Positions 1-64,000 of a DNA stretch of 64,000 nt are shown piece by piece; the stretch's first letter is position 1, and the number at the start of each line of letters is the position of its first letter. A model generated the notes under the pieces. It made no database searches, was not told the origin of the DNA, and worked only from the letters and a program-made list of their open reading frames with translations. Made by a program: the position numbers and the translations under genes. The DNA comes from Acidobacteriota bacterium (GTDB lineage: Bacteria; Acidobacteriota; Terriglobia; Acidiferrales; UBA7541): NCBI GenBank assembly GCA_003154775.1, contig PMES01000101.1, positions 1-64,000 on the forward strand. The letters are read 5' to 3'.

Positions 1-129
1 TTCTGCCTCGCCATCGTAGCCGGATGCGGCCCAGCCGAGAGCCGCGTCGTCGGCTTTTGGCCGACCAAGAGAAGAGCGGTGCCTTCGGCACCGGGAGTTG
101 GACGGACACGTCACCCCGTTTCGGGTGCT

Positions 130-240
130 GCACGGCAACCGAGGTTGCTATGCGGGAACTTGCTGCAACCGCGGCGGCTAGCAACTTTCCGCTGGCCGTG
201 GTTCCTATCCTCCAATCCGTGGTTCCCGTATGGGAACTTG
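130..240. other. Inverted-repeat region upstream of mobilisation genes (candidate oriT)
   Basis: The sequence contains a perfect palindrome GCAACCGAGGTTGC at 135-148, a further GCAACC at 165-170 that can pair with the same GGTTGC arm, and a second hairpin GTTCCC-GTAT-GGGAAC at 222-237. GGGAACTTG occurs at both 153-161 and 232-240. In R388-like plasmids the origin of transfer lies just upstream of trwA-trwB-trwC, and the same gene order follows here. The oriT role is inferred from position and symmetry; no nick site was identified. The first 306 bases hold no convincing gene, and ORFs 24-371 and 79-285 look like chance frames. Confidence 0.4.
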
Positions 241-306
241 TTGATTCTGTTGGGCGTCACGCCGCGCCCGATTGCCTGCCTTTGATTCAGAACTATGGAG
301 TGCCAC

Positions 307-636
307 ATGCCCACGCCACGGAGCAAATCCATCAGCACCAAAGTTACCGAAGAGGAGTACGCGCAGTTTGAAGCCCTCGCGGGCGATCAAACGATCAGTG
401 AGTGGGTGCGCGATGCATTGCTGAAGGCTGCTGAGCCTAGTCCCGCCGAGCAAACTATTGTGGCGGAACTGCTGGCCCTGCGAATGATCCTGATGAATAT
501 CCTATTCAGCATTGCCAATCGCGAGCAGCTCACAAGCACGGCTATGGACGACATTATTAAACGGGCCGACGCGAGTAAGTTGGCGAAAGCGATGGAACGG
601 CTGACAAGCGCAACTACGGGACCACAGAGGGGCTGA
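307..636 (+). CDS. Ribbon-helix-helix type mobilisation accessory protein (TrwA/MobC-like position)
   Basis: This 109-residue protein opens with a short basic stretch and then STKVTEEEYAQFEALAG and ISEWVRDALL, the strand-helix-helix pattern of relaxosome accessory proteins that bind oriT. The ORF track starts at ATG 295, but ATG 307 is preferred because GGAG at 297-300 sits six bases before it. The C-terminal half is helical and hydrophobic (ALRMILMNILFSIAN). It is followed by a coupling-protein-like gene and a MobF relaxase, the order trwA-trwB-trwC. The role at oriT is inferred from the fold pattern and context. Confidence 0.6.
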   Translation: MPTPRSKSISTKVTEEEYAQFEALAGDQTISEWVRDALLKAAEPSPAEQTIVAELLALRMILMNILFSIANREQLTSTAMDDIIKRADASKLAKAMERLTSATTGPQRG

Positions 637-661
637 GAGACAACCCAGTCGGAGCGAAGCA

Positions 662-1537
662 ATGCGCATGGAATGGGGTCGAGCAAAGAGCACCGTAGGA
701 CCGAGCACCCCGCCGGTGTACACCTACGTCCTCGTGCTCCTCTCCGTCGTGGTAACTCTGGGAGTCCAAGGCTTCCGTTACGAGCGAGTCTGGACGCCCC
801 TTGAACGACATTATTTTGCTGCTTATTCGGCCTCGCAGATAGCCGGTATTGTTCGCGACAACGGCTGGTACACCCTGCTGCAAGTTGTTACCCGTAAGGG
901 GAGCCGATTGGCGCTGGACAGTGACGTAGCGTCTGCAGTTACAGAAAGCGGAGAGAACACTTTCGCACTCACCGAGGAAGCCTTGAATCATGGCGCGATG
1001 CGCCTTGAATTCCATCGCAGTTATTGCAACAACTCCGAGATGCACGCCTACCTCGGTAACTGGATTTATCAAAACCAAACCTTTATGGATTTTGTGCGGC
1101 CAGCCTTGTGGGCCGGGCTAGTTCTGTTTTTCACGGGCCTGTTGCCGGCGACCTATCTGGACCGCAAACATTCTATTGCGCTGCGTTATGGGAAGAGACC
1201 AAGCGGCCCGAATTTGATGAATGTGGCGAAGCACAATCCCACACACCGCTTCCGGGGCTTTGGTTTGGTGAACGGGAAACGCACGATGCTGGACAGAGTG
1301 TTCGGTCTTAACAAGAAGCTCCCTGTTCCACTATGCAAAGAGAATCCCCACGTTTTGATGATGGCGGAGCCCTCGCCTCAAGCACCAGTTAAGAGCGCAG
1401 CCCCTGATACGGGAATAGATCGCGGGTATCCAGGGAATGGCACGCGACAGGAATCAGCGCCACAAGAGCCAGCGCCGAGTCAGGAACCAGAGTTAGAGCA
1501 CGCCGTGACATCCACCAAGAGGCACTTCTTCGAGTAA
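662..1537 (+). CDS. N-terminal part of a type IV coupling protein (TraD/TrwB-like), ATPase domain absent
   Basis: The 291-residue protein has a transmembrane helix near residues 20-37 (TYVLVLLSVVVTLGVQGF) and another near 143-160 (PALWAGLVLFFTGLLPA). These flank a periplasmic domain, as in VirD4/TraD coupling proteins. The cytoplasmic part runs YGKRPSGPNLMNVAK and LPVPLCKENPHVLMMAE, which resembles the segment leading into the coupling-protein Walker A loop (HILIMGDTGSGKS in the family). Here the sequence turns into a Pro/Ala/Glu-rich tail ending TSTKRHFFE, and no Walker A or B is present. GGAG seven bases before ATG 662 supports the start. I infer an internally deleted coupling protein. A distinct short membrane protein is the alternative. 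Confidence 0.5.
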   Translation: MRMEWGRAKSTVGPSTPPVYTYVLVLLSVVVTLGVQGFRYERVWTPLERHYFAAYSASQIAGIVRDNGWYTLLQVVTRKGSRLALDSDVASAVTESGENTFALTEEALNHGAMRLEFHRSYCNNSEMHAYLGNWIYQNQTFMDFVRPALWAGLVLFFTGLLPATYLDRKHSIALRYGKRPSGPNLMNVAKHNPTHRFRGFGLVNGKRTMLDRVFGLNKKLPVPLCKENPHVLMMAEPSPQAPVKSAAPDTGIDRGYPGNGTRQESAPQEPAPSQEPELEHAVTSTKRHFFE

Positions 1538-1542
1538 AGAAC

Positions 1543-4317
1543 ATGCTTACCATTTCCAAGCCGCTCAGTGCAGGCCAAGCGCATGCTTATCATCAGGAGG
1601 AGTTTAGCAACGCGCAGGAGAACTACTACAGCGAAGGCGACCGGATACGCGGCGAATGGCACGGGAAATTGGCCGAGAAGTGGGGCTTGCGTGGTGGCGT
1701 CCAAGAGGAACAATTTCGGCGGCTCAGCGACGGTCAGCATCCGGTTAGCGGCGAGCAGTTGGTTCGCCATCAGACGGCGCGTGAATATGTGAACGAGCAA
1801 GGCAAAACGGTCAAGGCGATGGAGCACCGCGCAGGCTGGGATGCCACCTTCTCCGCGCCCAAAAGCGTATCGCTGACGGCGCTTGTGGGCGGCGATGAAT
1901 GCGTGCAGGAGGCCCATCGTGCCAGCGTCGGAATCGCGCTGGGCGAGATGGAGCGCTACGTCCAGGCCCGGCTTGGAGGAAATGTTCCACCGGAGACAAC
2001 CGGGAATTGGGTCGCCGCAAGATTCGAGCACGACAGCGCCAGGCCCGTAAACGGTTATGCAGCCCCGCAGCTTCACACGCACGTGGTCTTCTTCAATCTG
2101 ACAGAAACGGCCAATGGTGAAACACGGCCCCTTCAACCGCAGGAACTCTATCGCACGCAGCAATATGCCACCGCCGTATATCGCTCGGAACTGGCGCACC
2201 GTCTACAAGGGTTGGGCTACGAGATCGAGCACGGCAAGAGCGGTCAACCGGAAATCAAGGGGTATAGCCATGAGTATCTCGAAGCTTCCAGTCCACGCCG
2301 GAAACAGATCAAAGAGCATCTGGCGATGGAGAATCAGAGCGGCGCGGCCGCTGCGCAGATCGCCGCCCACCACACACGCGAGGCAAAGATCGGGTTGTCG
2401 CATGAGGAGATGCAGCAGCGGCACAAGGACATGGCAACTGAGTTTGGGGATCAACCTGACCACGTGAAGGCGGAGGCCGAAGGAAGAGCGCGCGACGTTG
2501 GCCAGGATACGGGAAAGAAGATTGCTCACTCGGCTGTGACCTTCGCCAAAGAACGAAACTTCGAACGCGATGCCGTAGCCGATGGGCGCGCTTTGTTGAC
2601 TGACGCACTCAGGCGCTCCATGGGTGGAGCGACGCTGGCCCAGGTGAAAGCGAATTTCGAAGAGCGCATCGAATCAGGCGAGTTCGTTGAAGTCCAAAGG
2701 CAAGGTAACTCGCCCGACCGGGCGTTTACGACCGCTGAGATGATCGACTACGAACGCGACACGATCAATACCATGCGCGCGGGCCAAGACCGGCATGCGG
2801 CGCTAGCGACTTTTGGCACGCGCTGGGCTATGCGGGAAGCGCATGGCCATTTGAGCGACACGCAACGCCGGGCTGTGGAACAAATCTTGTCGAGTCGCGA
2901 TCAAGTGACGGCGCTTGAAGGCGTGGCAGGTGGGGGTAAGACTACCTCCCTCGCGGCGGTCCGAGAAGCCGCTGAGCGAGAGAACTACATCGTCAAGGGT
3001 TTAGCGCCCACCTCTCGCGCGGCACAGAAGCTAGAAGAAAGTGGAATCAAATCGAACACGTTGCAACGCCATCTTGCCCAAAGCTATGAGGGACACGAGG
3101 AACGGAAACGCCTTTACGTCCTGGACGAATCGAGCCTGGCGAGCACGAAACAAATGAACGAATTCCTCCACCGGTTGCAAAAAGAGGATCGCGTGCTGCT
3201 CGTTGGCGACACACGCCAGCACCAGGCCGTTGAAGCGGGCAAGCCGTATCAGCAGTTACAGGAAGCCGGAATCCAGACGACTCGACTGGACGAGATCGTG
3301 CGGCAGAAAGACCCGACGCTCAAAGAAGTTGTGGAAAAGCTCTCGCGAGGGCAAGTCCGAGAGGCGATGGAGAAACTCGATGCCACTGGCCGAGTGCATG
3401 AGATCTCCGACCGGGACGAGCGTATCGCCACAATCGCGCATGAATATAAGAAACAACCTGAAGGCACGCTTGTGGTGTCCCCCGACAACCAGTCACGAGT
3501 GGCGATCAATGAAGCGATTCACTATGCCATGCAGGATACGAACCGGATACCGTACCTCGAGTACCGGATGAAAGTCCTGGTCGCCCGGCAGGAGGTTACA
3601 GGAGCTGACCGCCAATGGGCCGCCCAATACGAACCCGGCAATGTGGTGCGGTACGCCAAGGGCAGCAAGACGCTCGGCATTGCACCAGGCGAATACGCGC
3701 GAGTCGAAAGCGTTGACGAGAAACAGAATCGCGTCACGGTTGAACGGAAGAACGGCCAGCGGCTGAGCTACGACCCTCGCCGTTTACAAGGCGTGGCGTT
3801 GTATCGAGAGGCAGAGCGAGCATTCAGTGAAGGCGACCGCATACAGTTCGCCGCTCCGAATCGAGACCAGCACGTCGCCAACCGTGAGCTGGGCACTATC
3901 GAGAAGATCGATGAGAGTGGCCACCTCAGAGTCCGTCTCGACTCGGGCCGCGCGATCGCGTTCAACATTCGAGACAATCCTCATCTCGATCACGGCTACG
4001 CAGTGACCAGTCACAGCAGCCAAGGACAGACTGCTGATCGCGTGCTCATCCATGTGGATACCGAGCAGGCGGGAGAAAAGCTCGTCAATCGTCGCTTGGC
4101 ATACGTCGCAGTGTCGCGTGGACGCTACGACGCCCAAATCTATACCAATGATAAAGCCGCTCTTGCCGAAGGGCTTGGCCGCGAGGTTTCACATCGATCT
4201 GCTTTGCAGTCCACACGCGCAGCAGAACCACGCGTCGCTCAAAAGAGCGAGCCAACCTCTTCTCCAACTCTGGAGAAGGAGCGAACAATCGAACGAGACC
4301 TCAGCCCTGGCCGCTAG
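1543..4317 (+). CDS. MobF-family conjugative relaxase with C-terminal helicase (TrwC/TraI-like)
   Basis: At 924 residues this matches the size of TrwC-type relaxases. The N-terminal transesterase domain (about 1-300) has candidate catalytic tyrosines at 16 and at 28-29 (ENYYS) and the metal-binding His cluster around FEHD (H163) and QLHTHVVFFN (H178, H180). The SF1 helicase part has Walker A GVAGGGKTTSL near 459-469, Walker B VLDESSLAS near 525, and motif VI YVAVSRGRYDAQIYTND near the C-terminus. It should nick oriT, stay covalently bound to the strand and unwind it during transfer. It starts five bases after the coupling-protein-like gene. It appears intact, in contrast to that neighbour. 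Confidence 0.93.
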   Translation: MLTISKPLSAGQAHAYHQEEFSNAQENYYSEGDRIRGEWHGKLAEKWGLRGGVQEEQFRRLSDGQHPVSGEQLVRHQTAREYVNEQGKTVKAMEHRAGWDATFSAPKSVSLTALVGGDECVQEAHRASVGIALGEMERYVQARLGGNVPPETTGNWVAARFEHDSARPVNGYAAPQLHTHVVFFNLTETANGETRPLQPQELYRTQQYATAVYRSELAHRLQGLGYEIEHGKSGQPEIKGYSHEYLEASSPRRKQIKEHLAMENQSGAAAAQIAAHHTREAKIGLSHEEMQQRHKDMATEFGDQPDHVKAEAEGRARDVGQDTGKKIAHSAVTFAKERNFERDAVADGRALLTDALRRSMGGATLAQVKANFEERIESGEFVEVQRQGNSPDRAFTTAEMIDYERDTINTMRAGQDRHAALATFGTRWAMREAHGHLSDTQRRAVEQILSSRDQVTALEGVAGGGKTTSLAAVREAAERENYIVKGLAPTSRAAQKLEESGIKSNTLQRHLAQSYEGHEERKRLYVLDESSLASTKQMNEFLHRLQKEDRVLLVGDTRQHQAVEAGKPYQQLQEAGIQTTRLDEIVRQKDPTLKEVVEKLSRGQVREAMEKLDATGRVHEISDRDERIATIAHEYKKQPEGTLVVSPDNQSRVAINEAIHYAMQDTNRIPYLEYRMKVLVARQEVTGADRQWAAQYEPGNVVRYAKGSKTLGIAPGEYARVESVDEKQNRVTVERKNGQRLSYDPRRLQGVALYREAERAFSEGDRIQFAAPNRDQHVANRELGTIEKIDESGHLRVRLDSGRAIAFNIRDNPHLDHGYAVTSHSSQGQTADRVLIHVDTEQAGEKLVNRRLAYVAVSRGRYDAQIYTNDKAALAEGLGREVSHRSALQSTRAAEPRVAQKSEPTSSPTLEKERTIERDLSPGR

Positions 4318-4365
4318 GCGTGCCACCTGCTCCTACGGTCGCCCACCTTGGCTCTTCTTCCGGTT

Positions 4366-4629
4366 CTACAGCTTCAGCAGTGTAGCCATGACCGACTCAA
4401 GCTTCGTGCCGTACGTGTTCAGCCGGAGAACCCGCCGCCGTTGTGGACGCGAAAGGCGCTCCTCGTACCGTAGAACTTCATCACGATGTTTGGGATCCTC
4501 AAGGTCCGCTCGTAGTAGTTTCCGTTCCAAAGCCCGATCCCCCTGTGCCAGGATTTTCATCCAGACAACGCGCACGCGCTTGTGTTCTGCCCAGAGAGCA
4601 TTGTAGGCACGCGCGGCGTTACGGTGCAT
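4366..4629 (-). CDS. Small basic hypothetical protein, last gene of a five-gene operon
   Basis: An 87-residue, Arg/Leu-rich helical protein (AARAYNALWAEHKRVRVVW, RRRVLRLNTYGTKLESVM). The track starts it at TTG 4632; ATG 4629 is used here. The stop of the upstream gene lies only three bases away, so translation is probably coupled. I do not recognise the family. Its place at the end of an operon with three paralogues suggests a shared function, but nothing in the sequence identifies it. Confidence 0.5.
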   Translation of the reverse strand: MHRNAARAYNALWAEHKRVRVVWMKILAQGDRALERKLLRADLEDPKHRDEVLRYEERLSRPQRRRVLRLNTYGTKLESVMATLLKL

Positions 4630-4632
4630 CAA

Positions 4633-4905
4633 TCACTCCCCATTGCTTTCATTCTGCACGAATACTTTGAGCTGCCTGAAATTGCCCGTTTTCCAGTCGC
4701 TCAGATCGGCTTCCTCGATCACGGTGGAAGTGACAATCCTCCAACACAATTCGGTCCTGTCTGTGAATCGGACGCGGATATAGAGAATGCCTTCCTCGAA
4801 TGCATGGTCAGTCCAATGCACGACCTTGCCATGGATACCTGGGTATTGCTTGCCGTGGATAATTCCCCGAGGGGACAGCCTCACAGGTGACTTTCGCTTC
4901 GTCAT
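4633..4905 (-). CDS. Small beta-rich hypothetical protein, fourth gene of the operon
   Basis: The 90-residue protein starts MTKRKSPVRLSPRGIIHG and continues with alternating hydrophobic strands (GILYIRVRFTDRTELCWRI). The longer ORF in the track (150 aa) includes upstream sequence that overlaps the preceding gene. ATG 4905 is chosen because it forms an ATGA overlap with the stop at 4902-4904, the same junction used twice earlier in the operon. No family is recognised. The strand-rich centre could be a small SH3-like or beta-barrel fold, but that is only an impression. Confidence 0.55.
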   Translation of the reverse strand: MTKRKSPVRLSPRGIIHGKQYPGIHGKVVHWTDHAFEEGILYIRVRFTDRTELCWRIVTSTVIEEADLSDWKTGNFRQLKVFVQNESNGE

Positions 4906-5420
4906 TGGTTGGAATCCTGCTCTCGCGTCGGCGTGGTGTCGATTCGTGAATCGCTGGTTGGTGGCTGTGACGGATTCGCGCGTTTTGCTGTGCGCTTTCT
5001 CGTCGTCTTTCGAGGCCTCTTCGCAGTGCGCTTTTGTTTCTCTGCCTGCTCTACTTCGTAGCGCTTCTCGTCGTTGAAATCCCAATCGGGAAGGATGATC
5101 AATCGCGGCGGGAGTCCCTTCGCCTTGCGTGCTTCTTCGCGATGTCTGATCTCAAGATAGATATCATCTGGGTCTGTAATCCTCTTTTTGTGCTCACTCA
5201 GAAATTTGTATGCCGCAAGTGCATCGTTTTCGACGATGGCATCAAATTCGTCAAAAAACTGCCGATTCGCCTCCACCTGGGCGCTCTCGACATGAGCCCT
5301 GGCCCACCGAATCATCTCGCTTCGATAGGTCGGCACCTTTTCCATGCGCTCAAGCGCACGAATGACATGTTCGAACTCTTCGTTCAAGGCAAGTAGTTCC
5401 TGGAAGAGATGCAGCTTCAT
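4902..5420 (-). CDS. Paralogue C of an unrecognised three-member family (DPDDIYLE / KGLPPR motifs)
   Basis: The 172-residue protein has a helical N-terminal part of about 80 residues, then DPDDIYLE at 83-90 and KGLPPRLIILPDW at 101-113, followed by a Lys/Arg-rich tail (KRPRKTTRKRTAKRANP). The two upstream genes carry the same motifs at the same residue numbers. Start ATG 5420 overlaps the preceding stop by ATGA. The basic tail could bind nucleic acid or another acidic partner; this is inference. The family is not recognised and no catalytic motif is evident. Confidence 0.7.
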   Translation of the reverse strand: MKLHLFQELLALNEEFEHVIRALERMEKVPTYRSEMIRWARAHVESAQVEANRQFFDEFDAIVENDALAAYKFLSEHKKRITDPDDIYLEIRHREEARKAKGLPPRLIILPDWDFNDEKRYEVEQAEKQKRTAKRPRKTTRKRTAKRANPSQPPTSDSRIDTTPTREQDSNQ

Positions 5421-5872
5421 TGCTTCTTCCTTTCAGCAATCGCTTTAGAGGAAGAGCCTCGTTTGCTCCTTGCCCTACGTTTCTTGGCAGCCTGAGTCTT
5501 CTTGGCGGTGAGGAGTTTCTCTTCCTCCTCAGCGGACCACGGCAGCACGACGATCCGCGGAGGAAGGCCCTGCTTTTTCCGCTGCACATCACGGTCCTCG
5601 GCCTCCAAAAACACATCGTCCGGGTCTTTGAGCCATTGCAGGTACTTGTGATGGATTCGACTCCAATGCGTTTGGTTCGCCTGTTCGAAGTCGTTCGCTT
5701 CGCTCGTGACCTCGAATCCAATTTGTGCTCTCACGTATTGAACCTCGTTCGAGAGCGGCACGAGCACGTCGGACCTCTGACCAGGGCAGGCAGTGAGCCG
5801 TTTGAGGAGGGTTACGGACTCGCGGAGATTGCGATCGAGTAGGGCAAGAAGTTCGTAAGCAGTTTGTTTCAT
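5417..5872 (-). CDS. Paralogue B of the three-member family
   Basis: The 151-residue protein has helices in the first 80 residues, DPDDVFLE at 83-90, QGLPPRIVVLPW at 101-112 and a basic tail (KKTQAAKKRRARSKRGSSSK). The start at 5872 forms an ATGA overlap with the stop of paralogue A, and its own stop forms an ATGA overlap with paralogue C. The motif spacing matches A and C exactly while the rest differs, which points to old duplication with selection on the motif block. Function unknown. Confidence 0.7.
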   Translation of the reverse strand: MKQTAYELLALLDRNLRESVTLLKRLTACPGQRSDVLVPLSNEVQYVRAQIGFEVTSEANDFEQANQTHWSRIHHKYLQWLKDPDDVFLEAEDRDVQRKKQGLPPRIVVLPWSAEEEEKLLTAKKTQAAKKRRARSKRGSSSKAIAERKKQ

Positions 5873-6336
5873 GTCCCGCTACCTCCTTCTGGACTCTCCT
5901 GCTTGGCGTCGCCAGTGTTCCGGGACTGTTCCGATTGTGGAGGGGGCGCAGACGCCGCAGCCTTCTGCATGGCGAGGATGCGGTCGTCGTCAGACTGAGT
6001 CCACGGAAGAAACACGGCACGTGGTGGCAACCCCTTTTCGCGGCGAAGCCACTCACGGGCTTTCACATCGTGGTAGATGTCGTTGGGATCTTCCTCGGCC
6101 TTCTCGCGCTTCCGGCGAATCCGGTAGAAGTGGTTCTCCTCCTCCTGCTCTTTCTGCGCGATCTTGCACGTAAAATGGTTATTCGCTTCGGCGCGCAATT
6201 CGCTCAGACTGGTGCGGACTTTGCTAACGTAATCGGGAGCTGCCATATCCAGCTTCTCTATGATGTTGAGGGATGCAAGGGCTTGGCTGAGTCCCTGATT
6301 GAATTGAAACAAGACTTCGTAAACACGAAGATCCAT
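5869..6336 (-). CDS. Paralogue A of the three-member family, first gene of the operon
   Basis: Taking ATG 6336 (MDLRVYEVLFQF) gives 155 residues and places DPNDIYHD at 83-90 and KGLPPRAVFLPW at 101-112, identical to the positions in B and C. The longer track start at 6387 would break this register. AGGAAAGGA lies upstream of the chosen start. A charged helical stretch (QKEQEEENHFYRIRRKREKAEED) precedes the motif. The tail is Ala/Pro/Gln-rich and lacks the basic run of B and C. The gene opens a five-gene minus-strand operon behind the relaxase. Function unknown. Confidence 0.65.
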   Translation of the reverse strand: MDLRVYEVLFQFNQGLSQALASLNIIEKLDMAAPDYVSKVRTSLSELRAEANNHFTCKIAQKEQEEENHFYRIRRKREKAEEDPNDIYHDVKAREWLRREKGLPPRAVFLPWTQSDDDRILAMQKAAASAPPPQSEQSRNTGDAKQESPEGGSGT

Positions 6337-6810
6337 CGAACTATATCCTTTCCTGTGCGAGAGGCGGATCTCGCGGGTTCGAATCATTCCGCTCCGTCAC
6401 GAGCGTCAAGCGTGCCGTTCTATCTGTTGAGGCACACGGATAGCGAGGCGGTCGAAAGTCCGACCGAAGCGGAGAGACACACTCAACGATTTTCAGTTAG
6501 GGGGGAGATTCAGCGACTGGCTCAGGAGGGGTTCGAGTCGGAAACAAAAGGAGCGATGGAGGTTGCGCCCAAAATGGGAAATGGATAACTTCTCTTACAG
6601 CCATCATTGCACCTCAGACGTGCGATTGTGGTCAGGGGCGCGTTCGGTGTTCAAGCACCGGCGCGTCCCGCTCAACCCAAACAGGAACGACGCAATACAT
6701 CGCTAGTTCTATGCAAATAGCGCCATTCGCATGAGAGTATCGCAAACCAAACTGTTTGTGTCAACCCCCCACGACTGGCGAGTTCGGCTCATTCCTCCTA
6801 AGATAGGGCT
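6337..6810. other. Divergent intergenic region
   Basis: This 474-base stretch separates the minus-strand paralogue operon from the plus-strand KGG gene and so should hold both promoters. It includes short G-runs and an AAACTGTTTGTGTCAA segment at about 6747, but I could not assign a convincing -35/-10 pair. The long plus-strand frame reaching 6588 looks like a chance ORF. Confidence 0.4.
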
Positions 6811-7002
6811 ATGAAGCGCGATCTTATTTCCAAAGTGATGAGTGAAATGGGCAGAAAAGGCGGGAAAGCAGCTAAGGGTAAGGGTGCAAAAGCCCGGATG
6901 GCAGCTCTGACGCCGGAACAAAGAAAAGAAATTGGAAAGAAAGCAGCAGAAGCACGATGGGCAAGAGTCAAGAAAAAGGGCAAAGGCCGTGCCAAGACAT
7001 AA
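6811..7002 (+). CDS. Small basic KGG-type protein
   Basis: A 63-residue, very Lys/Ala/Arg-rich protein with GRKGGKAAKGKGAKAR, then ALTPEQRKEIGKKAAEARWARV and a basic tail. This glycine-lysine plus TPEQRKEI...AARARW pattern recurs in short bacterial proteins annotated as KGG-domain or histone-H1-like. DNA or RNA binding is plausible from charge alone. It lies upstream of the HEPN-like and SIR2 genes on the same strand, about 150 bases away, and need not be part of that unit. Confidence 0.65.
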   Translation: MKRDLISKVMSEMGRKGGKAAKGKGAKARMAALTPEQRKEIGKKAAEARWARVKKKGKGRAKT

Positions 7003-7149
7003 TGCAAACCATCCCTTCCGCCACGCCGAGGGAATCGGGGCAAGTTGGCGAACCATGTCGGGCTCGAGTACGCGTCGTGAGCACGGTTAACTTAGGAAGT
7101 TCCACAAATCAGTTCTTCACCCGAATCTGCGGCTGCGAGGAGGTTTCAA

Positions 7150-7758
7150 GTGCCATGGATTTTCGGTCCCGCCTTTCCGGGCCATCCCAAGACAGTTGAA
7201 ATGCGTGAGCTAAAGAACCTGGATGTGGAATCAAGAGCTAAGGCGTTCAAAGCAAGAGCTGATGCATTTTTCATCAAACAAGTCGATCATCTCCAGTCGC
7301 CATCGCTTTGGGTGCCGTTTCCCCTTGCTGTGATGACGTGCATTGGAATTGAGATGGTGGGCTCTTATAAGTTCGGTGATGCCCCGAATGATCGCAACGA
7401 TCACTTCAAGAAGACCGTCGAAGACATTGATGTAGGCTTTTCTACAGAGCAGTTGACCCCGAAGGGAGACAAGAAAAAGCTCAGCTGCTTCATCTATCAG
7501 GGATTCAGAAATTCGCTCGCGCATGGTTACTATGGCCAATGGGTGTTCATTACACACGACGAGAAGAAGGCTCGAACTTTCCGCTATAGTGCTGCAAGGA
7601 ATCTTGTCGTGTTGAATGTCTATTGGTTCTACGGACAGTTCAAGAAGACGTACAACCGCTATTTTTCAGACCTGCTGGCGGGAACCGATTCAAAGCACGA
7701 CCCACTTAAGACGTTTAATGAGACCCTTGAGAAGAAGTTTGAGCTCTGGCTCAGGTGA
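7150..7758 (+). CDS. Putative HEPN-like protein, partner of the SIR2 gene
   Basis: A 202-residue protein starting at GTG 7150, chosen because AGGAGG at 7138-7143 is six bases upstream; the ATG at 7155 is in another frame. The key segment is FIYQGFRNSLAHGYYGQW near residues 114-131. RNSLAH fits the R-(polar)-xxx-H signature of HEPN ribonucleases. The rest is helical with aromatic patches (NVYWFYGQFKKTYNRYF), consistent with a helical bundle. Its stop is 23 bases before the SIR2 gene, so the two are probably co-transcribed. An RNase or a toxin-antitoxin-like partner role is inference. The motif also occurs in inactive HEPN-like proteins. Confidence 0.55.
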   Translation: MPWIFGPAFPGHPKTVEMRELKNLDVESRAKAFKARADAFFIKQVDHLQSPSLWVPFPLAVMTCIGIEMVGSYKFGDAPNDRNDHFKKTVEDIDVGFSTEQLTPKGDKKKLSCFIYQGFRNSLAHGYYGQWVFITHDEKKARTFRYSAARNLVVLNVYWFYGQFKKTYNRYFSDLLAGTDSKHDPLKTFNETLEKKFELWLR

Positions 7759-7781
7759 ATGCTAGCGAAGTCGGCTAACCA

Positions 7782-10700
7782 ATGAAGAAAAACACTGCAA
7801 TCGAGCAACTGCCAGACTTTCCAGCAATCAGACAGATTCAGGGGGCTCTGTGGGGAGTCACCGAGACGCGCGGTGCAGCGGTGCTGATCGGGGCCGGATT
7901 CAGTCGCAATGCAGTGCTCCCGGCACCTAATTCTCCCAAACCGCCACTTTGGACTGATTTCTTCCGGATCATGAAAGAACGCCTGTACCCAGGTTCGCGA
8001 GAAAAAGACACGACATCTGATCCCCTCCGGCTTGCGGAGGAATACAAGGCCGCATTAGGGCCAGCAGCGCTAGAGACCCTTATCTACGAGCTCGTTCGAG
8101 ATAAGGAATGGAGGCCAGGTCCACTTCACCGCAAGCTTGTGCATCTCCCATGGACAGATATCCTGACCACGAACTGGGACACGCTTTTGGAGAGTGCGGC
8201 AGACGTTACCGACAGGGAAGAGACATATGACACCGTAAGAACGATTGCCGACATACCTCGCACGCGCTCTCCCCGGATCGTGAAGTTGCACGGTAGTATG
8301 CCATCAAACCCTCCATTCATCTTTACTGAAGAGGACTACAGGACTTTTCCGAGGAATTTCGCCCCGTTTGTCAATCTAGTCCAGCAAGTTCTGATGGAAA
8401 ACGAACTCTGTCTCGTGGGATTTTCTGGAGACGATCCGAACTTCCTTCAGTGGTCAGGCTGGATACGAGATCAACTCGGTGACTCTGCGCGCCGTATTTA
8501 TCTTGTCGGGGTTTTGAATCTGTCCCCTGCGCACAGGAAATATTTGGAAGCGAGGAAGGTCACGCCGATTGATTTTGCGCCCATCGTTGACGAGGCAGAT
8601 GGTGAGGATTGGCACAACGTGGCTTCTGGTTTGTTCTTGGACTTCCTGCTCAACTCAAAGCCAAAGGCTGCCTCACAGTGGTTGTCGAACACGGGGTCAA
8701 TTCGGTCGCAACAGTTGCTCGGGATGTCGCTAAACCGGACTGAGAGCGCAGGGCTGGTAGGGAGTTTCAAGGAACTTGTCACTGCTTGGCAAAAGGAACG
8801 CGAGTCCTATGCCGGCTGGCTGGTATGTCCATCGGGGGACCGAACTCGCATCAGGTCTGAGATCGGTAACCCTGAATACGTCTTCAGGCAGGTGCACGAG
8901 CATCTCCAAGCTCCCGAGCGAGCCACAGCCTTGTACGAAATTCTGTGGCGTCTTGATTTAGCATTTGTGCCCCCGTCCGTCTGGTTCCGCGGAGTATTGA
9001 CCGAACTCGTCGAAGACTCCTCTTCTATTGTGAAAAAGCGGCAACGCTTTGAAATCGCTTTGATTCTCCTGCGTATCGCACGCGAGGAACGGGACCGTTC
9101 CTTGTTTGAACGCTGGGTTATATTTCTCAAAACGAATACCAGCTCTGACAAGGATGTCGTTGCAGCGATTGCCTATGAGGAGAGTCTGTGGGCTCGCGAT
9201 CATTTAGACTATTCGGCACTTGAGAAGCTAGTGCCTACTATCACTGGGGAAGATCCGGCATGGAAGATAAGGCGCGCGGCTCTCCACTATGAATTGGGTG
9301 AGTCCGACAAAGCCGCGAAACTAATTACTGAAGTACTTCAAGAAATCCGCGAGCGCTACGTTCGGGACCGCAAGTCGATTTGGAACATTTCTCGGCTTGG
9401 GTGGGCTCTGTTTCTCGCTCGTGGTGCCAGACTTAACTCCGTCCAGCCGGAGAATGACGAACCACTCATTGCCTCTAATGAGTGGCCAGACTATTTTGTC
9501 AGGAATAAGTGTCTGTCTTGGGATGAGCTGGCCGAATTAGATCGCCAAATCAGCGAGGAATTTCGGGAGACGACAGAAGGCACACAATCCGAAAGCGCAC
9601 TTTTTGAACCAGGCGCTTATACAACCACTGTGCGGTTTTCGAGTTCGTTAGGCAGGGCGATGAACGACACTGTACGGGTTGCAGACACAATTGGCCTGCC
9701 GACAATGGCCGGATCAGTTGATGTGATGCGTTCCCGTTTTTCCCGAGCAGTTGAGTTATCAAGCAGCTATGACGAAGCCGCGTTCTTGCGCACGATCCGA
9801 ATTCTGAAAGGGCCTTCGGACAAACTGATTGAAAAAGTGTTCGGTCGTGTCCAAGTGGCTCGTATACCCTACGCTACTGCACAGAGATTGATCGACGTTT
9901 TGTGGACAGCGATCAACTTTGGACGGATGCGGTTTCCCAGCCCGAGCAGTTTCCTCCAGCCTGGTTTCAATGAGTTTTGGGTTGACCGTTTACGAGTTCT
10001 AGTTGAGGTCCTCTCTCGTTTGGTTGTTAGACTCGATGGTGAGCAGGCCATCGCGGCATTTCGTAAGGCTGTTTCTCTTGCTCATGCTCCGGACTGGAGA
10101 TATTGGGCGCTGTTTGAACCACTCGGGAATCTGTTAAACCGCGCTCTCTTGGCGACTCCGCCTCGCGAGCGTCAAGGACTGCTCCTGGAGATCCTGAATC
10201 TGCCTCTTCCAGATGAGCGGGGCATCCAAGGACAGACTGGCGGCCCACTGGATGAATGGCCCGAAGTGATGGCTCGCTTTCCGGGCAGAATAAGAGGTCG
10301 CGGTTCCGATGAGGCTGGATTTACAGCACGAGTGGCTGTCCTACTTTCGAAACTGATCTGTGGCGATCCACTAACTCGAGGACGAGCAGCGATTCGCCTT
10401 GGCTATTTGCAACGAATGGGTTCACTGACTCCCGAGGAAGGTATCTCATTTGGGAAAGCCGTGTGGTCGAAGCGAGAGTCTGCTTCGGCTTTTCCGCAAC
10501 ACATTAGTTTACTTGCACACGTGCTGTTCGACATTCCGGGGCACGACAAGAGTGATTTGACGCGACTCTTCAGGAGTAATGTTGTCGCCAAGACTTTGTC
10601 CGGTCTCGTCAGCCCCGATCCAATTACGGAAATTGTCGGCGCGACCCGCGCGCGAAGTGATGGATCAAGAGCATTTGAATTAACCAGCGATGAAGCACTC

Positions 10701-11423
10701 AAGCTTTTCGATCTAATCCTGGTCTGGCAGCCCCGTCCCGTCACAATAGACCTTGACCGCCACAACGCCAAAATGACAGACGTCTTTGGCCTCGCACTGG
10801 CGGAGTCAATTTTTCCGGTTGTAGATCTCAAACACTTGGGACAAGACAGAATTGAAAAACTATTCAACAGAGTTGAGGCAGGAACATTGAATTCTGCCCT
10901 CATCGCCCTTGCCGATATCGTCCGATTGGATGGATCTCGGGAGAATAGGGCTGTCGAATTACTTCATCGGGCGATTTTCAGTCGTGAACGGGATGCCGTC
11001 GTTTACAGCCTCAGTGGCATTAATCGTTGGCGAATTCGTTCAAGAGAAGGCTCACTTGGAAAGATACCTCAGCGATTGAAGCAAGCTGCAATCACACTTG
11101 CTGTTGGGGCAAGAGAGCCTTGGTTGTCTTCGGCTTTATACCTCGCAGGCAAGTTCGTGGAAGATGGTGACGTCAGTGATGGCGACAGGCAAGAGTTGCT
11201 AGTTGTACTCGACAAGTTGAGAACCGAGACGGCATACACATCTTGGGAAACGAGCGACCCGCGGACTATCAATATCACTCACGTCCGTGCGCAATGTGTG
11301 AGGCTGGCAGAACAATTGCGGCAGGCTGGTGTGGTTCATGGCGCGATTGCATTTTGGATCGACCGCTCCATGGATGATCCGATGCCAGAAGTGAGATATG
11401 CCCTTGCCGATCTGGAAGAATAG
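7782..11423 (+). CDS. Large SIR2-domain protein, candidate antiphage NADase (Dsr1-like size)
   Basis: This 1213-residue protein has an N-terminal SIR2-like domain (about 15-290). It shows the nucleotide-binding GAGFSRN at 37-43, TTNWDTLLE at 129-137 with candidate catalytic N131, KLHGS at 168-172 with H170, and GFSGDDPNF at 213-221. The remaining 900 residues are helical with no recognised enzymatic motif, as in defence-associated sirtuins that sense phage proteins with a long C-terminal region. Related proteins deplete NAD+ on infection; that activity is known for the family and only inferred here. The upstream HEPN-like gene may form a two-gene system with it. Confidence 0.8.
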   Translation: MKKNTAIEQLPDFPAIRQIQGALWGVTETRGAAVLIGAGFSRNAVLPAPNSPKPPLWTDFFRIMKERLYPGSREKDTTSDPLRLAEEYKAALGPAALETLIYELVRDKEWRPGPLHRKLVHLPWTDILTTNWDTLLESAADVTDREETYDTVRTIADIPRTRSPRIVKLHGSMPSNPPFIFTEEDYRTFPRNFAPFVNLVQQVLMENELCLVGFSGDDPNFLQWSGWIRDQLGDSARRIYLVGVLNLSPAHRKYLEARKVTPIDFAPIVDEADGEDWHNVASGLFLDFLLNSKPKAASQWLSNTGSIRSQQLLGMSLNRTESAGLVGSFKELVTAWQKERESYAGWLVCPSGDRTRIRSEIGNPEYVFRQVHEHLQAPERATALYEILWRLDLAFVPPSVWFRGVLTELVEDSSSIVKKRQRFEIALILLRIAREERDRSLFERWVIFLKTNTSSDKDVVAAIAYEESLWARDHLDYSALEKLVPTITGEDPAWKIRRAALHYELGESDKAAKLITEVLQEIRERYVRDRKSIWNISRLGWALFLARGARLNSVQPENDEPLIASNEWPDYFVRNKCLSWDELAELDRQISEEFRETTEGTQSESALFEPGAYTTTVRFSSSLGRAMNDTVRVADTIGLPTMAGSVDVMRSRFSRAVELSSSYDEAAFLRTIRILKGPSDKLIEKVFGRVQVARIPYATAQRLIDVLWTAINFGRMRFPSPSSFLQPGFNEFWVDRLRVLVEVLSRLVVRLDGEQAIAAFRKAVSLAHAPDWRYWALFEPLGNLLNRALLATPPRERQGLLLEILNLPLPDERGIQGQTGGPLDEWPEVMARFPGRIRGRGSDEAGFTARVAVLLSKLICGDPLTRGRAAIRLGYLQRMGSLTPEEGISFGKAVWSKRESASAFPQHISLLAHVLFDIPGHDKSDLTRLFRSNVVAKTLSGLVSPDPITEIVGATRARSDGSRAFELTSDEALKLFDLILVWQPRPVTIDLDRHNAKMTDVFGLALAESIFPVVDLKHLGQDRIEKLFNRVEAGTLNSALIALADIVRLDGSRENRAVELLHRAIFSRERDAVVYSLSGINRWRIRSREGSLGKIPQRLKQAAITLAVGAREPWLSSALYLAGKFVEDGDVSDGDRQELLVVLDKLRTETAYTSWETSDPRTINITHVRAQCVRLAEQLRQAGVVHGAIAFWIDRSMDDPMPEVRYALADLEE

Positions 11424-11735
11424 CGAGTCGCAAAGGATCACATCCCTGACGAAACCGTGAATTGCCCTTGCTGCCCCGATGCTCCCCGGATAACTCCCAC
11501 ATGCTTTACTCGGCGCAACATAGGCCGTAGTTCGCTCCCACTGTAAAGCCCGCTTGTGCAGCTCCGCTCGGTATACCCCAACCGTGCTCGCTTCCGCGCC
11601 CCTCCGGGCTGCGCTGAAATACGCTTCGGAGCTTGACAGCCGCGAACCACGGCCAGAACCCGCCTCCAGTAAAGCATGTTGTTTTTTATGCCCTGAAAGG
11701 GCCTAGAAACACTAACTCACACTGGAGCGAACACA
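11424..11735. other. Leader region of the ArdC-like gene with a 12-bp inverted repeat
   Basis: ACATGCTTTACT at 11499-11510 is repeated in perfect inverted orientation (AGTAAAGCATGT) at 11668-11679. Closer to the gene, GCCCT-GAA-AGGGC forms a small hairpin near 11692-11704. No gene is supported; the 79-aa minus frame 11438-11677 coincides with the repeat arms. The region probably contains the ardC-like promoter. Fold-back promoters active on single-stranded DNA are known for some antirestriction genes of conjugative elements, but this function is not shown here. Confidence 0.4.
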
Positions 11736-12656
11736 ATGGCTAGCGTCTACGAAATCGTCACTGAGAAAATTATCAAGCAGCTTGAATCCGGCGTGGCTCC
11801 CTGGCGCAAGCCCTGGACCTGTCAGATTCCCGCAAACCTGCTCACGCAAAAAGAGTATCGCGGCCTCAATGTCTTTACTCTCGCCTCGCAGGGGTTTCCA
11901 TCGCGATTCTGGCTTACCTTCAATCAGGCAACGAAGCTTGGCGGAAGGATTCGCAAGGGCGAGAAGTCTTCCCCCGTCATCTTCTGGAACGTTGGCGAAG
12001 AGCGAGAGATGACCACGCAAGACAGCAAGAAAGAGACTTCGCGGCCTTTTCTGCTCCGTTATTACAGCGTCTTCAATTTCTCGCAGACGGAAGGCATCGA
12101 CATCCCCGCTTCCCTTCTGCAGGAGGCCCGCACCAACGATCCGATTGCAGCGTGCGAGCAGATTGTGGCGAACATGCCGAATCCACCAGCGTTCCAGCAA
12201 TCCGACAAAGCATGGTACTCACCCAGCAGAGACGTGGTCGGTATGCCAGCACGCGGCCTCTTTCATTCATCGGAAGAATTTTACGCCACCGAATTCTACG
12301 AATTGGGTCACAGCAGTGGACACCCAAAGCGCCTGCACCGGGAGAACTTTGATAACCCGGCTCATTTTGGCTCTGAATCCTACTCGAAAGAGGAACTCAT
12401 CGCGGAGATGACCGCTGCCATGCTGTGCGGCGTTGCGGGAATCGAACAGAAGACGATTGAAAACTCCGCCGCCTATCTCAAGACGTGGATTGCACGGATC
12501 AAGTCCGATTCGCGGTTGCTTGTCTCCGCCGCTTCGCAGGCCCAGAAAGCCGCCGATTTCGTCCAAGGCAAAATTGCGCATCAGGAAGGCGAATGGGAAC
12601 TCGTGGGCGTAGGTGACACCAAACGCAATCCTACCCTCACTAATACACTCACTTAG
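11736..12656 (+). CDS. ArdC-family antirestriction protein with altered zinc motif
   Basis: The 306-residue protein has the DUF1738/ArdC N-terminal domain (YEIVTEKIIKQLESGVAPWRKPW, then YRGLNVFTL) that binds single-stranded DNA in the family, and a C-terminal zincin-like domain. Where relatives have an HExxH motif, this protein reads EFYELGHSSGHPKRL, so the first His is Tyr188 (codon TAC) while E189, H192 and H196 remain. Glu at AEMTAAMLCG is kept. ArdC proteins protect entering plasmid DNA from restriction, which suits the neighbouring relaxase. The Tyr substitution may abolish metal binding. It is a single-base change from CAC. Confidence 0.85.
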   Translation: MASVYEIVTEKIIKQLESGVAPWRKPWTCQIPANLLTQKEYRGLNVFTLASQGFPSRFWLTFNQATKLGGRIRKGEKSSPVIFWNVGEEREMTTQDSKKETSRPFLLRYYSVFNFSQTEGIDIPASLLQEARTNDPIAACEQIVANMPNPPAFQQSDKAWYSPSRDVVGMPARGLFHSSEEFYATEFYELGHSSGHPKRLHRENFDNPAHFGSESYSKEELIAEMTAAMLCGVAGIEQKTIENSAAYLKTWIARIKSDSRLLVSAASQAQKAADFVQGKIAHQEGEWELVGVGDTKRNPTLTNTLT

Positions 12657-12708
12657 AGTTCCTACCCTTACTCGTCTCGTTGCACCAACGCGCGGCACGC
12701 CCTTTGCC

Positions 12709-12960
12709 ATGGCAAGTCACTTCCCCGGAACTTTTCAGATCGACCAAGAGCTTCCGAATCCATTCCCGGCCAACACCGGGACACGCACGCTCTATATCCG
12801 CCAGCCGAAATTCCCCGAGTTGGGCGTGAATGGCTCACAAGACCATTTCTGCCTTCGCCCCTTTGTTTCGCCCCTCGACCATGTGAGCGCGGGAGCCAAA
12901 GTCATCATCGAACGAGACTCGCGGCCCGTGGCGATCCTTGGTGCAACTCAAAGACTTTAA
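12709..12960 (+). pseudogene. Remnant ending in a Phd/antitoxin-like segment
   Basis: The frame ends with SAGAKVIIERDSRPVAILGA, resembling the strand-turn-strand segment of Phd-type antitoxins (GAEVVIERDGRPVAVL). The preceding residues (FPANTGTRTLYIRQPKFPELG) do not look like the Phd N-terminus, and the frame stops a few residues after the motif. The stop region is antisense to another truncated small gene. I read this as a 3'-truncated fragment at a recombination scar. Confidence is low because the match is short. Confidence 0.3.
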
Positions 12961-13081
12961 CTATCTCCTCCCAGACTGTGCGGCCCTGAAAGCTCTCTTT
13001 CACTGGTACGCCTGCAACACGCATCGAATCAACACCGTGTAGATGCCGAATAACTTCTTGCAATTCTTCGATATAGTTCAT
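12905..13081 (-). CDS. Small protein MNYIEELQEVIRHLHG, probably 3'-truncated
   Basis: A 58-residue frame below the ORF-track cutoff reads MNYIEELQEVIRHLHG...VPVKESFQGRTVWEEIVKVFEL. This resembles a small plasmid-associated protein type that I recall only as hypothetical, in which VPVKExFxGxTVWExxVEVFDL is followed by another 30-40 residues. Here the sequence after FELHQG has no such continuation and stops at 12905. It overlaps the antisense end of the Phd-like remnant, so both genes appear to end at one junction near 12,945. It is transcribed divergently from the 13132 gene. Confidence 0.45.
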   Translation of the reverse strand: MNYIEELQEVIRHLHGVDSMRVAGVPVKESFQGRTVWEEIVKVFELHQGSPRAASLVR

Positions 13082-13131
13082 AGGCTTTGCCTTGGTAGAT
13101 AGTTAAACGTCCAGATAACAGGAGGATTCCA

Positions 13132-13302
13132 ATGGCAAAGGTATCTCCTTATCACACAAATTCGCAGGAATATCCGCCGAAACATAGAAACGTATATCAC
13201 GATCACGATGACTGCCCGGACGGTAAGAGAATCAAGCCGCAGCACCGTGAAAGCGGAACGGGCGGCAAATCGCGATGCGACGAGTGCATTAGGCTTGGTT
13301 AG
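13132..13302 (+). CDS. Small Cys/His protein (56 aa), missed by the ORF track
   Basis: ATG 13132 follows GGAGG at 13121-13125 with a six-base spacer, a strong initiation site. The 56-residue product contains VYHDHDDCPDGKRIKP and ends SGTGGKSRCDECIRLG, so one Cys and several His are followed by a CxxC pair, a likely zinc site. Similar short proteins with a YHxxxxCxxGxxI...GTGGxxxCxxC pattern occur widely as hypothetical proteins. Function unknown. It lies 91 bases upstream of the membrane protein gene. Confidence 0.7.
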   Translation: MAKVSPYHTNSQEYPPKHRNVYHDHDDCPDGKRIKPQHRESGTGGKSRCDECIRLG

Positions 13303-13393
13303 CATAACGGCTCCCGAAAGGTTACTTCGCGTTGAGGTCCAGTCAGTTCTCATTGCCATCGAGCATGTTCCATGTGCGCCGAGGTTGTATCCC

Positions 13394-14353
13394 ATGACCG
13401 TCATGAGGCGCTTGGCTTTTCTTGTGATTTTGCTTGCAGCAGCAGTCGGGATTGCTGCTGCTCAAGGCACGCCAAAACAGGGGGGCACAAAACAGAAGAG
13501 CGGTCAAAAGACTGAGGGCGCCAAGCAATCCGACCAGAATCACGAGACTGCCGACAAAGTGGCGATTCCGACTACCGACCAGCCATGCGCCCACCTGTCC
13601 GATACCCACACAGTAAAGAGTAGCGAGGATGCAGAAATACAATGGAAGGTCGTCGAATTTACAAAATGGCTCGCCATCGTTGGGGCGCTCCAATTTCTTG
13701 CTCTGATCGTTCAGGCCATTGTTTTTGGGCGCACCCTGAGGCAGGTTAGGATGCAGGCCGTCCTCATGCGGGAACATGCTGGACACCTTGAAAGTCTTGC
13801 CACCGCAGCCAGAGACAATGCCAAAGCCGCCAAAACCAGCGCCGATGCCCTGATCGGCGCTGAACGCGCTTGGATTCTTGAAGCTATAAATTTCCCAAAC
13901 AATCTTCCGGTGCAACCAATCGCAGGAGACGTAATCATCGTCTATGTGGGCTTCACTTTCACAAATAGAGGCGGAACACCAGCCAGGGTTCTCGCCATCA
14001 AACTGAGATTCCATACCGTAGAAACGCCAAATAGCTTGTCGGATTCCCCGCAATATGACACCACGTCCATGCCGGAACTCGGTGCTTACGGCAGGATGCT
14101 AGCTTTTGGCGAACCGATCAGTGTCGGACGCAGCTTGGAAGGTCGCGCTGCCTTTAAGGAAGGCGACCGTCAAGCGATTGCCGAAAACAGACTTTCCCTC
14201 TATGCCTACGGAATAATTGAATATGAAACGCTCGGCATCAAGGCTTCGACCCAATTCTGCTACGTCTGGTGTGAACCTTGGGGATTCTCAACCTCTGCCG
14301 ATGTAGCGGGTTTCCGCAAGGGCGGTCCACCCGCTTACAACAAGGCAATCTAG
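13394..14353 (+). CDS. Membrane-anchored hypothetical protein with N-terminal signal sequence
   Basis: From ATG 13394 the 319-residue protein has a signal-like MRRLAFLVILLAAAVGIAAAQ, a Lys/Gln/Thr-rich stretch, a transmembrane helix near 95-112 (IVGALQFLALIVQAIVFG), a coiled segment (RDNAKAAKTSADALIGAERAW) and a beta-rich C-terminal domain (VGFTFTNRGGTPARVLAIKL). The ALIGAERAW pattern followed by an Ig-like domain is common in uncharacterised bacterial membrane proteins. The track start at 13208 would overlap the 56-aa gene and is rejected. Role unknown. Confidence 0.65.
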   Translation: MTVMRRLAFLVILLAAAVGIAAAQGTPKQGGTKQKSGQKTEGAKQSDQNHETADKVAIPTTDQPCAHLSDTHTVKSSEDAEIQWKVVEFTKWLAIVGALQFLALIVQAIVFGRTLRQVRMQAVLMREHAGHLESLATAARDNAKAAKTSADALIGAERAWILEAINFPNNLPVQPIAGDVIIVYVGFTFTNRGGTPARVLAIKLRFHTVETPNSLSDSPQYDTTSMPELGAYGRMLAFGEPISVGRSLEGRAAFKEGDRQAIAENRLSLYAYGIIEYETLGIKASTQFCYVWCEPWGFSTSADVAGFRKGGPPAYNKAI

Positions 14354-14425
14354 CAGCAAAGTCAGGGTCGGAATCCAAATTAGGACACTACCTCCCGCTG
14401 ATCCGGCTCCCGATGGCGCGAACTT

Positions 14426-14445
14426 GATGGTATAATCCGGGCAGA
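14426..14445 (+). promoter_or_regulatory. Extended -10 promoter, predicted leaderless start for the TA operon
   Basis: TGG-TATAAT at 14428-14436 is a perfect extended -10 element. Transcription would begin about six or seven bases downstream, only three or four bases before ATG 14446, so the mRNA should be nearly leaderless. No Shine-Dalgarno sequence precedes the start codon, which fits. No clear -35 hexamer is seen. Confidence 0.55.
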
Positions 14446-14712
14446 ATGCAACACGTTACTCTTGCTCTTCCTGACGAACTCTCAGCAGCGCTTGCTGCTC
14501 CCGGTCAAGATTTGTCCCGCGCCGCCTTCGAGGCCCTGGCTCTGGCGGCCTATCGCGAACGCAAAATTTCGGCTGCCCAACTACGACAGTTGCTAGGCTA
14601 CGAAACCCGCATCGAGGTTGATGCCTTTCTGAAGAACCATGGCGTCGAACTGGAATACGCGATGGAAGACCTTGAGCGGGATCGCGAGACGCACCGGCGA
14701 CTTGGCCTGTAG
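14446..14712 (+). CDS. UPF0175-family antitoxin
   Basis: The 88-residue protein reads VTLALPDELSAAL, AAFEALALAAYRERKISAAQLRQLLGY and a C-terminal ELEYAMEDLERD, the standard UPF0175 layout. Members are small DNA-binding antitoxins often paired with DUF3368 PIN toxins. The toxin ATG follows the stop codon directly with no gap, so translation is coupled. It should neutralise the PIN protein and repress the operon, which is known for the family and inferred here. Confidence 0.88.
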   Translation: MQHVTLALPDELSAALAAPGQDLSRAAFEALALAAYRERKISAAQLRQLLGYETRIEVDAFLKNHGVELEYAMEDLERDRETHRRLGL

Positions 14713-15246
14713 ATGCAATCGATTGTAGCTGACACAACTCCCCTAAACTATCTCGTACTCATCCAAGCAGCCGAGATTCTTCCGAACCTATATAGAAAGG
14801 TTTTGATCCCTCCCGCTGTGAAGGCCGAACTGGCCCATGCAAACACGCCACATATCGTGCGCTCGTGGATTTCACAGGCCCCCTCATGGTTGGAAGTGGT
14901 GAACCTGAAGCAGCCCGTCGATTCGGCTCTATCACATCTGGACGCTGGCGAACGCGAAGCGATATCGCTTGCGTCCGAACTCCAAGCTAGCCTTTTGCTG
15001 ATGGACGAACGAGACGGAGTGGCTATGGCCCGCCACCGCGGATTGACGGTGATCGGCACGCTCGCTGCGCTGGACCTTGCTGCAGTCCGTGGACTCATTG
15101 ACTTGCTGACGATGTTCGACCGGTTGCGCGCGACCACGTTTCGATCACCACTTCGCCTCATGGTTAGCATGCTGGAGCAGGATGCCGAACGCAAGAAACG
15201 TCAAGAAGGCGGGCCCGAATATGGTGGGCCTTCTAACGCCGGTTGA
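14713..15246 (+). CDS. DUF3368 PIN-domain toxin (RNase)
   Basis: The 177-residue protein begins MQSIVADTTPLNYLVLIQ, with the first PIN aspartate at D7, and continues with LDAGEREAISLA (acidic E in the second site) and LLLMDERDGVAMARHRGL carrying the third acidic cluster. The pattern GTLAALDLAAVRGLI then follows, as in DUF3368 proteins. PIN toxins are Mg-dependent ribonucleases. The C-terminal KKRQEGGPEYGGPSNAG looks unstructured. It forms a toxin-antitoxin pair with the preceding gene. Confidence 0.88.
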   Translation: MQSIVADTTPLNYLVLIQAAEILPNLYRKVLIPPAVKAELAHANTPHIVRSWISQAPSWLEVVNLKQPVDSALSHLDAGEREAISLASELQASLLLMDERDGVAMARHRGLTVIGTLAALDLAAVRGLIDLLTMFDRLRATTFRSPLRLMVSMLEQDAERKKRQEGGPEYGGPSNAG

Positions 15247-15968
15247 GCTGCGCCAATTTGCCCCTCTGCGGAGAGCGTCTCTCTCTAGCCCTTCGTATGC
15301 CCCGCTCCTTTCGGCGACGCCGCACTTGTGTGCGTGCGACGCTAAGGGCGCGTCGTTTCTAGTACAGAGCTACCAACCGTAGGACAGCAGTTTTCCAAAC
15401 GTTGCTAAGGGACTTTGGTCCCCTCGCTGGTCCACACGACTGGCTTGGAGACGCTTTCACTAGGTAGGCCGTGAGCTTTTCACGGTAAACCTCCTAGCGG
15501 GAAGTGTCCCGCTTCGCCATTGGGCAGAAGCCGCAGGAAAGCTTGAGATGTTTCGCGGAATTCGCTTATCGCATCAGTCAAAGAAGCGGTTGGAATCGAA
15601 TTGCTCCGGAGTAAGCCTTTTGCTCTTGAATCGCTGCAATTCCGAACGGGCCACTTTAAGGACCTCGCGCTTCTCCACGCTTACACTCTCCTCCCTGATC
15701 ATTAGTCGACACCGACACCTAGGTCAGTAGTCAAATTCTGCGCTTGAGCCGTTTGAGCAACACACTCGCTCAAAAAGGATCCAAGATCGTCTCCTCGGGT
15801 GCGCCACTTTTTCGATAAAAAAAAGACCAATCCAAAACGCACGTTGCAAATCGAACGTGGGACACCCTCCATCCCTCTGTGCTTCCCAGGAACTTGCTGC
15901 AGTGTCACCACCACATCGCGCCGCAGGATTGCGTCTGATTTCCTAATTATTTTCCGGGCCACCCCGCC
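15247..15968. other. Noncoding stretch with a dense run of hairpins
   Basis: No gene is supported in these 722 bases. Between 15,369 and 15,513 five hairpins follow one another: CTAC-CAACC-GTAG, an imperfect AGCA/TGCT stem, GGGAC-TTTG-GTCCC near 15410-15424, a long stem CTAGG...CCTAG enclosing CCGTGA/TCACGG (15460-15497), and AGCGGGA-AGTG-TCCCGCT (15496-15513). The first copy of the island direct repeat lies at 15779-15811. The 86-aa minus frame 15702-15962 has no recognisable content. Confidence 0.4.
15779..15811. repeat. Island direct repeat, copy 1
   Basis: The sequence AAGATCGTCTCCTCGGGTGCGCCACTTTTT matches copies at 17373 and 19140 in the same orientation. Consensus: (GTTCT)AARATCGTCCCCTNGGGCGCGCCACTTT. 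This copy is the most diverged and lacks the GTTCTA prefix. Confidence 0.7.
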
Positions 15969-16448
15969 CTATAACCCCTGTTCCATATCGCTAAGCAATG
16001 TGTCGGCAGCGGGTTGAAACTCGGCCACCCGCGTCTGGCATCGCGCCACAACGTGATAAACGCCAATAACGGTGAGCCGCGCTTGCTCCACATCCTCTTT
16101 GGTTATTTCCTGCCAGCAATTTGCATGAATGGTGTTGCGGAGATTCCGCACCTTATCGGCAACGCAGGTTACGCATTCTCTGCCCTGTGGATTATGTGCT
16201 TCCAAGGCGTCAAAGAGTGGGTCAGCGTCGAAGCTCTCGATCAGCTTATAGAATTTCAAGTTTGGACCGTATTTGATACGCAGAAGTGATTCAAGAGCCG
16301 CACCGAAATTCATCTCCGCTTCGGGCCAAAGCTCGTGACTGGCACACAGTACGGCACGATATACGTAGTAAGCACCCATGTCGTGATATTTTTGCTGCTC
16401 TGGAGTAGCGGTTAGCGGGTTCATATTTACTCCAGCCTCGTCGGTCAT
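15969..16448 (-). CDS. Helical hypothetical protein with RN-xx-H motif, third gene of an operon
   Basis: Start ATG 16448 is chosen because it overlaps the preceding stop as ATGA; the track start 16475 lies inside the upstream gene. The 159-residue protein is mostly helical (YHDMGAYYVYRAVLCASHELWPEAEMNFGAALESLL) and contains VRNLRNTIHANCWQE. The first Arg-Asn of this segment precedes His with six residues between, compatible with a HEPN-like Rx4-6H motif; the second is one residue too close. The fold could be a HEPN or SAV_6107-like bundle. No function assigned. Confidence 0.55.
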   Translation of the reverse strand: MTDEAGVNMNPLTATPEQQKYHDMGAYYVYRAVLCASHELWPEAEMNFGAALESLLRIKYGPNLKFYKLIESFDADPLFDALEAHNPQGRECVTCVADKVRNLRNTIHANCWQEITKEDVEQARLTVIGVYHVVARCQTRVAEFQPAADTLLSDMEQGL

Positions 16449-16726
16449 TTGTAAGGTCCGCCAGTTGGCATGCAACTGCCGTCAGGAGACAAGAAGAAAT
16501 TCCACTTGCGCCCGTCACTCATCTGAAGCGTCAGACGTTCGTTCCATCCTGCGTCTATCTTCGCCGAACTGTCTATGTGCATCCGCGCAACAGAAAAATC
16601 CGGAACGACGCCCGCACTGTCGAGTGCATTGACTCTATGGAATCTGCGCTCAATCTGAATTTCGTACCGAACATCTGCAAGAAAGTCCTTGCCCCGATAG
16701 ACCTTTCCCAAACCCTTTTCGGTCAT
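16445..16726 (-). CDS. Beta-rich hypothetical protein, second gene of the operon
   Basis: The 93-residue protein (KVYRGKDFLADVRYEIQI, LTLQMSDGRKWNFFLSPDG) alternates hydrophobic and polar residues as a small beta-sandwich or barrel would. It lies nine bases after the upstream gene and shares an ATGA overlap with the downstream gene. No catalytic motif or known family is recognised. Confidence 0.55.
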   Translation of the reverse strand: MTEKGLGKVYRGKDFLADVRYEIQIERRFHRVNALDSAGVVPDFSVARMHIDSSAKIDAGWNERLTLQMSDGRKWNFFLSPDGSCMPTGGPYK

Positions 16727-16735
16727 AGCGCGCTC

Positions 16736-17140
16736 TCACCTTCGGCCTTCGTCTTCCTGCTCGTCCTCGTTCCGGTCCAACACTTCCATAAAGCCATCGA
16801 ACGTGATGACGCCCGGCTCATGAGCGGTAAAAACCTCGTCTGTAGCGGTAAAGATTCCTCGATGTTCCACAATGGTCTGCTTCTTGAGTCGGTGCTCGTC
16901 AGTGTCTACCGCAATGGCGTACTGCTGCTCCATGAGCTTGGGGTTCTCGACGGCAACGAGTTCGCTGTCCAGTCCATGCTGGGATTTGAGATCACTCTGG
17001 GTCTTCTGCATAGTGGGAAGATAGTCAGTCGAGGCGTGCTTGATGTTTTTCACCCAAACGAACGGGTAGTGGTAGTTCCGCAGGTAGCGGGTCACTTGGG
17101 ACACACGAAGGTTAGGCAATGCCCGGTAATAGAATCGCAT
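16736..17140 (-). CDS. Hypothetical protein, first gene of a three-gene operon
   Basis: The 134-residue protein starts MRFYYRALPNLRVSQVTRYLRNYHYPFVWVKNIKHAS and ends with a very acidic tail (DRNEDEQEDEGRR). The middle (LVAVENPKLMEQQYAIAVDTDEHRLKKQTIVEH) lacks familiar motifs. The module lies between copies 1 and 2 of the island repeat. No family recognised. Confidence 0.5.
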   Translation of the reverse strand: MRFYYRALPNLRVSQVTRYLRNYHYPFVWVKNIKHASTDYLPTMQKTQSDLKSQHGLDSELVAVENPKLMEQQYAIAVDTDEHRLKKQTIVEHRGIFTATDEVFTAHEPGVITFDGFMEVLDRNEDEQEDEGRR

Positions 17141-17645
17141 GGCGACAGCATAGCAGATTGGTTTTTTGCAGAAGGCGTGAAGTGCTCTCGGAGTTACCTA
17201 GTTCTTTAGCATCATCAACGCACCTATCAGGCGGGTGGCCGATAGACCGCCAGCTAGGACGGTTTTGGGTGCCGCCCCCTTTGGTTTTCGAGGGTACGGA
17301 TTGGAACGAACTGACGAAGCTATGGTGCGAGCTATGCCTCAACTGCCCTCAGAGCCCGCTCCGGCCATCGTAGAAAAGTTCTAAAATCGTCCCCTAGGGC
17401 GCGCCACTTTCCTCATTTTGGGTCTGCTTGAAGAATTGCAGTTCCACCCGGTGCTTCATCCGAGAACCCCGCGCACCCTTCAAACCCGAAAGGGATGCGC
17501 ACCCACTTAATTGTCGTATCCTTAATCGTTAACCGTCGGTGTGTTATTTTCCGCCCGCGTGAAAAATCAGTGCGAGCAAATCATCCGAGGCGAAAGGTCG
17601 GCCACCCGCCCCGTCACTTCACTTTCGAGGATTGGATAAAATCAA
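17141..17645. other. Noncoding spacer with repeat debris
   Basis: This 505-base region lies between the divergent three-gene operon and the DUF3800 gene. It contains direct-repeat copy 2 and, near 17268-17310, GGGTGCCGCCCCCTTTGG, which resembles the GGGTGCCGCATCCC element near 18847. No coding frame is convincing. Confidence 0.4.
17373..17414. repeat. Island direct repeat, copy 2
   Basis: GAAAAGTTCTAAAATCGTCCCCTAGGGCGCGCCACTTTCCTC is nearly identical to copy 3 (19140) over about 37 bases and shares the core with copy 1 (15779). All copies have the same orientation. Confidence 0.75.
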
Positions 17646-18671
17646 ATGCGCATTTACATGGATGAATCGGGAAATTTTACTGCGGATCAGTTGATCTCAG
17701 TCGTACTCGTGCTCGCTATTCCTTCGACGAACGAAAGCGAACTCTTTTCCGAGTTTTCGCGTGTTACAGCAAGCTGGCCAAAGCAAGACGGAGAAATTAA
17801 AGGCAGCAGTCTCGACGAATCGAAGGCCGCTGAGATAATTGCCTTGCTTTCGCGATTCGAGGTTATCGCGGACTTCTGTTGCATCGATATGGCCAACCAT
17901 GCGTCCGCCGATATCGAAGACTTCAAAGAACGTCAGGCAAAGGCAGTCGTCGCAAACCTCTCACCATCGAACCACGCGGATATGATTAAACAATTGAATG
18001 ATACTGCGGCGGCAATTCGCCGGATGCCAAACCAATTATTTGTGCAGGCTGTGCTAACGATCAATTTAGTTTTCGAGACCGTTCAGGTCGCCACAATGTA
18101 TTACTCTCAACGGTTGCCGAAGGAACTTGGAGACATTGCGTGGGTAATCGACGGCAAGGATCATAAGCCGACCGAAATGGAGGACATTTGGAGCTTGCTC
18201 GTTGTTCCGTTCGCCGAGAGTCATTTCATAAAAACGCCGCTCATTATGTTAGTGGAGGGCGACTACTCGGACTTTGATCGCCGCTACAAAAGCGATAGTG
18301 ATGCGGAGTTGATGTCTCATCGTAAGTGGTTAGAAACAACGTATTCGATCCCCGCGCGATCTCGCGCGAATCCGGTCACGGATCCGAAGTTGCTCTTGAC
18401 CGAACAGCTCGAATTCACGGACTCAAAACGCCATGTGGGACTTCAGCTTGCAGACATGCTCGCGAACATTGTTCGGAGGGCATTGAACAACATGCTTCTG
18501 CAAACTGGCTGGGAAGATTTGGGCAAAGTGCTCGTTGAAAAGAAATGGAAGGACAACTCTTGGTTTCAACGAATCGGCAACAGCCGAGGCCACGTGCTCC
18601 CCTCGAATCACGTCGTCAGGGTAGCCGAAATTCTTAAAAGCAAAGCGAAGCCGATGCAGCATCAAAAGTAG
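17646..18671 (+). CDS. DUF3800 domain protein
   Basis: The 341-residue protein begins MRIYMDESGNF, the acidic N-terminal signature of DUF3800, and ends with DSKRHVGLQLADMLANIVRRAL, the conserved QLAD segment of the same family. DUF3800 has an RNase H-like fold and its members often sit in defence or mobile gene clusters. D6 and E7 with the later D could bind metal; activity is not established. It is flanked by island direct repeats 2 and 3. The start has only a weak, distant AGGA. Confidence 0.82.
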   Translation: MRIYMDESGNFTADQLISVVLVLAIPSTNESELFSEFSRVTASWPKQDGEIKGSSLDESKAAEIIALLSRFEVIADFCCIDMANHASADIEDFKERQAKAVVANLSPSNHADMIKQLNDTAAAIRRMPNQLFVQAVLTINLVFETVQVATMYYSQRLPKELGDIAWVIDGKDHKPTEMEDIWSLLVVPFAESHFIKTPLIMLVEGDYSDFDRRYKSDSDAELMSHRKWLETTYSIPARSRANPVTDPKLLLTEQLEFTDSKRHVGLQLADMLANIVRRALNNMLLQTGWEDLGKVLVEKKWKDNSWFQRIGNSRGHVLPSNHVVRVAEILKSKAKPMQHQK

Positions 18672-18934
18672 ATGATCTTAGTCAGTCTGACCTTTTCGAT
18701 CTCAGGCACCGTAAGCGTCATCGATCGCCGGGTGCCGCATCTTTTTGCGTGTTTGCACAGCGTTAAGCCCTTTACCGCCAGCCATTCCTAAGTGCGCATG
18801 ACCACATCACACCGCAGTTCCCTCAGGCCTCGCATCACATTTTCGAGGGTGCCGCATCCCTTGCGGTTCTTGCAAGGGTGCGGGTTTCGGTTTTCCGGTG
18901 GAACTAGCACCACTGACGCGAACAACTACGTCAT

Positions 18935-19075
18935 TCAGCTCCTACACCTACGATGCGGACAAGAATCTAACCATCAAGACGGGACCCCAACACCTACGAC
19001 TTCGTGGGGGAAGGTAACGCAGGTCAACGATCCGACCGGGACGTGTGGATTCTCCCAGGACAACATGGGCCGCTA
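18935..19075 (+). pseudogene. RHS/YD-repeat protein fragment
   Basis: One frame reads SYTYDADKNLTIKT, a YD repeat of the RHS family (YTYDAxGNLT). A second frame a few bases later reads GKVTQVNDPTGTCGFSQDNMGR, matching the typical GRVTQVTDPTGTYGFTYDNMGR. The two pieces are in different frames and stop within 150 bases, so this is a decayed fragment of a large RHS toxin-type gene. Confidence 0.65.
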
Positions 19076-19139
19076 ATTTGAAGCTGGAAGTCCAGTCCCA
19101 GGGAACTCAATCTATGTCAAGGCTGCCACGAAATTGCCG

Positions 19140-19181
19140 AGAAAAGTTCTAAGATCGTCCCCTTGGGCGCTCCACTTTCAT
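19140..19181. repeat. Island direct repeat, copy 3
   Basis: AGAAAAGTTCTAAGATCGTCCCCTTGGGCGCTCCACTTTCATT matches copy 2 with few differences. It directly follows the RHS fragment, so the repeat may have been part of an RHS locus that spread, or may be an independent element. Confidence 0.75.
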
Positions 19182-19340
19182 TTCTCCTTTACATTCGGTA
19201 ACTTCCGACGATACCCTTTTTCCAATCAAGAACTCTACGAATGAGACACATACGCGGATCACTGATGTCGAGAAAGACATTCAGAAACATTCTTAGGACG
19301 GCCGGAGCGTACCTTTTTCGTACGTCGCGGGAGGCATTAC

Positions 19341-19547
19341 ATGGGAACTCTTATTTTTCAGGGCATGGCATCAGACGCAGGCGACGGCAAATGCCAAGTC
19401 GCCGAAGGAACATCGGGCGGCGCGGTGAAATGCAATCAGCCGGCCGTGGCGACTGTCACCGACTCCATAAAGTCCTATCGCGTTTGTGCAGGACACGCGA
19501 GACAAATGGAGAATACCGGAGGGTCTCACACGGTCAAGTGGGACTAA
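19341..19547 (+). CDS. Small Cys-containing hypothetical protein
   Basis: The 68-residue product follows a good ribosome site (GGGAGG six bases before ATG). It contains GGAVKCNQPAVATVTDSIKSYRVCAGHARQME, with two Cys and a CAGH segment that could bind zinc. The frame is compact and starts right after the noncoding debris region. No family recognised. Confidence 0.55.
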   Translation: MGTLIFQGMASDAGDGKCQVAEGTSGGAVKCNQPAVATVTDSIKSYRVCAGHARQMENTGGSHTVKWD

Positions 19548-19658
19548 TGGGCAGTGCCAGAGGCAAAACCGAAGATGCAATGGGATTACGGATCGTTCGT
19601 CCATTTAGTCGATGAATTCTTGGTCAGCTATGCCTGTTCCGCATCAGGGAGAACTCGA

Positions 19659-20288
19659 ATGCGTTTGCTACTCATTGTTAGCTGCCTTTTGTTTTCTACA
19701 GGCCTTGCCAGAGCCCAGATGGTTCTAAATGACTCCATCGGCAATGATCCGGCCAAAGAAAAGCTCTGTGCATCACGAGCAAGAGGTAAGACCGTACCTT
19801 TTGAAATCGACTCTCGCTACGTTGCAACTGCGCGGTCGTTCCATCCAGACGCAACTTTTATTGCAATTGATGGAGCTAGCCCTCAGCTTGTTGAATGTTA
19901 CCTTCGCGAAGGAACGGGCAGGTTTGAACCTGATTCCTATAGTCCTGAACAGACCTTTTGGCATTTAATTCGACCCAAAGGCTTCGAGCCGGGTATCAAT
20001 ACTCAAATTGGTATTTCGATGGCGGCCAAGGTCTGTCTTGACGCAGCTCCAGCCAAAATTGATCGCCCACACTTCGACCACAGTGTGTACACGAGCGTTG
20101 TCGAAATAAATATAGGTAGCCCCCTTTATCATCCAGGCGCATCAATCGCAGGAAAAAGAGCGGAGCGCTACGACATTACAGTAACGGCAACGTCGTTCTA
20201 CAAGTCGTCTGGGCCAGACTTAACCGCCGTCAAGCTCACGTGCTTGCTTTCGCCCATGCTGGACGTTAAAGCAATTCAGTTCAAATAG
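19659..20288 (+). CDS. Secreted hypothetical protein
   Basis: ATG 19659 gives a 209-residue protein with a clear signal peptide MRLLLIVSCLLFSTGLARAQ and likely cleavage after ARA-Q. The track start at 19554 would hide this signal. The mature part has four Cys spaced to allow disulphides (KLCASRARG, VECYLREG, KVCLDAA, LTCLLSP) and is predicted periplasmic. No domain was recognised. Confidence 0.6.
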   Translation: MRLLLIVSCLLFSTGLARAQMVLNDSIGNDPAKEKLCASRARGKTVPFEIDSRYVATARSFHPDATFIAIDGASPQLVECYLREGTGRFEPDSYSPEQTFWHLIRPKGFEPGINTQIGISMAAKVCLDAAPAKIDRPHFDHSVYTSVVEINIGSPLYHPGASIAGKRAERYDITVTATSFYKSSGPDLTAVKLTCLLSPMLDVKAIQFK

Positions 20289-20491
20289 TGATGTGCCTTG
20301 GACATGCGACAGAGAAGGTAATTCAGTTCGGCGCTAATTTTCTAAACGCTTTATCACTTAGCCACAAACCTTGCGACATGGCCGAGCCGAGCTGTATGAA
20401 CGCATCTTCTTTCATGAATGGTTGAGGTCTCTAAAAACCGCATAATCACAGATCACCAGATTTCGGTTCCCGCGCTCTAAATGGCACGCAG

Positions 20492-21649
20492 TCAGTTAGC
20501 GTCCTTCGGCGGTTGGTCCACTTTTCTCCTGCTTGAGACGAGGTGTGTGAGAAATGACAGCATTTGTGTTGTGACGCACTTGCTCAACGCCATAATCTCT
20601 TTGCGCGTCAGAGTCTGGCCGGATGAAAAACCAAGCGTTTTAATGCATTTCTTCCAAGCCTGTTCGACAACCTTTCTCTGTTCTCTGCCAAAAGACATGG
20701 ACTGTCCAATTGCCAACGCTTTCTGAAAAGCTTCCACCATGTTCGCTGCATAATCCTCCTCGTTCGAACAAGCGCAGCGGACCTCCTCTTCACTCAGAGA
20801 GAGGTTAAGGTCAAGATCCAACTCTTGACCGCTGGTCGGGTCAATCGCGTAGTAGTTGAAGAGAGGAGTGCCCGTCCAGCGATCCGACAGGCACGCAACC
20901 ATTCGATATACACCAAAGAACTCGACATAGCCAATCAGCCTTCGAGACGAGGAGTCTCCCTTGATCGCTACGCAATGAAAGACTCTGTCCGTAGGCCTAC
21001 TGCTCACAAGATCGCGTTTGTAGAAGTAGCCGAAGCAGGGCTCTCCATCATTATTCCTAAGGTAGCTCGTAGCCACTTCGCAGGCCTGCGCCTCGATTCC
21101 CGAAGCAACCGCCAAGGCGAGAGCGGACTTGACGACACATCGTCCAGATTGCGCGCCACCAAAGTTGCACACCGTTCTCACGGGCTCTGACAGGTAGCTG
21201 CGTTCCTCTACCACGGTCCGCATTGCTTCATCAACGTCGAGCTTTGGGTACCGGCGCTTGAAGCCAAGCATCAGCTTCTTAGCTTCGTGTTTCGTTGGTA
21301 CCCGCGCCTTGATTTCTGCGGTTGAACCATATTCCGCAACCTTAGGCCGAGCGCTTGCTAGGGTGAGGTGCCCATCGGAATGTATTCTAACGGCTTGACC
21401 TGACTCTGTTACGAAGTCCCCCGCTCGCACCGTGCCACGTTCTCTTCGTATCGCGAAGAGCAAACACAAGAAGTTGAGCTGCTCCGCAGCGACGGCATCC
21501 CACTTTTCTCCGGCCCTACTGTTACAGTCTCTGCAAAGAAAACCACGAACCCGTCTTCTTCCTCCGATCCCGTTCGGGACAATATGTTCCCGAGAGTCAT
21601 TATCCCGTGTTATCTCGATGTCGCACAAAGCACAATTTGGGCCGCTCAT
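20492..21649 (-). CDS. HNH_5-type endonuclease
   Basis: The N-terminal 65 residues read CALCDIEITRDNDSREHIVPNGIGG...FLCRDCNSRAGEKWDA, the two zinc-binding CxxC pairs and the EHIVP histidine of HNH_5 nucleases. The remaining 310 residues are not recognised and may select the target. ATG 21649 is preferred to 21667 because AAAGGG lies six bases before it. Such nucleases are common on mobile elements and in defence islands. Catalysis is inferred from the intact motif. Confidence 0.75.
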   Translation of the reverse strand: MSGPNCALCDIEITRDNDSREHIVPNGIGGRRRVRGFLCRDCNSRAGEKWDAVAAEQLNFLCLLFAIRRERGTVRAGDFVTESGQAVRIHSDGHLTLASARPKVAEYGSTAEIKARVPTKHEAKKLMLGFKRRYPKLDVDEAMRTVVEERSYLSEPVRTVCNFGGAQSGRCVVKSALALAVASGIEAQACEVATSYLRNNDGEPCFGYFYKRDLVSSRPTDRVFHCVAIKGDSSSRRLIGYVEFFGVYRMVACLSDRWTGTPLFNYYAIDPTSGQELDLDLNLSLSEEEVRCACSNEEDYAANMVEAFQKALAIGQSMSFGREQRKVVEQAWKKCIKTLGFSSGQTLTRKEIMALSKCVTTQMLSFLTHLVSSRRKVDQPPKDAN

Positions 21650-22376
21650 CTGGTGCCCTTTCATCATCTCGAATTGCGTCGAATGTGATTCTTTACGCCG
21701 CCGCCCCTCAGATCGAAATCCGCTCCACGATATTCCGCGTCACGCGCTGCCGTCTGCGATCGTAAATCTGCGTGGTCCATTTGGCAATTCAGGAGCTAAC
21801 TGCGATCCCTGTCTAGAATCTGTTCGACGGACTCAGCTCTCTATCCGGAGCCATTGGTGCCACCCGTGAGACTCTTATTGCCGCCTTTTGCCGCCGCGAG
21901 AAATAGCTAAGTTATTGTTGGGGAAAAGGATGGTTGGTAGGGGCGGTGGGGATCGAAACAACCAACCCCTGGCATTTCAAGGACTCACGAAGTAGGGCTC
22001 GGTATGAAAAAGAAGGGCTTGGTAGTCCTTGGAACACTTGCTGCCGCCGCAATGCCGCCCTTTTTTCCATGATGTTGCGCACAACTCTGCGATTTGCTTC
22101 TCTGACCGACGTGGGGAATGCATTCATGATTCGGCACATCGAAGTCGGCAAGATGCCGAGATCAGATTCCGACATGTCGACTGTCTTTTTCACCGAATGT
22201 ATTGCCTCATTTGCGTTCTCCTTAAGCGTACCGGGCGACTTCGATAGCGCAGCCAACAGAAAAGGCTTTAAGCAAATGAGAATTTCCCCGCTATGCCGTT
22301 TCTACCGCAAGAGGAACGAACGTCGGGCGATGCTCACCATGCGATTGGGAACACCGCGGAGTAGAGTGGAGTGAGT
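21650..22376. other. Noncoding region with a tRNA-3'-end-like segment
   Basis: No gene is convincing in these 727 bases. On the minus strand TTTCGATCCCCACCGCCCCTACCA (21935-21958 read in reverse) resembles a tRNA T-arm plus acceptor 3' end. The rest of a tRNA does not follow. The plus-strand frame 21934-22374 starting MVGAVGIETTNP is the kind of spurious peptide that antisense tRNA sequence produces. Confidence 0.35.
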
Positions 22377-24116
22377 TTAGTCTTTGCGGACGATGTCTGC
22401 GATGCCAGCCACGACCATCGCGGTAAAGAACCAGCCGAGGATAATCTGGAGCCAGCGGTAGCCGCGCAGAAATTGAGACGAAATGAACGGGCTGACGACA
22501 CGATGCATCCATCCAGCGGTTGCAACGGTCGACGGACTGGGATCAGGCTGCCAGCGATCTGTCTGGCCAAGATTGACGAGTTGAAAACAATTCTGTAGCG
22601 AGTACATCGAGGCATGGAAACGCTCGTAGTATGCCGGGAGTTCTCTGTGGTCGCTTTTGAAAAGGAGGTACGCGTCTTTGTCGGTCGGGACGATACTGCC
22701 AGTACGAAAACCTCCCCAGAAAAGAACAAGGCCCAGGATGGCTAGTCCTAGCAACCAAGAGGCGGCGAATTTCGCTGGGTAGTAGCCATAGCCGACCGTG
22801 TTCCTGAAGAAAAAGCTACACGCGCGGTTAACCGGTCCGCGGTCCTCCTTCTTTCTACGTAGGTGCTCCATTTCGAAGAGGATCTGTTGCGCTCCCGCAA
22901 CGTTTCCGTCATCCCTCAAGACCTTCGCCAATTGGCGGTAGGGTTGCCGTGCGAAGGTGCTTTGACGAGACAGCCAGTCCAGTCGGCTTGGCGCATCGGT
23001 AGGCGCGCGTCCGGACATGCGCCCGTAGACGAAGCCGTCAAGTTTCAGATTCCCGGGCGCAGGCCAGCTCGTCATATCATCCGCGAGAATCCCTACCGAA
23101 GCGTTCATTAGGTTGAGGCGTGCTGTCACCGGCTCGGCGGCGAGACCGGTCCAGAACAGGGCCCCTCCGATTTCAGCGCCCTCCGCGTTTACCTCCCCGA
23201 CCAGCGTAAACTTGCTACAGTCGAGGTCCATTCCTATCCGACTCCTCGGCAATCTCACCTGGCCAGTAATGAAGCTATCACGGAGAAAAAGACCACTCTT
23301 CACACTAACGCCGTCGGCGTTCAGCGCTGTGCCGGTTCCCTCTATCAGCACAGTGTGGTTTCCTTGCACGCGTGTCTGCGGTGCATTTTTGATTGTCCCC
23401 GCAGAGCAGTCGAGATCTCCTTGGATTTGGGCTCTCGACAGGCGCACTTCACCTTCAGCGTGGATGCCGGTAAGAGAAACGCCGCCTCCAACAACAATGC
23501 CGTCCGCTGTCAGGGCTCTACCGCTTCCAGCAACGGACTCCTGCGCGGGATTGGTGAACGTCCCCTTACTGCAATCGAGACCTCCCCCGATTCGCGCGCG
23601 ATGCAGCCGCACCTCGTGCTCTGCATAGAAACCGTTGCGCAGGAAGACCCCACCATTCACATCGGCACTGTCGCCTTTAATTGAATGCACCCGCGTGCCG
23701 TCCAAACTCAACATTGGGATCTTGACTGCCTGGAGCTTCATGACGTCCGCCACGCGACATTTCACAAGAACAAGAGGAAACGGGACCACCACATAAGAGA
23801 GGTCCAGGGCGTCAGGTATCTTTGCGCCATAGACCTGGATTCCCCGAGAGTCCACACACTGGCTCGCGGTTCGGTCCACGCAAAGCCAATGGATCAGGGC
23901 CGCGCGAATGTGTCGATCTTCGGACCAATCGCCTGCCTTATCGGGATCATTGTCCGGGTGTTTGTCATCCACGTTGGGACCGCAGACGGCGAATTCGCCT
24001 CTCGGGGACCGTTGTACAAGCTCGATTTCGGCTTTGTTCAGTGGCGGGTCGGTGAAGCGTGCGCGTGCGAGGGATTCGAGGTTGGGAGCATCTTCTGGAT
24101 TGGAGGCGAGAGTCAT
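22377..24116 (-). CDS. Beta-helix (pentapeptide-like) membrane protein
   Basis: The 579-residue protein has an N-terminal half built of repeated segments such as EVRLHRARIGGGLDCSKGT, EVRLSRAQIQGDLDCSAGT and QVRLPRSRIGMDLDCSKFT, a right-handed beta-helix pattern. The C-terminal part has transmembrane helices near 440-458 (FAASWLLGLAILGLVLFWG) and 550-570 (WLQIILGWFFTAMVVAGIA), with SLQNCFQLVNLGQTDRWQP between. Similar proteins are sometimes labelled membrane-associated oxidoreductase without evidence. A sensor or channel-like role is possible; I assign none. Confidence 0.65.
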   Translation of the reverse strand: MTLASNPEDAPNLESLARARFTDPPLNKAEIELVQRSPRGEFAVCGPNVDDKHPDNDPDKAGDWSEDRHIRAALIHWLCVDRTASQCVDSRGIQVYGAKIPDALDLSYVVVPFPLVLVKCRVADVMKLQAVKIPMLSLDGTRVHSIKGDSADVNGGVFLRNGFYAEHEVRLHRARIGGGLDCSKGTFTNPAQESVAGSGRALTADGIVVGGGVSLTGIHAEGEVRLSRAQIQGDLDCSAGTIKNAPQTRVQGNHTVLIEGTGTALNADGVSVKSGLFLRDSFITGQVRLPRSRIGMDLDCSKFTLVGEVNAEGAEIGGALFWTGLAAEPVTARLNLMNASVGILADDMTSWPAPGNLKLDGFVYGRMSGRAPTDAPSRLDWLSRQSTFARQPYRQLAKVLRDDGNVAGAQQILFEMEHLRRKKEDRGPVNRACSFFFRNTVGYGYYPAKFAASWLLGLAILGLVLFWGGFRTGSIVPTDKDAYLLFKSDHRELPAYYERFHASMYSLQNCFQLVNLGQTDRWQPDPSPSTVATAGWMHRVVSPFISSQFLRGYRWLQIILGWFFTAMVVAGIADIVRKD

Positions 24117-24345
24117 CTTCCGAACCTTTTATACCATTCCTGCCGGATTGGGAAATGGAGATTTCAGGAGGCCCCAATGGATTGGGAACAAACTACAACG
24201 GAACAGAGGTGAAATAGGTAGAACAACATGCACGTAAGTCATTGAGAAGCAAAGACGGGCCTATTCAGAGTCAGACTCATAACCTGACGCAGCAGAGAGC
24301 AATGCGTAAGAGAGCGTGAAGAGGTCTAAATATTTCTTGTTAACC

Positions 24346-24939
24346 CTACTTTTCTTCCTCGATCTTCTTTGGAAGCTCTCGGACATACGCAACCTCAATT
24401 TCACGGATGCGAATCGGGTTATCCCGAAGGTGGTTCTCAATCCTGTCATAAATGTACTCAGCCTCGCGGATGTGAACCTGCTGTCTGAATGAATCCTCGG
24501 TTAGCTCGCGAATGTCGGCCTGCCCTTGGCCCAGGGGTTGCGCCAGCTCTCTTCTGAGTTTGTCCCGGTTGAGTTTTAAGATTTCACGGTTCAAGCTGAA
24601 GTTGGCAATTTTCTCGAATATCTGCACACCTATCCAAATTGTTGCAGCCGTCGCGGGGAGTGCTGCCACTACGGTGGCGATGTAGAGAGGTGATTGTTGA
24701 GTGAGGCGTTCAATTCTAAGCTGATCGTCGGCATCGATTCGACGGCGATTTCTATAAGTGAAGAAACGGGAAAACCGGTATCCTCGATACTTGGGGTCCA
24801 CTATGACCCGTGAGAATTCGTAAAGCAGATTTAGGTCGTGGAGGAAGTAATTGGTATCCGGAAACGCTGGATAGTCGTCCTCATCGTTGGCCCTGAATTC
24901 AATTCGGAAAAATCCGAAGTCGCTTGTCGGAGGCATCAT
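24346..24939 (-). CDS. Single-pass membrane protein, partner of the EF-G IV-like gene
   Basis: From ATG 24939, which overlaps the upstream stop as ATGA, the protein has 197 residues. It has a soluble N-terminal domain (FRIEFRANDEDDYPAF), one transmembrane helix (PLYIATVVAALPATAATIWIG) and a charged coiled C-terminal part rich in Glu and Arg. The track start at 24966 is rejected in favour of the coupled start. No known family. Translational coupling to the EF-G IV-like gene suggests that the two products act together. Confidence 0.55.
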   Translation of the reverse strand: MMPPTSDFGFFRIEFRANDEDDYPAFPDTNYFLHDLNLLYEFSRVIVDPKYRGYRFSRFFTYRNRRRIDADDQLRIERLTQQSPLYIATVVAALPATAATIWIGVQIFEKIANFSLNREILKLNRDKLRRELAQPLGQGQADIRELTEDSFRQQVHIREAEYIYDRIENHLRDNPIRIREIEVAYVRELPKKIEEEK

Positions 24940-25367
24940 TTGTGCTGCCTTATTATCATCGTCCAATCGGCGGCTAGAAGGTCTCGCATCGCAGACTTGG
25001 CAGCACTCATGAAGGCAGACTCACTACTACCGATATCGTCGTAACGTACCTCAACCAGCGAGACCGTGCAGCCGGTATGTTGGTAGAGACCGTCCAACAG
25101 TACATCAGCAACACTCTCCGCGATAGCTCGCTCAAACCTGGGCAGGGCGCCTTTGTCCACCGCTGCTGACCAAGAAGCACACACCTCAAAACTAAGGTCG
25201 TCTGCCGGAGCACACTCGAACCGGACGAACGCGTAACTTGATGGATGGCCGTACTGCCCACGAAACTCGTGCTGGACGGTCGTTGAGGATGCAAGACGGA
25301 AGAAATTGCGTGAACGCTTGTGGTCCCGAAGTCCTTCAAGTGCGTTTCTGTCGAGGCGAGAATTCAT
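24936..25367 (-). CDS. Stand-alone EF-G domain IV-like protein
   Basis: From ATG 25367 the 143-residue product contains FRGQYGHPSSYAFVRFECAP, GALPRFERAIAESVADVLLDG, CTVSLVEVRYDD and IGSSESAFMSAAKSAMRDLL. These align in order with EF-G domain IV (GRGQYGHV, IPKEYIPAVQKGIEEA, VVDIKVTLYDG, VDSSEMAFKIAGSMA). No GTPase domain precedes it. TATACT and GGGAA lie just upstream of the chosen start; the track start at 25484 adds sequence unlike the family. In EF-G this domain enters the ribosomal A site. A ribosome-related role for this isolated version is speculative. Confidence 0.6.
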   Translation of the reverse strand: MNSRLDRNALEGLRDHKRSRNFFRLASSTTVQHEFRGQYGHPSSYAFVRFECAPADDLSFEVCASWSAAVDKGALPRFERAIAESVADVLLDGLYQHTGCTVSLVEVRYDDIGSSESAFMSAAKSAMRDLLAADWTMIIRQHK

Positions 25368-26264
25368 GAATGTTCCCAGTATAGGCTCTGCGGGCCCCTC
25401 TGCAACGCGCCGAGCAAAGTAACGGCACGCTCGGCAGGAATCCACTTGGACGAATAGCGCTACTGTTACATGTGAGTCCGGCAAAACGAACCAGAAGTCC
25501 TAGGAAACGCTAAGCACAATCTGGGTACATTAAGGGGACGATAAGAAGTGACCTTCGGTACCTTGTGGTATCAACAGATGTCCGCCGACACCGTTTGATA
25601 TCAATCGATTACATAACAGTGCTACCCTGTCACGGCAGATATCGCCGGCATGCCACTCTGGGAGCCGGTATGAAAATCACGAGGAGTCTCACCCTCGGCT
25701 TCCCGCGCCAAGTCCGCTCGTTTTTCTACACGCCCTTGTGGCGCGGAGCTGCCAGTGCTCCCCATCCTGTTCCTTACTCTGCTGTCCGCCTGGGGCGTTT
25801 GCCCTTTCCTGGCCGCCTCGGTTCCGCTCCTGAAATCACGATTACTTCGGTGTTCGCTTTGACCTCGCATTCTCGTAGCAGTTGCCGCCACTGCTTTTCC
25901 GGCTTAATTCTCAGTGTTTCGTAGATCACATAAATGTACTTCTTCCATTCATTCGAAAGATATCCACGCGTGTCGGCAAGAATTTCGTCCGCTAGTCTTT
26001 ACCCTCGACAATCGCTTCCGAACAGATCACTGCGTTTTACGCTGCCAGTGATGAAACGAGACAAACGACTTACGTGCCTGTTTCCTGGAGAGTGGCAGAC
26101 CATAGGTCTGGATCCTAGCCGAATATTTAACGGATAAGGCCACACTTTTTTAAACGCGCTGAAGAATGCTGTGCAGCTCTGGCCATCTCCATTTACGTCT
26201 CCGAAGTTCCACAACCTTCATTTTTGTTCTAGTGCGTGCTAAGGTCCTCTATGACTGACTCTAT
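25368..26264. other. Region without an intact gene, containing a nuclease remnant
   Basis: About 900 bases between the EF-G IV-like operon and the HNH gene hold no complete frame. A minus-strand remnant at 25774-25998 is listed separately. The 119-aa plus frame at 25565 and the other short frames have no recognisable features. Confidence 0.4.
25774..25998 (-). pseudogene. C-terminal remnant of a restriction-endonuclease-like protein
   Basis: One minus frame reads RLADEILADTRGYLSNEW followed by KKYIYVIYETLRIKPEKQW and LLRECEVKANTEVIVISG, ending at a stop. This resembles the C-terminal strand-helix part of PD-(D/E)XK-type proteins (helix, then IIFVIYE, then VIVISG). A stop codon lies just upstream in frame and no N-terminal half is found, so the gene is a fragment. 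The assignment is by pattern only. Confidence 0.35.
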
Positions 26265-26906
26265 ATGCCAGCCAGCGAGAAAAGGCCTCGGCGGAAGCTG
26301 TCCCCCGAGAACGAAACTGTCGTGCTGATGAGGAGTGCCCGGAGATGCGCTCTATGCTTTCAACTCGATGGCGACCTAAGGCAGCAGGTCGGCCAAATAG
26401 CGCACCTGGACGGCAACCGCGCGAACGGAGCGCGCGACAATCTCGCTTGGTTATGCATGCGCCATCATAGTGAATACGACTCCACCACTAGTCAGCACAA
26501 GAACTACACCATTTCCGAACTCAAGCTGTCGCGCAACCGACTATACGGAATCATTGCAAGCGGGAAGCATCTGAAGGGCAGGACCCCAAGCCTTTGGCCA
26601 GACAGCGGCTATGAAGGGTTCCAGAAAGTTATGGCCGACATCGAGGCCCGGCTTAATGAACGCTTTGCAAAGTCGGGATCTAAGGGCGAGGCGCCAACCC
26701 TCCGCGAGGTATTGGATCAAGGGCGCCGTTTGGTAGACGCGGCGTTAGAGCGTCTCTTGCCTCCACCCACACATTTTCCGCGTTCGATTCACCAAGCGCG
26801 TTTGCTCGAATACTGCCGCATGCGATCAGCGTCAACAATCACTCGCGCAATTCCTGCCTGCACGATGGCCCGCGCGCAGTCCATGCAGGGCGTCACCTCC
26901 ACATAA
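26265..26906 (+). CDS. HNH endonuclease domain protein with chimeric C-terminus
   Basis: The first 110 residues carry an HNH zinc-finger nuclease pattern: RRCALCF, GQIAHLDGNRANGARDNLAWLCMRHHSEYDSTTSQ. These small proteins are frequent in defence islands. The frame continues past about residue 180 into DNA that is antisense to the deoxycytidylate deaminase gene, so the last 30-40 residues (LLEYCRMRSASTITRAIP) are probably an artefact of the junction. The core domain seems intact. Confidence 0.65.
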   Translation: MPASEKRPRRKLSPENETVVLMRSARRCALCFQLDGDLRQQVGQIAHLDGNRANGARDNLAWLCMRHHSEYDSTTSQHKNYTISELKLSRNRLYGIIASGKHLKGRTPSLWPDSGYEGFQKVMADIEARLNERFAKSGSKGEAPTLREVLDQGRRLVDAALERLLPPPTHFPRSIHQARLLEYCRMRSASTITRAIPACTMARAQSMQGVTST

Positions 26907-27202
26907 ATCGTGCAGCCCTGAAGCGCCGTGCCCGCCCGCGCCGCATTGTAGATGCCGTTGCGTTCCGCGTGCTCAATCCAGAGATACTTCTCAGGGCGCG
27001 CCAGTCTCTCAGGAACAGTGTCCCTAATCCCGCGCGGAAAGCTGTTGTAGCCTGTGGACCGGATTTCGTGCGCCGGGCCGACAATCACGCACCCAATCTG
27101 GGTCGCTGGATCTTTGCTGCGCAATGCAAGGGAGCGGCACACACCCAGGTAATACGCGTGCCAGCCGGGAACTCGTCTTACTAGGGTCGTCATTTTGTCC
27201 AT
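26789..27202 (-). pseudogene. Deoxycytidylate (dCMP/cytidine) deaminase, C-terminus truncated
   Basis: The protein has the zinc deaminase motifs HAERNGIYNAAR and PCMDCARAIVQAG and the start MTTLVRRVPGWHAYYLGVCRSLALRS. After VIVDADRMRQYSSK the family normally continues with about 20-30 residues of helix and strand; here it ends RAW and stops. ATG 27202 is used. I infer that the last part was removed at the right junction of the accessory region near 26,810. The catalytic zinc site is intact, so some activity may remain. Confidence 0.6.
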
Positions 27203-27334
27203 TGTACTTGGGATACGTGCAAAGTCACGTCTTGTGATCGCCGATGCCTCGCAACACTGCTGACCGTAACTCCACATACAGACCATGGGCCGGGCACAAG
27301 CGTCTGGCCTGTTCCACTTTCGTGAGGGACGCAC

Positions 27335-27793
27335 TCACCACGTATTGTAGGGCGTGCCGTCGCTTCCGGTCTGGTCGGAATTGGAATGCACATCGTCCAG
27401 GCCCGTGCCCGTCTGCTCCGGGCTGATGAGTGTATCGCCGAAATGCGCCACCCAATCGCGCTGCTGCGTGAATGGATCGATGGGAAGTTCACGGAGGTAG
27501 TGCGCGTCGGCGAGATCCTGAAGTGACTGCGGCGCTTGCAACTTGTCCATCGTATAGTTGTCAATCGCGGTGCGCATCGTCTGCAGGTCCGTCTTCAACA
27601 CCGACTCGCGGGCCCTGCGAATCGACTGCTGGTACATCCCCGCGGCAATCCCAACGAGAATCAGGATGATCGAGATCACGATCATCATTTCGAGAAGCGT
27701 GAAGCCGCCCTCCGAGCAGGGAACTCCCGCCCCTTGGCGTTTGCGCCACCTCCGCCCGTTCTGCTTGTTCATGCCTTCGCGTTCCCGCACCAT
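27335..27793 (-). CDS. Type II secretion GspG-like pseudopilin
   Basis: The prepilin site EGG-FTLLEMMIVISIILILVGIA (processing after the second Gly) is followed by a pseudopilin domain with IDNYTMDKLQAPQSLQDLADAHYLRELPIDPFT, the GspG pattern ending DVHSNSDQTGSDGTPYNTW. ATG 27793 starts one base after the stop of the next-upstream gene, so the two are coupled; ATG 27772 is an alternative. It should form part of a type II-like secretion pilus with the adjacent secretin. Confidence 0.8.
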   Translation of the reverse strand: MVREREGMNKQNGRRWRKRQGAGVPCSEGGFTLLEMMIVISIILILVGIAAGMYQQSIRRARESVLKTDLQTMRTAIDNYTMDKLQAPQSLQDLADAHYLRELPIDPFTQQRDWVAHFGDTLISPEQTGTGLDDVHSNSDQTGSDGTPYNTW

Positions 27794-27794
27794 C

Positions 27795-28283
27795 TCACCA
27801 ATCCGAATACTTTGTGCCATCGAGCCCCGTGCCCGTGGACTTGGAGTAAACATCAAACACGTTATTCCCGCCCCAACTCGTCGAATCCGCATCATCCTGC
27901 ACGGAGCGCATGCCCCAGTCTGCCTGGCCGGTCATGGGGTCCACGGGAACGCGGCGCAGGAAGCGAATATTATGCCCCGTAGCGCCGGCTCCGCCGGCGG
28001 CGACGCCCTTCACCAGGGTGTCCAGGTCGGGTGGATAGCCCTCGCTGCCCACCTGCACGCGAATCTGATTGCGGTCGGCTAAATCCTTGTAGCGGTCAAT
28101 GGCGTCGCGCATGTCCCGCAAATCCTTGCGGAGTTCCGCTTCGCGCTGGCGCACGATGGTGTAGCGCTGCAAGGGAAGCGCCGCGGAAGCCAGGACCAGC
28201 AGAATGGTGCAGGCGATGATCAACTCCAGAAGCGTCATACCCGCTTCCGGGGTGCGCCGGCTTTTGCTTGGATGCGACTGCAT
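27795..28283 (-). CDS. Type II secretion GspG-like pseudopilin, second copy
   Basis: The 162-residue protein has a prepilin leader ending EAG-MTLLELIIACTILLVLASAALP, then a GspG-type domain (DLRDMRDAIDRYKDLAD, LRRVPVDPMTGQADWGMR, NNVFDVYSKSTGTGLDGTKYSDW). The calcium-loop-like C-terminus with VYSKSTG...DGT.Y.DW is kept. It lies between the secretin and the other pseudopilin, all on the minus strand. Methionine at +1 of the mature protein is allowed but less usual than Phe. Confidence 0.8.
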   Translation of the reverse strand: MQSHPSKSRRTPEAGMTLLELIIACTILLVLASAALPLQRYTIVRQREAELRKDLRDMRDAIDRYKDLADRNQIRVQVGSEGYPPDLDTLVKGVAAGGAGATGHNIRFLRRVPVDPMTGQADWGMRSVQDDADSTSWGGNNVFDVYSKSTGTGLDGTKYSDW

Positions 28284-28306
28284 TCCGCCCTCTTGAATTG
28301 GAACGA

Positions 28307-30631
28307 TTACTGTACCCGCAGAGTTGCTTCGCTGGTGACCAGCGGTATCGGCTTCTGCTGCGAATCCTTGGCGTTCACCTGCACGATCGAAAGATTTGTT
28401 GTGCCGACCGCGAGCGCTTTGACCACCACGCCGAGCAAGGTGCCGCTGCCATTCACGCCGGGGGTGTTGGGCTGGCGGGTTGTCGAAATAATGGCCTGTC
28501 CGTGTTCCTTATCCACGCGCTGCACAATCGCGATTTCCTGAGTGCCGCCGGAGAGGAATCCTCCGTGGCGCACTTCCTCGACGCTGATAATCGCGGGGTT
28601 GTACTGCAACAGCATGGGCACGGAATATAGATCATTCACATTCTCCACCACCACGCCGATCGTGGCGGTCTGCCCTGGGCTCAGGTTCAGCGTGGAAGGC
28701 TCGAAGCGGATGCGCGGCCCCGTTGCCTGCGCTTGCGGATTGGGAATTTGCGCGGGCGCGCCGGGCTGCGCGCCGGGCGTTGGCGCGGCCGCGGGCACAA
28801 CTACCCCTCCAGGTCCTGGAGTTGCCGGCGCCGCTGCCGGCTGTGTCGCCTGTGGATTCGGATTCGCCGTCGGAGCCTTGACGTCCAACTCGCGCTTGGC
28901 CCCAACAAAGGTGTCTGTACCGGAGAACATCGGCCGTAGGTTGGCCTTGGTCCATTCCGGCAGGCGCACCACGCGCGGGATCATCACGATCAAAACTTCG
29001 TCTTCCTGCACCTCCGTATTATCCGCGGAGAAGAGGTAGCGCATCACCGGAATCTGCGCCACACCCGGCCAGCCATTCAGAGTCCTCGTGTCCGTACGCT
29101 GTATCAATCCTCCGAGGATGCTGACCTCTCCCTCTTTCAGGCGGATTTCGTGCTCCACCTTGCGCTGGCTGATGATGGGCTGCGAGATGCCACCGATGGT
29201 GGACGTGCCGGTTACGGACGAAACCTCGATGGAAACCTTCATGCTCACATCCCTATTCGGATGCACGTGCGGCGTCATGTCCACGTTCACGCCGACGTCG
29301 ATGTACTGAAACTGCGTGTTGACCAGCGGGTTCACGAATCCTGCTCCACTCGTGGCTCCCACGCCAACCCCTGCCTGAAAGCTTCCCGTTGCCACTGGCA
29401 CGCGGTCGCCAATCTTCAATTTTGCCGATTGCCCATCGATTCCGCGTAGTTCCGGGTTCTGGAGAATCTTTGTCGAACTGTCGGTGAGCAAGAAGTTCGC
29501 GGTGGCGCTCGGCAGCGTCAAGACCACGTCGCTCTGGTTCAAATGGCGTAGCTGATTTAGGGCGGCGGTGTTCGCAGCACTGGTGGTGGTCGTCGAGGTT
29601 GTTGTGGACGTGCTCGTGGTATAGCTTGGATTGATCTGAATGGACGCCGACTGCCCCGGCAGGATGCCCAGATTCTTCAGATTGTCCGTGCGCGCTTCCA
29701 GGATTAGCACCTGGACGATTACTTCCGGCTTGGCCTTGTCGATATCCCGAATGATTTTTTCGGCCAAAAGCAGTTTATCCGGCGTGTCGCGAATAATAAT
29801 GGCATTCTGCGAGTTCACCTGCTGGATGCGCTTCAGGTCCAGCAATTGCCTCAGCCCCGTGCTGATTTCCGTCAAGTCCTGTGGGATCGACACGTTGCTC
29901 AGGTAGAAAGTCCGCACCACCTGCTCTTCGTAATCGCGCCGCTTTTGCGCCTGGTCCGGAATGATCATGATGATGTTCTCCGTGACCGGTTTCCAGAAGG
30001 TCTTGCTCTGCAGACAGGTGATATCGAGCGCCTGCTCCAGCGTCACATTGTTCAATTCCGTGCTGATTCTTTTTTGCTGCAAGTCCGGATCGTAAATTAC
30101 GGTCAGCCCCGCAAGTTTTCCGATGGTGTCGAAGACCACCTTGGCATCGTTCGACATCTTCAGGTTGATGGGGGCCCGCGAAAGTGGCTTGATTTCCGGT
30201 GGCTCCGACGCCATCACCGGCTCCCCATTTTCAACCAGGGGCTCCTCGGCGGCCTGGTTCGCGGCGGCGCGCTCCGCGATAAGCTCCAGCGTTTTTTTTA
30301 CTTCCTGATCGGCGACGGAACTCGAGGGATCGTACACCTGCGCGCGCTGGAACTCGGAGAGGGCGCCTTGCAAATCGCTTTTGTCCAGCAATTTCATGCC
30401 CTGATGCACGTGCTGCTGGCTGGCTTCGAATCGCGCCTGGTTCAACTTGATCTGGAAATTGGCGTTGTGCGGATCGACTTTCGTGGCCTTCAGGTAGTAG
30501 TCGACGGCGGCGTCAAAATCCTTCAGGTCTTCGGCGCGCATGCCGGCAGTGTAGTTCTGGTTGCCTTTTGGGCAGCCCGCAAGGGAGACTCCGAAGGCAA
30601 TGCAGATGGCAACCTTACTCCAGCGACGCAT
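28307..30631 (-). CDS. Lipoprotein secretin with C-terminal cohesin-like domain
   Basis: ATG 30631 follows GGAGAG and gives 774 residues. A lipobox VSLAGC is followed by TPR-like helices (DFDAAVDYYLKATKVDPHN), secretin N-domains, and the secretin core with VPVATG and VEHEIRLKEGEVSILGGLIQRTD. After a Pro/Ala-rich linker a beta-sandwich (RIRFEPSTLNLSPGQTATIGVVVENV, LLQYNPAIISVEEVRHGGFLSG) resembles cohesin modules. It probably forms the outer-membrane channel used with the two pseudopilins. The cohesin-like tail could contact exported or surface proteins; that is inference. Confidence 0.82.
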   Translation of the reverse strand: MRRWSKVAICIAFGVSLAGCPKGNQNYTAGMRAEDLKDFDAAVDYYLKATKVDPHNANFQIKLNQARFEASQQHVHQGMKLLDKSDLQGALSEFQRAQVYDPSSSVADQEVKKTLELIAERAAANQAAEEPLVENGEPVMASEPPEIKPLSRAPINLKMSNDAKVVFDTIGKLAGLTVIYDPDLQQKRISTELNNVTLEQALDITCLQSKTFWKPVTENIIMIIPDQAQKRRDYEEQVVRTFYLSNVSIPQDLTEISTGLRQLLDLKRIQQVNSQNAIIIRDTPDKLLLAEKIIRDIDKAKPEVIVQVLILEARTDNLKNLGILPGQSASIQINPSYTTSTSTTTSTTTTSAANTAALNQLRHLNQSDVVLTLPSATANFLLTDSSTKILQNPELRGIDGQSAKLKIGDRVPVATGSFQAGVGVGATSGAGFVNPLVNTQFQYIDVGVNVDMTPHVHPNRDVSMKVSIEVSSVTGTSTIGGISQPIISQRKVEHEIRLKEGEVSILGGLIQRTDTRTLNGWPGVAQIPVMRYLFSADNTEVQEDEVLIVMIPRVVRLPEWTKANLRPMFSGTDTFVGAKRELDVKAPTANPNPQATQPAAAPATPGPGGVVVPAAAPTPGAQPGAPAQIPNPQAQATGPRIRFEPSTLNLSPGQTATIGVVVENVNDLYSVPMLLQYNPAIISVEEVRHGGFLSGGTQEIAIVQRVDKEHGQAIISTTRQPNTPGVNGSGTLLGVVVKALAVGTTNLSIVQVNAKDSQQKPIPLVTSEATLRVQ

Positions 30632-30878
30632 GGACTCTCCGAGACCCCGTCTGATCCCAAACCTCGTCTTTACTTGCCTTTGGAGTCTAGCATCCGCCTT
30701 AGCAGCGCGGCAAGCGACGCCCGCTCGGATGTCCTGCATGTCACACTGTCCCATATACCAATCGCATCCCATCTGGTGGACCTGTGGACACACGGCTGGG
30801 GCCTATCTCCACCGGCTGGACCACCTTGGCCAGCCTTCCTTGCTTGTTTAGACGCAGCATCGGGTAAAATGAAAGATT

Positions 30879-31385
30879 GTGACCAAGCCAACTAAGAAAC
30901 CCGAAAAGGGCAAAGATACCAAAGGCCCGCGCGACCTGATCGTCGCCCAAAACCGCTCCGCTTCCTATCACTATCATATCCTTGAGAAGCTGGAAGCGGG
31001 CTTGGTGTTGCACGGCACGGAAGTCAAAGCCCTCCGCGAAGGCAAGGCCAACATTCGCGATGCCTATGTGGACTTCAAGCCCAGCGGTCCCTACCTCGTG
31101 AACGCGCACATCGCGCAGTATATGCCCGGCGGGCCGTGGAATCATGAACCGCTTGGTAACCGCAAGTTGCTGCTTCATAAACGCGAAATCTACAAATTGT
31201 CTGGCCGTACCGAATCGAAAGGTTTGACCGTCATTCCCTTGCGGATTTATTTCCGCAACGGCATTGCCAAGGTCGAAATCGCGCTGGCGCAGGGCAAAAA
31301 GTCGTGGGACCGCCGCCAGAACGAACGTGACAAGGATGCCCGCAGGGAAGCGGAGCAAGCGATGTATCGCAACCGGAGGCGATAA
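30879..31385 (+). CDS. smpB: SsrA-binding protein SmpB
   Basis: The 168-residue protein has the SmpB core: NRSASYHYHILEKLEAGLVLHGTEVKALREGKANIRDAYV, the KLLLHKREI segment and the basic C-terminal tail (KKSWDRRQNERDKDARREAEQAMYRNRRR) that enters the decoding centre. It starts at GTG. The N-terminal extension TKPTKKPEKGKDTK is longer than in many relatives. SmpB delivers tmRNA to stalled ribosomes; the ssrA gene is not in this window. Confidence 0.95.
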   Translation: MTKPTKKPEKGKDTKGPRDLIVAQNRSASYHYHILEKLEAGLVLHGTEVKALREGKANIRDAYVDFKPSGPYLVNAHIAQYMPGGPWNHEPLGNRKLLLHKREIYKLSGRTESKGLTVIPLRIYFRNGIAKVEIALAQGKKSWDRRQNERDKDARREAEQAMYRNRRR

Positions 31386-31392
31386 ACGAACC

Positions 31393-32883
31393 ATGCAAAT
31401 CACGTTGCAAACCAAACCCATTGTCACGCTCGCGGAAGATGCTCTTGTCACCTACCTGTTCGAGGAGAGCGTCCCCATCCAAAACCGCATCGCCGACCTC
31501 GATAAGCTCACGGGCGGTTTGCTCGGCCGCTTGGCCAAGAGCGGCGAGCTCACCGGGAAAACCCTGGAACTGACCCTTGTCCATGCGCCGGCAGGCCTGA
31601 AGTCCGCCCGCTTGCTTCTCGTCGGGGCAGGGAAGCGCGAGCTATTTAACCCTGCAACGCTGCGAAAAGTTGCGGGTGCGGCGCTGCGTTATTTGAAAAC
31701 CCGCGGTGTCCACAAATTCGTCTTCGCCCTCCGCGAAGGCGATCTCACCGAAGAAGCCGCCCAAGCGGTCACGGAAGGGGCCATTGCCGCCGATTTTGAG
31801 TCCGACAAGTACAAGACGGACAAGAAGAACGATAAGTTCATCGAGGCGCTGTCTATTGCGGGCTATGGTGACGCGCAGAAAGCCGTGGGCGAAAGGGGTA
31901 TTGCCCGCGGGCGCTTTGTTGGCGATTCGCAGAACTTTACCCGCGACCTCGTGAACGAGCCCTCCAATAAACTCACGCCGCGCATCCTGGCCGAAAAAGC
32001 CGAAGCCATGGCCAAGGAAGCCGGCCTGAAGGTCGAGATCCTCGACGAAAAGAAAATCGCCGGCTTGAAGATGGGCGCGCTGCTTAGCGTCGCTCAGGGC
32101 AGCGTCGAGCCGCCTCGCGTCATCGTGATTACCTACACGCCCGCGATTGCAAAGCCCGGCGCGCCGGTCATCGGCCTCGTCGGCAAGGCGGTCACCTTCG
32201 ATACCGGCGGCATTTCCATCAAACCGTCCGAAGGCATGGAAAAAATGAAGTACGACATGGCCGGCGGCGCCACCATGCTCGGCGTGATGCGCGCACTGGC
32301 CGCACTGAAGCCCAGCGTCAAGGTCATTTGTGTCGTCCCAGCAACGGAGAATATGCCGGGCGGTAAGGCGCAAAAGCCCGGTGACATCCAGACCGCCATG
32401 TCTGGGAAGACCATCGAAGTGCTGAACACCGACGCCGAGGGGCGCTTGATTCTTGCCGATGGCATTCATTACGCCAAGCAGCTTGGCGCAACGCATCTCG
32501 TTGATGCTGCCACGCTCACTGGGGCGATTGTTGTAGCGTTGGCGGGTATCAATGTAGGCGTGTTTGGCTCCGATCAGGCTTGGACGGACAAACTGCTCGC
32601 CAGCGCCAAAGCTGTCGGCGAAAAAATGTGGCCCATGCCCATGGACGAGGAATACCGCGAATTTATCAAAGGCAGTTTTGCCGACATTCAGAACATAAGC
32701 AGTGGAAAAGGCGGCGGCGCCATCACCGGCGCGATGTTCATTCGTGAATTCGCGGGCGATACCCCCTGGATTCACCTCGACATCGCCGGCACCGCCTGGA
32801 ACGACGACGCCAAACCTTGGCTAGCCAAAGGCCCCACCGGCGTAGCCCTCCGCACCTTGGTCCACCTAATCACCACGCTCTAA
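31393..32883 (+). CDS. pepA: Leucyl aminopeptidase PepA
   Basis: ATG 31393, seven bases after the smpB stop, gives a 496-residue M17 aminopeptidase. The C-terminal catalytic domain carries VTFDTGGISIKPSEGMEKMKYDMAGG (metal-binding Asp and Lys) and EVLNTDAEGRLILADG at about 342-357. The N-terminal domain (QNRIADLDKLTGG...LLLVGAGKRELF) is the macro-fold part. It removes N-terminal residues from peptides in the cytoplasm. The track start at 31264 overlaps smpB and is rejected. Confidence 0.95.
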   Translation: MQITLQTKPIVTLAEDALVTYLFEESVPIQNRIADLDKLTGGLLGRLAKSGELTGKTLELTLVHAPAGLKSARLLLVGAGKRELFNPATLRKVAGAALRYLKTRGVHKFVFALREGDLTEEAAQAVTEGAIAADFESDKYKTDKKNDKFIEALSIAGYGDAQKAVGERGIARGRFVGDSQNFTRDLVNEPSNKLTPRILAEKAEAMAKEAGLKVEILDEKKIAGLKMGALLSVAQGSVEPPRVIVITYTPAIAKPGAPVIGLVGKAVTFDTGGISIKPSEGMEKMKYDMAGGATMLGVMRALAALKPSVKVICVVPATENMPGGKAQKPGDIQTAMSGKTIEVLNTDAEGRLILADGIHYAKQLGATHLVDAATLTGAIVVALAGINVGVFGSDQAWTDKLLASAKAVGEKMWPMPMDEEYREFIKGSFADIQNISSGKGGGAITGAMFIREFAGDTPWIHLDIAGTAWNDDAKPWLAKGPTGVALRTLVHLITTL

Positions 32884-32934
32884 ACGCGCATCAATTGTGC
32901 GTAAATGCGCCTTGGGGTTCGGAGCCGCCCCCAA

Positions 32935-33015
32935 GCCCGTCATTCCGAACGGAGTCCGCGAAGCGCGGGTTTTGCGCCCCGTACGCTTCGTCGGGGTGAG
33001 GAATCTCTCTTCAGC
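32935..33015. repeat. GTCATTCCGAxxGGAG...GAGGAATCTCT intergenic repeat
   Basis: GTCATTCCGAACGGAGTCCGCGAAGCGCGG...GGGTGAGGAATCTCTCTT belongs to a family of intergenic elements also seen at 43412, 43527, 46057 and 52677 in this window (GTCAT(T/C)CCGAG...GAGGGATC). Internal GC arms can fold. They occur only between chromosomal genes. Confidence 0.55.
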
Positions 33016-33072
33016 TTTCGCTCATCGCTCCTGGAGTCTGCAGGGCATGCAATCCCTCCCCCAGCCATATCC

Positions 33073-35085
33073 TTACATCTTCTCAGGGGCCTCAATACCG
33101 AGCAGGTGCAGCGCCCGCACTAGTTGCCTCTCCACCAGTTCCGTCAATCCCAGCAAAAACGCCCGTTTCTGTTCATCCGTCTCCGAAAGAATGTGATGCT
33201 TGTGGTAAAAAACATTGAATCCCTGCGCCAATTGAAACACGTACTTCGCCACAAAAGCCGGTTCCTGCGCGCCGATTCCGGCATCCACGGCGTAATCGAG
33301 CGTGCCTGAGTCGAGCACAAGCTCCCAAAGCCCATTGCCTTCCGCCCCGCCAAGGAATTTCTCCACCGACTCCTTGGTTAACTCCGCGCGCAACGCACCC
33401 GCCTCCAGCCCCTTGCGCCGTATGCCGCGAATGCGCACCACGGCGTACTGGCAATACGGCCCGGTCTCGCCCTCAAAGCTCAAAGCATCCTTAAAGTCAA
33501 ACGCGATGATGGTGTTCCGCGTGTACTTCAGCAGGAAAAACCGCAGCGCGCCAATCGCAATGGCATGCGCCGTGGTAAATTGCTCCGCCGCAGGCATCTC
33601 CGCATGGCGCGGCTGTACTTCGGCCAGTGCCGCGGCCTCCAGCTTGGTGATCAGGTCGTCGGCCTTCACGCCATGGCCCTTGCGCCCGCTCACCTCGACG
33701 TAAGCCTTCTTCGATTCCTCCGCGGCGATTTCGTATCCCAGTTCCGCGGCGCAACGCGGCGTCAGCGCCACAATCTGATAATCGAAATGAATCGAATTCT
33801 CGGCCTCGCGCGTGTGTCCAAGTGCCCGCAGCCCTTCCGCCACCACCTCCTGCAAATACGCCTGGCGCGTATCAATCACGTTGTAGACCGCCGTTGCCTC
33901 TCCAAAGTGCGGCGCGCCCGGATCGCTCTTCTCCGTGGTGGTAGCCCACACTATTTTCTCGTCAGGCGGAGCGGGCCAGTTGCGATACTGAAAATCCTTG
34001 CCCAACAGTCCAAATTTCCACAACTGGTAAGCGATGTCCTTCCCGACATACGTCACCGTGCCGTTGGACCGCACGATAATCTTCGCCTGGCCGTCTTCGT
34101 CGGAGGATGAGGTCAATGAGGTAGTCGGACTTTCCTTCACTTCCTTTACCTCTCCTGCGTCCTCCACTTCCTTCCCCCACGGCATAATCCAGCACCCGGC
34201 ATTCTTGCCGCCCGTGGCCAATTGAATCGCGCCGCTGGCCTTCAGCTTTTTAAACGCCGCATCCCAAAAATGGAGATGCAGGATTTCGCTTTCCCGCGCC
34301 AATAGTTCGTAGAAAATGTCCAGCCGCGCCATGGTGCGCAGGTGCAGGCTCACAATCGCGTCGGCAATCACCGTGGCCATCTCGGCGATCTCGCCTTTGC
34401 CTTCTTCGATGGCCTTCAGCGTCTCTCCGCGCAATTTGGCGGCGCGCGTCTTTTCTTCCTCAAAGAATTGCGTGGCCTTGGCATAAAGATCCCAACACAA
34501 ATAATCAAACCCCGGCTGCCCGGCGAGTTTCTTAACCTCGGCGAGAGACTTTTTCTCCATCTCGCGGAACGCAATCACCACGTCCGCCACCTGCACGCCG
34601 GTGTTATCAATGTAGTTCTGCACTGCAACCTCGTGGCCCGTGTGCCGTAGCATCCGCACCATCGTGTCGCCCAGCACCGCATTGCGCAGGTGCCCGATGT
34701 GCGCGGCCTTGTTGGGATTGATGCTGGTGTGCTCAACGATGACCCGGCCAAGCGCGTCGTTCACCCCGCGCGATTCACCGCTGGTTTCGGCACGCAGGTT
34801 CTCCCAAAACGCCCCGCGATCGAAAAACGCGTTCAGGTAGCCGCCGCCGGCCACCTCCACGCGTGCTACCCCGGCGATCGGCGGCAGCGAGCCGGCAATT
34901 TCCTGCGCGATCTGCCGCGGCGCCTTCTTCAGCCGCTTGGCCAGTTCAAAACATACCGGCGAAGCCGCTTCGCCGAGTTCCAGCTTCGGCGGCCGCTCCA
35001 GCGTGATGCTGATCTCGCAGCCATACTTCTCCCGAATGTGCGCGCCGAGCGTTTCTCGTAACCTCTGGATGATTGTCAGGTACAC
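33073..35085 (-). CDS. argS: Arginyl-tRNA synthetase
   Basis: The 670-residue class I synthetase has the N-terminal additional domain, the HIGH motif in NPNKAAHIGHLRNAV (129-132), the catalytic segment VGKDIAYQLWKFGLLG, and the ArgRS C-terminal DALR anticodon-binding domain (ALRFFLLKYTRNTIIAFDF, GPYCQYAVVRI). GTG is the start. An insertion rich in Glu, Lys, Ser and Thr (EVKEVKESPTTSLTSSSDEDGQ) sits before the KIIVRSNGTVTYVGKD segment. It charges tRNA-Arg. Confidence 0.95.
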   Translation of the reverse strand: MYLTIIQRLRETLGAHIREKYGCEISITLERPPKLELGEAASPVCFELAKRLKKAPRQIAQEIAGSLPPIAGVARVEVAGGGYLNAFFDRGAFWENLRAETSGESRGVNDALGRVIVEHTSINPNKAAHIGHLRNAVLGDTMVRMLRHTGHEVAVQNYIDNTGVQVADVVIAFREMEKKSLAEVKKLAGQPGFDYLCWDLYAKATQFFEEEKTRAAKLRGETLKAIEEGKGEIAEMATVIADAIVSLHLRTMARLDIFYELLARESEILHLHFWDAAFKKLKASGAIQLATGGKNAGCWIMPWGKEVEDAGEVKEVKESPTTSLTSSSDEDGQAKIIVRSNGTVTYVGKDIAYQLWKFGLLGKDFQYRNWPAPPDEKIVWATTTEKSDPGAPHFGEATAVYNVIDTRQAYLQEVVAEGLRALGHTREAENSIHFDYQIVALTPRCAAELGYEIAAEESKKAYVEVSGRKGHGVKADDLITKLEAAALAEVQPRHAEMPAAEQFTTAHAIAIGALRFFLLKYTRNTIIAFDFKDALSFEGETGPYCQYAVVRIRGIRRKGLEAGALRAELTKESVEKFLGGAEGNGLWELVLDSGTLDYAVDAGIGAQEPAFVAKYVFQLAQGFNVFYHKHHILSETDEQKRAFLLGLTELVERQLVRALHLLGIEAPEKM

Positions 35086-35711
35086 GGTTCCTCAGTCTGC
35101 TGCAGCAGTGCTTTGTAATCCCCCAGTATAGCAGTGCCGTGCTGCTGCCGGCCGACCCCGTAGCACAGTCACTCCTGACTGTGCTCTTGGGTTTGCCTTT
35201 GTAGCGGCCGCCTGGCGTTTATCCCGACCTGGTCGGGGAGGCGGGCGCTTTGTTCTCGCCTTCGTAGTGCCCGATCCTTAGATCGGCCACCGTAGTCTTT
35301 TCGCAATCCCCGCGGCTTTTCTCTATCCGCCTCCCAGCGGGAATCAGGCGCTAGATTTGCTGCCCTTTCCATCGCCCGCGCCACAAAGAAAATGCGGGGG
35401 CACCGGGCTCAACGGTTAGTAGAGAGAAACGAGGAAAGGAAAGGTCCGCAACAGTTGCGGCTTAGCGAACTACGATGACGTTTGCGGTGAACATCGTCAC
35501 GTCCTGGGCGCTCCTCGTAAGCGCCACGCAATGAACTTACATCAGTCTAACTTGCCCAAGATTAGACAAATTTCTGCCCATCCAGGCCACCTGAATCGTC
35601 TACTAGCAAAAGGTCAATTCCCCGGTTGCCGTGTTAACTAGATATTCGTTTATCTTCCGCCAATGAGTCGGCCACTATTGCCCCTCTGATTTCCGACCTA
35701 TACTCTAGATT
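35086..35711. other. Intergenic region with palindromic repeat
   Basis: Apart from repeat copy A1 (separate entry) and a CACAGTCactccTGACTGTG hairpin near 35164, nothing coding is seen in these 626 bases. The promoter of the following secreted protein gene is probably near 35,640-35,700. Confidence 0.45.
35194..35290. repeat. Intergenic repeat A, copy 1
   Basis: TTTGTAGCGGCCGCCTGGCGTTTATCCCGACCTGGTCGGGGAGGCGGGCGCTTTG followed by TTCGTAGTGCCCGATC...GATCGGCCAC is nearly repeated at 39131-39222. It contains the hairpins CCCGACC/GGTCGGG and GATC...TTAGATC. Confidence 0.8.
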
Positions 35712-36437
35712 ATGAAGACTAAACGCCGAGCTTGGAGTATCGCGCTTTTGTTTCTTGTTCCGTTGCCCGCCGGGTCGGAGGCAGACGCGGCCGCGAAAGT
35801 CGAAGGTGTGGTGCTGGACATCACTGACGCGAGAATTTCGAATGCATCGCTCACTTTTGGGAACGAGGCCCGCGAGTACACGACGAAGACTCGGGAGGAT
35901 GGAACGTACTCCATCGAGCTGAAACCGGGCACATATACGATGGACGTCAAAGCCTTTGGTTTTTGCAATTTGCGGCGCGCAGGATTCGTTCTGGAGAAGC
36001 ACGCAACGCTTCGATTCGACATGCAGATGTGGGTCTGTCCAACCGACACTGAGTTCATCCAATACACTGAGTTGGAGGAAGTACCTCCTACACACCTCAA
36101 ACCTCTTGTTTTGTATGCGAATAGAGAGCTGCGAGGTGAACTCCAGCGGTTCATGGGCCCCAATACCTACAATGACGGAACGGGGCATTCTCGGCAGTAT
36201 CCTGCGATCTTCACCTTTAATCTCCTGACGGTCCGAGCCAAAGAGATTCTCTATGACCCAACCAAACATCTACTCAGCGCGTTTGGGAATGTTCTTTGGC
36301 AGGATGGGAATGATTCCGGTGCAAGCGCAAAGGTCGAGATCAAATTGGATGGATTGAGGCCAAGGGTCAGTCTACCGAACTGCCAGCGATGTCCCATTGA
36401 TCCAAATAGCTCTGTGGGTAACGCCTATTCAGACTGA
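35712..36437 (+). CDS. Secreted protein with carboxypeptidase-regulatory-like domain
   Basis: A signal peptide (SIALLFLVPLPAGSEADAAA) precedes an Ig-like domain (KVEGVVLDITDARISNASLTF, TREDGTYSIELKPGTYTMDVKAFGF) of the carboxypeptidase-regulatory/CNA-B type. The C-terminal part FTFNLLTVRAKEILYDPTKHLLSAFGNVLWQDG faintly resembles LptA/OstA repeats. Both suggest a periplasmic or outer-membrane location. Function unknown. Confidence 0.65.
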   Translation: MKTKRRAWSIALLFLVPLPAGSEADAAAKVEGVVLDITDARISNASLTFGNEAREYTTKTREDGTYSIELKPGTYTMDVKAFGFCNLRRAGFVLEKHATLRFDMQMWVCPTDTEFIQYTELEEVPPTHLKPLVLYANRELRGELQRFMGPNTYNDGTGHSRQYPAIFTFNLLTVRAKEILYDPTKHLLSAFGNVLWQDGNDSGASAKVEIKLDGLRPRVSLPNCQRCPIDPNSSVGNAYSD

Positions 36438-36536
36438 AGATTGAGGACTAACCCGCCACCCGTCTGACATCGAACTCCACTACTGTCTAAGGTACACTCT
36501 CTCAAAGTGTGATTCGGGCACCGCTCGAGGAAAATC

Positions 36537-37700
36537 TTGCCGCAAAAATTTGACGTTCTGGTAATCGGCGGCGGCGCTGCCGGCCTGCTGTGCGCCATCG
36601 AAGCGGGCAAGCGTGGCCGCCGCGTCGCCGTCCTCGAACACGCCGACCGCATCGGCAAGAAAATCCTCATCTCCGGCGGCGGACGCTGCAACTTCACCAA
36701 CATTCATTGCCAGCCGCAAAATTTCCTCTCCGCGAATCCCCACTTTGCCAAATCCGCCTTGGCCCGGTACACCCCCGCGGACTTCCTCGCCCTCGTCGAA
36801 AAACATCGCATCCCCTACCACGAAAAAACACTCGGCCAGCTCTTCTGCGACAACTCCGCCAGCGACATCACCAACATGCTGGAAGCCGAATGCCGCGCCG
36901 CTGGCGTAAAAATCATCCTGAACAGCAAGATCACGGAGGTTTCCCGCGATACGCAATTTGTCATCCGCTGCGAATCCGCCGAATATCGCGCCGCCGCGCT
37001 AGTGGTAGCCACGGGCGCCCTCTCCATCCCCAAGATGGGCGCAACCCCCTTCGGCTACGACCTGGCCCGCCAATTCGGCCTGAAAATCATCACGCCCCGC
37101 CCCGGCCTGGTTCCTCTCGTCCTCGCTCCTGCCGACCGCAAGCGATACAGCGAACTCGCCGGCGTTTCGACAGAAGTGATCGCGCAGGCCAATCAAACGC
37201 CCTTCCGCGAGAAAATGCTCTTCACCCATCGCAGCCTCAGCGGCCCCGCCATCCTGCAAATTTCCAGCTACTGGCAAGAAGGCAAACCCATCCGCATCGA
37301 TCTCGCCCCCGACCGCGACGCCACCGCCGCCATCCGCGAAGCCGGCACGCGCAATCTAACCGCCGCTGAAAAAGCCTTCCAACAGTTTCTCCCCAAACGA
37401 CTCGCGGAAACCTGGCTGCACCACAATGCGCCCCGCTCCTGGACGAATCCCGCGCTCGCCGCCCTCGAAGCACAAGTGCACGCCTGGTCGCTCACGCCCG
37501 CCGCCACGGAAGGCTTCGAGAAGGCCGAAGTCACCGTCGGCGGCATAGACACCGACGAACTCTCCAGTAAAACGATGGAATGCCGCAAAATCCCCGGCCT
37601 CTTCTTCATCGGTGAAGTCGTTGACGTCACCGGCCAACTCGGCGGCTTCAATTTCCAATGGGCCTGGGCCAGCGGCGCCGCCGCCGGCCGCGTCCTCTAG
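36537..37700 (+). CDS. HI0933/BaiN-family NAD(P)/FAD-dependent oxidoreductase
   Basis: TTG 36537 preceded by GAGGA with six-base spacing gives 387 residues. It has the dinucleotide-binding VLVIGGGAAGLLCAIEAGKRG, the family signature KKILISGGGRCNFTN, and the C-terminal GGFNFQWAWASGAAAG that closes on the flavin. HI0933/YhiN-type flavoproteins are usually of unknown substrate; one relative, BaiN, is a bile-acid reductase. It appears complete. Confidence 0.88.
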   Translation: MPQKFDVLVIGGGAAGLLCAIEAGKRGRRVAVLEHADRIGKKILISGGGRCNFTNIHCQPQNFLSANPHFAKSALARYTPADFLALVEKHRIPYHEKTLGQLFCDNSASDITNMLEAECRAAGVKIILNSKITEVSRDTQFVIRCESAEYRAAALVVATGALSIPKMGATPFGYDLARQFGLKIITPRPGLVPLVLAPADRKRYSELAGVSTEVIAQANQTPFREKMLFTHRSLSGPAILQISSYWQEGKPIRIDLAPDRDATAAIREAGTRNLTAAEKAFQQFLPKRLAETWLHHNAPRSWTNPALAALEAQVHAWSLTPAATEGFEKAEVTVGGIDTDELSSKTMECRKIPGLFFIGEVVDVTGQLGGFNFQWAWASGAAAGRVL

Positions 37701-37826
37701 CCCCCCTCACCCTCCCGCGAGCACGCACAAATGGCCATCCAATGTAGTGGCCAACCTTTAGGTTGGAGCTTGTAACGCAGGGCGAGTCTGCGAGCCCTGC
37801 GCCTTTTCTCTTGCCGTCTCCGCGTA

Positions 37827-37849
37827 GGGGTCGAGCACTGCTCGACCCC
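37827..37849. repeat. Intergenic hairpin B, copy 1 (GGGGTCGAGCA/TGCTCGACCCC)
   Basis: GGGGTCGAGCACTGCTCGACCCC is a near-perfect hairpin followed by AGCTCGGCAAG. Copies at 39243 and 43463 change both arms while keeping pairing and the CTCGGCA tail. Confidence 0.75.
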
Positions 37850-37945
37850 AGCTCGGCAAGCTGTAAACACTCTTCTCGTACCGCTCGCGTTTGACGCTGA
37901 GGAACCGCAACAGATAGTATCAACAGGCGGGAAATCAAAAGCGAA

Positions 37946-39127
37946 ATGAAACTCGCCTATTTTGACTGCTTTAGCGGAATCAGCGGGGACATGACCCTCG
38001 GCGCATTGCTCCATGCCGGCGTGCCCCTGGAACATCTGCGCGAAGAACTAAGCGGCCTCGCCGTCCCCGGCTGGGAAATCCGCGCGGAAAAAGTCTGGAA
38101 GAACGGCATGGCCGCCACGTACGTCCGCGTGCAAACGCAAGAAACGCACGCGCACCGCTCGCTCTCCACCATCGAAGGTATCCTGCAAAAGTCCACACTC
38201 GCCAATCACGTCCGCGAGCACGCCGCCGCCATTTTTCGCAAACTCGGCGAGGCCGAAGCCGCCGTCCACGACGTGCCCATCGAAAAAATCCATTTCCATG
38301 AAGTAGGCGCCGTGGACGCCATCGTGGACATCGTCGGCGCTTGCATCGGTTTCCATTTTCTGGCGATTGCGCGCTTTGCCTGCTCGCCGCTGAATGTCGG
38401 CGGCGGCACCGCGAAAATGGCTCACGGCGTTCTTCCCGTGCCCGCCCCGGCCACCGCGCGGCTGCTCCTGGGCAAGCCCACCTATTCAAATGGCGTGCAA
38501 AAAGAACTCGTCACGCCCACTGGCGCGGCCATTGTCGCCACGTTGTGCGATACCTTCGGCCCGCAACCTCCGATGACCGTTTCCGCGATCGGCTATGGCG
38601 CGGGCACGGCGGATCTCGAAGGCCAGCCAAATGTGCTTCGTCTTATGATGGGCGAGGCCGCCGAAAAACTCGAAGGCGAGTACAGCGAGGAGATTCGCGT
38701 CATCGAAGCCAACCTCGACGACCTGAATCCCCAGGTGTACGGCTATTTTGTCGAACGCGCCCTGGCCGCCGGTGCATTGGATGTGTTCACCACCGCCGTG
38801 CAAATGAAGAAGAACCGCCCCGGCACGCTGCTCACCGTCCTCTGCAAGCCCCCGGACGAGAGCAAATTTCAGGAACTCTTTTTTGCGGAGACGACCACGC
38901 TCGGCGTGCGCAGTTACACCACCCAGCGGCGCGTCTTGCCGCGCGAGTGGGAAACGGTAGCCACTTGCTATGGCGAAGTCCGCATGAAACTCGCCCGCGT
39001 CAACGGCCAGGTCCTCCAGGCTTCACCCGAATACGAGGATTGCCGTAAACTGGCAGAGGAGAAAGCGGTGCCGCTGCAACGCGTCATGCAGGAAGCCATG
39101 CAGGCGTGGCGGCAAGGACAGAAGTAG
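37946..39127 (+). CDS. larC: LarC nickel-pincer cofactor insertion protein
   Basis: The 393-residue protein begins MKLAYFDCFSGISGDM, the LarC signature, and continues with EKIHFHEVGAVDAIVDIVG, GGGTAKMAHGVLPVPAPATARLLLGKPTY and ELVTPTGAAI. The C-terminal half has EANLDDLNPQVYGYFVERALAAGALDVF. LarC inserts nickel into the pincer cofactor of lactate racemase. In some bacteria it is split by a programmed frameshift, but here it is one frame. No larA, larB or larE is seen nearby. Confidence 0.93.
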   Translation: MKLAYFDCFSGISGDMTLGALLHAGVPLEHLREELSGLAVPGWEIRAEKVWKNGMAATYVRVQTQETHAHRSLSTIEGILQKSTLANHVREHAAAIFRKLGEAEAAVHDVPIEKIHFHEVGAVDAIVDIVGACIGFHFLAIARFACSPLNVGGGTAKMAHGVLPVPAPATARLLLGKPTYSNGVQKELVTPTGAAIVATLCDTFGPQPPMTVSAIGYGAGTADLEGQPNVLRLMMGEAAEKLEGEYSEEIRVIEANLDDLNPQVYGYFVERALAAGALDVFTTAVQMKKNRPGTLLTVLCKPPDESKFQELFFAETTTLGVRSYTTQRRVLPREWETVATCYGEVRMKLARVNGQVLQASPEYEDCRKLAEEKAVPLQRVMQEAMQAWRQGQK

Positions 39128-39130
39128 GGA

Positions 39131-39222
39131 CTTTGTAGCGGCCGCCTGGCGTTTACCCCGACCTGGTCGGGGAGGCGGGCGCTTTGCTATTGCTTTCGTA
39201 GTGGCCGATCTTTAGTCGGCCC
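39131..39222. repeat. Intergenic repeat A, copy 2
   Basis: This copy (CTTTGTAGCGGCCGCCTGGCGTTTACCCCGACCTGGTCGGGGAGGCGGGCGCTTTG) is almost identical to the 35194 copy and is followed directly by hairpin B copy 2, so the two elements can occur in tandem. Confidence 0.8.
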
Positions 39223-39242
39223 GTTCTTGGGTCGCTCTCGTA

Positions 39243-39264
39243 GGGGCGCAGCACGCTGCGCCCC
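39243..39264. repeat. Intergenic hairpin B, copy 2 (GGGGCGCAGC/GCTGCGCCCC)
   Basis: GGGGCGCAGCACGCTGCGCCCC is followed by ATCTCGGCAAGAT. Compared with copy 1, TCG in one arm is CGC here and the opposite arm changes in step, preserving base pairs. Confidence 0.75.
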
Positions 39265-39404
39265 ATCTCGGCAAGATCGTTCATGTGTCGAGCCCGCTCT
39301 TGGGTTTCTCCTGACGATGCCGGCGCTTCATCCGCGGCGCAAAGCCCCTGCGTGAGGCAGGGCGTGATAACGAAGGATTTATGAGATAGTTTCTAGAGAC
39401 ACAG

Positions 39405-41426
39405 ATGCCTGAGCGAAAAGAAAAATTCTATCTCACCACGCCGATCTACTACACGAACGGCTTGCCGCACATCGGCCACACGTATACCACTGTGGTCTGC
39501 GACACCGTTCGCCGCTACAAACGCATGCGCGGCTACGACGTCGTGATGACCACCGGCACCGACGAGCACGGCGTCAACGTCGAGCGCGCCGCCAAAAAAG
39601 CCGGTATCCCCGAATCGGAATTCGTGGCCAATATGGCGGAGGCGTGGCGCTCCCTCTGGGATGAGCTGGGCATTTCTGCGGACGAATTCGTGCGCACCAC
39701 CGATCTGAAACACCATCAAGCCGTGCAGTGGCTCTTCAAGCTCTGCAAGGAAAACGGTTTCGTCTACAAAGGCCACTACACCGGTCAGTATTGCATCTAC
39801 GACAACGCTTTCGTGAACGACGCGAAGCCCGGTGAAAACTGCCCGGACTGCGGCCGCCCGCTCGAAACGCTCACCGAGGAAAATTACTTCTTCAAGCTTT
39901 CCGCTTTTCAAAAGCCACTGCTCGATTTCTATCGCAGGAATCCCGAATTCATTCAGCCGGAAAGCCGCAAAAACGAAATTGTGAGTTTCGTCGAAGGCGG
40001 CCTGCGCGATCTCAGCATCACGCGCACATCGATTCGCTGGGGTATTCCCGTCCCCGGCGAAGAGCCGCACGTCTTTTACGTCTGGTTCGACGCGCTGACC
40101 GCTTACCTCAGCGCCGTTGGCGGCCCGGACTACGAGAAGCGCGGCATGTGGCCCGCCGATGTGCATTTTGTCGGCAAAGACATCATCCGCTTCCACACCG
40201 TCTACTGGCCGGCGTTCCTGATGGCCGCGAAGTTGCCCCTGCCAAAGCAGGTTTGGGCGCACGGCTGGTTCCTGATGGACGCCGCCAAAATGAGCAAGTC
40301 CAAGGGCAACGTAGTCCTTCCGCGTCCCATCGTCAACATGCTGGGAATGGATGCGCTCCGTTACTTCATGCTGCGCGAAGTCGTTTTCGGCCAGGACGGC
40401 AACTTCAGCTACGACTCGCTCGTCACCCGCTACAACAGCGACCTCGCCAACGGCCTCGGCAATCTCGCCAGCCGCGTGCTTACGATGATCCAGAACTACT
40501 TCGACGGAAGAGTTCCCTCACCGCCTCCTGAACGACGAGGCCAGAGTGCACTTGGTCGGAATATGCCAGCCGTTAAGCTCGGACTGGTCCGCCAGTCATC
40601 TTGGGACATGACTGATAGTGACATTCAGGTGGGGCACTACGACTCGTTTCGATTTGCTGCCGGATTGCAGGAACTCTGGCAATTCATCTCTATGGTAGAT
40701 AACTATCTAACGATGGAGAAGCCCTGGGACCTTGCGAAGGACCCCACAAAGACGGACCAACTGGCCGAAGTGCTTTACGAAGCAGCGGAGGCTCTCCGAG
40801 TAATTAGTGTGTTGGCACACCCAGTCATCCCGAACGGGACGCAGCTCCTTTGGGAAAAACTTGGTCTCTCTGGTTCAGTCGTCAATGAACGTATTGACGA
40901 ATTGAACTGGGGCGGGCTCAAGGGGGGCGAGCATGTGAAGGTTGGCGACCCGCTTTATCCAAGAGTTGACCACAAAGAAGCAATAGAGAGGATCGAAGCT
41001 ATGGCGAACGAAGAACTGAATTCCGCATCGGCCACGCCGAAACCCGCGAGTGCGCCTGCTGCGCCAGCCACACCGGCCGCGACGCCCGCGGTGCCCGAAA
41101 AGATTGCGATCGAGGACTTCGCCAAGGTCGAGATGCGCGTCGGCCAAATCAAAACCGCCGAGCGCATTGTCGGCGCGGACAAGCTTCTGAAACTGACCGT
41201 GGACATCGGCACGGAAATCCGCCAGATTTGCGCCGGCATCGCCCAGTTCTACGAACCCGAAGCGCTCATCGGCCGCAAAGTCGTGGTGGTCGTCAACCTC
41301 GCCCCGCGCAAGTTGCGTGGCGTCGAATCCAACGGCATGGTCGTCGCCGCTTCCGTTGGTCCCGAAGGCCGTCCCGTTCTCGCTGGCTTCCTCGAAGACG
41401 TGGAAGTTGGCGCGCGCCTGAAGTAG
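39405..41426 (+). CDS. metG: Methionyl-tRNA synthetase with C-terminal tRNA-binding domain
   Basis: The 673-residue enzyme has HIGH at 22-25 (GLPHIGHTYTT), a zinc-knuckle segment CPDCGRPLE, KMSKS near 296 (AKMSKSKGNVV) and a C-terminal EMAP/Trbp111-type domain (FAKVEMRVGQIKTAERIVGADKLLKL) after an Ala/Pro linker. It charges tRNA-Met. The stretch 40,510-41,010, covering the anticodon-binding domain, has visibly lower GC and different codon use than both flanks, and contains an unusual insert (RRGQSALGRNMPAVKLGLVR). Confidence 0.95.
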   Translation: MPERKEKFYLTTPIYYTNGLPHIGHTYTTVVCDTVRRYKRMRGYDVVMTTGTDEHGVNVERAAKKAGIPESEFVANMAEAWRSLWDELGISADEFVRTTDLKHHQAVQWLFKLCKENGFVYKGHYTGQYCIYDNAFVNDAKPGENCPDCGRPLETLTEENYFFKLSAFQKPLLDFYRRNPEFIQPESRKNEIVSFVEGGLRDLSITRTSIRWGIPVPGEEPHVFYVWFDALTAYLSAVGGPDYEKRGMWPADVHFVGKDIIRFHTVYWPAFLMAAKLPLPKQVWAHGWFLMDAAKMSKSKGNVVLPRPIVNMLGMDALRYFMLREVVFGQDGNFSYDSLVTRYNSDLANGLGNLASRVLTMIQNYFDGRVPSPPPERRGQSALGRNMPAVKLGLVRQSSWDMTDSDIQVGHYDSFRFAAGLQELWQFISMVDNYLTMEKPWDLAKDPTKTDQLAEVLYEAAEALRVISVLAHPVIPNGTQLLWEKLGLSGSVVNERIDELNWGGLKGGEHVKVGDPLYPRVDHKEAIERIEAMANEELNSASATPKPASAPAAPATPAATPAVPEKIAIEDFAKVEMRVGQIKTAERIVGADKLLKLTVDIGTEIRQICAGIAQFYEPEALIGRKVVVVVNLAPRKLRGVESNGMVVAASVGPEGRPVLAGFLEDVEVGARLK

Positions 41427-41449
41427 CGAAAGTTTTTATATCGCGGTGT

Positions 41450-41505
41450 CGCATACGGATATCTGATATCTGATCGCCGTTACCTGACATCTGATATCCA
41501 TCATC
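41450..41505. repeat. Short degenerate TCTGATATC repeats
   Basis: GGATATCTGATATCTGATC...TGACATCTGATATCC repeats a (TCTGATATC) unit about three times just before tatD. It may be a simple intergenic scar. Confidence 0.4.
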
Positions 41506-41513
41506 TACTAACC

Positions 41514-42326
41514 ATGGACCTCATCGATTCCCACGCCCACATCGACTTCTCGCAATTCGCGGACGACCGCGAGGCCATGCTCGAGCGCGCCCGTGCCGCC
41601 GGTGTCTCTACAATCCTCGCCATCGGCACCGGTCCCGGCCCGGAAAAACTCGATGCCGCGCTGCCCTACGCGGAAGCGCACGATTGGATCTACACCACGG
41701 TGGGCATCCATCCTCACGAAGCCAGGGAGGTCACCCCGGCGCATCTCGAAACTCTCGCCAAGCTCGCCCAGCACCCCAAAGTAATCGCCTGGGGCGAAAT
41801 CGGCCTGGACTACTTCTACGATCACTCCCCGCGCGACATCCAGGAGCGCGTCTTCCGCCGGCAAATGGAACTCGCGCAAGCGGCCAAGCTCCCCATCATC
41901 ATCCACTGCCGCGATGCCTGGAGCGATTGCCTCCGCCTCCTCGAAGAAGTCTGGAAGCCCACCGCCCTCGGCGGCGTTCTGCACTGCTTCACCAGCACAC
42001 TGGAAGACGCCAAGCGCGGCCTCGACATGGGCTTTATGATTTCGTTTACGGGCAATTTGACTTATCCGAAAATGCAGAATCTGCGCGACGTTGCGAAAGC
42101 TCTGCCGCTCCGGAACATCCTGATCGAAACGGACTCCCCGTACCTCGCGCCTCAACCCTACCGCGGCAAGCGCAACGAGCCCGCGTACGTGGCAGAGGTG
42201 GCGCGGGTCCTTGCGAATGTGAGAAACTTACCCATAGAGGAAGTCGCCCAAGCCACCGCGGAAAATTTCCGGCGATTCTTTCCCCTCACCCGGTCGGGGA
42301 CAGCCCCGCCTGTGGTGTCCCGCTGA
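41514..42326 (+). CDS. tatD: TatD-family metal-dependent DNase
   Basis: The 270-residue protein begins MDLIDSHAHIDF (metal-binding H7 and H9) and contains GEIGLDYFYD (bridging Glu), IIIHCRDAW, GVLHCFTST and IETDSPYLAP (catalytic Asp), all TatD motifs. Members are 3'-5' DNA exonucleases of the amidohydrolase fold. The C-terminal extension FFPLTRSGTAPPVVSR is slightly longer than usual. Placement just downstream of metG is common in bacteria. Confidence 0.93.
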   Translation: MDLIDSHAHIDFSQFADDREAMLERARAAGVSTILAIGTGPGPEKLDAALPYAEAHDWIYTTVGIHPHEAREVTPAHLETLAKLAQHPKVIAWGEIGLDYFYDHSPRDIQERVFRRQMELAQAAKLPIIIHCRDAWSDCLRLLEEVWKPTALGGVLHCFTSTLEDAKRGLDMGFMISFTGNLTYPKMQNLRDVAKALPLRNILIETDSPYLAPQPYRGKRNEPAYVAEVARVLANVRNLPIEEVAQATAENFRRFFPLTRSGTAPPVVSR

Positions 42327-42355
42327 ATCAGGGCAGCGGCTGCAGGAGGCAAGTC

Positions 42356-43348
42356 ATCGCAGTTCTTACGGCCAAGGAGATTTTTGAGTTGGTGCGCGTC
42401 GACCTCGTGAAGGTCGAGCAGGAGTTGTCCCGCCAGAGTGCCGCGGCGTTCCAGCCGGTTTCGGAAATCACCAGTTATTTGTTGGGCGGCGGCGGAAAGC
42501 GCGTGCGCCCCGCGCTGCTCCTGCTTTGTCACGGCTACGCCAGCGGAAACCGCGCCGCGACGCGCAGCGCCATCCGCCTGGCCGCCGTCGTCGAACTCCT
42601 CCACAGCGCCACGCTCATCCATGACGACGTGATTGACAGCGCCGATACGCGCCGTGGCCGTCCCTCCGCGAATTCCCGCTGGGGCAATCATCGCAGCGTC
42701 CTGGCGGGCGATTGGCTTTACATGCAGTCCTTCCAGATCGCCCTCGAAGAACGCAATTTCCATGTGCTCGATATCCTGATTGATCTCACCCAGAAAATGG
42801 TCGAAGGCGAACTCCTGCAGCTTGCCAAGATCGGCCGCATGGATGTCACCGAGGAAGATGCGCTGAAGCTGGCCACCTACAAAACCGCGTGCCTTTTCAG
42901 CGGCTGCGCGCGCCTCGGCGGCGTGTTGGGCGGCCTCGGCAACAAGCACGAAGAAGCCCTCGCGGAATACGGGCGCAATGCCGGCTTGGCCTTCCAACTC
43001 GTGGACGACCTTCTGGACTTTACCGCTTCCAGCGAGCAACTCGGCAAGCCCGTCCTCAGCGATCTGAAAGAAGGCAAGGTCACGCTGCCGCTGATCTACG
43101 CCATGGAAAATGGCCACAGCGAGGCGCGCGAACTGGTCGCTCGTGTTCTCGAAGAAAAGGAATTTAATTCCGTGCAGCCGGAAAAACTTGTCGCCCTGGT
43201 GCGCGATTCCGGCGCTCTGGACCGTGCGCGCAATCTGGCCCTCAATTATGCGGGCCGCGCCAAAGCCTGCCTCAACGGTCATGGCGATTCCGAATATGCG
43301 CGCGCGCTGCTCACGTTGCCCGATTTCATCCTCGAACGCGAAAATTAA
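42356..43348 (+). CDS. Polyprenyl (trans-isoprenyl) diphosphate synthase, possible non-canonical start
   Basis: The frame carries GGGGKRVRPALLLLC, the first Asp-rich motif HDDVIDSAD (DDxxD at 90-94 of the chosen frame) and the second LVDDLLDFT, typical of heptaprenyl or octaprenyl synthases for quinone tails. No ATG, GTG or TTG occurs near the family-expected N-terminus (VLTAKEIFELVR). AGGAGG at 42344-42349 is six bases before ATC 42356, used here as the start. TTG 42389 or GTG 42392 would delete about 11 residues. At about 330 residues from ATC the length fits the family. Confidence 0.85.
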   Translation: MAVLTAKEIFELVRVDLVKVEQELSRQSAAAFQPVSEITSYLLGGGGKRVRPALLLLCHGYASGNRAATRSAIRLAAVVELLHSATLIHDDVIDSADTRRGRPSANSRWGNHRSVLAGDWLYMQSFQIALEERNFHVLDILIDLTQKMVEGELLQLAKIGRMDVTEEDALKLATYKTACLFSGCARLGGVLGGLGNKHEEALAEYGRNAGLAFQLVDDLLDFTASSEQLGKPVLSDLKEGKVTLPLIYAMENGHSEARELVARVLEEKEFNSVQPEKLVALVRDSGALDRARNLALNYAGRAKACLNGHGDSEYARALLTLPDFILEREN

Positions 43349-43713
43349 TTCTCTGTTTAGTTGTTTGTCGAGAAACGCTATTTCGCTGTAATCCGTGGGG
43401 CCAATGGTTGTCATCCCGAGCGCAGCGAGGGATCTGCTTTTTCCGCAAGCCTTTCCATTGTAGGGGTCCAGCATGCTGGACCCCATCTCGGCACGGTATA
43501 GACCGGAGCAAGGCGTGGACATTTTTGTCATCCCGACCGGAGGCCCGCGTCGTTTGCGGGCCGTAGTGGAGGGATCGTGGCAAGGTCGCTGCTTGCCACT
43601 GGCCCCGATCTTGGCAAGACGTAAACACTTTTGCCATGCCGATCCCGCAACCTGGGAGAGGATCTGTTTTTCGCAGTAGTCCGGGGGAAACCGCTTCTCC
43701 AAGGCGACCATTC
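43349..43713. other. Intergenic region with several repeats
   Basis: This 365-base region contains a GTCATCCCGAGCGCAGCGAGGGATC element (43412), hairpin B copy 3 (43463), and a second GTCATCCCGACCGGAGG...GTGGAGGGATC element (43527). It also carries GATCTTGGCAAGACGTAAACACTTTTGCC (43607), which matches a segment after hairpin B copy 1. No gene is supported. Confidence 0.5.
43463..43484. repeat. Intergenic hairpin B, copy 3 (GGGGTCCAGC/GCTGGACCCC)
   Basis: GGGGTCCAGCATGCTGGACCCC is a perfect palindrome followed by ATCTCGGCA. Its arm differs from copies 1 and 2 at paired positions. Confidence 0.75.
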
Positions 43714-44646
43714 ATGCTGCCCTTCAAGCTCATCTACCACGAACGCTACGATCTCAACCTGGGCGCACACGTCTTTCCGTCGCAAAAATATCGCCTGGTC
43801 GCCGATAAGCTGGTGAGCGACGGCATCGCTCTCCCCGATAATTTCCTTCGCCCGGAACCCGCCGCCGATGCGGACATCCTGCGCGTCCACACTCCCGACT
43901 GGGTGAACAAGCTCAAGACCGGCACGCTCACTCAAAACGATGTGATGATTCTCGAAGTGCCCTACTCGCCGGAACTCGTCAGCGCGTTCTGGCTGGCCGC
44001 GGGTGGCACGATCCTTGCCGCACAGGCCGCCTCCCTCGATGGTTTCGGCTGCAACATTGGCGGCGGCTTCCATCACGCCTACCCCGGTCATGGCGAAGGC
44101 TTCTGCGCGATCCACGATGTAGCCGTGGCCATCCGCAAGATGCAAGCCGACGGCACCATCCGCACCGCCATGGTCGTGGACACCGACGTGCATCACGGCA
44201 ATGGCACCGCCGCGATCTTCGCTCATGACCCTTCCGTGTTCACGCTCTCCATCCACCAGCGGGACCTCTACCCCGGGCACAAGCCGGCTTCCACCGTGGA
44301 TCTGAACATGGACGATGGCGTCGGTGATGACGAATATCTGGAAGCGCTCCTGCCCGCGGTTCGCGAGGGTCTGGAGAAGTTTCAGCCGGACATGCTCTTC
44401 TATATCGGAGGCGCGGACCCCTACAAGGAAGATCAACTCGGCGGCCTGCGCCTGACGATAAATGGTTTGCAAACTCGCGATCGCAGCGTGTTCGAGGAAG
44501 CGCGCTGGCAGGGGATTCCCGTAGTGACCACGCTCGCCGGAGGCTACGCCCGCCGCGTCGAAGACACCGTGCAGATCCATGTGAACACCATCCTCGCCGC
44601 CGCCATCGCCGCCGGGAAATATCCTCACAGCCGCAAGCTCTCCTGA
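43714..44646 (+). CDS. Histone-deacetylase-fold hydrolase (acetylpolyamine/acetoin-utilisation type)
   Basis: ATG 43714 gives 310 residues. Zinc-site motifs are GGGFHHAYPGHGEGFCAIHDVAVA (the HH pair and GFC..HD), VVDTDVHHGNGTAAIF (D and H zinc ligands) and a later YIGGADPYKEDQLGG. The enzyme probably removes acetyl groups from small amines or lysines in the cytoplasm; the substrate cannot be read from sequence. Start at 43636 would add an Arg/Pro-rich extension and is rejected. Confidence 0.87.
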   Translation: MLPFKLIYHERYDLNLGAHVFPSQKYRLVADKLVSDGIALPDNFLRPEPAADADILRVHTPDWVNKLKTGTLTQNDVMILEVPYSPELVSAFWLAAGGTILAAQAASLDGFGCNIGGGFHHAYPGHGEGFCAIHDVAVAIRKMQADGTIRTAMVVDTDVHHGNGTAAIFAHDPSVFTLSIHQRDLYPGHKPASTVDLNMDDGVGDDEYLEALLPAVREGLEKFQPDMLFYIGGADPYKEDQLGGLRLTINGLQTRDRSVFEEARWQGIPVVTTLAGGYARRVEDTVQIHVNTILAAAIAAGKYPHSRKLS

Positions 44647-44769
44647 CCAGCCTGCATCAAAACTAGGGGCTCGGAGCGGCGCCTGTCCCGACCCGGTCGG
44701 GAGCTCCGACATTAAGTCCTAGGCTCTGAACGGGTTTTCGCCCGCCGCAGGCGGGTCCGCCGATTTCTG

Positions 44770-45234
44770 GCGGAAGCCACGATTGGCTATTTCCCGCAGG
44801 ATTTCAGCTACACCATTGACAAAAGCAAGGGCATGACGGCGATGGAGTGGCTCTGGCAATTCAACCCGCAAGCGCCGCAGGAAGAGATCCGGGGACCGCT
44901 GGGACAAATGCTCTTCAGCGGAGAGGATGCGCTGAAGCCCACCTCCGCACTGTCCGGGGGCGAGCGCGCGCGGCTGATTTTCTGCCGCCTGATGATTCAA
45001 AAACCGAATTTCCTGGTCCTGGACGAGCCCACAAACAACCTGGACCTGGAAGCGATCAATGCCCTGAATATCGCGCTACAGAAATACGACGGTACATTGC
45101 TGTTGGTGACGCACGACGAAGACGTGCTGGATGAAGTGGCCACGCGAATCTGGCATTTCCACGATGGAAAGATCGAGGACTTCAAGGGCACCTACGAGGA
45201 ATTTCAACTCACGGCGCAACGCAAGGCGGGGTAG
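44770..45234 (+). pseudogene. C-terminal fragment of an ABC-F ATPase
   Basis: The frame reads ATIGYFPQDFSYTIDKSKGM, LSGGERARLIFCRLM, FLVLDEPTNNLDLEAINAL and LLLVTHDEDVLDEVATRIW: the signature, Walker B and H-loop of the second nucleotide-binding domain of an ABC-F protein. The first domain and the second Walker A are missing. Upstream is intergenic repeat-like sequence (CCCGCCGCAGGCGGG). This is a 5'-truncated gene. Confidence 0.8.
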
Positions 45235-45390
45235 GATCCGCTATACGCCGTCTCACGGAGCGCGGTGATCGCGACTCCCTCGCTGACCACCTCTTCCCAA
45301 AATCCACAGAAAAAATTGCTGGGTGGGGGAATCGGAGGCCGAAAAAGGGTACCATTTGGCCCAGGAACGCGGGTGCCCGCCGGAGCCGAT

Positions 45391-46044
45391 ATGTCCACCA
45401 AAGAACCAAATTCACAGCCGGGAAAAACAACCCTAAGTCTCTTTTCGGGGATTCTGGGTGGCGCCCTGATCACCCTCACGCTGGTGGGGATCGCGGTGTG
45501 GTTCACCACAGGGATTGGACTTCTGCGCCTGATGGGCGTGGTGAAAGACGGCCGCGTTTTGATTAACGTGGACCAGCCCACGGTGGTCCGCCAGATCCAG
45601 AAATTGCAGCGACTGGAAACTGTCAGCTACACGATGGACAAAATTATTTCCGGGGAGCACGACAATCCTTATCTGCCCAAATTTCTGGCCAGCGACCGCT
45701 TGCTGTTGGTGGTACATGGCGAAGTCATTGCTGGTGTGGACCTGGGCAAGTTGCAGGCCAGCGATGTGGCCCTGAGCAACCGGAACATTTCCGTGCATCT
45801 GCCGAAGGCGGAGATTCTGGTGACGCGCCTCGATAACGAGAAGACGCGTGTCTACTCGCGCGATACGGGGTTGTTTTCGTCGCCCGATCCCAACCTCGAA
45901 ACACAAGTGCGCCAGGAAGCCGAACGCCAGTTGCAGCAGGCCGCTCTGCAGGACGGCATTCTGAAGTCAGCGGACGAGAACGCCCGCAACTCCGTGCAGA
46001 GCATTCTCAAGGGCTTGGGTTTCGACCAGATTGCATTTCGCTAA
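45391..46044 (+). CDS. DUF4230 membrane-anchored protein
   Basis: From ATG 45391 the 217-residue protein has a transmembrane helix (LFSGILGGALITLTLVGIAVWF) and then the DUF4230 pattern: VVRQIQKLQRLETVSYTMDKIISGEH, LLLVVHGEVIAGVDLGKLQASDV, ISVHLPKAEILVTRLDNEKTRVYSRDTGLF, and a helical C-terminus. These are single-pass envelope proteins of unknown function. The track start at 45265 adds an implausible leader. Confidence 0.82.
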   Translation: MSTKEPNSQPGKTTLSLFSGILGGALITLTLVGIAVWFTTGIGLLRLMGVVKDGRVLINVDQPTVVRQIQKLQRLETVSYTMDKIISGEHDNPYLPKFLASDRLLLVVHGEVIAGVDLGKLQASDVALSNRNISVHLPKAEILVTRLDNEKTRVYSRDTGLFSSPDPNLETQVRQEAERQLQQAALQDGILKSADENARNSVQSILKGLGFDQIAFR

Positions 46045-46056
46045 CAATTCACAATT

Positions 46057-46135
46057 TGTCATTCCGCCTGCCCTGAGCGAAGTCGAAGGGACCGGAGGGA
46101 CGGCGCATTTGGCCGTCCCGTAGCGGAGGAATCAC
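46057..46135. repeat. Intergenic repeat with GGGACGG/CCGTCCC hairpin
   Basis: GTCATTCCGCCTGCCCTGAGCGAAGTCGAAGGGACCGGAGGGACGGCGCATTTGGCCGTCCCGTAGCGGAGGAATC contains a seven-base-pair hairpin and the GTCATTCC...GAGGAATC ends seen in other copies. Confidence 0.55.
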
Positions 46136-46209
46136 TCTGCAACTTCGGATTTCAGGATTAGGAAGCATCTGCGGATTGTCAGATCATTGCGCGGAGCGAG
46201 TGACGGGAA

Positions 46210-46240
46210 ACAAAAAGGCGAGGGACGCCAAGCGCCCCTC
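46210..46240 (-). terminator. Rho-independent terminator after the DUF4136 gene
   Basis: On the minus strand GAGGGGCGC-TTG-GCGTCCCTC is followed by GCCTTTTTG, a stem with a T-run, starting about 30 bases after the stop codon of the DUF4136 gene. Confidence 0.65.
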
Positions 46241-46267
46241 ACCCAATGATCCTGTGCCGGGATACTC

Positions 46268-46939
46268 TTACCTGGGTTTCAGGTCCTTCAACAGGTGATC
46301 GACGGCATGTTCGGCCTGGTGCGGCGAAATCGTGCGCTTGTTCAGTTCCTTGTGGCTGATGGCGCGGTACGCCAGCTTCTTCGGGTTGCGCAACCCCAGA
46401 TCGAACACAAAGGTGCCTTCATGGAAGCGGATGTTTTCGTATCCGAATCCCGGAGGTCCCCACCCCCATCCTGCATAGCAGCCAAATGGGCCGCAAGCCA
46501 TTCCCGGATAGCCGGGATAGCCGGCCGCCACCGTTGCGGTCTGCGTCTTCACAGCCACATGATAGTCCACCAGGAAATCGGCGGTCGCCGGATCGCTCGC
46601 TTGCACCAGTCCCCGCGCCTTCAGACCCCGCTCAATCGCGTTCTGTAATTGCTTGCGGTTTGCTTCCGTGTTCCAGTCGCGATTGCTCTCCAGGTGTTGC
46701 TGTTGTTCAGGCGGCGGCGCAATCACATCGCGCGAAACCACCGGCCTTCCATCGGGACTCCGCGTAGCAGCGGCTGCGGGCGGCGTCATGGGACGCCAGG
46801 CCCAGGTCATCCCTTTGGTGACCTTGACATCCGGATCGTGCAGCACCTCTACGTCGTCGTTGCACCCGGCAAGAACCATGCCCCCTATCAGCACGGCGGT
46901 CATAAGAACTGCAGTTTGTACTTTCTTCCCCAATTCCAC
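46268..46939 (-). CDS. DUF4136 lipoprotein
   Basis: GTG 46939, with GGAGG seven bases upstream, gives 223 residues with a lipoprotein signal (TAVLMTAVLIGGMVLAGC). The mature part has the DUF4136 pattern: KVTKGMTWAWRP, LQNAIERGLKARGLVQASDPATADFLVDYHVAV, a Gly/Tyr/Pro-rich loop (GYPGYPGMACGPFGCYAGWGWG), then GTFVFDLGLRNPKKLAYRA. It should be attached to a cell-envelope membrane. Function unknown. Confidence 0.82.
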   Translation of the reverse strand: MELGKKVQTAVLMTAVLIGGMVLAGCNDDVEVLHDPDVKVTKGMTWAWRPMTPPAAAATRSPDGRPVVSRDVIAPPPEQQQHLESNRDWNTEANRKQLQNAIERGLKARGLVQASDPATADFLVDYHVAVKTQTATVAAGYPGYPGMACGPFGCYAGWGWGPPGFGYENIRFHEGTFVFDLGLRNPKKLAYRAISHKELNKRTISPHQAEHAVDHLLKDLKPR

Positions 46940-47007
46940 TGGATGTACCTCCACATGATATGAAACACCGAACCCGGCAAAAAGTTGGCTGGCCTCCCTA
47001 AATGCTT

Positions 47008-47352
47008 TCAGTTGCTTCGGGGAGGGCCCCAATCGGCAGGGGGGAAAACAATCGGCCAAAACTTGGGGGCGGGGCGGGCAAATTCAAACGCCACGTTATA
47101 GAACTCCAGCCCGGCATCGTCGACACGCACCACCCGGCAACTCTCTTCCATACCAGTTTTGGGATTGTTCAGCAAGAAGGCCTGACCCAAATGGAGTTCC
47201 GACTGCATTTTCAGCAGGCCGCCATGGGCATTCACAACCTGGGTTTTCGCCTCTTCCCGCAACTGCCGGCGCTCCACGTCCTCGGCCAAGACGACCACGG
47301 TCATGTTGAGCATGACCCGTTCGCTCCTCCTTCGATTCTCTGGGACTGGCAT
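47008..47352 (-). CDS. PilZ-domain protein
   Basis: The 114-residue protein starts ENRRRSERVMLNMTVVV, with the Arg-rich c-di-GMP-binding loop (RRxxR-like), and continues TQVVNAHGGLLKMQSELHLGQAFLLNN and VAFEFARPAPKFWPIVFPPADW, a C-terminus I associate with acidobacterial PilZ proteins. The second part of the binding motif (DxSxxG) reads NAHGG. c-di-GMP binding is possible but not certain. Confidence 0.7.
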   Translation of the reverse strand: MPVPENRRRSERVMLNMTVVVLAEDVERRQLREEAKTQVVNAHGGLLKMQSELHLGQAFLLNNPKTGMEESCRVVRVDDAGLEFYNVAFEFARPAPKFWPIVFPPADWGPPRSN

Positions 47353-47475
47353 AGTAAGGAAACCCTTAGGGTGGCATTCTACAGGAAATGGCGGGGGTAT
47401 TGGACTGTCCCTGAAGCCAGGGCAGAACTGAGGGCTTAGGTGTCCAATTTCCGGTAGTGTCTCAGGTTGGCGAAA

Positions 47476-48072
47476 TCAGGCTTCGGTGAGTTGACCCTTC
47501 AGCAGCTCTTCGAGGTACTTGGCCATTACGGAAACATCGAGTTTGCCTTCATCCCAAGCACAGTCGGCCGCTGTTAGCGCGGCATAGTAGGGCGCTCGGT
47601 TTTCCCGTATGCGTTCCGGTACTATTTTCCTCCCCGGAAGCAACCTGCCATGTTTCAAGCAGATCAAGTAGTAGCAGGCCGCCCTGGCTGTTCTTCCATT
47701 GCCTTCAACAAACGGATGAATCCAATTCAGCCTCCACAGGGCATAGCCTGCAAGCAATGTCGGGTGGTCAACGATTGTCCAGTTTTCATGGATAAGTGAA
47801 AAGAACCGGTCCATCAAATTGGGTACGTTGTTGAAGTGCGGAGGAATATGTTTCCCGACTAAAATTGGGTCTTCGCGGTATCTTCCCCCAAACTGAGCAA
47901 TATTGGCGACCGCAGCATAATTCACGGCCCATAGTGTGTATTTGTCGAAGGCTTCAATTCCTTTTTCCAGCCCGATCTCAATGCAGTTCGACAATAAGTC
48001 GTACTGCCGCAAGAGATTCTGCTCTTGAATTCTCGTATAGAGTTCTGGATTGTCTTTTTCGCGCACTGACAT
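47476..48072 (-). CDS. Fic-family AMP transferase-type protein
   Basis: The 198-residue protein has the Fic motif IHPFVEGNGRTARA and the preceding helices (PTLLAGYALWRLNW). No inhibitory SxxxE(G/N) helix is evident in the protein itself. Fic enzymes transfer AMP or other nucleotides to target proteins. A small gene lies 43 bases upstream and may encode a regulator. The local sequence is less GC-rich than the surrounding chromosome. Confidence 0.85.
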   Translation of the reverse strand: MSVREKDNPELYTRIQEQNLLRQYDLLSNCIEIGLEKGIEAFDKYTLWAVNYAAVANIAQFGGRYREDPILVGKHIPPHFNNVPNLMDRFFSLIHENWTIVDHPTLLAGYALWRLNWIHPFVEGNGRTARAACYYLICLKHGRLLPGRKIVPERIRENRAPYYAALTAADCAWDEGKLDVSVMAKYLEELLKGQLTEA

Positions 48073-48115
48073 GTTTGGGGACCGTACCCCGCGTCATGCG
48101 GGCCACACTCATTGC

Positions 48116-48319
48116 TTATCGCCGTAAGCGTATGTGCTCAGATGCCAGTCGCACGCTGTCCTTGGTGATGCTCGTGGCGTTAGCGGGGGCATTACCAAAG
48201 GCGAAACTGATCCTCTGTTCGTGCAAGTCTTCTTCTGTCACGGGGCTAGATCCTTCTAGCATTCTCTTCAAATCGGGGTCAGCTTCGATATCACCGAAAA
48301 ATTGTTTTCTGTCTGCCAT
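48116..48319 (-). CDS. Small protein upstream of fic, possible antitoxin or accessory factor
   Basis: The 67-residue acidic protein (DIEADPDLKRMLEGSSPVTEEDLHEQRISFAFGNAPANAT) contains RISFAFGNAP, which I recall in short proteins beside fic genes. It is directly upstream of fic on the same strand. A canonical FicA-type (S/T)xxxE(G/N) inhibitory motif is not present, so inhibitor function is uncertain. Confidence 0.55.
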   Translation of the reverse strand: MADRKQFFGDIEADPDLKRMLEGSSPVTEEDLHEQRISFAFGNAPANATSITKDSVRLASEHIRLRR

Positions 48320-48625
48320 GGCTCATTACCCCCTTCTCTTTTTGTTCGACTCGATCATACCTCTTGTCCACCAGATGTCAATATCTTACCCCCTACGATC
48401 TTTGGATTACCCAGGTTCAACGACGGGATGCTCGGTTCAATGTTCTCCTTTCGCCTTATCGCTGGGACGCCTACTTTTGGCCACAGAACGAGTGCGCCAA
48501 AAGTTACCGCGTCTTTCTACGCTGCTCGATTTGAAACTGAGACATTACCCAATTTCCTTGAGCATGCACCGGGTTAATGTCTTTGGTATGATAGTATTTT
48601 GAGAATTCAGCGGCATAGGAAGAAA

Positions 48626-49591
48626 ATGGAAACACAATCTGAGGCCAAGGTCCTGCTGCGTGTCCGTCCTCGCGGATTCTGCGCGGGCGTAGTGCGAGCG
48701 GTGGATATCGTGGAACTGGCGCTGGAAGCCTATGGCGCCCCCGTGTACGTGCACCATGAAATCGTCCATAACACCTACGTGGTGGAGCAGTTAAGGCGGC
48801 GCGGCGCAATCTTTGTCGAGGCCATCAGCGAAGTGCCCCATGGGGCCGTGCTGGTTTTCAGCGCGCACGGCGTGCCACCGACGGTGCGCGATGAAGCCAA
48901 GAGCCGCAGCCTGCGCGTGATTGATGCCACATGTCCACTCGTGACCAAGGTGCATCTGGAAGCGCTGAAGTTTGCCCGGGAAAAGCGTACCATCATCTTG
49001 ATTGGTCACCGGGATCACCAGGAAATTGTGGGCACCTCCGGGGAAGCCCCGGATCGCACGCTGGTTGTGGACTCGGTGGCGGAAGTGGATGCGCTTAAAG
49101 TGGCTGATCCCGATAAGTTGGCGTTCCTCACGCAGACGACGCTCAGCCTCTACGACACCCAGGAAATTGTGGCCCGGCTTCGCCAGCGCTTCCCGAACAT
49201 TGCGGGACCCGCAAGCGACGACATCTGCTACGCCACGCAGAACCGCCAGGAAGCGGTCGAGCAAGTGGCCAAGGACGTGGACCTGATCCTCGTGGTGGGT
49301 TCGCAGAACAGCTCGAATTCCAATCGTTTGGTGGAACTCGCGCAGCGCTTAGACATAAAGGCGCAGCTCATTGATGCGGCCGCGGACATCGATCCCAAGT
49401 GGCTCGAAGGCATTCGCCGGGTGGGCTTGACGGCCGGAGCTTCCGCGCCCGAGGTATTGGTCGAGCAAGTGAGCGAGCGGTTGGCGCAGTTCGGATTCAC
49501 CGACCAGCGCGACCTGGACCTGATTCGCGAAGACGTGCGCTTCACGCTGCCCGCGGAACTCGCCACCATCGCGCCCGCGCCGCGCCGTTAG
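48626..49591 (+). CDS. ispH: 4-hydroxy-3-methylbut-2-enyl diphosphate reductase
   Basis: From ATG 48626 (GGAAG upstream) the 321-residue enzyme has the three cluster-binding cysteines: PRGFCAGVVRAVDIVE (C19), IDATCPLVTKVH and DDICYATQNRQEAV. It also has the substrate segment VFSAHGVPP and VVGSQNSSNSNRLVELA. IspH makes IPP and DMAPP in the last step of the MEP pathway, supplying the polyprenyl synthase encoded 5 kb upstream. TTG 48599 is a less likely start. Confidence 0.95.
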   Translation: METQSEAKVLLRVRPRGFCAGVVRAVDIVELALEAYGAPVYVHHEIVHNTYVVEQLRRRGAIFVEAISEVPHGAVLVFSAHGVPPTVRDEAKSRSLRVIDATCPLVTKVHLEALKFAREKRTIILIGHRDHQEIVGTSGEAPDRTLVVDSVAEVDALKVADPDKLAFLTQTTLSLYDTQEIVARLRQRFPNIAGPASDDICYATQNRQEAVEQVAKDVDLILVVGSQNSSNSNRLVELAQRLDIKAQLIDAAADIDPKWLEGIRRVGLTAGASAPEVLVEQVSERLAQFGFTDQRDLDLIREDVRFTLPAELATIAPAPRR

Positions 49592-49596
49592 TTGGC

Positions 49597-49627
49597 GCGC
49601 GCTTTTTGCGCGCACGGCTTTTTGCAT
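49597..49627 (+). terminator. Terminator-like hairpin after ispH
   Basis: GCGCGC-TTTTT-GCGCGC (49597-49613) is followed by ACGGCTTTTTG. The stem is GC-rich and a T-run follows after four bases, directly behind the ispH stop codon. Confidence 0.55.
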
Positions 49628-49713
49628 TGCCGGGCAGGGGCAGTTGCCGGGATGCTTTTCCGGCGCCCGGGGTACCCACAGGAGCAAGAAGAAAAAAAGT
49701 AAAGGAGCGTACC

Positions 49714-50685
49714 TTGGCGGTCAAAATCGTCCGTCAACCCAGCAAGATTGCCTTGATTAGCGCGCCCTCCAGCGCAGCCGGCTTCGCTCCCGGCTCCGAA
49801 AAAGCGCCTGCCGCACTTCGCGCCGCCGGCCTCATCGAAAAACTCCAATCCATCGGCTATGAAGTCACCGACTTCGGCGATTGCGCGCCGCGTCTCTTCG
49901 CCGATGACGACGATCACAAGCGTGCCCGCAATATCCCTGAAATCGTCGCCGCTCTCAACGACCTCAAGCCTCGCGCCGAGCTGGCCGCCAAGTCCGGCGG
50001 CTTGATTCTTGTCCTCGGAGGCGACTGTGTCCAGATCGTCGCACTCCTCGCCGGCGCGCGCCGCTACTATAAGCACCTCAGCCTCCTATGGTTCGACCGC
50101 GACGCTGATCTCAACACGCCCGCCTCCACGCCCTCTGGCCGTCTCGACGGCATGGCCCTGGCCGGAATCATTGGCAAAGGCTCGCCGGATCTGGTTCGTT
50201 TTTGGGGCGAACCGCCGCTGGTGCGCGAGCCGGACACGCTGATTTTCGGATTGGTGCGCCTGGATCCCGCGGAACAGGAATTTCTGGCGCGCTCGCCCAT
50301 GCGCCATGTGTTCGCGGCTGACATTCAGGCGAAAGGCCTCCCGAAGGCGGCACACGATGCGCTCGGCCAGTTGCACGCCGATACGCGTGAGTTCATGCTG
50401 CACCTCGATTTGGATGTCATCTCCCAGGAAGAGTTTCCCGCGACCAACGTGCCAGGCGGCGGCGGAATGACTCTCGGCGAAGTGCAAGCTTCGCTGGAGG
50501 AATTTGCCAAACACAAGAACCTGCTCGGCCTGGATGTAGCGCAGTACAACCCCGACCGCGACCCGGATGGCGCCGGAGCGCGAAAGATCGTGGACTTGCT
50601 TGCCAGCGTGCTCTCCGCGCGGCTGGCCGCGTTGACGCCGGTTGCGCCTCTGGCAGCGGAAGAAACGCCTTCAGCGACGGCTTGA
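49714..50685 (+). CDS. Arginase/agmatinase-fold protein with altered metal ligands
   Basis: TTG 49714 with GGAG six bases upstream gives 323 residues. The ureohydrolase order is kept: LGGDCVQ (102-107; normally GGDHS), LLWFDRDADLNTP (normally DAHxD, so the His is Asp130), and MLHLDLDVISQEEFPATNVPGGGGMTLGE (the DxD site). Two His positions are therefore Cys105 and Asp130. GGDC variants exist in a branch of the family, but combined with DRDAD the manganese site is unusual. The function could be hydrolysis of a different substrate or a non-catalytic role. Confidence 0.75.
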   Translation: MAVKIVRQPSKIALISAPSSAAGFAPGSEKAPAALRAAGLIEKLQSIGYEVTDFGDCAPRLFADDDDHKRARNIPEIVAALNDLKPRAELAAKSGGLILVLGGDCVQIVALLAGARRYYKHLSLLWFDRDADLNTPASTPSGRLDGMALAGIIGKGSPDLVRFWGEPPLVREPDTLIFGLVRLDPAEQEFLARSPMRHVFAADIQAKGLPKAAHDALGQLHADTREFMLHLDLDVISQEEFPATNVPGGGGMTLGEVQASLEEFAKHKNLLGLDVAQYNPDRDPDGAGARKIVDLLASVLSARLAALTPVAPLAAEETPSATA

Positions 50686-50982
50686 GTGCCAGAAAAGTCA
50701 GAATGTAGAGTGAAGAGGGCGTTGCGCTCTGCTCACGAGGAGTTGTGGGCGCGAGTCTCGTCGGCAAACGGCGCTCAAATGAAGCGTAATCGATAGGAAA
50801 CCGCACCCCCTGTCGCATCGCGTTTCGTGCCACAATAATGAAAATCAACGCCCAGCCCCGGGCGTCTGCCTTGCTTTCCCAGCCCAGATGTAGTCGCCAA
50901 ATGATTTGATTGCCTGCGGGACGCCGTGGGAAGAGAATCAAGGGTTCCCCAGGTCAAGGGATTTCCCGGTCGGAGGTGTGTG

Positions 50983-52554
50983 ATGGCCGATTTCTGGAAG
51001 CGCTGCGAAGGGCGCGTGATCGAGCAAAAGTACCCGCTAAAACAATATCTGGGCGGGTCACCGAGTAGCGGGGTTTTCTTAACAGGCCACAGCGGTACGC
51101 CAGCGGGAAAAGCAGTTATCAAGTTTATTCTTGCGCATCCGGGCACGGCAAAGTTGCATCTCTCCCGATGGGCGCGCGCCGCGAAGCTTTCTCACCCCAA
51201 TTTGCTGCAACTCCTGGACTCCGGGCGTTGCGGACTGGACGGACGGGACCTCCTCTATGTCGTGGTCGAATACGCGGAAGAGAATCTCTCGCAAATCCTG
51301 CCAGAGCGAGCGCTGACAGCGGAAGAAACCCGCGAGATGGTGGTTCCCGTCGCAGAGGCTTTGTTCTACCTGCATGGACAAGGCCTCGCGCATGGGCGCC
51401 TCAAGCCCGCGAATGTGCACGCGATCGGCGATCAGATCAAACTTTCGATCGATTCGGTGACGCGGCTGGGGGAATTGCATTTCGGGCGGGGCGCGGATTC
51501 CTATGGCGCTCCGGAGTTGGTCTCATCCCCAGTGACGGGGGCGAGCGACGTCTGGTCGCTTGGCATCACGCTGGTGGAGGCGCTGACGCAGCACGCGCCG
51601 GACGTGCAAGCAGCGCGACAGGGTGATCCCGAAGTTCCAGCTACCCTTCCCCAACCGTTTCTGGATATTGCGCGGCATGCGTTGCAGCGCGACCCAGCAC
51701 TGCGATGGACCGCTGCCGACATCGCGGCACATCTGAAACCTGGACACGTTGTGAAAGCGGAAGCGCCATCCGTCCCGGCGGTGAGCGCCACACCTGCGAA
51801 GGCCACGCCCGCGAAACTTTCTCCGCTGGACGTTCCGCTCTCGCCAGAGCGCGGGATTCCGGTGGCCAAGTTAGCGGCAGGGCCGCCCAGAGTGATGCCG
51901 CCACAGCAAAAGCCAGGCGTGCCGGCAAAGAAAACGCTGTTCCTCCCCAATTACGCGATTCCACTGGTCGCGGGGATCTTCGTTGTCGCGGCCATCGTTG
52001 TATTGCCAAAACTCCTGCGCCATCAGCAGGAAACTCCACCGTCCGCAGGCGCCTCATCGGCTCAGGTGCGCTCCGAAGCAAAACCCATGGACCACGCTGG
52101 GAATCAGCCACGGCCCGCGCCGCAGCCAACAGTGAAAGATTCTGCAAGGGCAGCGCTTGAGAAGGCCCCTCCCGCATCGGCCGCGCCCGCGAAACTGCGC
52201 ACGGAGATCGCTCCCGCGATGCCAGCGCCCAGGCTTGCCGGTGATTCGCCGGCGCGAGGAGAAGTTTTGGACCAGGTCTTGCCCGAGGTTCCCGACAAGG
52301 CACTCAACACAATCCGAGGTGTTGTGCGCGTTAGTGTCCGCGTGCATGTGGATGCCGCCGGGAATGTTTCGCAGGCTGAGCTCGAGGCGCCCGGTCCCAG
52401 CCGGTATTTTGCGGATTTGGCATTGAAAGCGGCGGGCAAGTGGGTTTTTGGCTCGCCGGATTTGGAAGGCAAGAGTGTGCCGAGCGAATGGCTGATCCAC
52501 TTCGACTTTGCACAATCGGGCGTCGTGGCCTTGCCGCAGCAAACAGCGCCCTAA
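50983..52554 (+). CDS. Pseudokinase-like protein with transmembrane helix and TonB C-terminal domain
   Basis: ATG 50983 after GGAGGT gives 523 residues. A Ser/Thr-kinase-like domain (about 10-265) has a glycine loop and Lys47 (GKAVIKFIL), but the catalytic loop reads HGRLKPAN (137-144) instead of HRDLKPxN and the DFG position reads IDSV. Catalytic Asp and Gly are thus missing. A Pro/Ala linker leads to a membrane helix near 323-345 and a C-terminal TonB-type domain (VRVSVRVHVDAAGNVSQAEL, KWVFGSPDLEGKSV). It may relay a cytoplasmic signal to envelope partners; catalysis is unlikely. Confidence 0.75.
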   Translation: MADFWKRCEGRVIEQKYPLKQYLGGSPSSGVFLTGHSGTPAGKAVIKFILAHPGTAKLHLSRWARAAKLSHPNLLQLLDSGRCGLDGRDLLYVVVEYAEENLSQILPERALTAEETREMVVPVAEALFYLHGQGLAHGRLKPANVHAIGDQIKLSIDSVTRLGELHFGRGADSYGAPELVSSPVTGASDVWSLGITLVEALTQHAPDVQAARQGDPEVPATLPQPFLDIARHALQRDPALRWTAADIAAHLKPGHVVKAEAPSVPAVSATPAKATPAKLSPLDVPLSPERGIPVAKLAAGPPRVMPPQQKPGVPAKKTLFLPNYAIPLVAGIFVVAAIVVLPKLLRHQQETPPSAGASSAQVRSEAKPMDHAGNQPRPAPQPTVKDSARAALEKAPPASAAPAKLRTEIAPAMPAPRLAGDSPARGEVLDQVLPEVPDKALNTIRGVVRVSVRVHVDAAGNVSQAELEAPGPSRYFADLALKAAGKWVFGSPDLEGKSVPSEWLIHFDFAQSGVVALPQQTAP

Positions 52555-52676
52555 GTCCTTCCTCACCCGCGAGGAACTCGGGAAACACTTAGAGCGCCCA
52601 TGAGCCACCCTGCTGGAAAGTTGCCCCTAATTCTCGCAGACTTCAATTTATCCGTCGTTCAAGTTCAGCAAGCCAC

Positions 52677-52722
52677 GGTCATCCTGAGGCAATCCGATGA
52701 GGATCGCCGAAGGACCTCAACA
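52677..52722. repeat. GTCATCCTGAGG...GAAGGACCTC intergenic element
   Basis: GGTCATCCTGAGGCAATCCGATGAGGATCGCCGAAGGACCTCAACATC resembles the GTCAT(C/T)CC...GAGGxATC repeats elsewhere in the window. The rest of 52,609-52,805 shows nothing coding. Confidence 0.45.
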
Positions 52723-52805
52723 TCAAATCTGTGCACGATGTGTCCGTCGAATTCTTCCATGGCGCAAACTTCTCGCCGGGCCGCCCCGCGTTGCCCGGAG
52801 CCATG

Positions 52806-53717
52806 TCAGGCAGGCGCCGCGGCGCGCTTGCGGTGGTAACGCGCCAGGCCCAGCCAGGAAAGATGCAGGGCCCCGTTGAACAGGTAGTGATCCACTTCCT
52901 CCCGGGAAAGTGTCTGCCTGGCCTCGGCGGCAATCGCATTGATGAAAGCCTCGCTCGCTTGGGTGTCGTCCGCTCCCTCAGTAAGAATCTTGGCCACAAG
53001 CTCGCTCCAGCGGAGGAGGCGCTCGCGGTAGCTGGCGATATGCCGCGCGGGATGATCGGAGAAGCTGAAGTGGGTGAGGAAAAGACGCTTGGGGTCGAGC
53101 GCGGCGATGGCGTCCAAAGAAGTGTTCCACAGTTCAAGGTTGATGTCCGGCGGAGGTGTCGCGGGCAGGATGAAGGGATGCCCTTCGATGGCGATGCCCG
53201 CGGTATCGCCAACAAAAGCAACCCCCTCCAAGCCATCGAAATAAGTGACGTGATGCGAGGCGTGGCCCGGAGTATAAACAACCTGAAGCTGCCGAGATCC
53301 AAAGGTCAGCGTTTCGCCGCCCTCCAGGATGCCTAGGTTGGACTGGGGCACGGCAAGGAATTCGCCGTAAAGTCGTTGCATCGTGTCGCCATAGAGTCGC
53401 CGGGCGCTATCGAGGAGTTTGGATGGATCGGCCATGTGCGGGGCGCCCCGTGAGTGCACAAAAACTCGCAGCCGCGGGTTTTCACGGACGAGGGAGCCGG
53501 AAGCGCCGGCATGATCCAGGTGAATGTGGGTCAGAAAGAGAGCGTCGAGATCGCTGATGCGCAAACCGTGAACGGCCAGTTGTTCGCGGAGATGGGGAAT
53601 CGTGGACGATGGCCCGGGATCAACTAATGCGACAGCATCGCCGGAACGCAGCAAGGCTGAGGCAATGGAGCGGGGATGGCCGGCCCAGTGCAAATCGAGA
53701 GGGATCGTGGGTGTCAT
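52806..53717 (-). CDS. Metallo-beta-lactamase-fold hydrolase
   Basis: The 303-residue protein has the zinc motif FLTHIHLDHAGASG, then VYTPGHASHHVTYF (third His), FVGDTAG (bridging Asp) and LTHFSFSD (last His), in the usual order. A C-terminal helical extension (AAEARQTLSREEVDHYLFNGALHLSW) follows. This layout is common in glyoxalase II-like and other MBL hydrolases; the substrate is unknown. Confidence 0.87.
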   Translation of the reverse strand: MTPTIPLDLHWAGHPRSIASALLRSGDAVALVDPGPSSTIPHLREQLAVHGLRISDLDALFLTHIHLDHAGASGSLVRENPRLRVFVHSRGAPHMADPSKLLDSARRLYGDTMQRLYGEFLAVPQSNLGILEGGETLTFGSRQLQVVYTPGHASHHVTYFDGLEGVAFVGDTAGIAIEGHPFILPATPPPDINLELWNTSLDAIAALDPKRLFLTHFSFSDHPARHIASYRERLLRWSELVAKILTEGADDTQASEAFINAIAAEARQTLSREEVDHYLFNGALHLSWLGLARYHRKRAAAPA

Positions 53718-54046
53718 AAAGTGAACAGTTTAGCGCAAAAGGGCGGGGTAGAATCGTTGCGATGTTTGCCGTTTCTGACCATTCCGAGAGCGGCCAGCGA
53801 ACCTGATCGGACATGAGGAATTACTTGCAGAATGATTTAGTTGTGGACTATTCTTTTCAGGCAGCAGCTTGCTTCTTTTTACCGCTTGCGATGACGAGTG
53901 AGTTTGCATTGTTCCCGCCCCAATGTGAAGAGAGAAGCGCTGAGCTGCCTATTGTCCTGCGCCCTTCGCCCGGCGCAGTCGACGCTCTTAAAGGAAAACA
54001 CATGGACTACACGGGATTCTCATGTATAAATTTAGGGAGGAATACA
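53718..54046. other. Upstream region of the OmpA-like gene
   Basis: This 329-base stretch lies between divergent genes. The long plus frame that starts at 53813 has no signal peptide and is taken as leader. GGGAGGA just before ATG 54047 is the ribosome site. No clear promoter hexamers could be assigned. Confidence 0.4.
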
Positions 54047-55747
54047 ATGCTGAAATGGGCTGTAACGGTAATCATGGGCGTGCTTCTCGCCCTGCCACTC
54101 TGTGCGCAGGAGAAGAATGTAATCACCGCATATAACTGGAACGCAACGTCGGAAAATAGCGTAGCGGCCACAAGCACGGGGCGCGATTTTAGCATCGCCC
54201 CGGCATCGCCACGCCTTTTTGCCATGCCCGCTGCAGCGGCAGGCAAGCCGGCGGACATTTTTTCGGACTGGGCGGACAACCCGTGGAACCGTGGCGCTTG
54301 GGGTCGCCTGACGCCAAAATTTGAGGTTGCGGGGCTCTTCAGCTACATCAACTTCGGCCCTGGTTCGGAGCCCAACTTCAATAACTTTGGAGCAACGGGT
54401 TCGTTTGCTTACAATGCCAACAAGTGGCTCGGGCTGGTTGCGGAAATCGGCGGTTACACCTTCTCGCGGAACATCTATGTGCTTCCCACAGGGGCAACCC
54501 AGGAGATACAGAACACCATTAAGGGCGATCAGTGGACCTACCTGTTCGGGCCGCGGTTGAACTACCGGCACTTCGATCATTTCGTCCCCTTTGCGGAAGT
54601 CCTTTTTGGCGACGCGCGTGGCCACCCTAACCTCACCGGCAACGCGACGGCGCAGAGCTCCTTTGGCTTGGCGCTCGGCGGTGGTGTGGATGTGGTCTTA
54701 GCGAGGAATATCGCCTGGCGCTTTATCGAAGCCGACTATTTCATGACCAACTACTCCGGTCCAGATTTGGCCGCGAGCGCCAGGCAGAACAACTTCCGGA
54801 TTGGCAGCGGTATCGTGATCCGCTGGGACTACCCCCCCGCTCCGCCGAAGCCCAATCATCCGCCAGTGGCGGCTTGCTCGGCGGCCGCGCCTTCGGTTTA
54901 CCAGGGCTCCACGGATCCCGTGGCGATCCACGTGAACGCCAGCGATCCTGATAATGACCCGCTCACCTACAGCTATACGGCGACGGGCGGCACGGTCGAC
55001 GGCACGGGCCCGGATGCGCGTTGGAACCCCACGGGCTTGGCCCTGGGCTCTTACACCATCAATGTCAAGGTAGACGATGGCCGCGGCGGAACGGCTACTT
55101 GCGCCGCCGACGTTGCGGTTGCCCAGCGGCCGAATTCTCCACCGGTTATCTCTTGCTCGCCGGAACGCAATCCGATTATCTCCGGCGAACGCGTGGCTAT
55201 CATTTCGCGCGCATCCGATCCGGATGGCGATCCCTTGACCTACAGCTATTCCGCAACGGGCGGCCAGATTTCCGGCACCACCGCCACCGCGCAGTTTGAT
55301 TCCACCGGGTTGGCTGCGGCCAGCTACGGTATTACCTGTACCGCGGATGATGGCCGCGGCGGCAGGACCAGCGCCCCAACCAGCGTCGATGTGCAGGCTC
55401 CCGCTCCCCCGCCGCAGGCTAGCAAGGTGGGCGATTGCGGTTACACCAAGGTCGCCGCGTCGCGCTTTGACAACGCTTGCAAGCGCGTGGGCGACGATGT
55501 GGCCTTGCGCTTGAAGAATGAACCGAACTCCAAGCTGGTCATCGTCGGCTTCGCGGATCCCAAGGAACCCAAGGCCGCGAAGCTGGCCGAAACCCGTGCG
55601 GAACTCGCCAAGAAGTACCTGGGCGAGAAGGGCATCGATGCCTCGCGCATCAGCACCCGTGCCGGCACGGCGTCTACCGAAAAGGGCATGGAGAAGGACA
55701 ACCGCCGCGTGGACTTCGTCTTCGTACCCGAAGGCGCGGCGTACTAA
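54047..55747 (+). CDS. OmpA-family outer-membrane protein with two PKD/Ig-like domains
   Basis: The 566-residue protein has a signal peptide (WAVTVIMGVLLALPLCAQ), an OmpA-type beta-barrel (FEVAGLFSYINFGPG, FGPRLNYRHFDHFVPFAEVLFGDARGH), then two PKD-like repeats (NASDPDNDPLTYSYTATGG and RASDPDGDPLTYSYSATGG) and a C-terminal OmpA peptidoglycan-binding domain (ETRAELAKKYLGEKGIDASRI, DNRRVDFVF). It probably links the outer membrane to peptidoglycan. A strong terminator follows. Confidence 0.88.
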   Translation: MLKWAVTVIMGVLLALPLCAQEKNVITAYNWNATSENSVAATSTGRDFSIAPASPRLFAMPAAAAGKPADIFSDWADNPWNRGAWGRLTPKFEVAGLFSYINFGPGSEPNFNNFGATGSFAYNANKWLGLVAEIGGYTFSRNIYVLPTGATQEIQNTIKGDQWTYLFGPRLNYRHFDHFVPFAEVLFGDARGHPNLTGNATAQSSFGLALGGGVDVVLARNIAWRFIEADYFMTNYSGPDLAASARQNNFRIGSGIVIRWDYPPAPPKPNHPPVAACSAAAPSVYQGSTDPVAIHVNASDPDNDPLTYSYTATGGTVDGTGPDARWNPTGLALGSYTINVKVDDGRGGTATCAADVAVAQRPNSPPVISCSPERNPIISGERVAIISRASDPDGDPLTYSYSATGGQISGTTATAQFDSTGLAAASYGITCTADDGRGGRTSAPTSVDVQAPAPPPQASKVGDCGYTKVAASRFDNACKRVGDDVALRLKNEPNSKLVIVGFADPKEPKAAKLAETRAELAKKYLGEKGIDASRISTRAGTASTEKGMEKDNRRVDFVFVPEGAAY

Positions 55748-55809
55748 GAACCCATGTCCCGCTTGAGTGCTGCTCCACTCGTGTCGGGACTTGAAAACAT
55801 AACGCGAAC

Positions 55810-55851
55810 CCGGGCTCTCCGAACTCTACTCTGGAGAGCCCGGTTTGTTTT
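55810..55851 (+). terminator. Rho-independent terminator
   Basis: CCGGGCTCTCC (55810-55820) pairs with GGAGAGCCCGG (55833-55843) and TTTGTTTT follows. It lies about 60 bases after the OmpA-like gene and 13 before the next start. Confidence 0.85.
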
Positions 55852-55863
55852 GGGGCGAGGCTC

Positions 55864-57882
55864 ATGGCGCGACGCGGGGAAAACACGCAGCGATTGCTGC
55901 TGAGGATCTGGATTGCTGTTCTCATCACGCTGAGTGCAGCCGCGGGCGCCGCTGCGCAGACTTGGCAGCGACTCGGGCCGGAAGGCGGCATGGTGGTGTC
56001 CCTTGCCGCGGCCACCGGCGAACGTTTATATCTCGGCACGGCCGACGGCCATGTGTTCGTCAGCGAGGATCGGGCGGGGAGATGGGAATTGCGCGGCCGT
56101 ATAGGCAGCCGCACGGACGCCGTGATATCGCGGCTGGTGGCCGACCCACTCAAATCGGATCGTGTGTATGCGGCAGTGTGGTACCAGGAACCCGGGAAAG
56201 GCGGCGGGGTTTTCCGGAGCGAGGACGCCGGTCGAACGTGGAGCCCGCTCGGCTTGGCGGAAGAAGAGGTGCGGGCGTTGGAGCTTGCCCCCGGGCAGCC
56301 GGATGTTTTGGTCGCGGGTGCGCGCAGCGGGGTGTTTCGCTCGCGGGATGCCGGGATAAACTGGGAGCGCATCTCTCCGGCGGGGGATGCAGAGCTGAAA
56401 AACGTCGATTCGCTCGCCGTGGATCCCGGCGACGCCAGCATCATCTACGTCGGCACCTTTCATTTGCCCTGGAAGACCACGGATGGAGGAAAGACCTGGA
56501 ACTCCGTTGCCGCTGGGCTGATTGATGATTCGGACATCATGAGTTTGCGAGTGGACGCCACGAATCCCTCCCGCGTCTACTTGAGCGCCTGCTCGGGAAT
56601 ATACCGCAGCGAGAACCAGGGCGGCGTCTGGACGAAGCTCCAGGGCATCCCTTACACCGCGCGGAGAACGCACCAGATTGTCCAGGACACTCGCCATCCG
56701 GAAACCCTCTATGCCGCGACTACCGAAGGACTGTGGGTTACCCGCGATGCCGGCGAGAACTGGAAGAGAACGACCGCGAAAGATTGCGTGGTTACAGGTC
56801 TGGTGGTCTTGCCCGGGAATCGGGGCGCCCCGGGAAAAGTCGTATTGGGGACAGAGGGGCAGGGAGTTCTATTCAGCGAGGACGCGGGAGAGAATTTTGT
56901 TGAGGCGAACGCCGGATTTCGCCATCTGGTTGTCAAGCAACTCGTGGGAGACACCTGGCAAGACCCGCGGCACCTTCTTCTTGTGACGGAGCAGGGCGGC
57001 GAAAGGATTTGGGAAAGCCGGGATGCGGGAAAGAGTTGGGCACCCGTGCAGCTTGCCGCAGAAGGCCCTGGGAAAACGCTAGTTCTTCATCCCGAAATGT
57101 TCCAGAAAATCTACGCGAGCCCCTGGGGATGGCTGGTGCGGTTGAATAGTGGGCAAATCTGGATGTGGGATGCAGACAAGGGGCAATGGAAGGAGTGGAA
57201 ATTCGCCCTGGCCTCGGGAAGCACGGACCCCGCGCGGCGGGGAACGCGCAAAGGGCACCCATCGGCGCCGGGGATAGCCCTAAAGGTAGCCGGTAGTCCC
57301 ATCGCGCTTTCGTGGGACGCCCTCTACTTCGCGGCCCGCGAAGGGGTGATGCGTTGCTCGCCCGGGGCAGCTTGTGCGCGGATGAAAGCGTTTGGGCGGA
57401 GCGGCCTCGTGGATGCTATCTGGGCATCTGGTGACGGCCAACTCCTGGGAGTGGTGGCCGATGGAAAAGTGGGAATTTCCGTGAATGCAGGGACGGATGG
57501 GGTCTGGCGCGACTTGCCAGCGGGCTTAACCGATGTGACCTGGCTCGACGGATGGTTGCGTGCCGGCAGACTGATTCTATTCCTGGGAACGCACGAAGGC
57601 CTGTTTGAGTCCTTGGACGAGGGAATTCACTGGACGCGATGCGAGAATGGATTGCCGGCAGGACCTGTCGACAGGTGGCTTCGAGGCGACGGCATTCTGA
57701 TCGCTTCGTTGCGGCAGGGTGGGGTCTACCTCTCCCAAGATGAGGGCATGAATTGGACGAGGGTCGATGAGGCTGCGGAAAGAGGAAGGACCACCGGACT
57801 GGTCCAGACCGGGCAGGGAATCGTGATTGTAGGGTCGCAAAGGGAAGGGGTGCTCCAATTAGAACTGGGGCCGGGGAAGTAG
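55864..57882 (+). CDS. Secreted beta-propeller (YCF48/BNR-like) protein
   Basis: The 672-residue protein has a signal peptide (IWIAVLITLSAAAGAAAQ) and repeated Asp-box-like units: SEDRAGRWELRG, SEDAGRTWSPLG, SRDAGINWERIS, TTDGGKTWNSVA, TRDAGENWKRTT, SRDAGKSWAPVQ, SQDEGMNWTRVD. This pattern is typical of sortilin/BNR propellers. It should be periplasmic or extracytoplasmic. A scaffold or glycan-related role is possible; no catalytic residues were identified. Confidence 0.8.
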   Translation: MARRGENTQRLLLRIWIAVLITLSAAAGAAAQTWQRLGPEGGMVVSLAAATGERLYLGTADGHVFVSEDRAGRWELRGRIGSRTDAVISRLVADPLKSDRVYAAVWYQEPGKGGGVFRSEDAGRTWSPLGLAEEEVRALELAPGQPDVLVAGARSGVFRSRDAGINWERISPAGDAELKNVDSLAVDPGDASIIYVGTFHLPWKTTDGGKTWNSVAAGLIDDSDIMSLRVDATNPSRVYLSACSGIYRSENQGGVWTKLQGIPYTARRTHQIVQDTRHPETLYAATTEGLWVTRDAGENWKRTTAKDCVVTGLVVLPGNRGAPGKVVLGTEGQGVLFSEDAGENFVEANAGFRHLVVKQLVGDTWQDPRHLLLVTEQGGERIWESRDAGKSWAPVQLAAEGPGKTLVLHPEMFQKIYASPWGWLVRLNSGQIWMWDADKGQWKEWKFALASGSTDPARRGTRKGHPSAPGIALKVAGSPIALSWDALYFAAREGVMRCSPGAACARMKAFGRSGLVDAIWASGDGQLLGVVADGKVGISVNAGTDGVWRDLPAGLTDVTWLDGWLRAGRLILFLGTHEGLFESLDEGIHWTRCENGLPAGPVDRWLRGDGILIASLRQGGVYLSQDEGMNWTRVDEAAERGRTTGLVQTGQGIVIVGSQREGVLQLELGPGK

Positions 57883-58004
57883 TGGGGCTAGCGAATACAC
57901 GATGGGCAAAACGGAGCAAGTACAGGCCAGAGCGCCAGAATCAGACGCAAACCGTTCCATTTCAGTACACTATTCCTGATAGTCCTGTTTTGGTAATTAA
58001 CATA

Positions 58005-58033
58005 TTGACAATACTATGAATCTGTCATAGAAG
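58005..58033 (+). promoter_or_regulatory. Candidate promoter upstream of the sigma54 response regulator
   Basis: TTGACA (58005-58010) is followed after 17 bases by TAGAAG (58028-58033). The -35 is perfect, the -10 matches four of six. It lies about 100 bases before the gene, in an AT-rich pocket unusual for this genome. Confidence 0.4.
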
Positions 58034-58135
58034 AGAGGTGTGCAAAAGCTTTCCCGGAATGGAATGCGCCCCCTTCCCCGTTCGATATCTACCCCCTGGA
58101 CCCCTGTCGAAGATCGTATGTGAGGTGCAGCGACT

Positions 58136-59590
58136 ATGGCGAACCTACAAGGATTCCGGCCAGAGAATTCAGCCTGCGGCAGAGGGATTGAGAAAGTGCC
58201 CTTCGAGGGCATAGCGCGCAACGACCGTGCCGCGCCGCCGATGCACCTGCTGCTGGTTGACGATGACGATCATATCCGTGAAGTCTGCCGCAGCGTCGCG
58301 GAAGATTGCGGCATGAAGGTGACGGACGTCAGCACGGCGGAAGAGGCGCTCGAAGTAATGGAGATCTCCTCGGTGGATATCCTGCTGACCGACCTGCGCT
58401 TGCCGGGAACGAGCGGCCTCGAGCTGTTGCGGCGCGTGATGCAGACCTATCCGGACATTGCCGTGGTGATGCTCACGCAGTACGGCACGATTGATTCCGC
58501 GGTGGAGGCAACGCGCATGGGCGCGGCGGATTATGTCACCAAGCCGTTTCGCGTGGAGGAACTGCGCGCGCGGCTCGAGCTGGTGGCCCATTCCGTGGAG
58601 CTAAAGCGGGAGAATCGCTTGCTCCGGGAGCAGGTGCGGGCGCGGCCGGGGTTCGGCGGGCTCATTGGGATGTCGCCGCGCATGGAGCGGGTCTACAAAC
58701 TGATCGAGAAGGTGAGCCAACGCACGCATCCCGTGCTGATCCTCGGCGAGAGCGGAACGGGAAAAGAACTGGTGGCGCGAAGCGTTCATTTTCTGGGACC
58801 TCGCAAAGACCGGCCTTTTGTGCCCGTGGAGTGTTCCGCGCTGGTGCCAACCCTGGTGGAATCCGAGTTGTTCGGATACACCAAGGGAGCGTTTACCGGA
58901 GCCATGCAGGCCAGGCAAGGCCTGATGGAATCGGCCAATGGGGGCACCTTGTTCCTGGATGAGATTGGAGAGATGTCGCTGGAAATGCAGGCGAAACTCC
59001 TGCGCGCGCTACAACAGAGAGAGATCAAGCCGGTGGGCTCCACGGAGCGCAGAACGATTGATGTCCGCATCGTCGCCGCCACCAACCGGGACTTGGAATT
59101 GGCCATCAAGAACGGGATCTTCCGCCAGGACCTCTTTTTCCGGTTGAATGTGGTGCAGATCAAACTTCCGCCGCTGCGAGACCGGAAAGGCGACATCCCC
59201 TTGCTGGTGACCGCGTTTCTGGAGAAATTCGCCGACCCGGACGACGCCCACCGTGAGCTGACCGAAGACGCCATGCGGCAATTGATGGCCTACGACTGGC
59301 CGGGAAACGTTCGCGAGTTGGAGAACACCATCGAACGCGCGGTGGCTTTAAGTTCTGGCCCTCTCATAAGTGTCCATGACCTGCCGACGAATCTGCAATA
59401 TCCCACCACGGAGCGCGCCCCGGATAAAGAGGAGCTGTTGCCGCTGAACGAACTGGAACGCCGTGCGATTCTGAGCACCTTGCGGCAGACCGGCGGCGAC
59501 AAACAAGCGGCAGCTCGCATGCTGGGAATCGGCAAGACCACACTGTACCGGAAATTGAAGCAGTACCAGATCGAGCGCATTGACGCTTAG
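58136..59590 (+). CDS. NtrC-type sigma54-dependent response regulator
   Basis: The 484-residue protein has a receiver domain (LLLVDDDD, phospho-acceptor near D86 in DILLTDLRLPG), an AAA+ domain with Walker A GESGTGKE near 204, the sigma54-contact loop ELFGYTKGAFTGA near 252, and a C-terminal Fis-type helix-turn-helix (QAAARMLGIGKTTLYRKLKQYQ). It activates sigma54 promoters when phosphorylated. Start 58136 is kept because GAGGTG precedes it; ATG 58241 is an alternative. The hybrid kinase that follows is its likely partner. Confidence 0.92.
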   Translation: MANLQGFRPENSACGRGIEKVPFEGIARNDRAAPPMHLLLVDDDDHIREVCRSVAEDCGMKVTDVSTAEEALEVMEISSVDILLTDLRLPGTSGLELLRRVMQTYPDIAVVMLTQYGTIDSAVEATRMGAADYVTKPFRVEELRARLELVAHSVELKRENRLLREQVRARPGFGGLIGMSPRMERVYKLIEKVSQRTHPVLILGESGTGKELVARSVHFLGPRKDRPFVPVECSALVPTLVESELFGYTKGAFTGAMQARQGLMESANGGTLFLDEIGEMSLEMQAKLLRALQQREIKPVGSTERRTIDVRIVAATNRDLELAIKNGIFRQDLFFRLNVVQIKLPPLRDRKGDIPLLVTAFLEKFADPDDAHRELTEDAMRQLMAYDWPGNVRELENTIERAVALSSGPLISVHDLPTNLQYPTTERAPDKEELLPLNELERRAILSTLRQTGGDKQAAARMLGIGKTTLYRKLKQYQIERIDA

Positions 59591-59759
59591 CCGGGTGCTC
59601 CAGCGCACTCCGTTTCACTTCGGGAATGGATTCCCGCGAGTTTCGAGTTGGCAACTGCCTGCCATTCAATTCCCCTGCTTTTTCAACAAGATCCCCTCCT
59701 CACTAGTTTGGTCCGGCCAATGCATAGCTGAGCCCTGAGTAGGCCACGGGGGCCCCGGC

Positions 59760-62700
59760 ATGTTCTCGCAAAGCCGCGCAAAAAAGACGCCGCAGGAAAT
59801 CGCCGCTGGCGGCGTTTTGCGTGCCGCCAGGGCGGGAGCCGGCCGTGAAACGTGGATCCGCATCGCCATTGATGAATTGGCGATGGAACCATCCATCGAA
59901 CGCATCGGGATCTGGCTCGAGCCGGCTGCACAGGATGGAGACAGAGGTACGGTTGTCTTCAGCGGCGCAGTTTGGGAACGCAGCGCTGGTAACTTGCCGC
60001 CGGAGTGGCGAAAGATCTCAGCGGAAGCGCCTCTGCCCCGCGAAGTTCTAAACGGCACAAGCAGCGTGGAACACGAACTGGCGGGCACTTCGAATGCGCC
60101 CATGCTCGGGCCGCTTGTGGAACTCCAGCGCGCCCTCTGGGTGCCCATCATCGGGCACCGCATCCTCGGCGGCCTGATCCTTGCCGGAACCAGGGAAAAA
60201 CAGACACTCCTGCCCCGCGCGAAGGTGGAGCGCATCGCGGAAGAACTCGGCCTTCTCCTTGAAATCGAGGAAGAGCGCCGGTTGGCCCGCGAGCGCCAGG
60301 AGGATCTGACGCTCTGGCGGCGTATTCAGGATCTGCTGCGGGAACCCGAAGACCCCAAGGATTTATTGCGCGAATTGGCGGAAAGCTGCACCGGGGGAAA
60401 GGGGAAAGGCGGGGCTGGCGCCGTCTTTGCATTGATTGGCGAGCGAAGCAACGCTTTCCCCGTGAACGCACCAGCGGCCTCGGGCGAAGTGAATCGCCTG
60501 GTGCTCTGCGGACAGAGCGGAGATCCCGAGTGGGCGCACAGTCTCGATCAAGGGCCGCTCGAGAATCTCTGGCGCCAGGCGCTGGAAACAGGGCGCGTCT
60601 GTGGCGCGGAGGCCGAACGCCTTCCCCTGGCGCGCAAGATTTCCAGGGTTGTGGCCATTCCCATGGAATTCGATGGAGCGGTGAACGCGGTGCTGCTGGC
60701 CGGGCTTCCCTGGCCAAGGAGTTCTCTCGGCGTGCTGGAGCGATTGGAGCTGCGCGCGCTTCTGGCGGCTCAGGTCCTGGAGCGTCGAAACCGCATCGCG
60801 CGGGAGCTGTGCGAAGAGTCGCAACAAAGAACCTTGCTGGAATTGCATGAAGAGCCCGTGGTGATCGTGGACCGCCGAGGATTCATCACCGCGATGAGCC
60901 GCGGGGCCAGGCAACTGATCGCGGATTCGGCAGAACCGCGGGAAGATACCCATCAGGTCTTGCGATTTGCGGAGGTCTTCCGGCCACGGGAGTGGGAGGA
61001 AGTTCATGGTTGGGTGGAATCTGCTTTCGTCGAGGGAACCCAGGGACCGGAAGAATCGCTTGTGGCGTACTTGAAAAACGGGACCGAGTTACGATTGCGA
61101 CGCACGGCGATTTCCGATGGGAAGCATTGCTCCATATTCCTGGAGAGGGTGGCCGGATTGGGGCGCGCGCGGCAGGTCCATGAAGGGGAGGCGGAACTCC
61201 ACCAGGTACTGGACTGGCTGGATGAAGGGGTTGTTGTCTTCGACGAAAACGATCGCATTCGTGCGAAGAATGCGCGATTTCTTCAGATCCTGGGTCTCAG
61301 CGCGGACGACGGCGCTTCCTTGCAGAGTCTCGAGGACCTGATACGCCGCACGGCAAAGAGTGCCAGGGAGCCCGAAAAGTTCGCGGCCCGTTGGAAAGCC
61401 TTTGCGGAAGGCGCCGAGGAGAGGATGCGCGAGGAATTGGCCATGGAAGCGCCTCTTCCTCAGGTGATTGAGCGGTCCACACGCGCAATTGTCGGGGAAA
61501 ACGGGCGAAAACTGGGGCGCGTGGAAGTGTACCGGGAGATGAGCGCACAGCGAATGTTCCAGTCCCGCATGATGCAGACGGAGAAGCTGGCGGCAATCGG
61601 GCAGCGCGTCACCGGGATCGTCCATGAATTGAGTAACCCGCTCACAACCATACTGGTGAACGCGCAGCGCCTGGTGTCACAGGATGGCGATGGGATGCGC
61701 GCCACGCTTTCGCAAAACATCTTGGAAGAGTCCGAACGCGCCACGGCCATACTCCGGCAGTTGCTCGTATTGTCGCGGGAATCGTTGCCGGAGCGGCGGC
61801 GTGTTTCCTTGAATGAATTGGTCGATCGCACCATGGAACTCCAGAGGCTGGCGCTTTCCGGAAGCCACCTTCGCCTGATCGTCGAAAAGCAGGAGGGGCT
61901 GCCTCTCATTGAAGGGGACTACGTCCAACTGCAGCAGGTACTGATGAATCTGCTCCAGAATGCCCAGCAAGCCCTCGAATACAGCGGAACGGGCAGCACC
62001 ATCGGCGTGCGCACGGGATTCGCCGGCGGCAGCCGCGTCACCCTGGAAGTCTGGGACGACGGCCCGGGGATTCCCGGGGTGATCCAGGCGCGCGTTTTCG
62101 ATCCCTTCTTTACCACCAAGCCGCCCGGTGTGGGCACCGGTTTAGGGCTGGCGATTGTGCTGGGCTTCGTGCGCCAGCACGGTGGCACCGTCGCGCTGGT
62201 GAGTCCGCCGCACGGGGGCGCGCGTTTCGTCGTGGAATTGCCGGTTCCTCCAGTGGCCGGCATACACGACGACGAGCAATGTGCTGGATTGGCGGCAGAA
62301 GAACTCCCGCTAACGGCGGAGCATGTCGTGCTCGAAAGTGTGCCGGCAGGCAAAGTGCCACGAATCCTGGTAGTGGAGGACGAACCAACGGTCGCGAACC
62401 TGATTGCGGATGTTTTGGGCGACCAAGGCATGCGCGTGGACGTCCTACTGGACAGCTGCGAGGCCGTGCAGCAGGCGGAACGCGAATCCTATGACCTGGT
62501 CATCTGTGACCTGAAGATGCCCGGCATGGATGGCCAGAGGTTCTATCAGACACTGGTGCAGCGGCAGAATGCGCTTCGCGAGCATGTTTTGTTTGTAACG
62601 GGCGACATGGTTGCGCCGCGCACACAGAAGTTTCTGGATCGCCATCACCTGACACACGTAGCTAAACCATTCCGCATGGAAGAATTGAGCGGCGCGGTCC

Positions 62701-62768
62701 ACGGGATGTTGAGAACGAAAAAGGAGATGGCTGCCGTCCGGGTAAGCGTCAAGGCCAAAGAAGCCTAG
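59760..62768 (+). CDS. Hybrid histidine kinase with C-terminal receiver
   Basis: The 1002-residue protein has GAF-like and PAS-like sensor regions ([21 protein letters not shown] near 370, [20 protein letters not shown] near 485), a HisKA domain with [15 protein letters not shown] (H near 622), an HATPase domain ([36 protein letters not shown]) and a receiver ([15 protein letters not shown] near 916 in [11 protein letters not shown]). No transmembrane helix is obvious, so it is probably cytoplasmic. It follows the NtrC-type regulator by about 170 bases. Confidence 0.92.
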
Positions 62769-62772
62769 AGAG

Positions 62773-63513
62773 ATGGGTAACACGATGTGGGAACAAGAGC
62801 AAGACAAACGGGAAGAGTTCGTGATGGTGTGCGGAGAGCGGGAATTCAGCGAAGAAGTGCAGGGCGAATGGGGGCAGCGCCATAATCCGGCCCGCCTGGA
62901 GTGCGTAAGTGGATGGCAGTCGGCGCGCAAGCTACTGGAAGCACGCATCCCCGCCGTGATTTTAGTCGAGCAGCGAACCGTGGAGCCGGACGCCAGAGCG
63001 GAGCGGGAGGAGCTGCCGGCGCTGAACGCGGTGGTCACTCTGTTTGCGGGTTATGCGCCGACGGTGGTGGTGGGTAGCGCGGAGCAGCAGGCGGGTCTGC
63101 TGGCACTGCTGGCGGGCGGAACAGTGGATTTTGTGACGCGCGCCGCGGATTGCCTGCCGGTGGCCATGGGCTTGGTGGAGCGCCGTCTGCGTCGGCACAA
63201 CGGATGGCGAAACGCCAGGATGGCGCACCCCTTGGAAACCGAAGATCATCCCGGAGATTCGGAGACCCGGGATTTCGGGGAAATTTTGCGCCACGAATTG
63301 AACAACCCCCTCACCGGGATACTCGGCAATGCCGAGCTCTTGTTGGTGGAACTCCGCAGGAAAAAGGTGCCCCTGCCACCGCAGGCGGAGCACCGTCTGG
63401 AAACCATCGCCGCGCTCGCCGTGCGCATGCGGGAAACCGTGCGGCGCCTGAGCGACGAATGGGAAGCGCAGTCCGAAGCCATGACCCGCGACGTGGTCCA
63501 GTCCCCGAACTAA
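62773..63513 (+). CDS. Receiver-like protein with a DHp (HisKA) domain but no ATPase domain
   Basis: The 246-residue protein starts only five bases after the hybrid kinase. Its N-terminal 130 residues have receiver-like strands (ARIPAVILVEQRTVEP, APTVVVGSAEQQ, GGTVDFVTRAAD) without the usual acidic phospho-site. The C-terminal part has GEILRHELNNPLTGILGNAELLLVEL, a phospho-acceptor H-box (H near 173) and a second helix, then stops. No N, G1, F or G2 box is present. It could receive phosphate from the kinase or modulate its dimer, much as Spo0B-type proteins do; this is inference. Confidence 0.75.
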   Translation: MGNTMWEQEQDKREEFVMVCGEREFSEEVQGEWGQRHNPARLECVSGWQSARKLLEARIPAVILVEQRTVEPDARAEREELPALNAVVTLFAGYAPTVVVGSAEQQAGLLALLAGGTVDFVTRAADCLPVAMGLVERRLRRHNGWRNARMAHPLETEDHPGDSETRDFGEILRHELNNPLTGILGNAELLLVELRRKKVPLPPQAEHRLETIAALAVRMRETVRRLSDEWEAQSEAMTRDVVQSPN

Positions 63514-63526
63514 GCGTTAGCGCGAA

Positions 63527-63924
63527 TCACGGCGCCGTCGTGGGGTCCGCGAAGAACTGCAAGACCCGGCGGCGGAATTCCTGCGGCTGGTACGCCAGCG
63601 CCGCCGTGTGAAACGCGCGCGGAACCACCCAAAGCGATTTTGGCCGCCGCGCAGCCTTGTAAATCCTTTCGGCGTGGCGGCACGGCAGCGTCGTGTCCGC
63701 GGTGTCGCAAATCAAGAGAACAGGAAAAGGGCGCGAAGCCACCGCGAGTTCCGGAGAGACATTCGCGGCTGGGAAGCCCGCCAGCGATTGCCCGCGGTGC
63801 AGCATCATCCACGCGCCGGGTGCAAAAATGCCGGCGCCGCCAGCCAGCCTGCCACGCCCGCAAACGCAGGCGGAAAGAAGAGCAAGATTAGAAGGATGCG
63901 GAGAAGCCGCCGGCGCGTTCGCAT
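63527..63924 (-). pseudogene. Alpha/beta hydrolase with internal deletion and frameshift
   Basis: Reading from ATG 63924 gives MRTRRRLLRILLILLFFPPAFAGVAGWLAAPAFLHPARG then a stop: a membrane-anchored N-terminus of an alpha/beta hydrolase type. In another frame immediately after comes MMLHRGQSLAGFPAANVSPELAV followed by PFPVLLICDTADTTLPCRHAERIYKAA and HTAALAYQPQEFRRRVLQFF, the C-terminal part with the late Asp and His. The central part containing the nucleophile elbow (GxSxG) is missing. I infer an internally deleted gene. Confidence 0.5.
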
Positions 63925-64000
63925 ATTAAAGTAGACGCAAAAGAAGCAGGGAAAGTTCAAGGCAGCGGGAACTGTTTCTCATCGTGCACAAGCCGTCGCA

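Follow-up and report, generated by a model that had tools for sequence, protein, structure and literature searches.

The window, i.e. the whole stretch of 64,000 nucleotides that was analysed, contains two adjacent genes which had been proposed to form a coupled defence system. These genes and the features surrounding them are the following:

1543–4317, + strand: MobF/TrwC relaxase-helicase, assigned by family profile; its module (1–4319) is repeated in the genome
7137–7143, + strand: Shine-Dalgarno-like GAGGAGG, read from the sequence, separated by a 6-nt spacer from the GTG at 7150
7150–7758, + strand: orphan ORF of 202 aa with a GTG start and a Shine-Dalgarno sequence; possibly a divergent HEPN protein
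7201, + strand: alternative in-frame ATG of the small ORF, which would give 185 aa
7507–7527, + strand: codons of RNSLAHG, the candidate HEPN motif (residues 120–126 of the 202-aa translation)
7759–7781, + strand: intergenic gap of 23 nt, read from the sequence
7782–11423, + strand: DSR2-like protein of 1213 aa, consisting of a SIR2 NADase (approximately residues 1–290) and an all-helical C-terminal region
8172–8174, + strand: codon of N131 (TTNWD), aligned with the catalytic N133 of B. subtilis DSR2
8289–8291, + strand: codon of H170 (KLHG), aligned with the catalytic H171 of B. subtilis DSR2
11736–12656, + strand: ArdC-type antirestriction protein, assigned by family profile

A check against the sequence confirmed the coordinates, lengths, order, strand and 23-nt gap of the two ORFs as well as all motifs quoted in the preliminary description; its placement of the pair near a relaxase and an antirestriction gene also holds, the MobF/TrwC and ArdC-type genes being the ones that flank it. 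The GTG of the small gene is preceded by a strong Shine-Dalgarno sequence; in contrast, inspection of the sequence upstream of the SIR2 ATG at 7782 revealed no clear one. As, moreover, neither a terminator-like nor a promoter-like site was called on the + strand between the two genes, both their co-transcription and their translational coupling are plausible. Directly after the stop codon of the small gene, an open frame of eight codons begins (MLAKSANQ, 7759–7785, + strand), whose own stop overlaps the SIR2 start (ATGA); it could serve in reinitiation or be due to chance. Further downstream, at 14446–15246 (+ strand), the gene of an 88-aa protein is directly followed by that of a PIN-type DUF3368 protein matching PADLOC PDC-S70, and these two look like a toxin-antitoxin pair. 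On the opposite strand, at 15969–16475, lies the gene of a 168-aa protein with the string RNLRNTIH, which has a HEPN-like look and no Pfam match.

The 1213-aa protein had been described as a SIR2-domain effector of the antiphage type, which agrees with our profile searches: Pfam SIR2_2 matches with E 1e-20, the Dsr2 model of PADLOC with E 5e-147 (residues 16–934), and NCBIfam NF041819 (Dsr2) with E 2e-153 (residues 29–1181). The label "Dsr1-type", however, has to be replaced, as the size class is that of DSR2 and no Dsr1 model matched the protein. With 513 bits, the protein falls short of the NF041819 equivalog cut-off of 1400, so that the Dsr2 equivalog rule does not assign it; for this reason we file the protein as a diverged member of the DSR2 family and not as an NF041819 equivalog, and its trigger and details may differ from those of DSR2. 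A sequence search of the PDB gave B. subtilis DSR2 as the best match, covering the SIR2 part only. According to a manual count on the alignment, N131 and H170 correspond to N133 and H171, the catalytic residues of that enzyme (PMC11087589). Among 84 full-length proteins, including that of the window, H170 is conserved in 83 and N131 in all, although the latter figure is not independent, as loci were partly picked via patterns around N131.

An AF2 model of residues 1–1190, based on 50 sequences, reached a pLDDT of 87.3 and a pTM of 0.78; in this model, the C-terminal region is long, all-helical and has the DSR2 fold. When the model was compared with the PDB, all 50 matches listed were DSR2 chains (best E 1.5e-14, with alignments of about 1,200 columns), at a sequence identity of 11–13% in the structural alignment. 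The TM score to these chains is about 0.8 for the SIR2 part and 0.3–0.5 globally; a flexible solenoid would depress the global value. The 1213-aa protein is a diverged DSR2-family protein, and most likely a phage-triggered NADase that uses its own helical C-terminal part as sensor.

With respect to the genomic setting, 100 close relatives of the host were searched, and neither the 202-aa gene nor the DSR2 gene was found in them. The relaxase module has close copies on three other contigs (81–83% DNA identity), and two further, more distant relaxase copies (69–71%) exist in the genome; behind each copy lie different genes. Since the pair is absent in close relatives and the module recurs with other genes behind it, the pair is accessory cargo adjoining a mobilisation module. 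MobF/TrwC relaxase genes were seen six times in this one genome (G000, contigs C14, C54, C57, C60, C92, C150). Three adjacent ORFs of 172, 151 and 172 aa without family matches occupy 4902–6387 (– strand) of the window; as all three are similar to a single stretch (L104, 8008–8295) that follows another copy of the relaxase, they are probably tandem paralogues.

In order to compare the neighbourhood of related genes, DSR2 relatives were fetched from GTDB contigs (the best 80 of 305) and complemented by loci from the phylum (6), from plasmids (4) and from viruses (2), which gave about 90 loci; some of these are cut by contig ends, such that the upstream side is not complete in every one. The preliminary description had staked its proposal on conservation of the 202-aa protein beside SIR2 homologues. 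No relative of it was detected in the flanks of the about 90 DSR2 relatives, either by tblastn or by unfiltered phmmer on nearby ORFs, nor anywhere in 50 genomes bearing DSR2 relatives. The nearest DSR2 relative in the sampled class (37% identity) stands alone. The nearest of all (about 40%) is located close to a contig end, and its 448 nt of upstream sequence contain nothing resembling the 202-aa gene. A same-strand ORF at a distance of –30 to +100 nt precedes the DSR2 relative in 30 of the 85 loci that have an upstream ORF; these close neighbours are unrelated to the 202-aa protein and mostly to each other. Genes near DSR2 relatives include AbiE, Cas5, Mrr, AbiJ and restriction-modification genes, a variety that lends support to a function in defence and argues against a fixed partner.

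Two recurrent or conspicuous arrangements were observed among these loci. In L030, L035, L056, L057 and L068 (partly also in L032 and L061), which stem from different hosts, the DSR2 relative has a large helicase gene on one side and a gene resembling DNA methyltransferases on the other; with roles read from sequence, this is possibly a restriction-like system with the DSR2 gene inside. On a Rhizobium rhizogenes plasmid (L011, 9554–13580), a caspase-family gene, a metallophosphoesterase gene and two TIR-domain genes adjoin the DSR2 relative and form a defence-like cluster.

Beyond these loci, the 202-aa protein was searched for in four partly overlapping sets of whole genomes (396, 101, 50 and 299), which covered the phylum, the class, close relatives of the host and, with the set of 50, DSR2-bearing genomes; no relative was found. 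The same holds for tblastn against plasmids and phages and for scans of genomic and viral contigs with sequence patterns, which depend on perfect matches to short peptides and would overlook remote relatives. Pfam, NCBIfam and PADLOC gave no match at E values of up to 1 (10 in the case of Pfam), the PDB gave none either, and a profile comparison with the DSR2 alignment gave nothing. Several candidates were examined and discarded: L094 and L095 contain frames with stops and no coherent match, and L143 is the start of a rhomboid-like membrane protein. The phage family phrog_12258 (E 0.003) covers a motif-free part of the protein, and in genomes its profile matched mainly via another stretch. Judged by these comparisons, the 202-aa protein is an orphan, apparently lineage-specific, which the DSR2 family does not require.

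The small protein had been tentatively assigned to the HEPN class on the basis of an Rx4-6H signature (for the definition, see PMC3710099). This motif, with a polar residue following the arginine, is present as RNSLAH; it is, however, no evidence for HEPN by itself, because two thirds of comparable ORFs carry it (196 of 299 ORFs of 120–260 aa in the fetched loci), as do 59% of shuffled versions of the protein. More restrictive versions are rarer: RNxxxH occurs in 9 of the same 299 ORFs; RNxxAHG, which was chosen post hoc after the sequence had been seen, occurs in 2 when ORFs of any length are counted (848). The second ORF with RNxxAHG belongs to L021 of Rhodopseudomonas palustris (3732–4187, – strand, 151 aa, RNHCAHG), where it precedes the DSR2 relative in the opposite orientation, at a distance of about 0.8 kb; this protein is HEPN-looking and has no Pfam or PADLOC match. 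Members of the family HEPN_RiboL-PSP (PF18735) from the same phylum contain the same string as the 202-aa protein (RNGIAHGDY and similar), but a profile of these members matches it in only 11 motif residues, with an hhalign probability of 1%. None of the HEPN family profiles of Pfam, NCBIfam and PADLOC matches the protein, and a single-sequence AF2 model (pLDDT 41.7) is too poor for a fold search. We assign about even odds to a divergent HEPN domain; the protein is perhaps a divergent HEPN RNase or regulator.

Taken together, the locus consists of an orphan gene followed by a diverged NADase of the DSR2 family that is of an ordinary kind. The best explanation, to which we give a probability of about 0.72, is a lone DSR2-family NADase that is carried as relaxase cargo and does not require its orphan neighbour. 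Family, fold, catalytic residues, accessory distribution and the missing conserved partner are the basis of this reading; on the other side, a coupled operon at this locus would agree with the spacing of 23 nt and with the absence of a clear Shine-Dalgarno sequence upstream of the SIR2 gene. The mode of action can be modelled on B. subtilis DSR2, in which binding of the phage tail tube protein to the C-terminal part is reported to switch on the SIR2 NADase, an activation that is blocked by DSAD1 (PMC10973363, PMC10981675, PMC11087589); DSR2 has been placed among the single-gene systems (PMC10973363). As the 1213-aa protein has the same architecture, the same mode of action is likely. The defence function would then reside in this protein, most likely acting alone, the gene being accessory cargo downstream of the MobF relaxase module. 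Its helical C-terminal region would detect a phage component, as that of B. subtilis DSR2 detects the tail tube protein, and binding would rearrange the SIR2 oligomer, which might then hydrolyse NAD+ through N131 and H170. The loss of NAD+ would halt the infected cell before phage release. NADase activity, trigger and abortive infection are thus predictions made by analogy, and the 202-aa ORF would be a probably real, co-transcribed neighbour of lineage-specific origin.

Compatible with the lone NADase is the assumption of two independent cargo genes, according to which the 202-aa protein acts separately, in defence or as a toxin and possibly as a HEPN RNase, and became a neighbour by chance in a variable cargo region. 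The differing genes behind the relaxase copies, the PDC-S70-like PIN protein further downstream and the clustering of defence genes near DSR2 relatives without fixed partners argue for it, whereas the tight spacing suggests shared expression and the separate role of the 202-aa protein is putative; we see the chances of this assumption as evenly balanced. 

Less convincing is the idea of the preliminary description that a HEPN-type partner restrains or licenses the NADase, or adds an RNase to it. Such a two-component system would agree with the common strand, the short gap lacking terminator and promoter calls, the unequal Shine-Dalgarno sequences and the rare, PF18735-like RNxxAHG. The comparative evidence, however, gives it no support: relatives of the 202-aa protein are absent from the DSR2 loci and genomes studied, close but unrelated upstream ORFs are common there, HEPN profiles do not match, and the characterised DSR2 acts as a single protein (PMC10973363). 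We consider such a system unlikely; coupling of the two proteins is possible and, if real, apparently lineage-specific. A more far-reaching variant, namely that the NADase has gained a new, fast-evolving HEPN-like partner which gates it or cleaves RNA, resulting in a lineage-specific abortive-infection operon with two effectors (RNA and NAD+), appears very unlikely.

Finally, a spurious open frame or remnant is highly improbable: the 202-aa ORF has no relative in any collection searched, but none of the other five frames reaches its codon score (0.137, compared with 0.037 for the DSR2 gene when read in frame), an open stretch of 219 codons is expected by chance with p ~2e-5 at the local base composition, and a strong Shine-Dalgarno sequence precedes it. 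The codon score and the low chance of the open frame indicate that it is probably a gene.

The family thereby gains a DSR2-like NADase whose identity to the other relatives found does not exceed about 40% and which adjoins a multi-copy mobilisation module, and the comparison of about 90 loci presents DSR2 as a family without a fixed partner gene. If the orphan neighbour does control the NADase, it would be, to our knowledge, the first DSR2-type protein partner of this sort.

Among known systems, B. subtilis DSR2 (PDB 8k98, 8wkx and others) is the best whole-length structural match: it likewise has a SIR2 domain at the N-terminus, including the catalytic Asn and His, and a long helical C-terminal region. 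It is shorter (1005 versus 1213 aa), and a pairwise sequence comparison picks up similarity in the SIR2 part only, the C-terminal region being far diverged. The Dsr2 profiles NCBIfam NF041819 and PADLOC PDLC02184 (1215 and 1222 positions) belong to the same length class as the 1213-aa protein and match it over its full length or nearly so. ThsA of the Thoeris system (SIR2-SLOG) has the SIR2 NADase core in common with the protein; its SLOG sensor responds to a signal that the TIR protein ThsB produces, whereas the 1213-aa protein possesses the helical region in place of that sensor.
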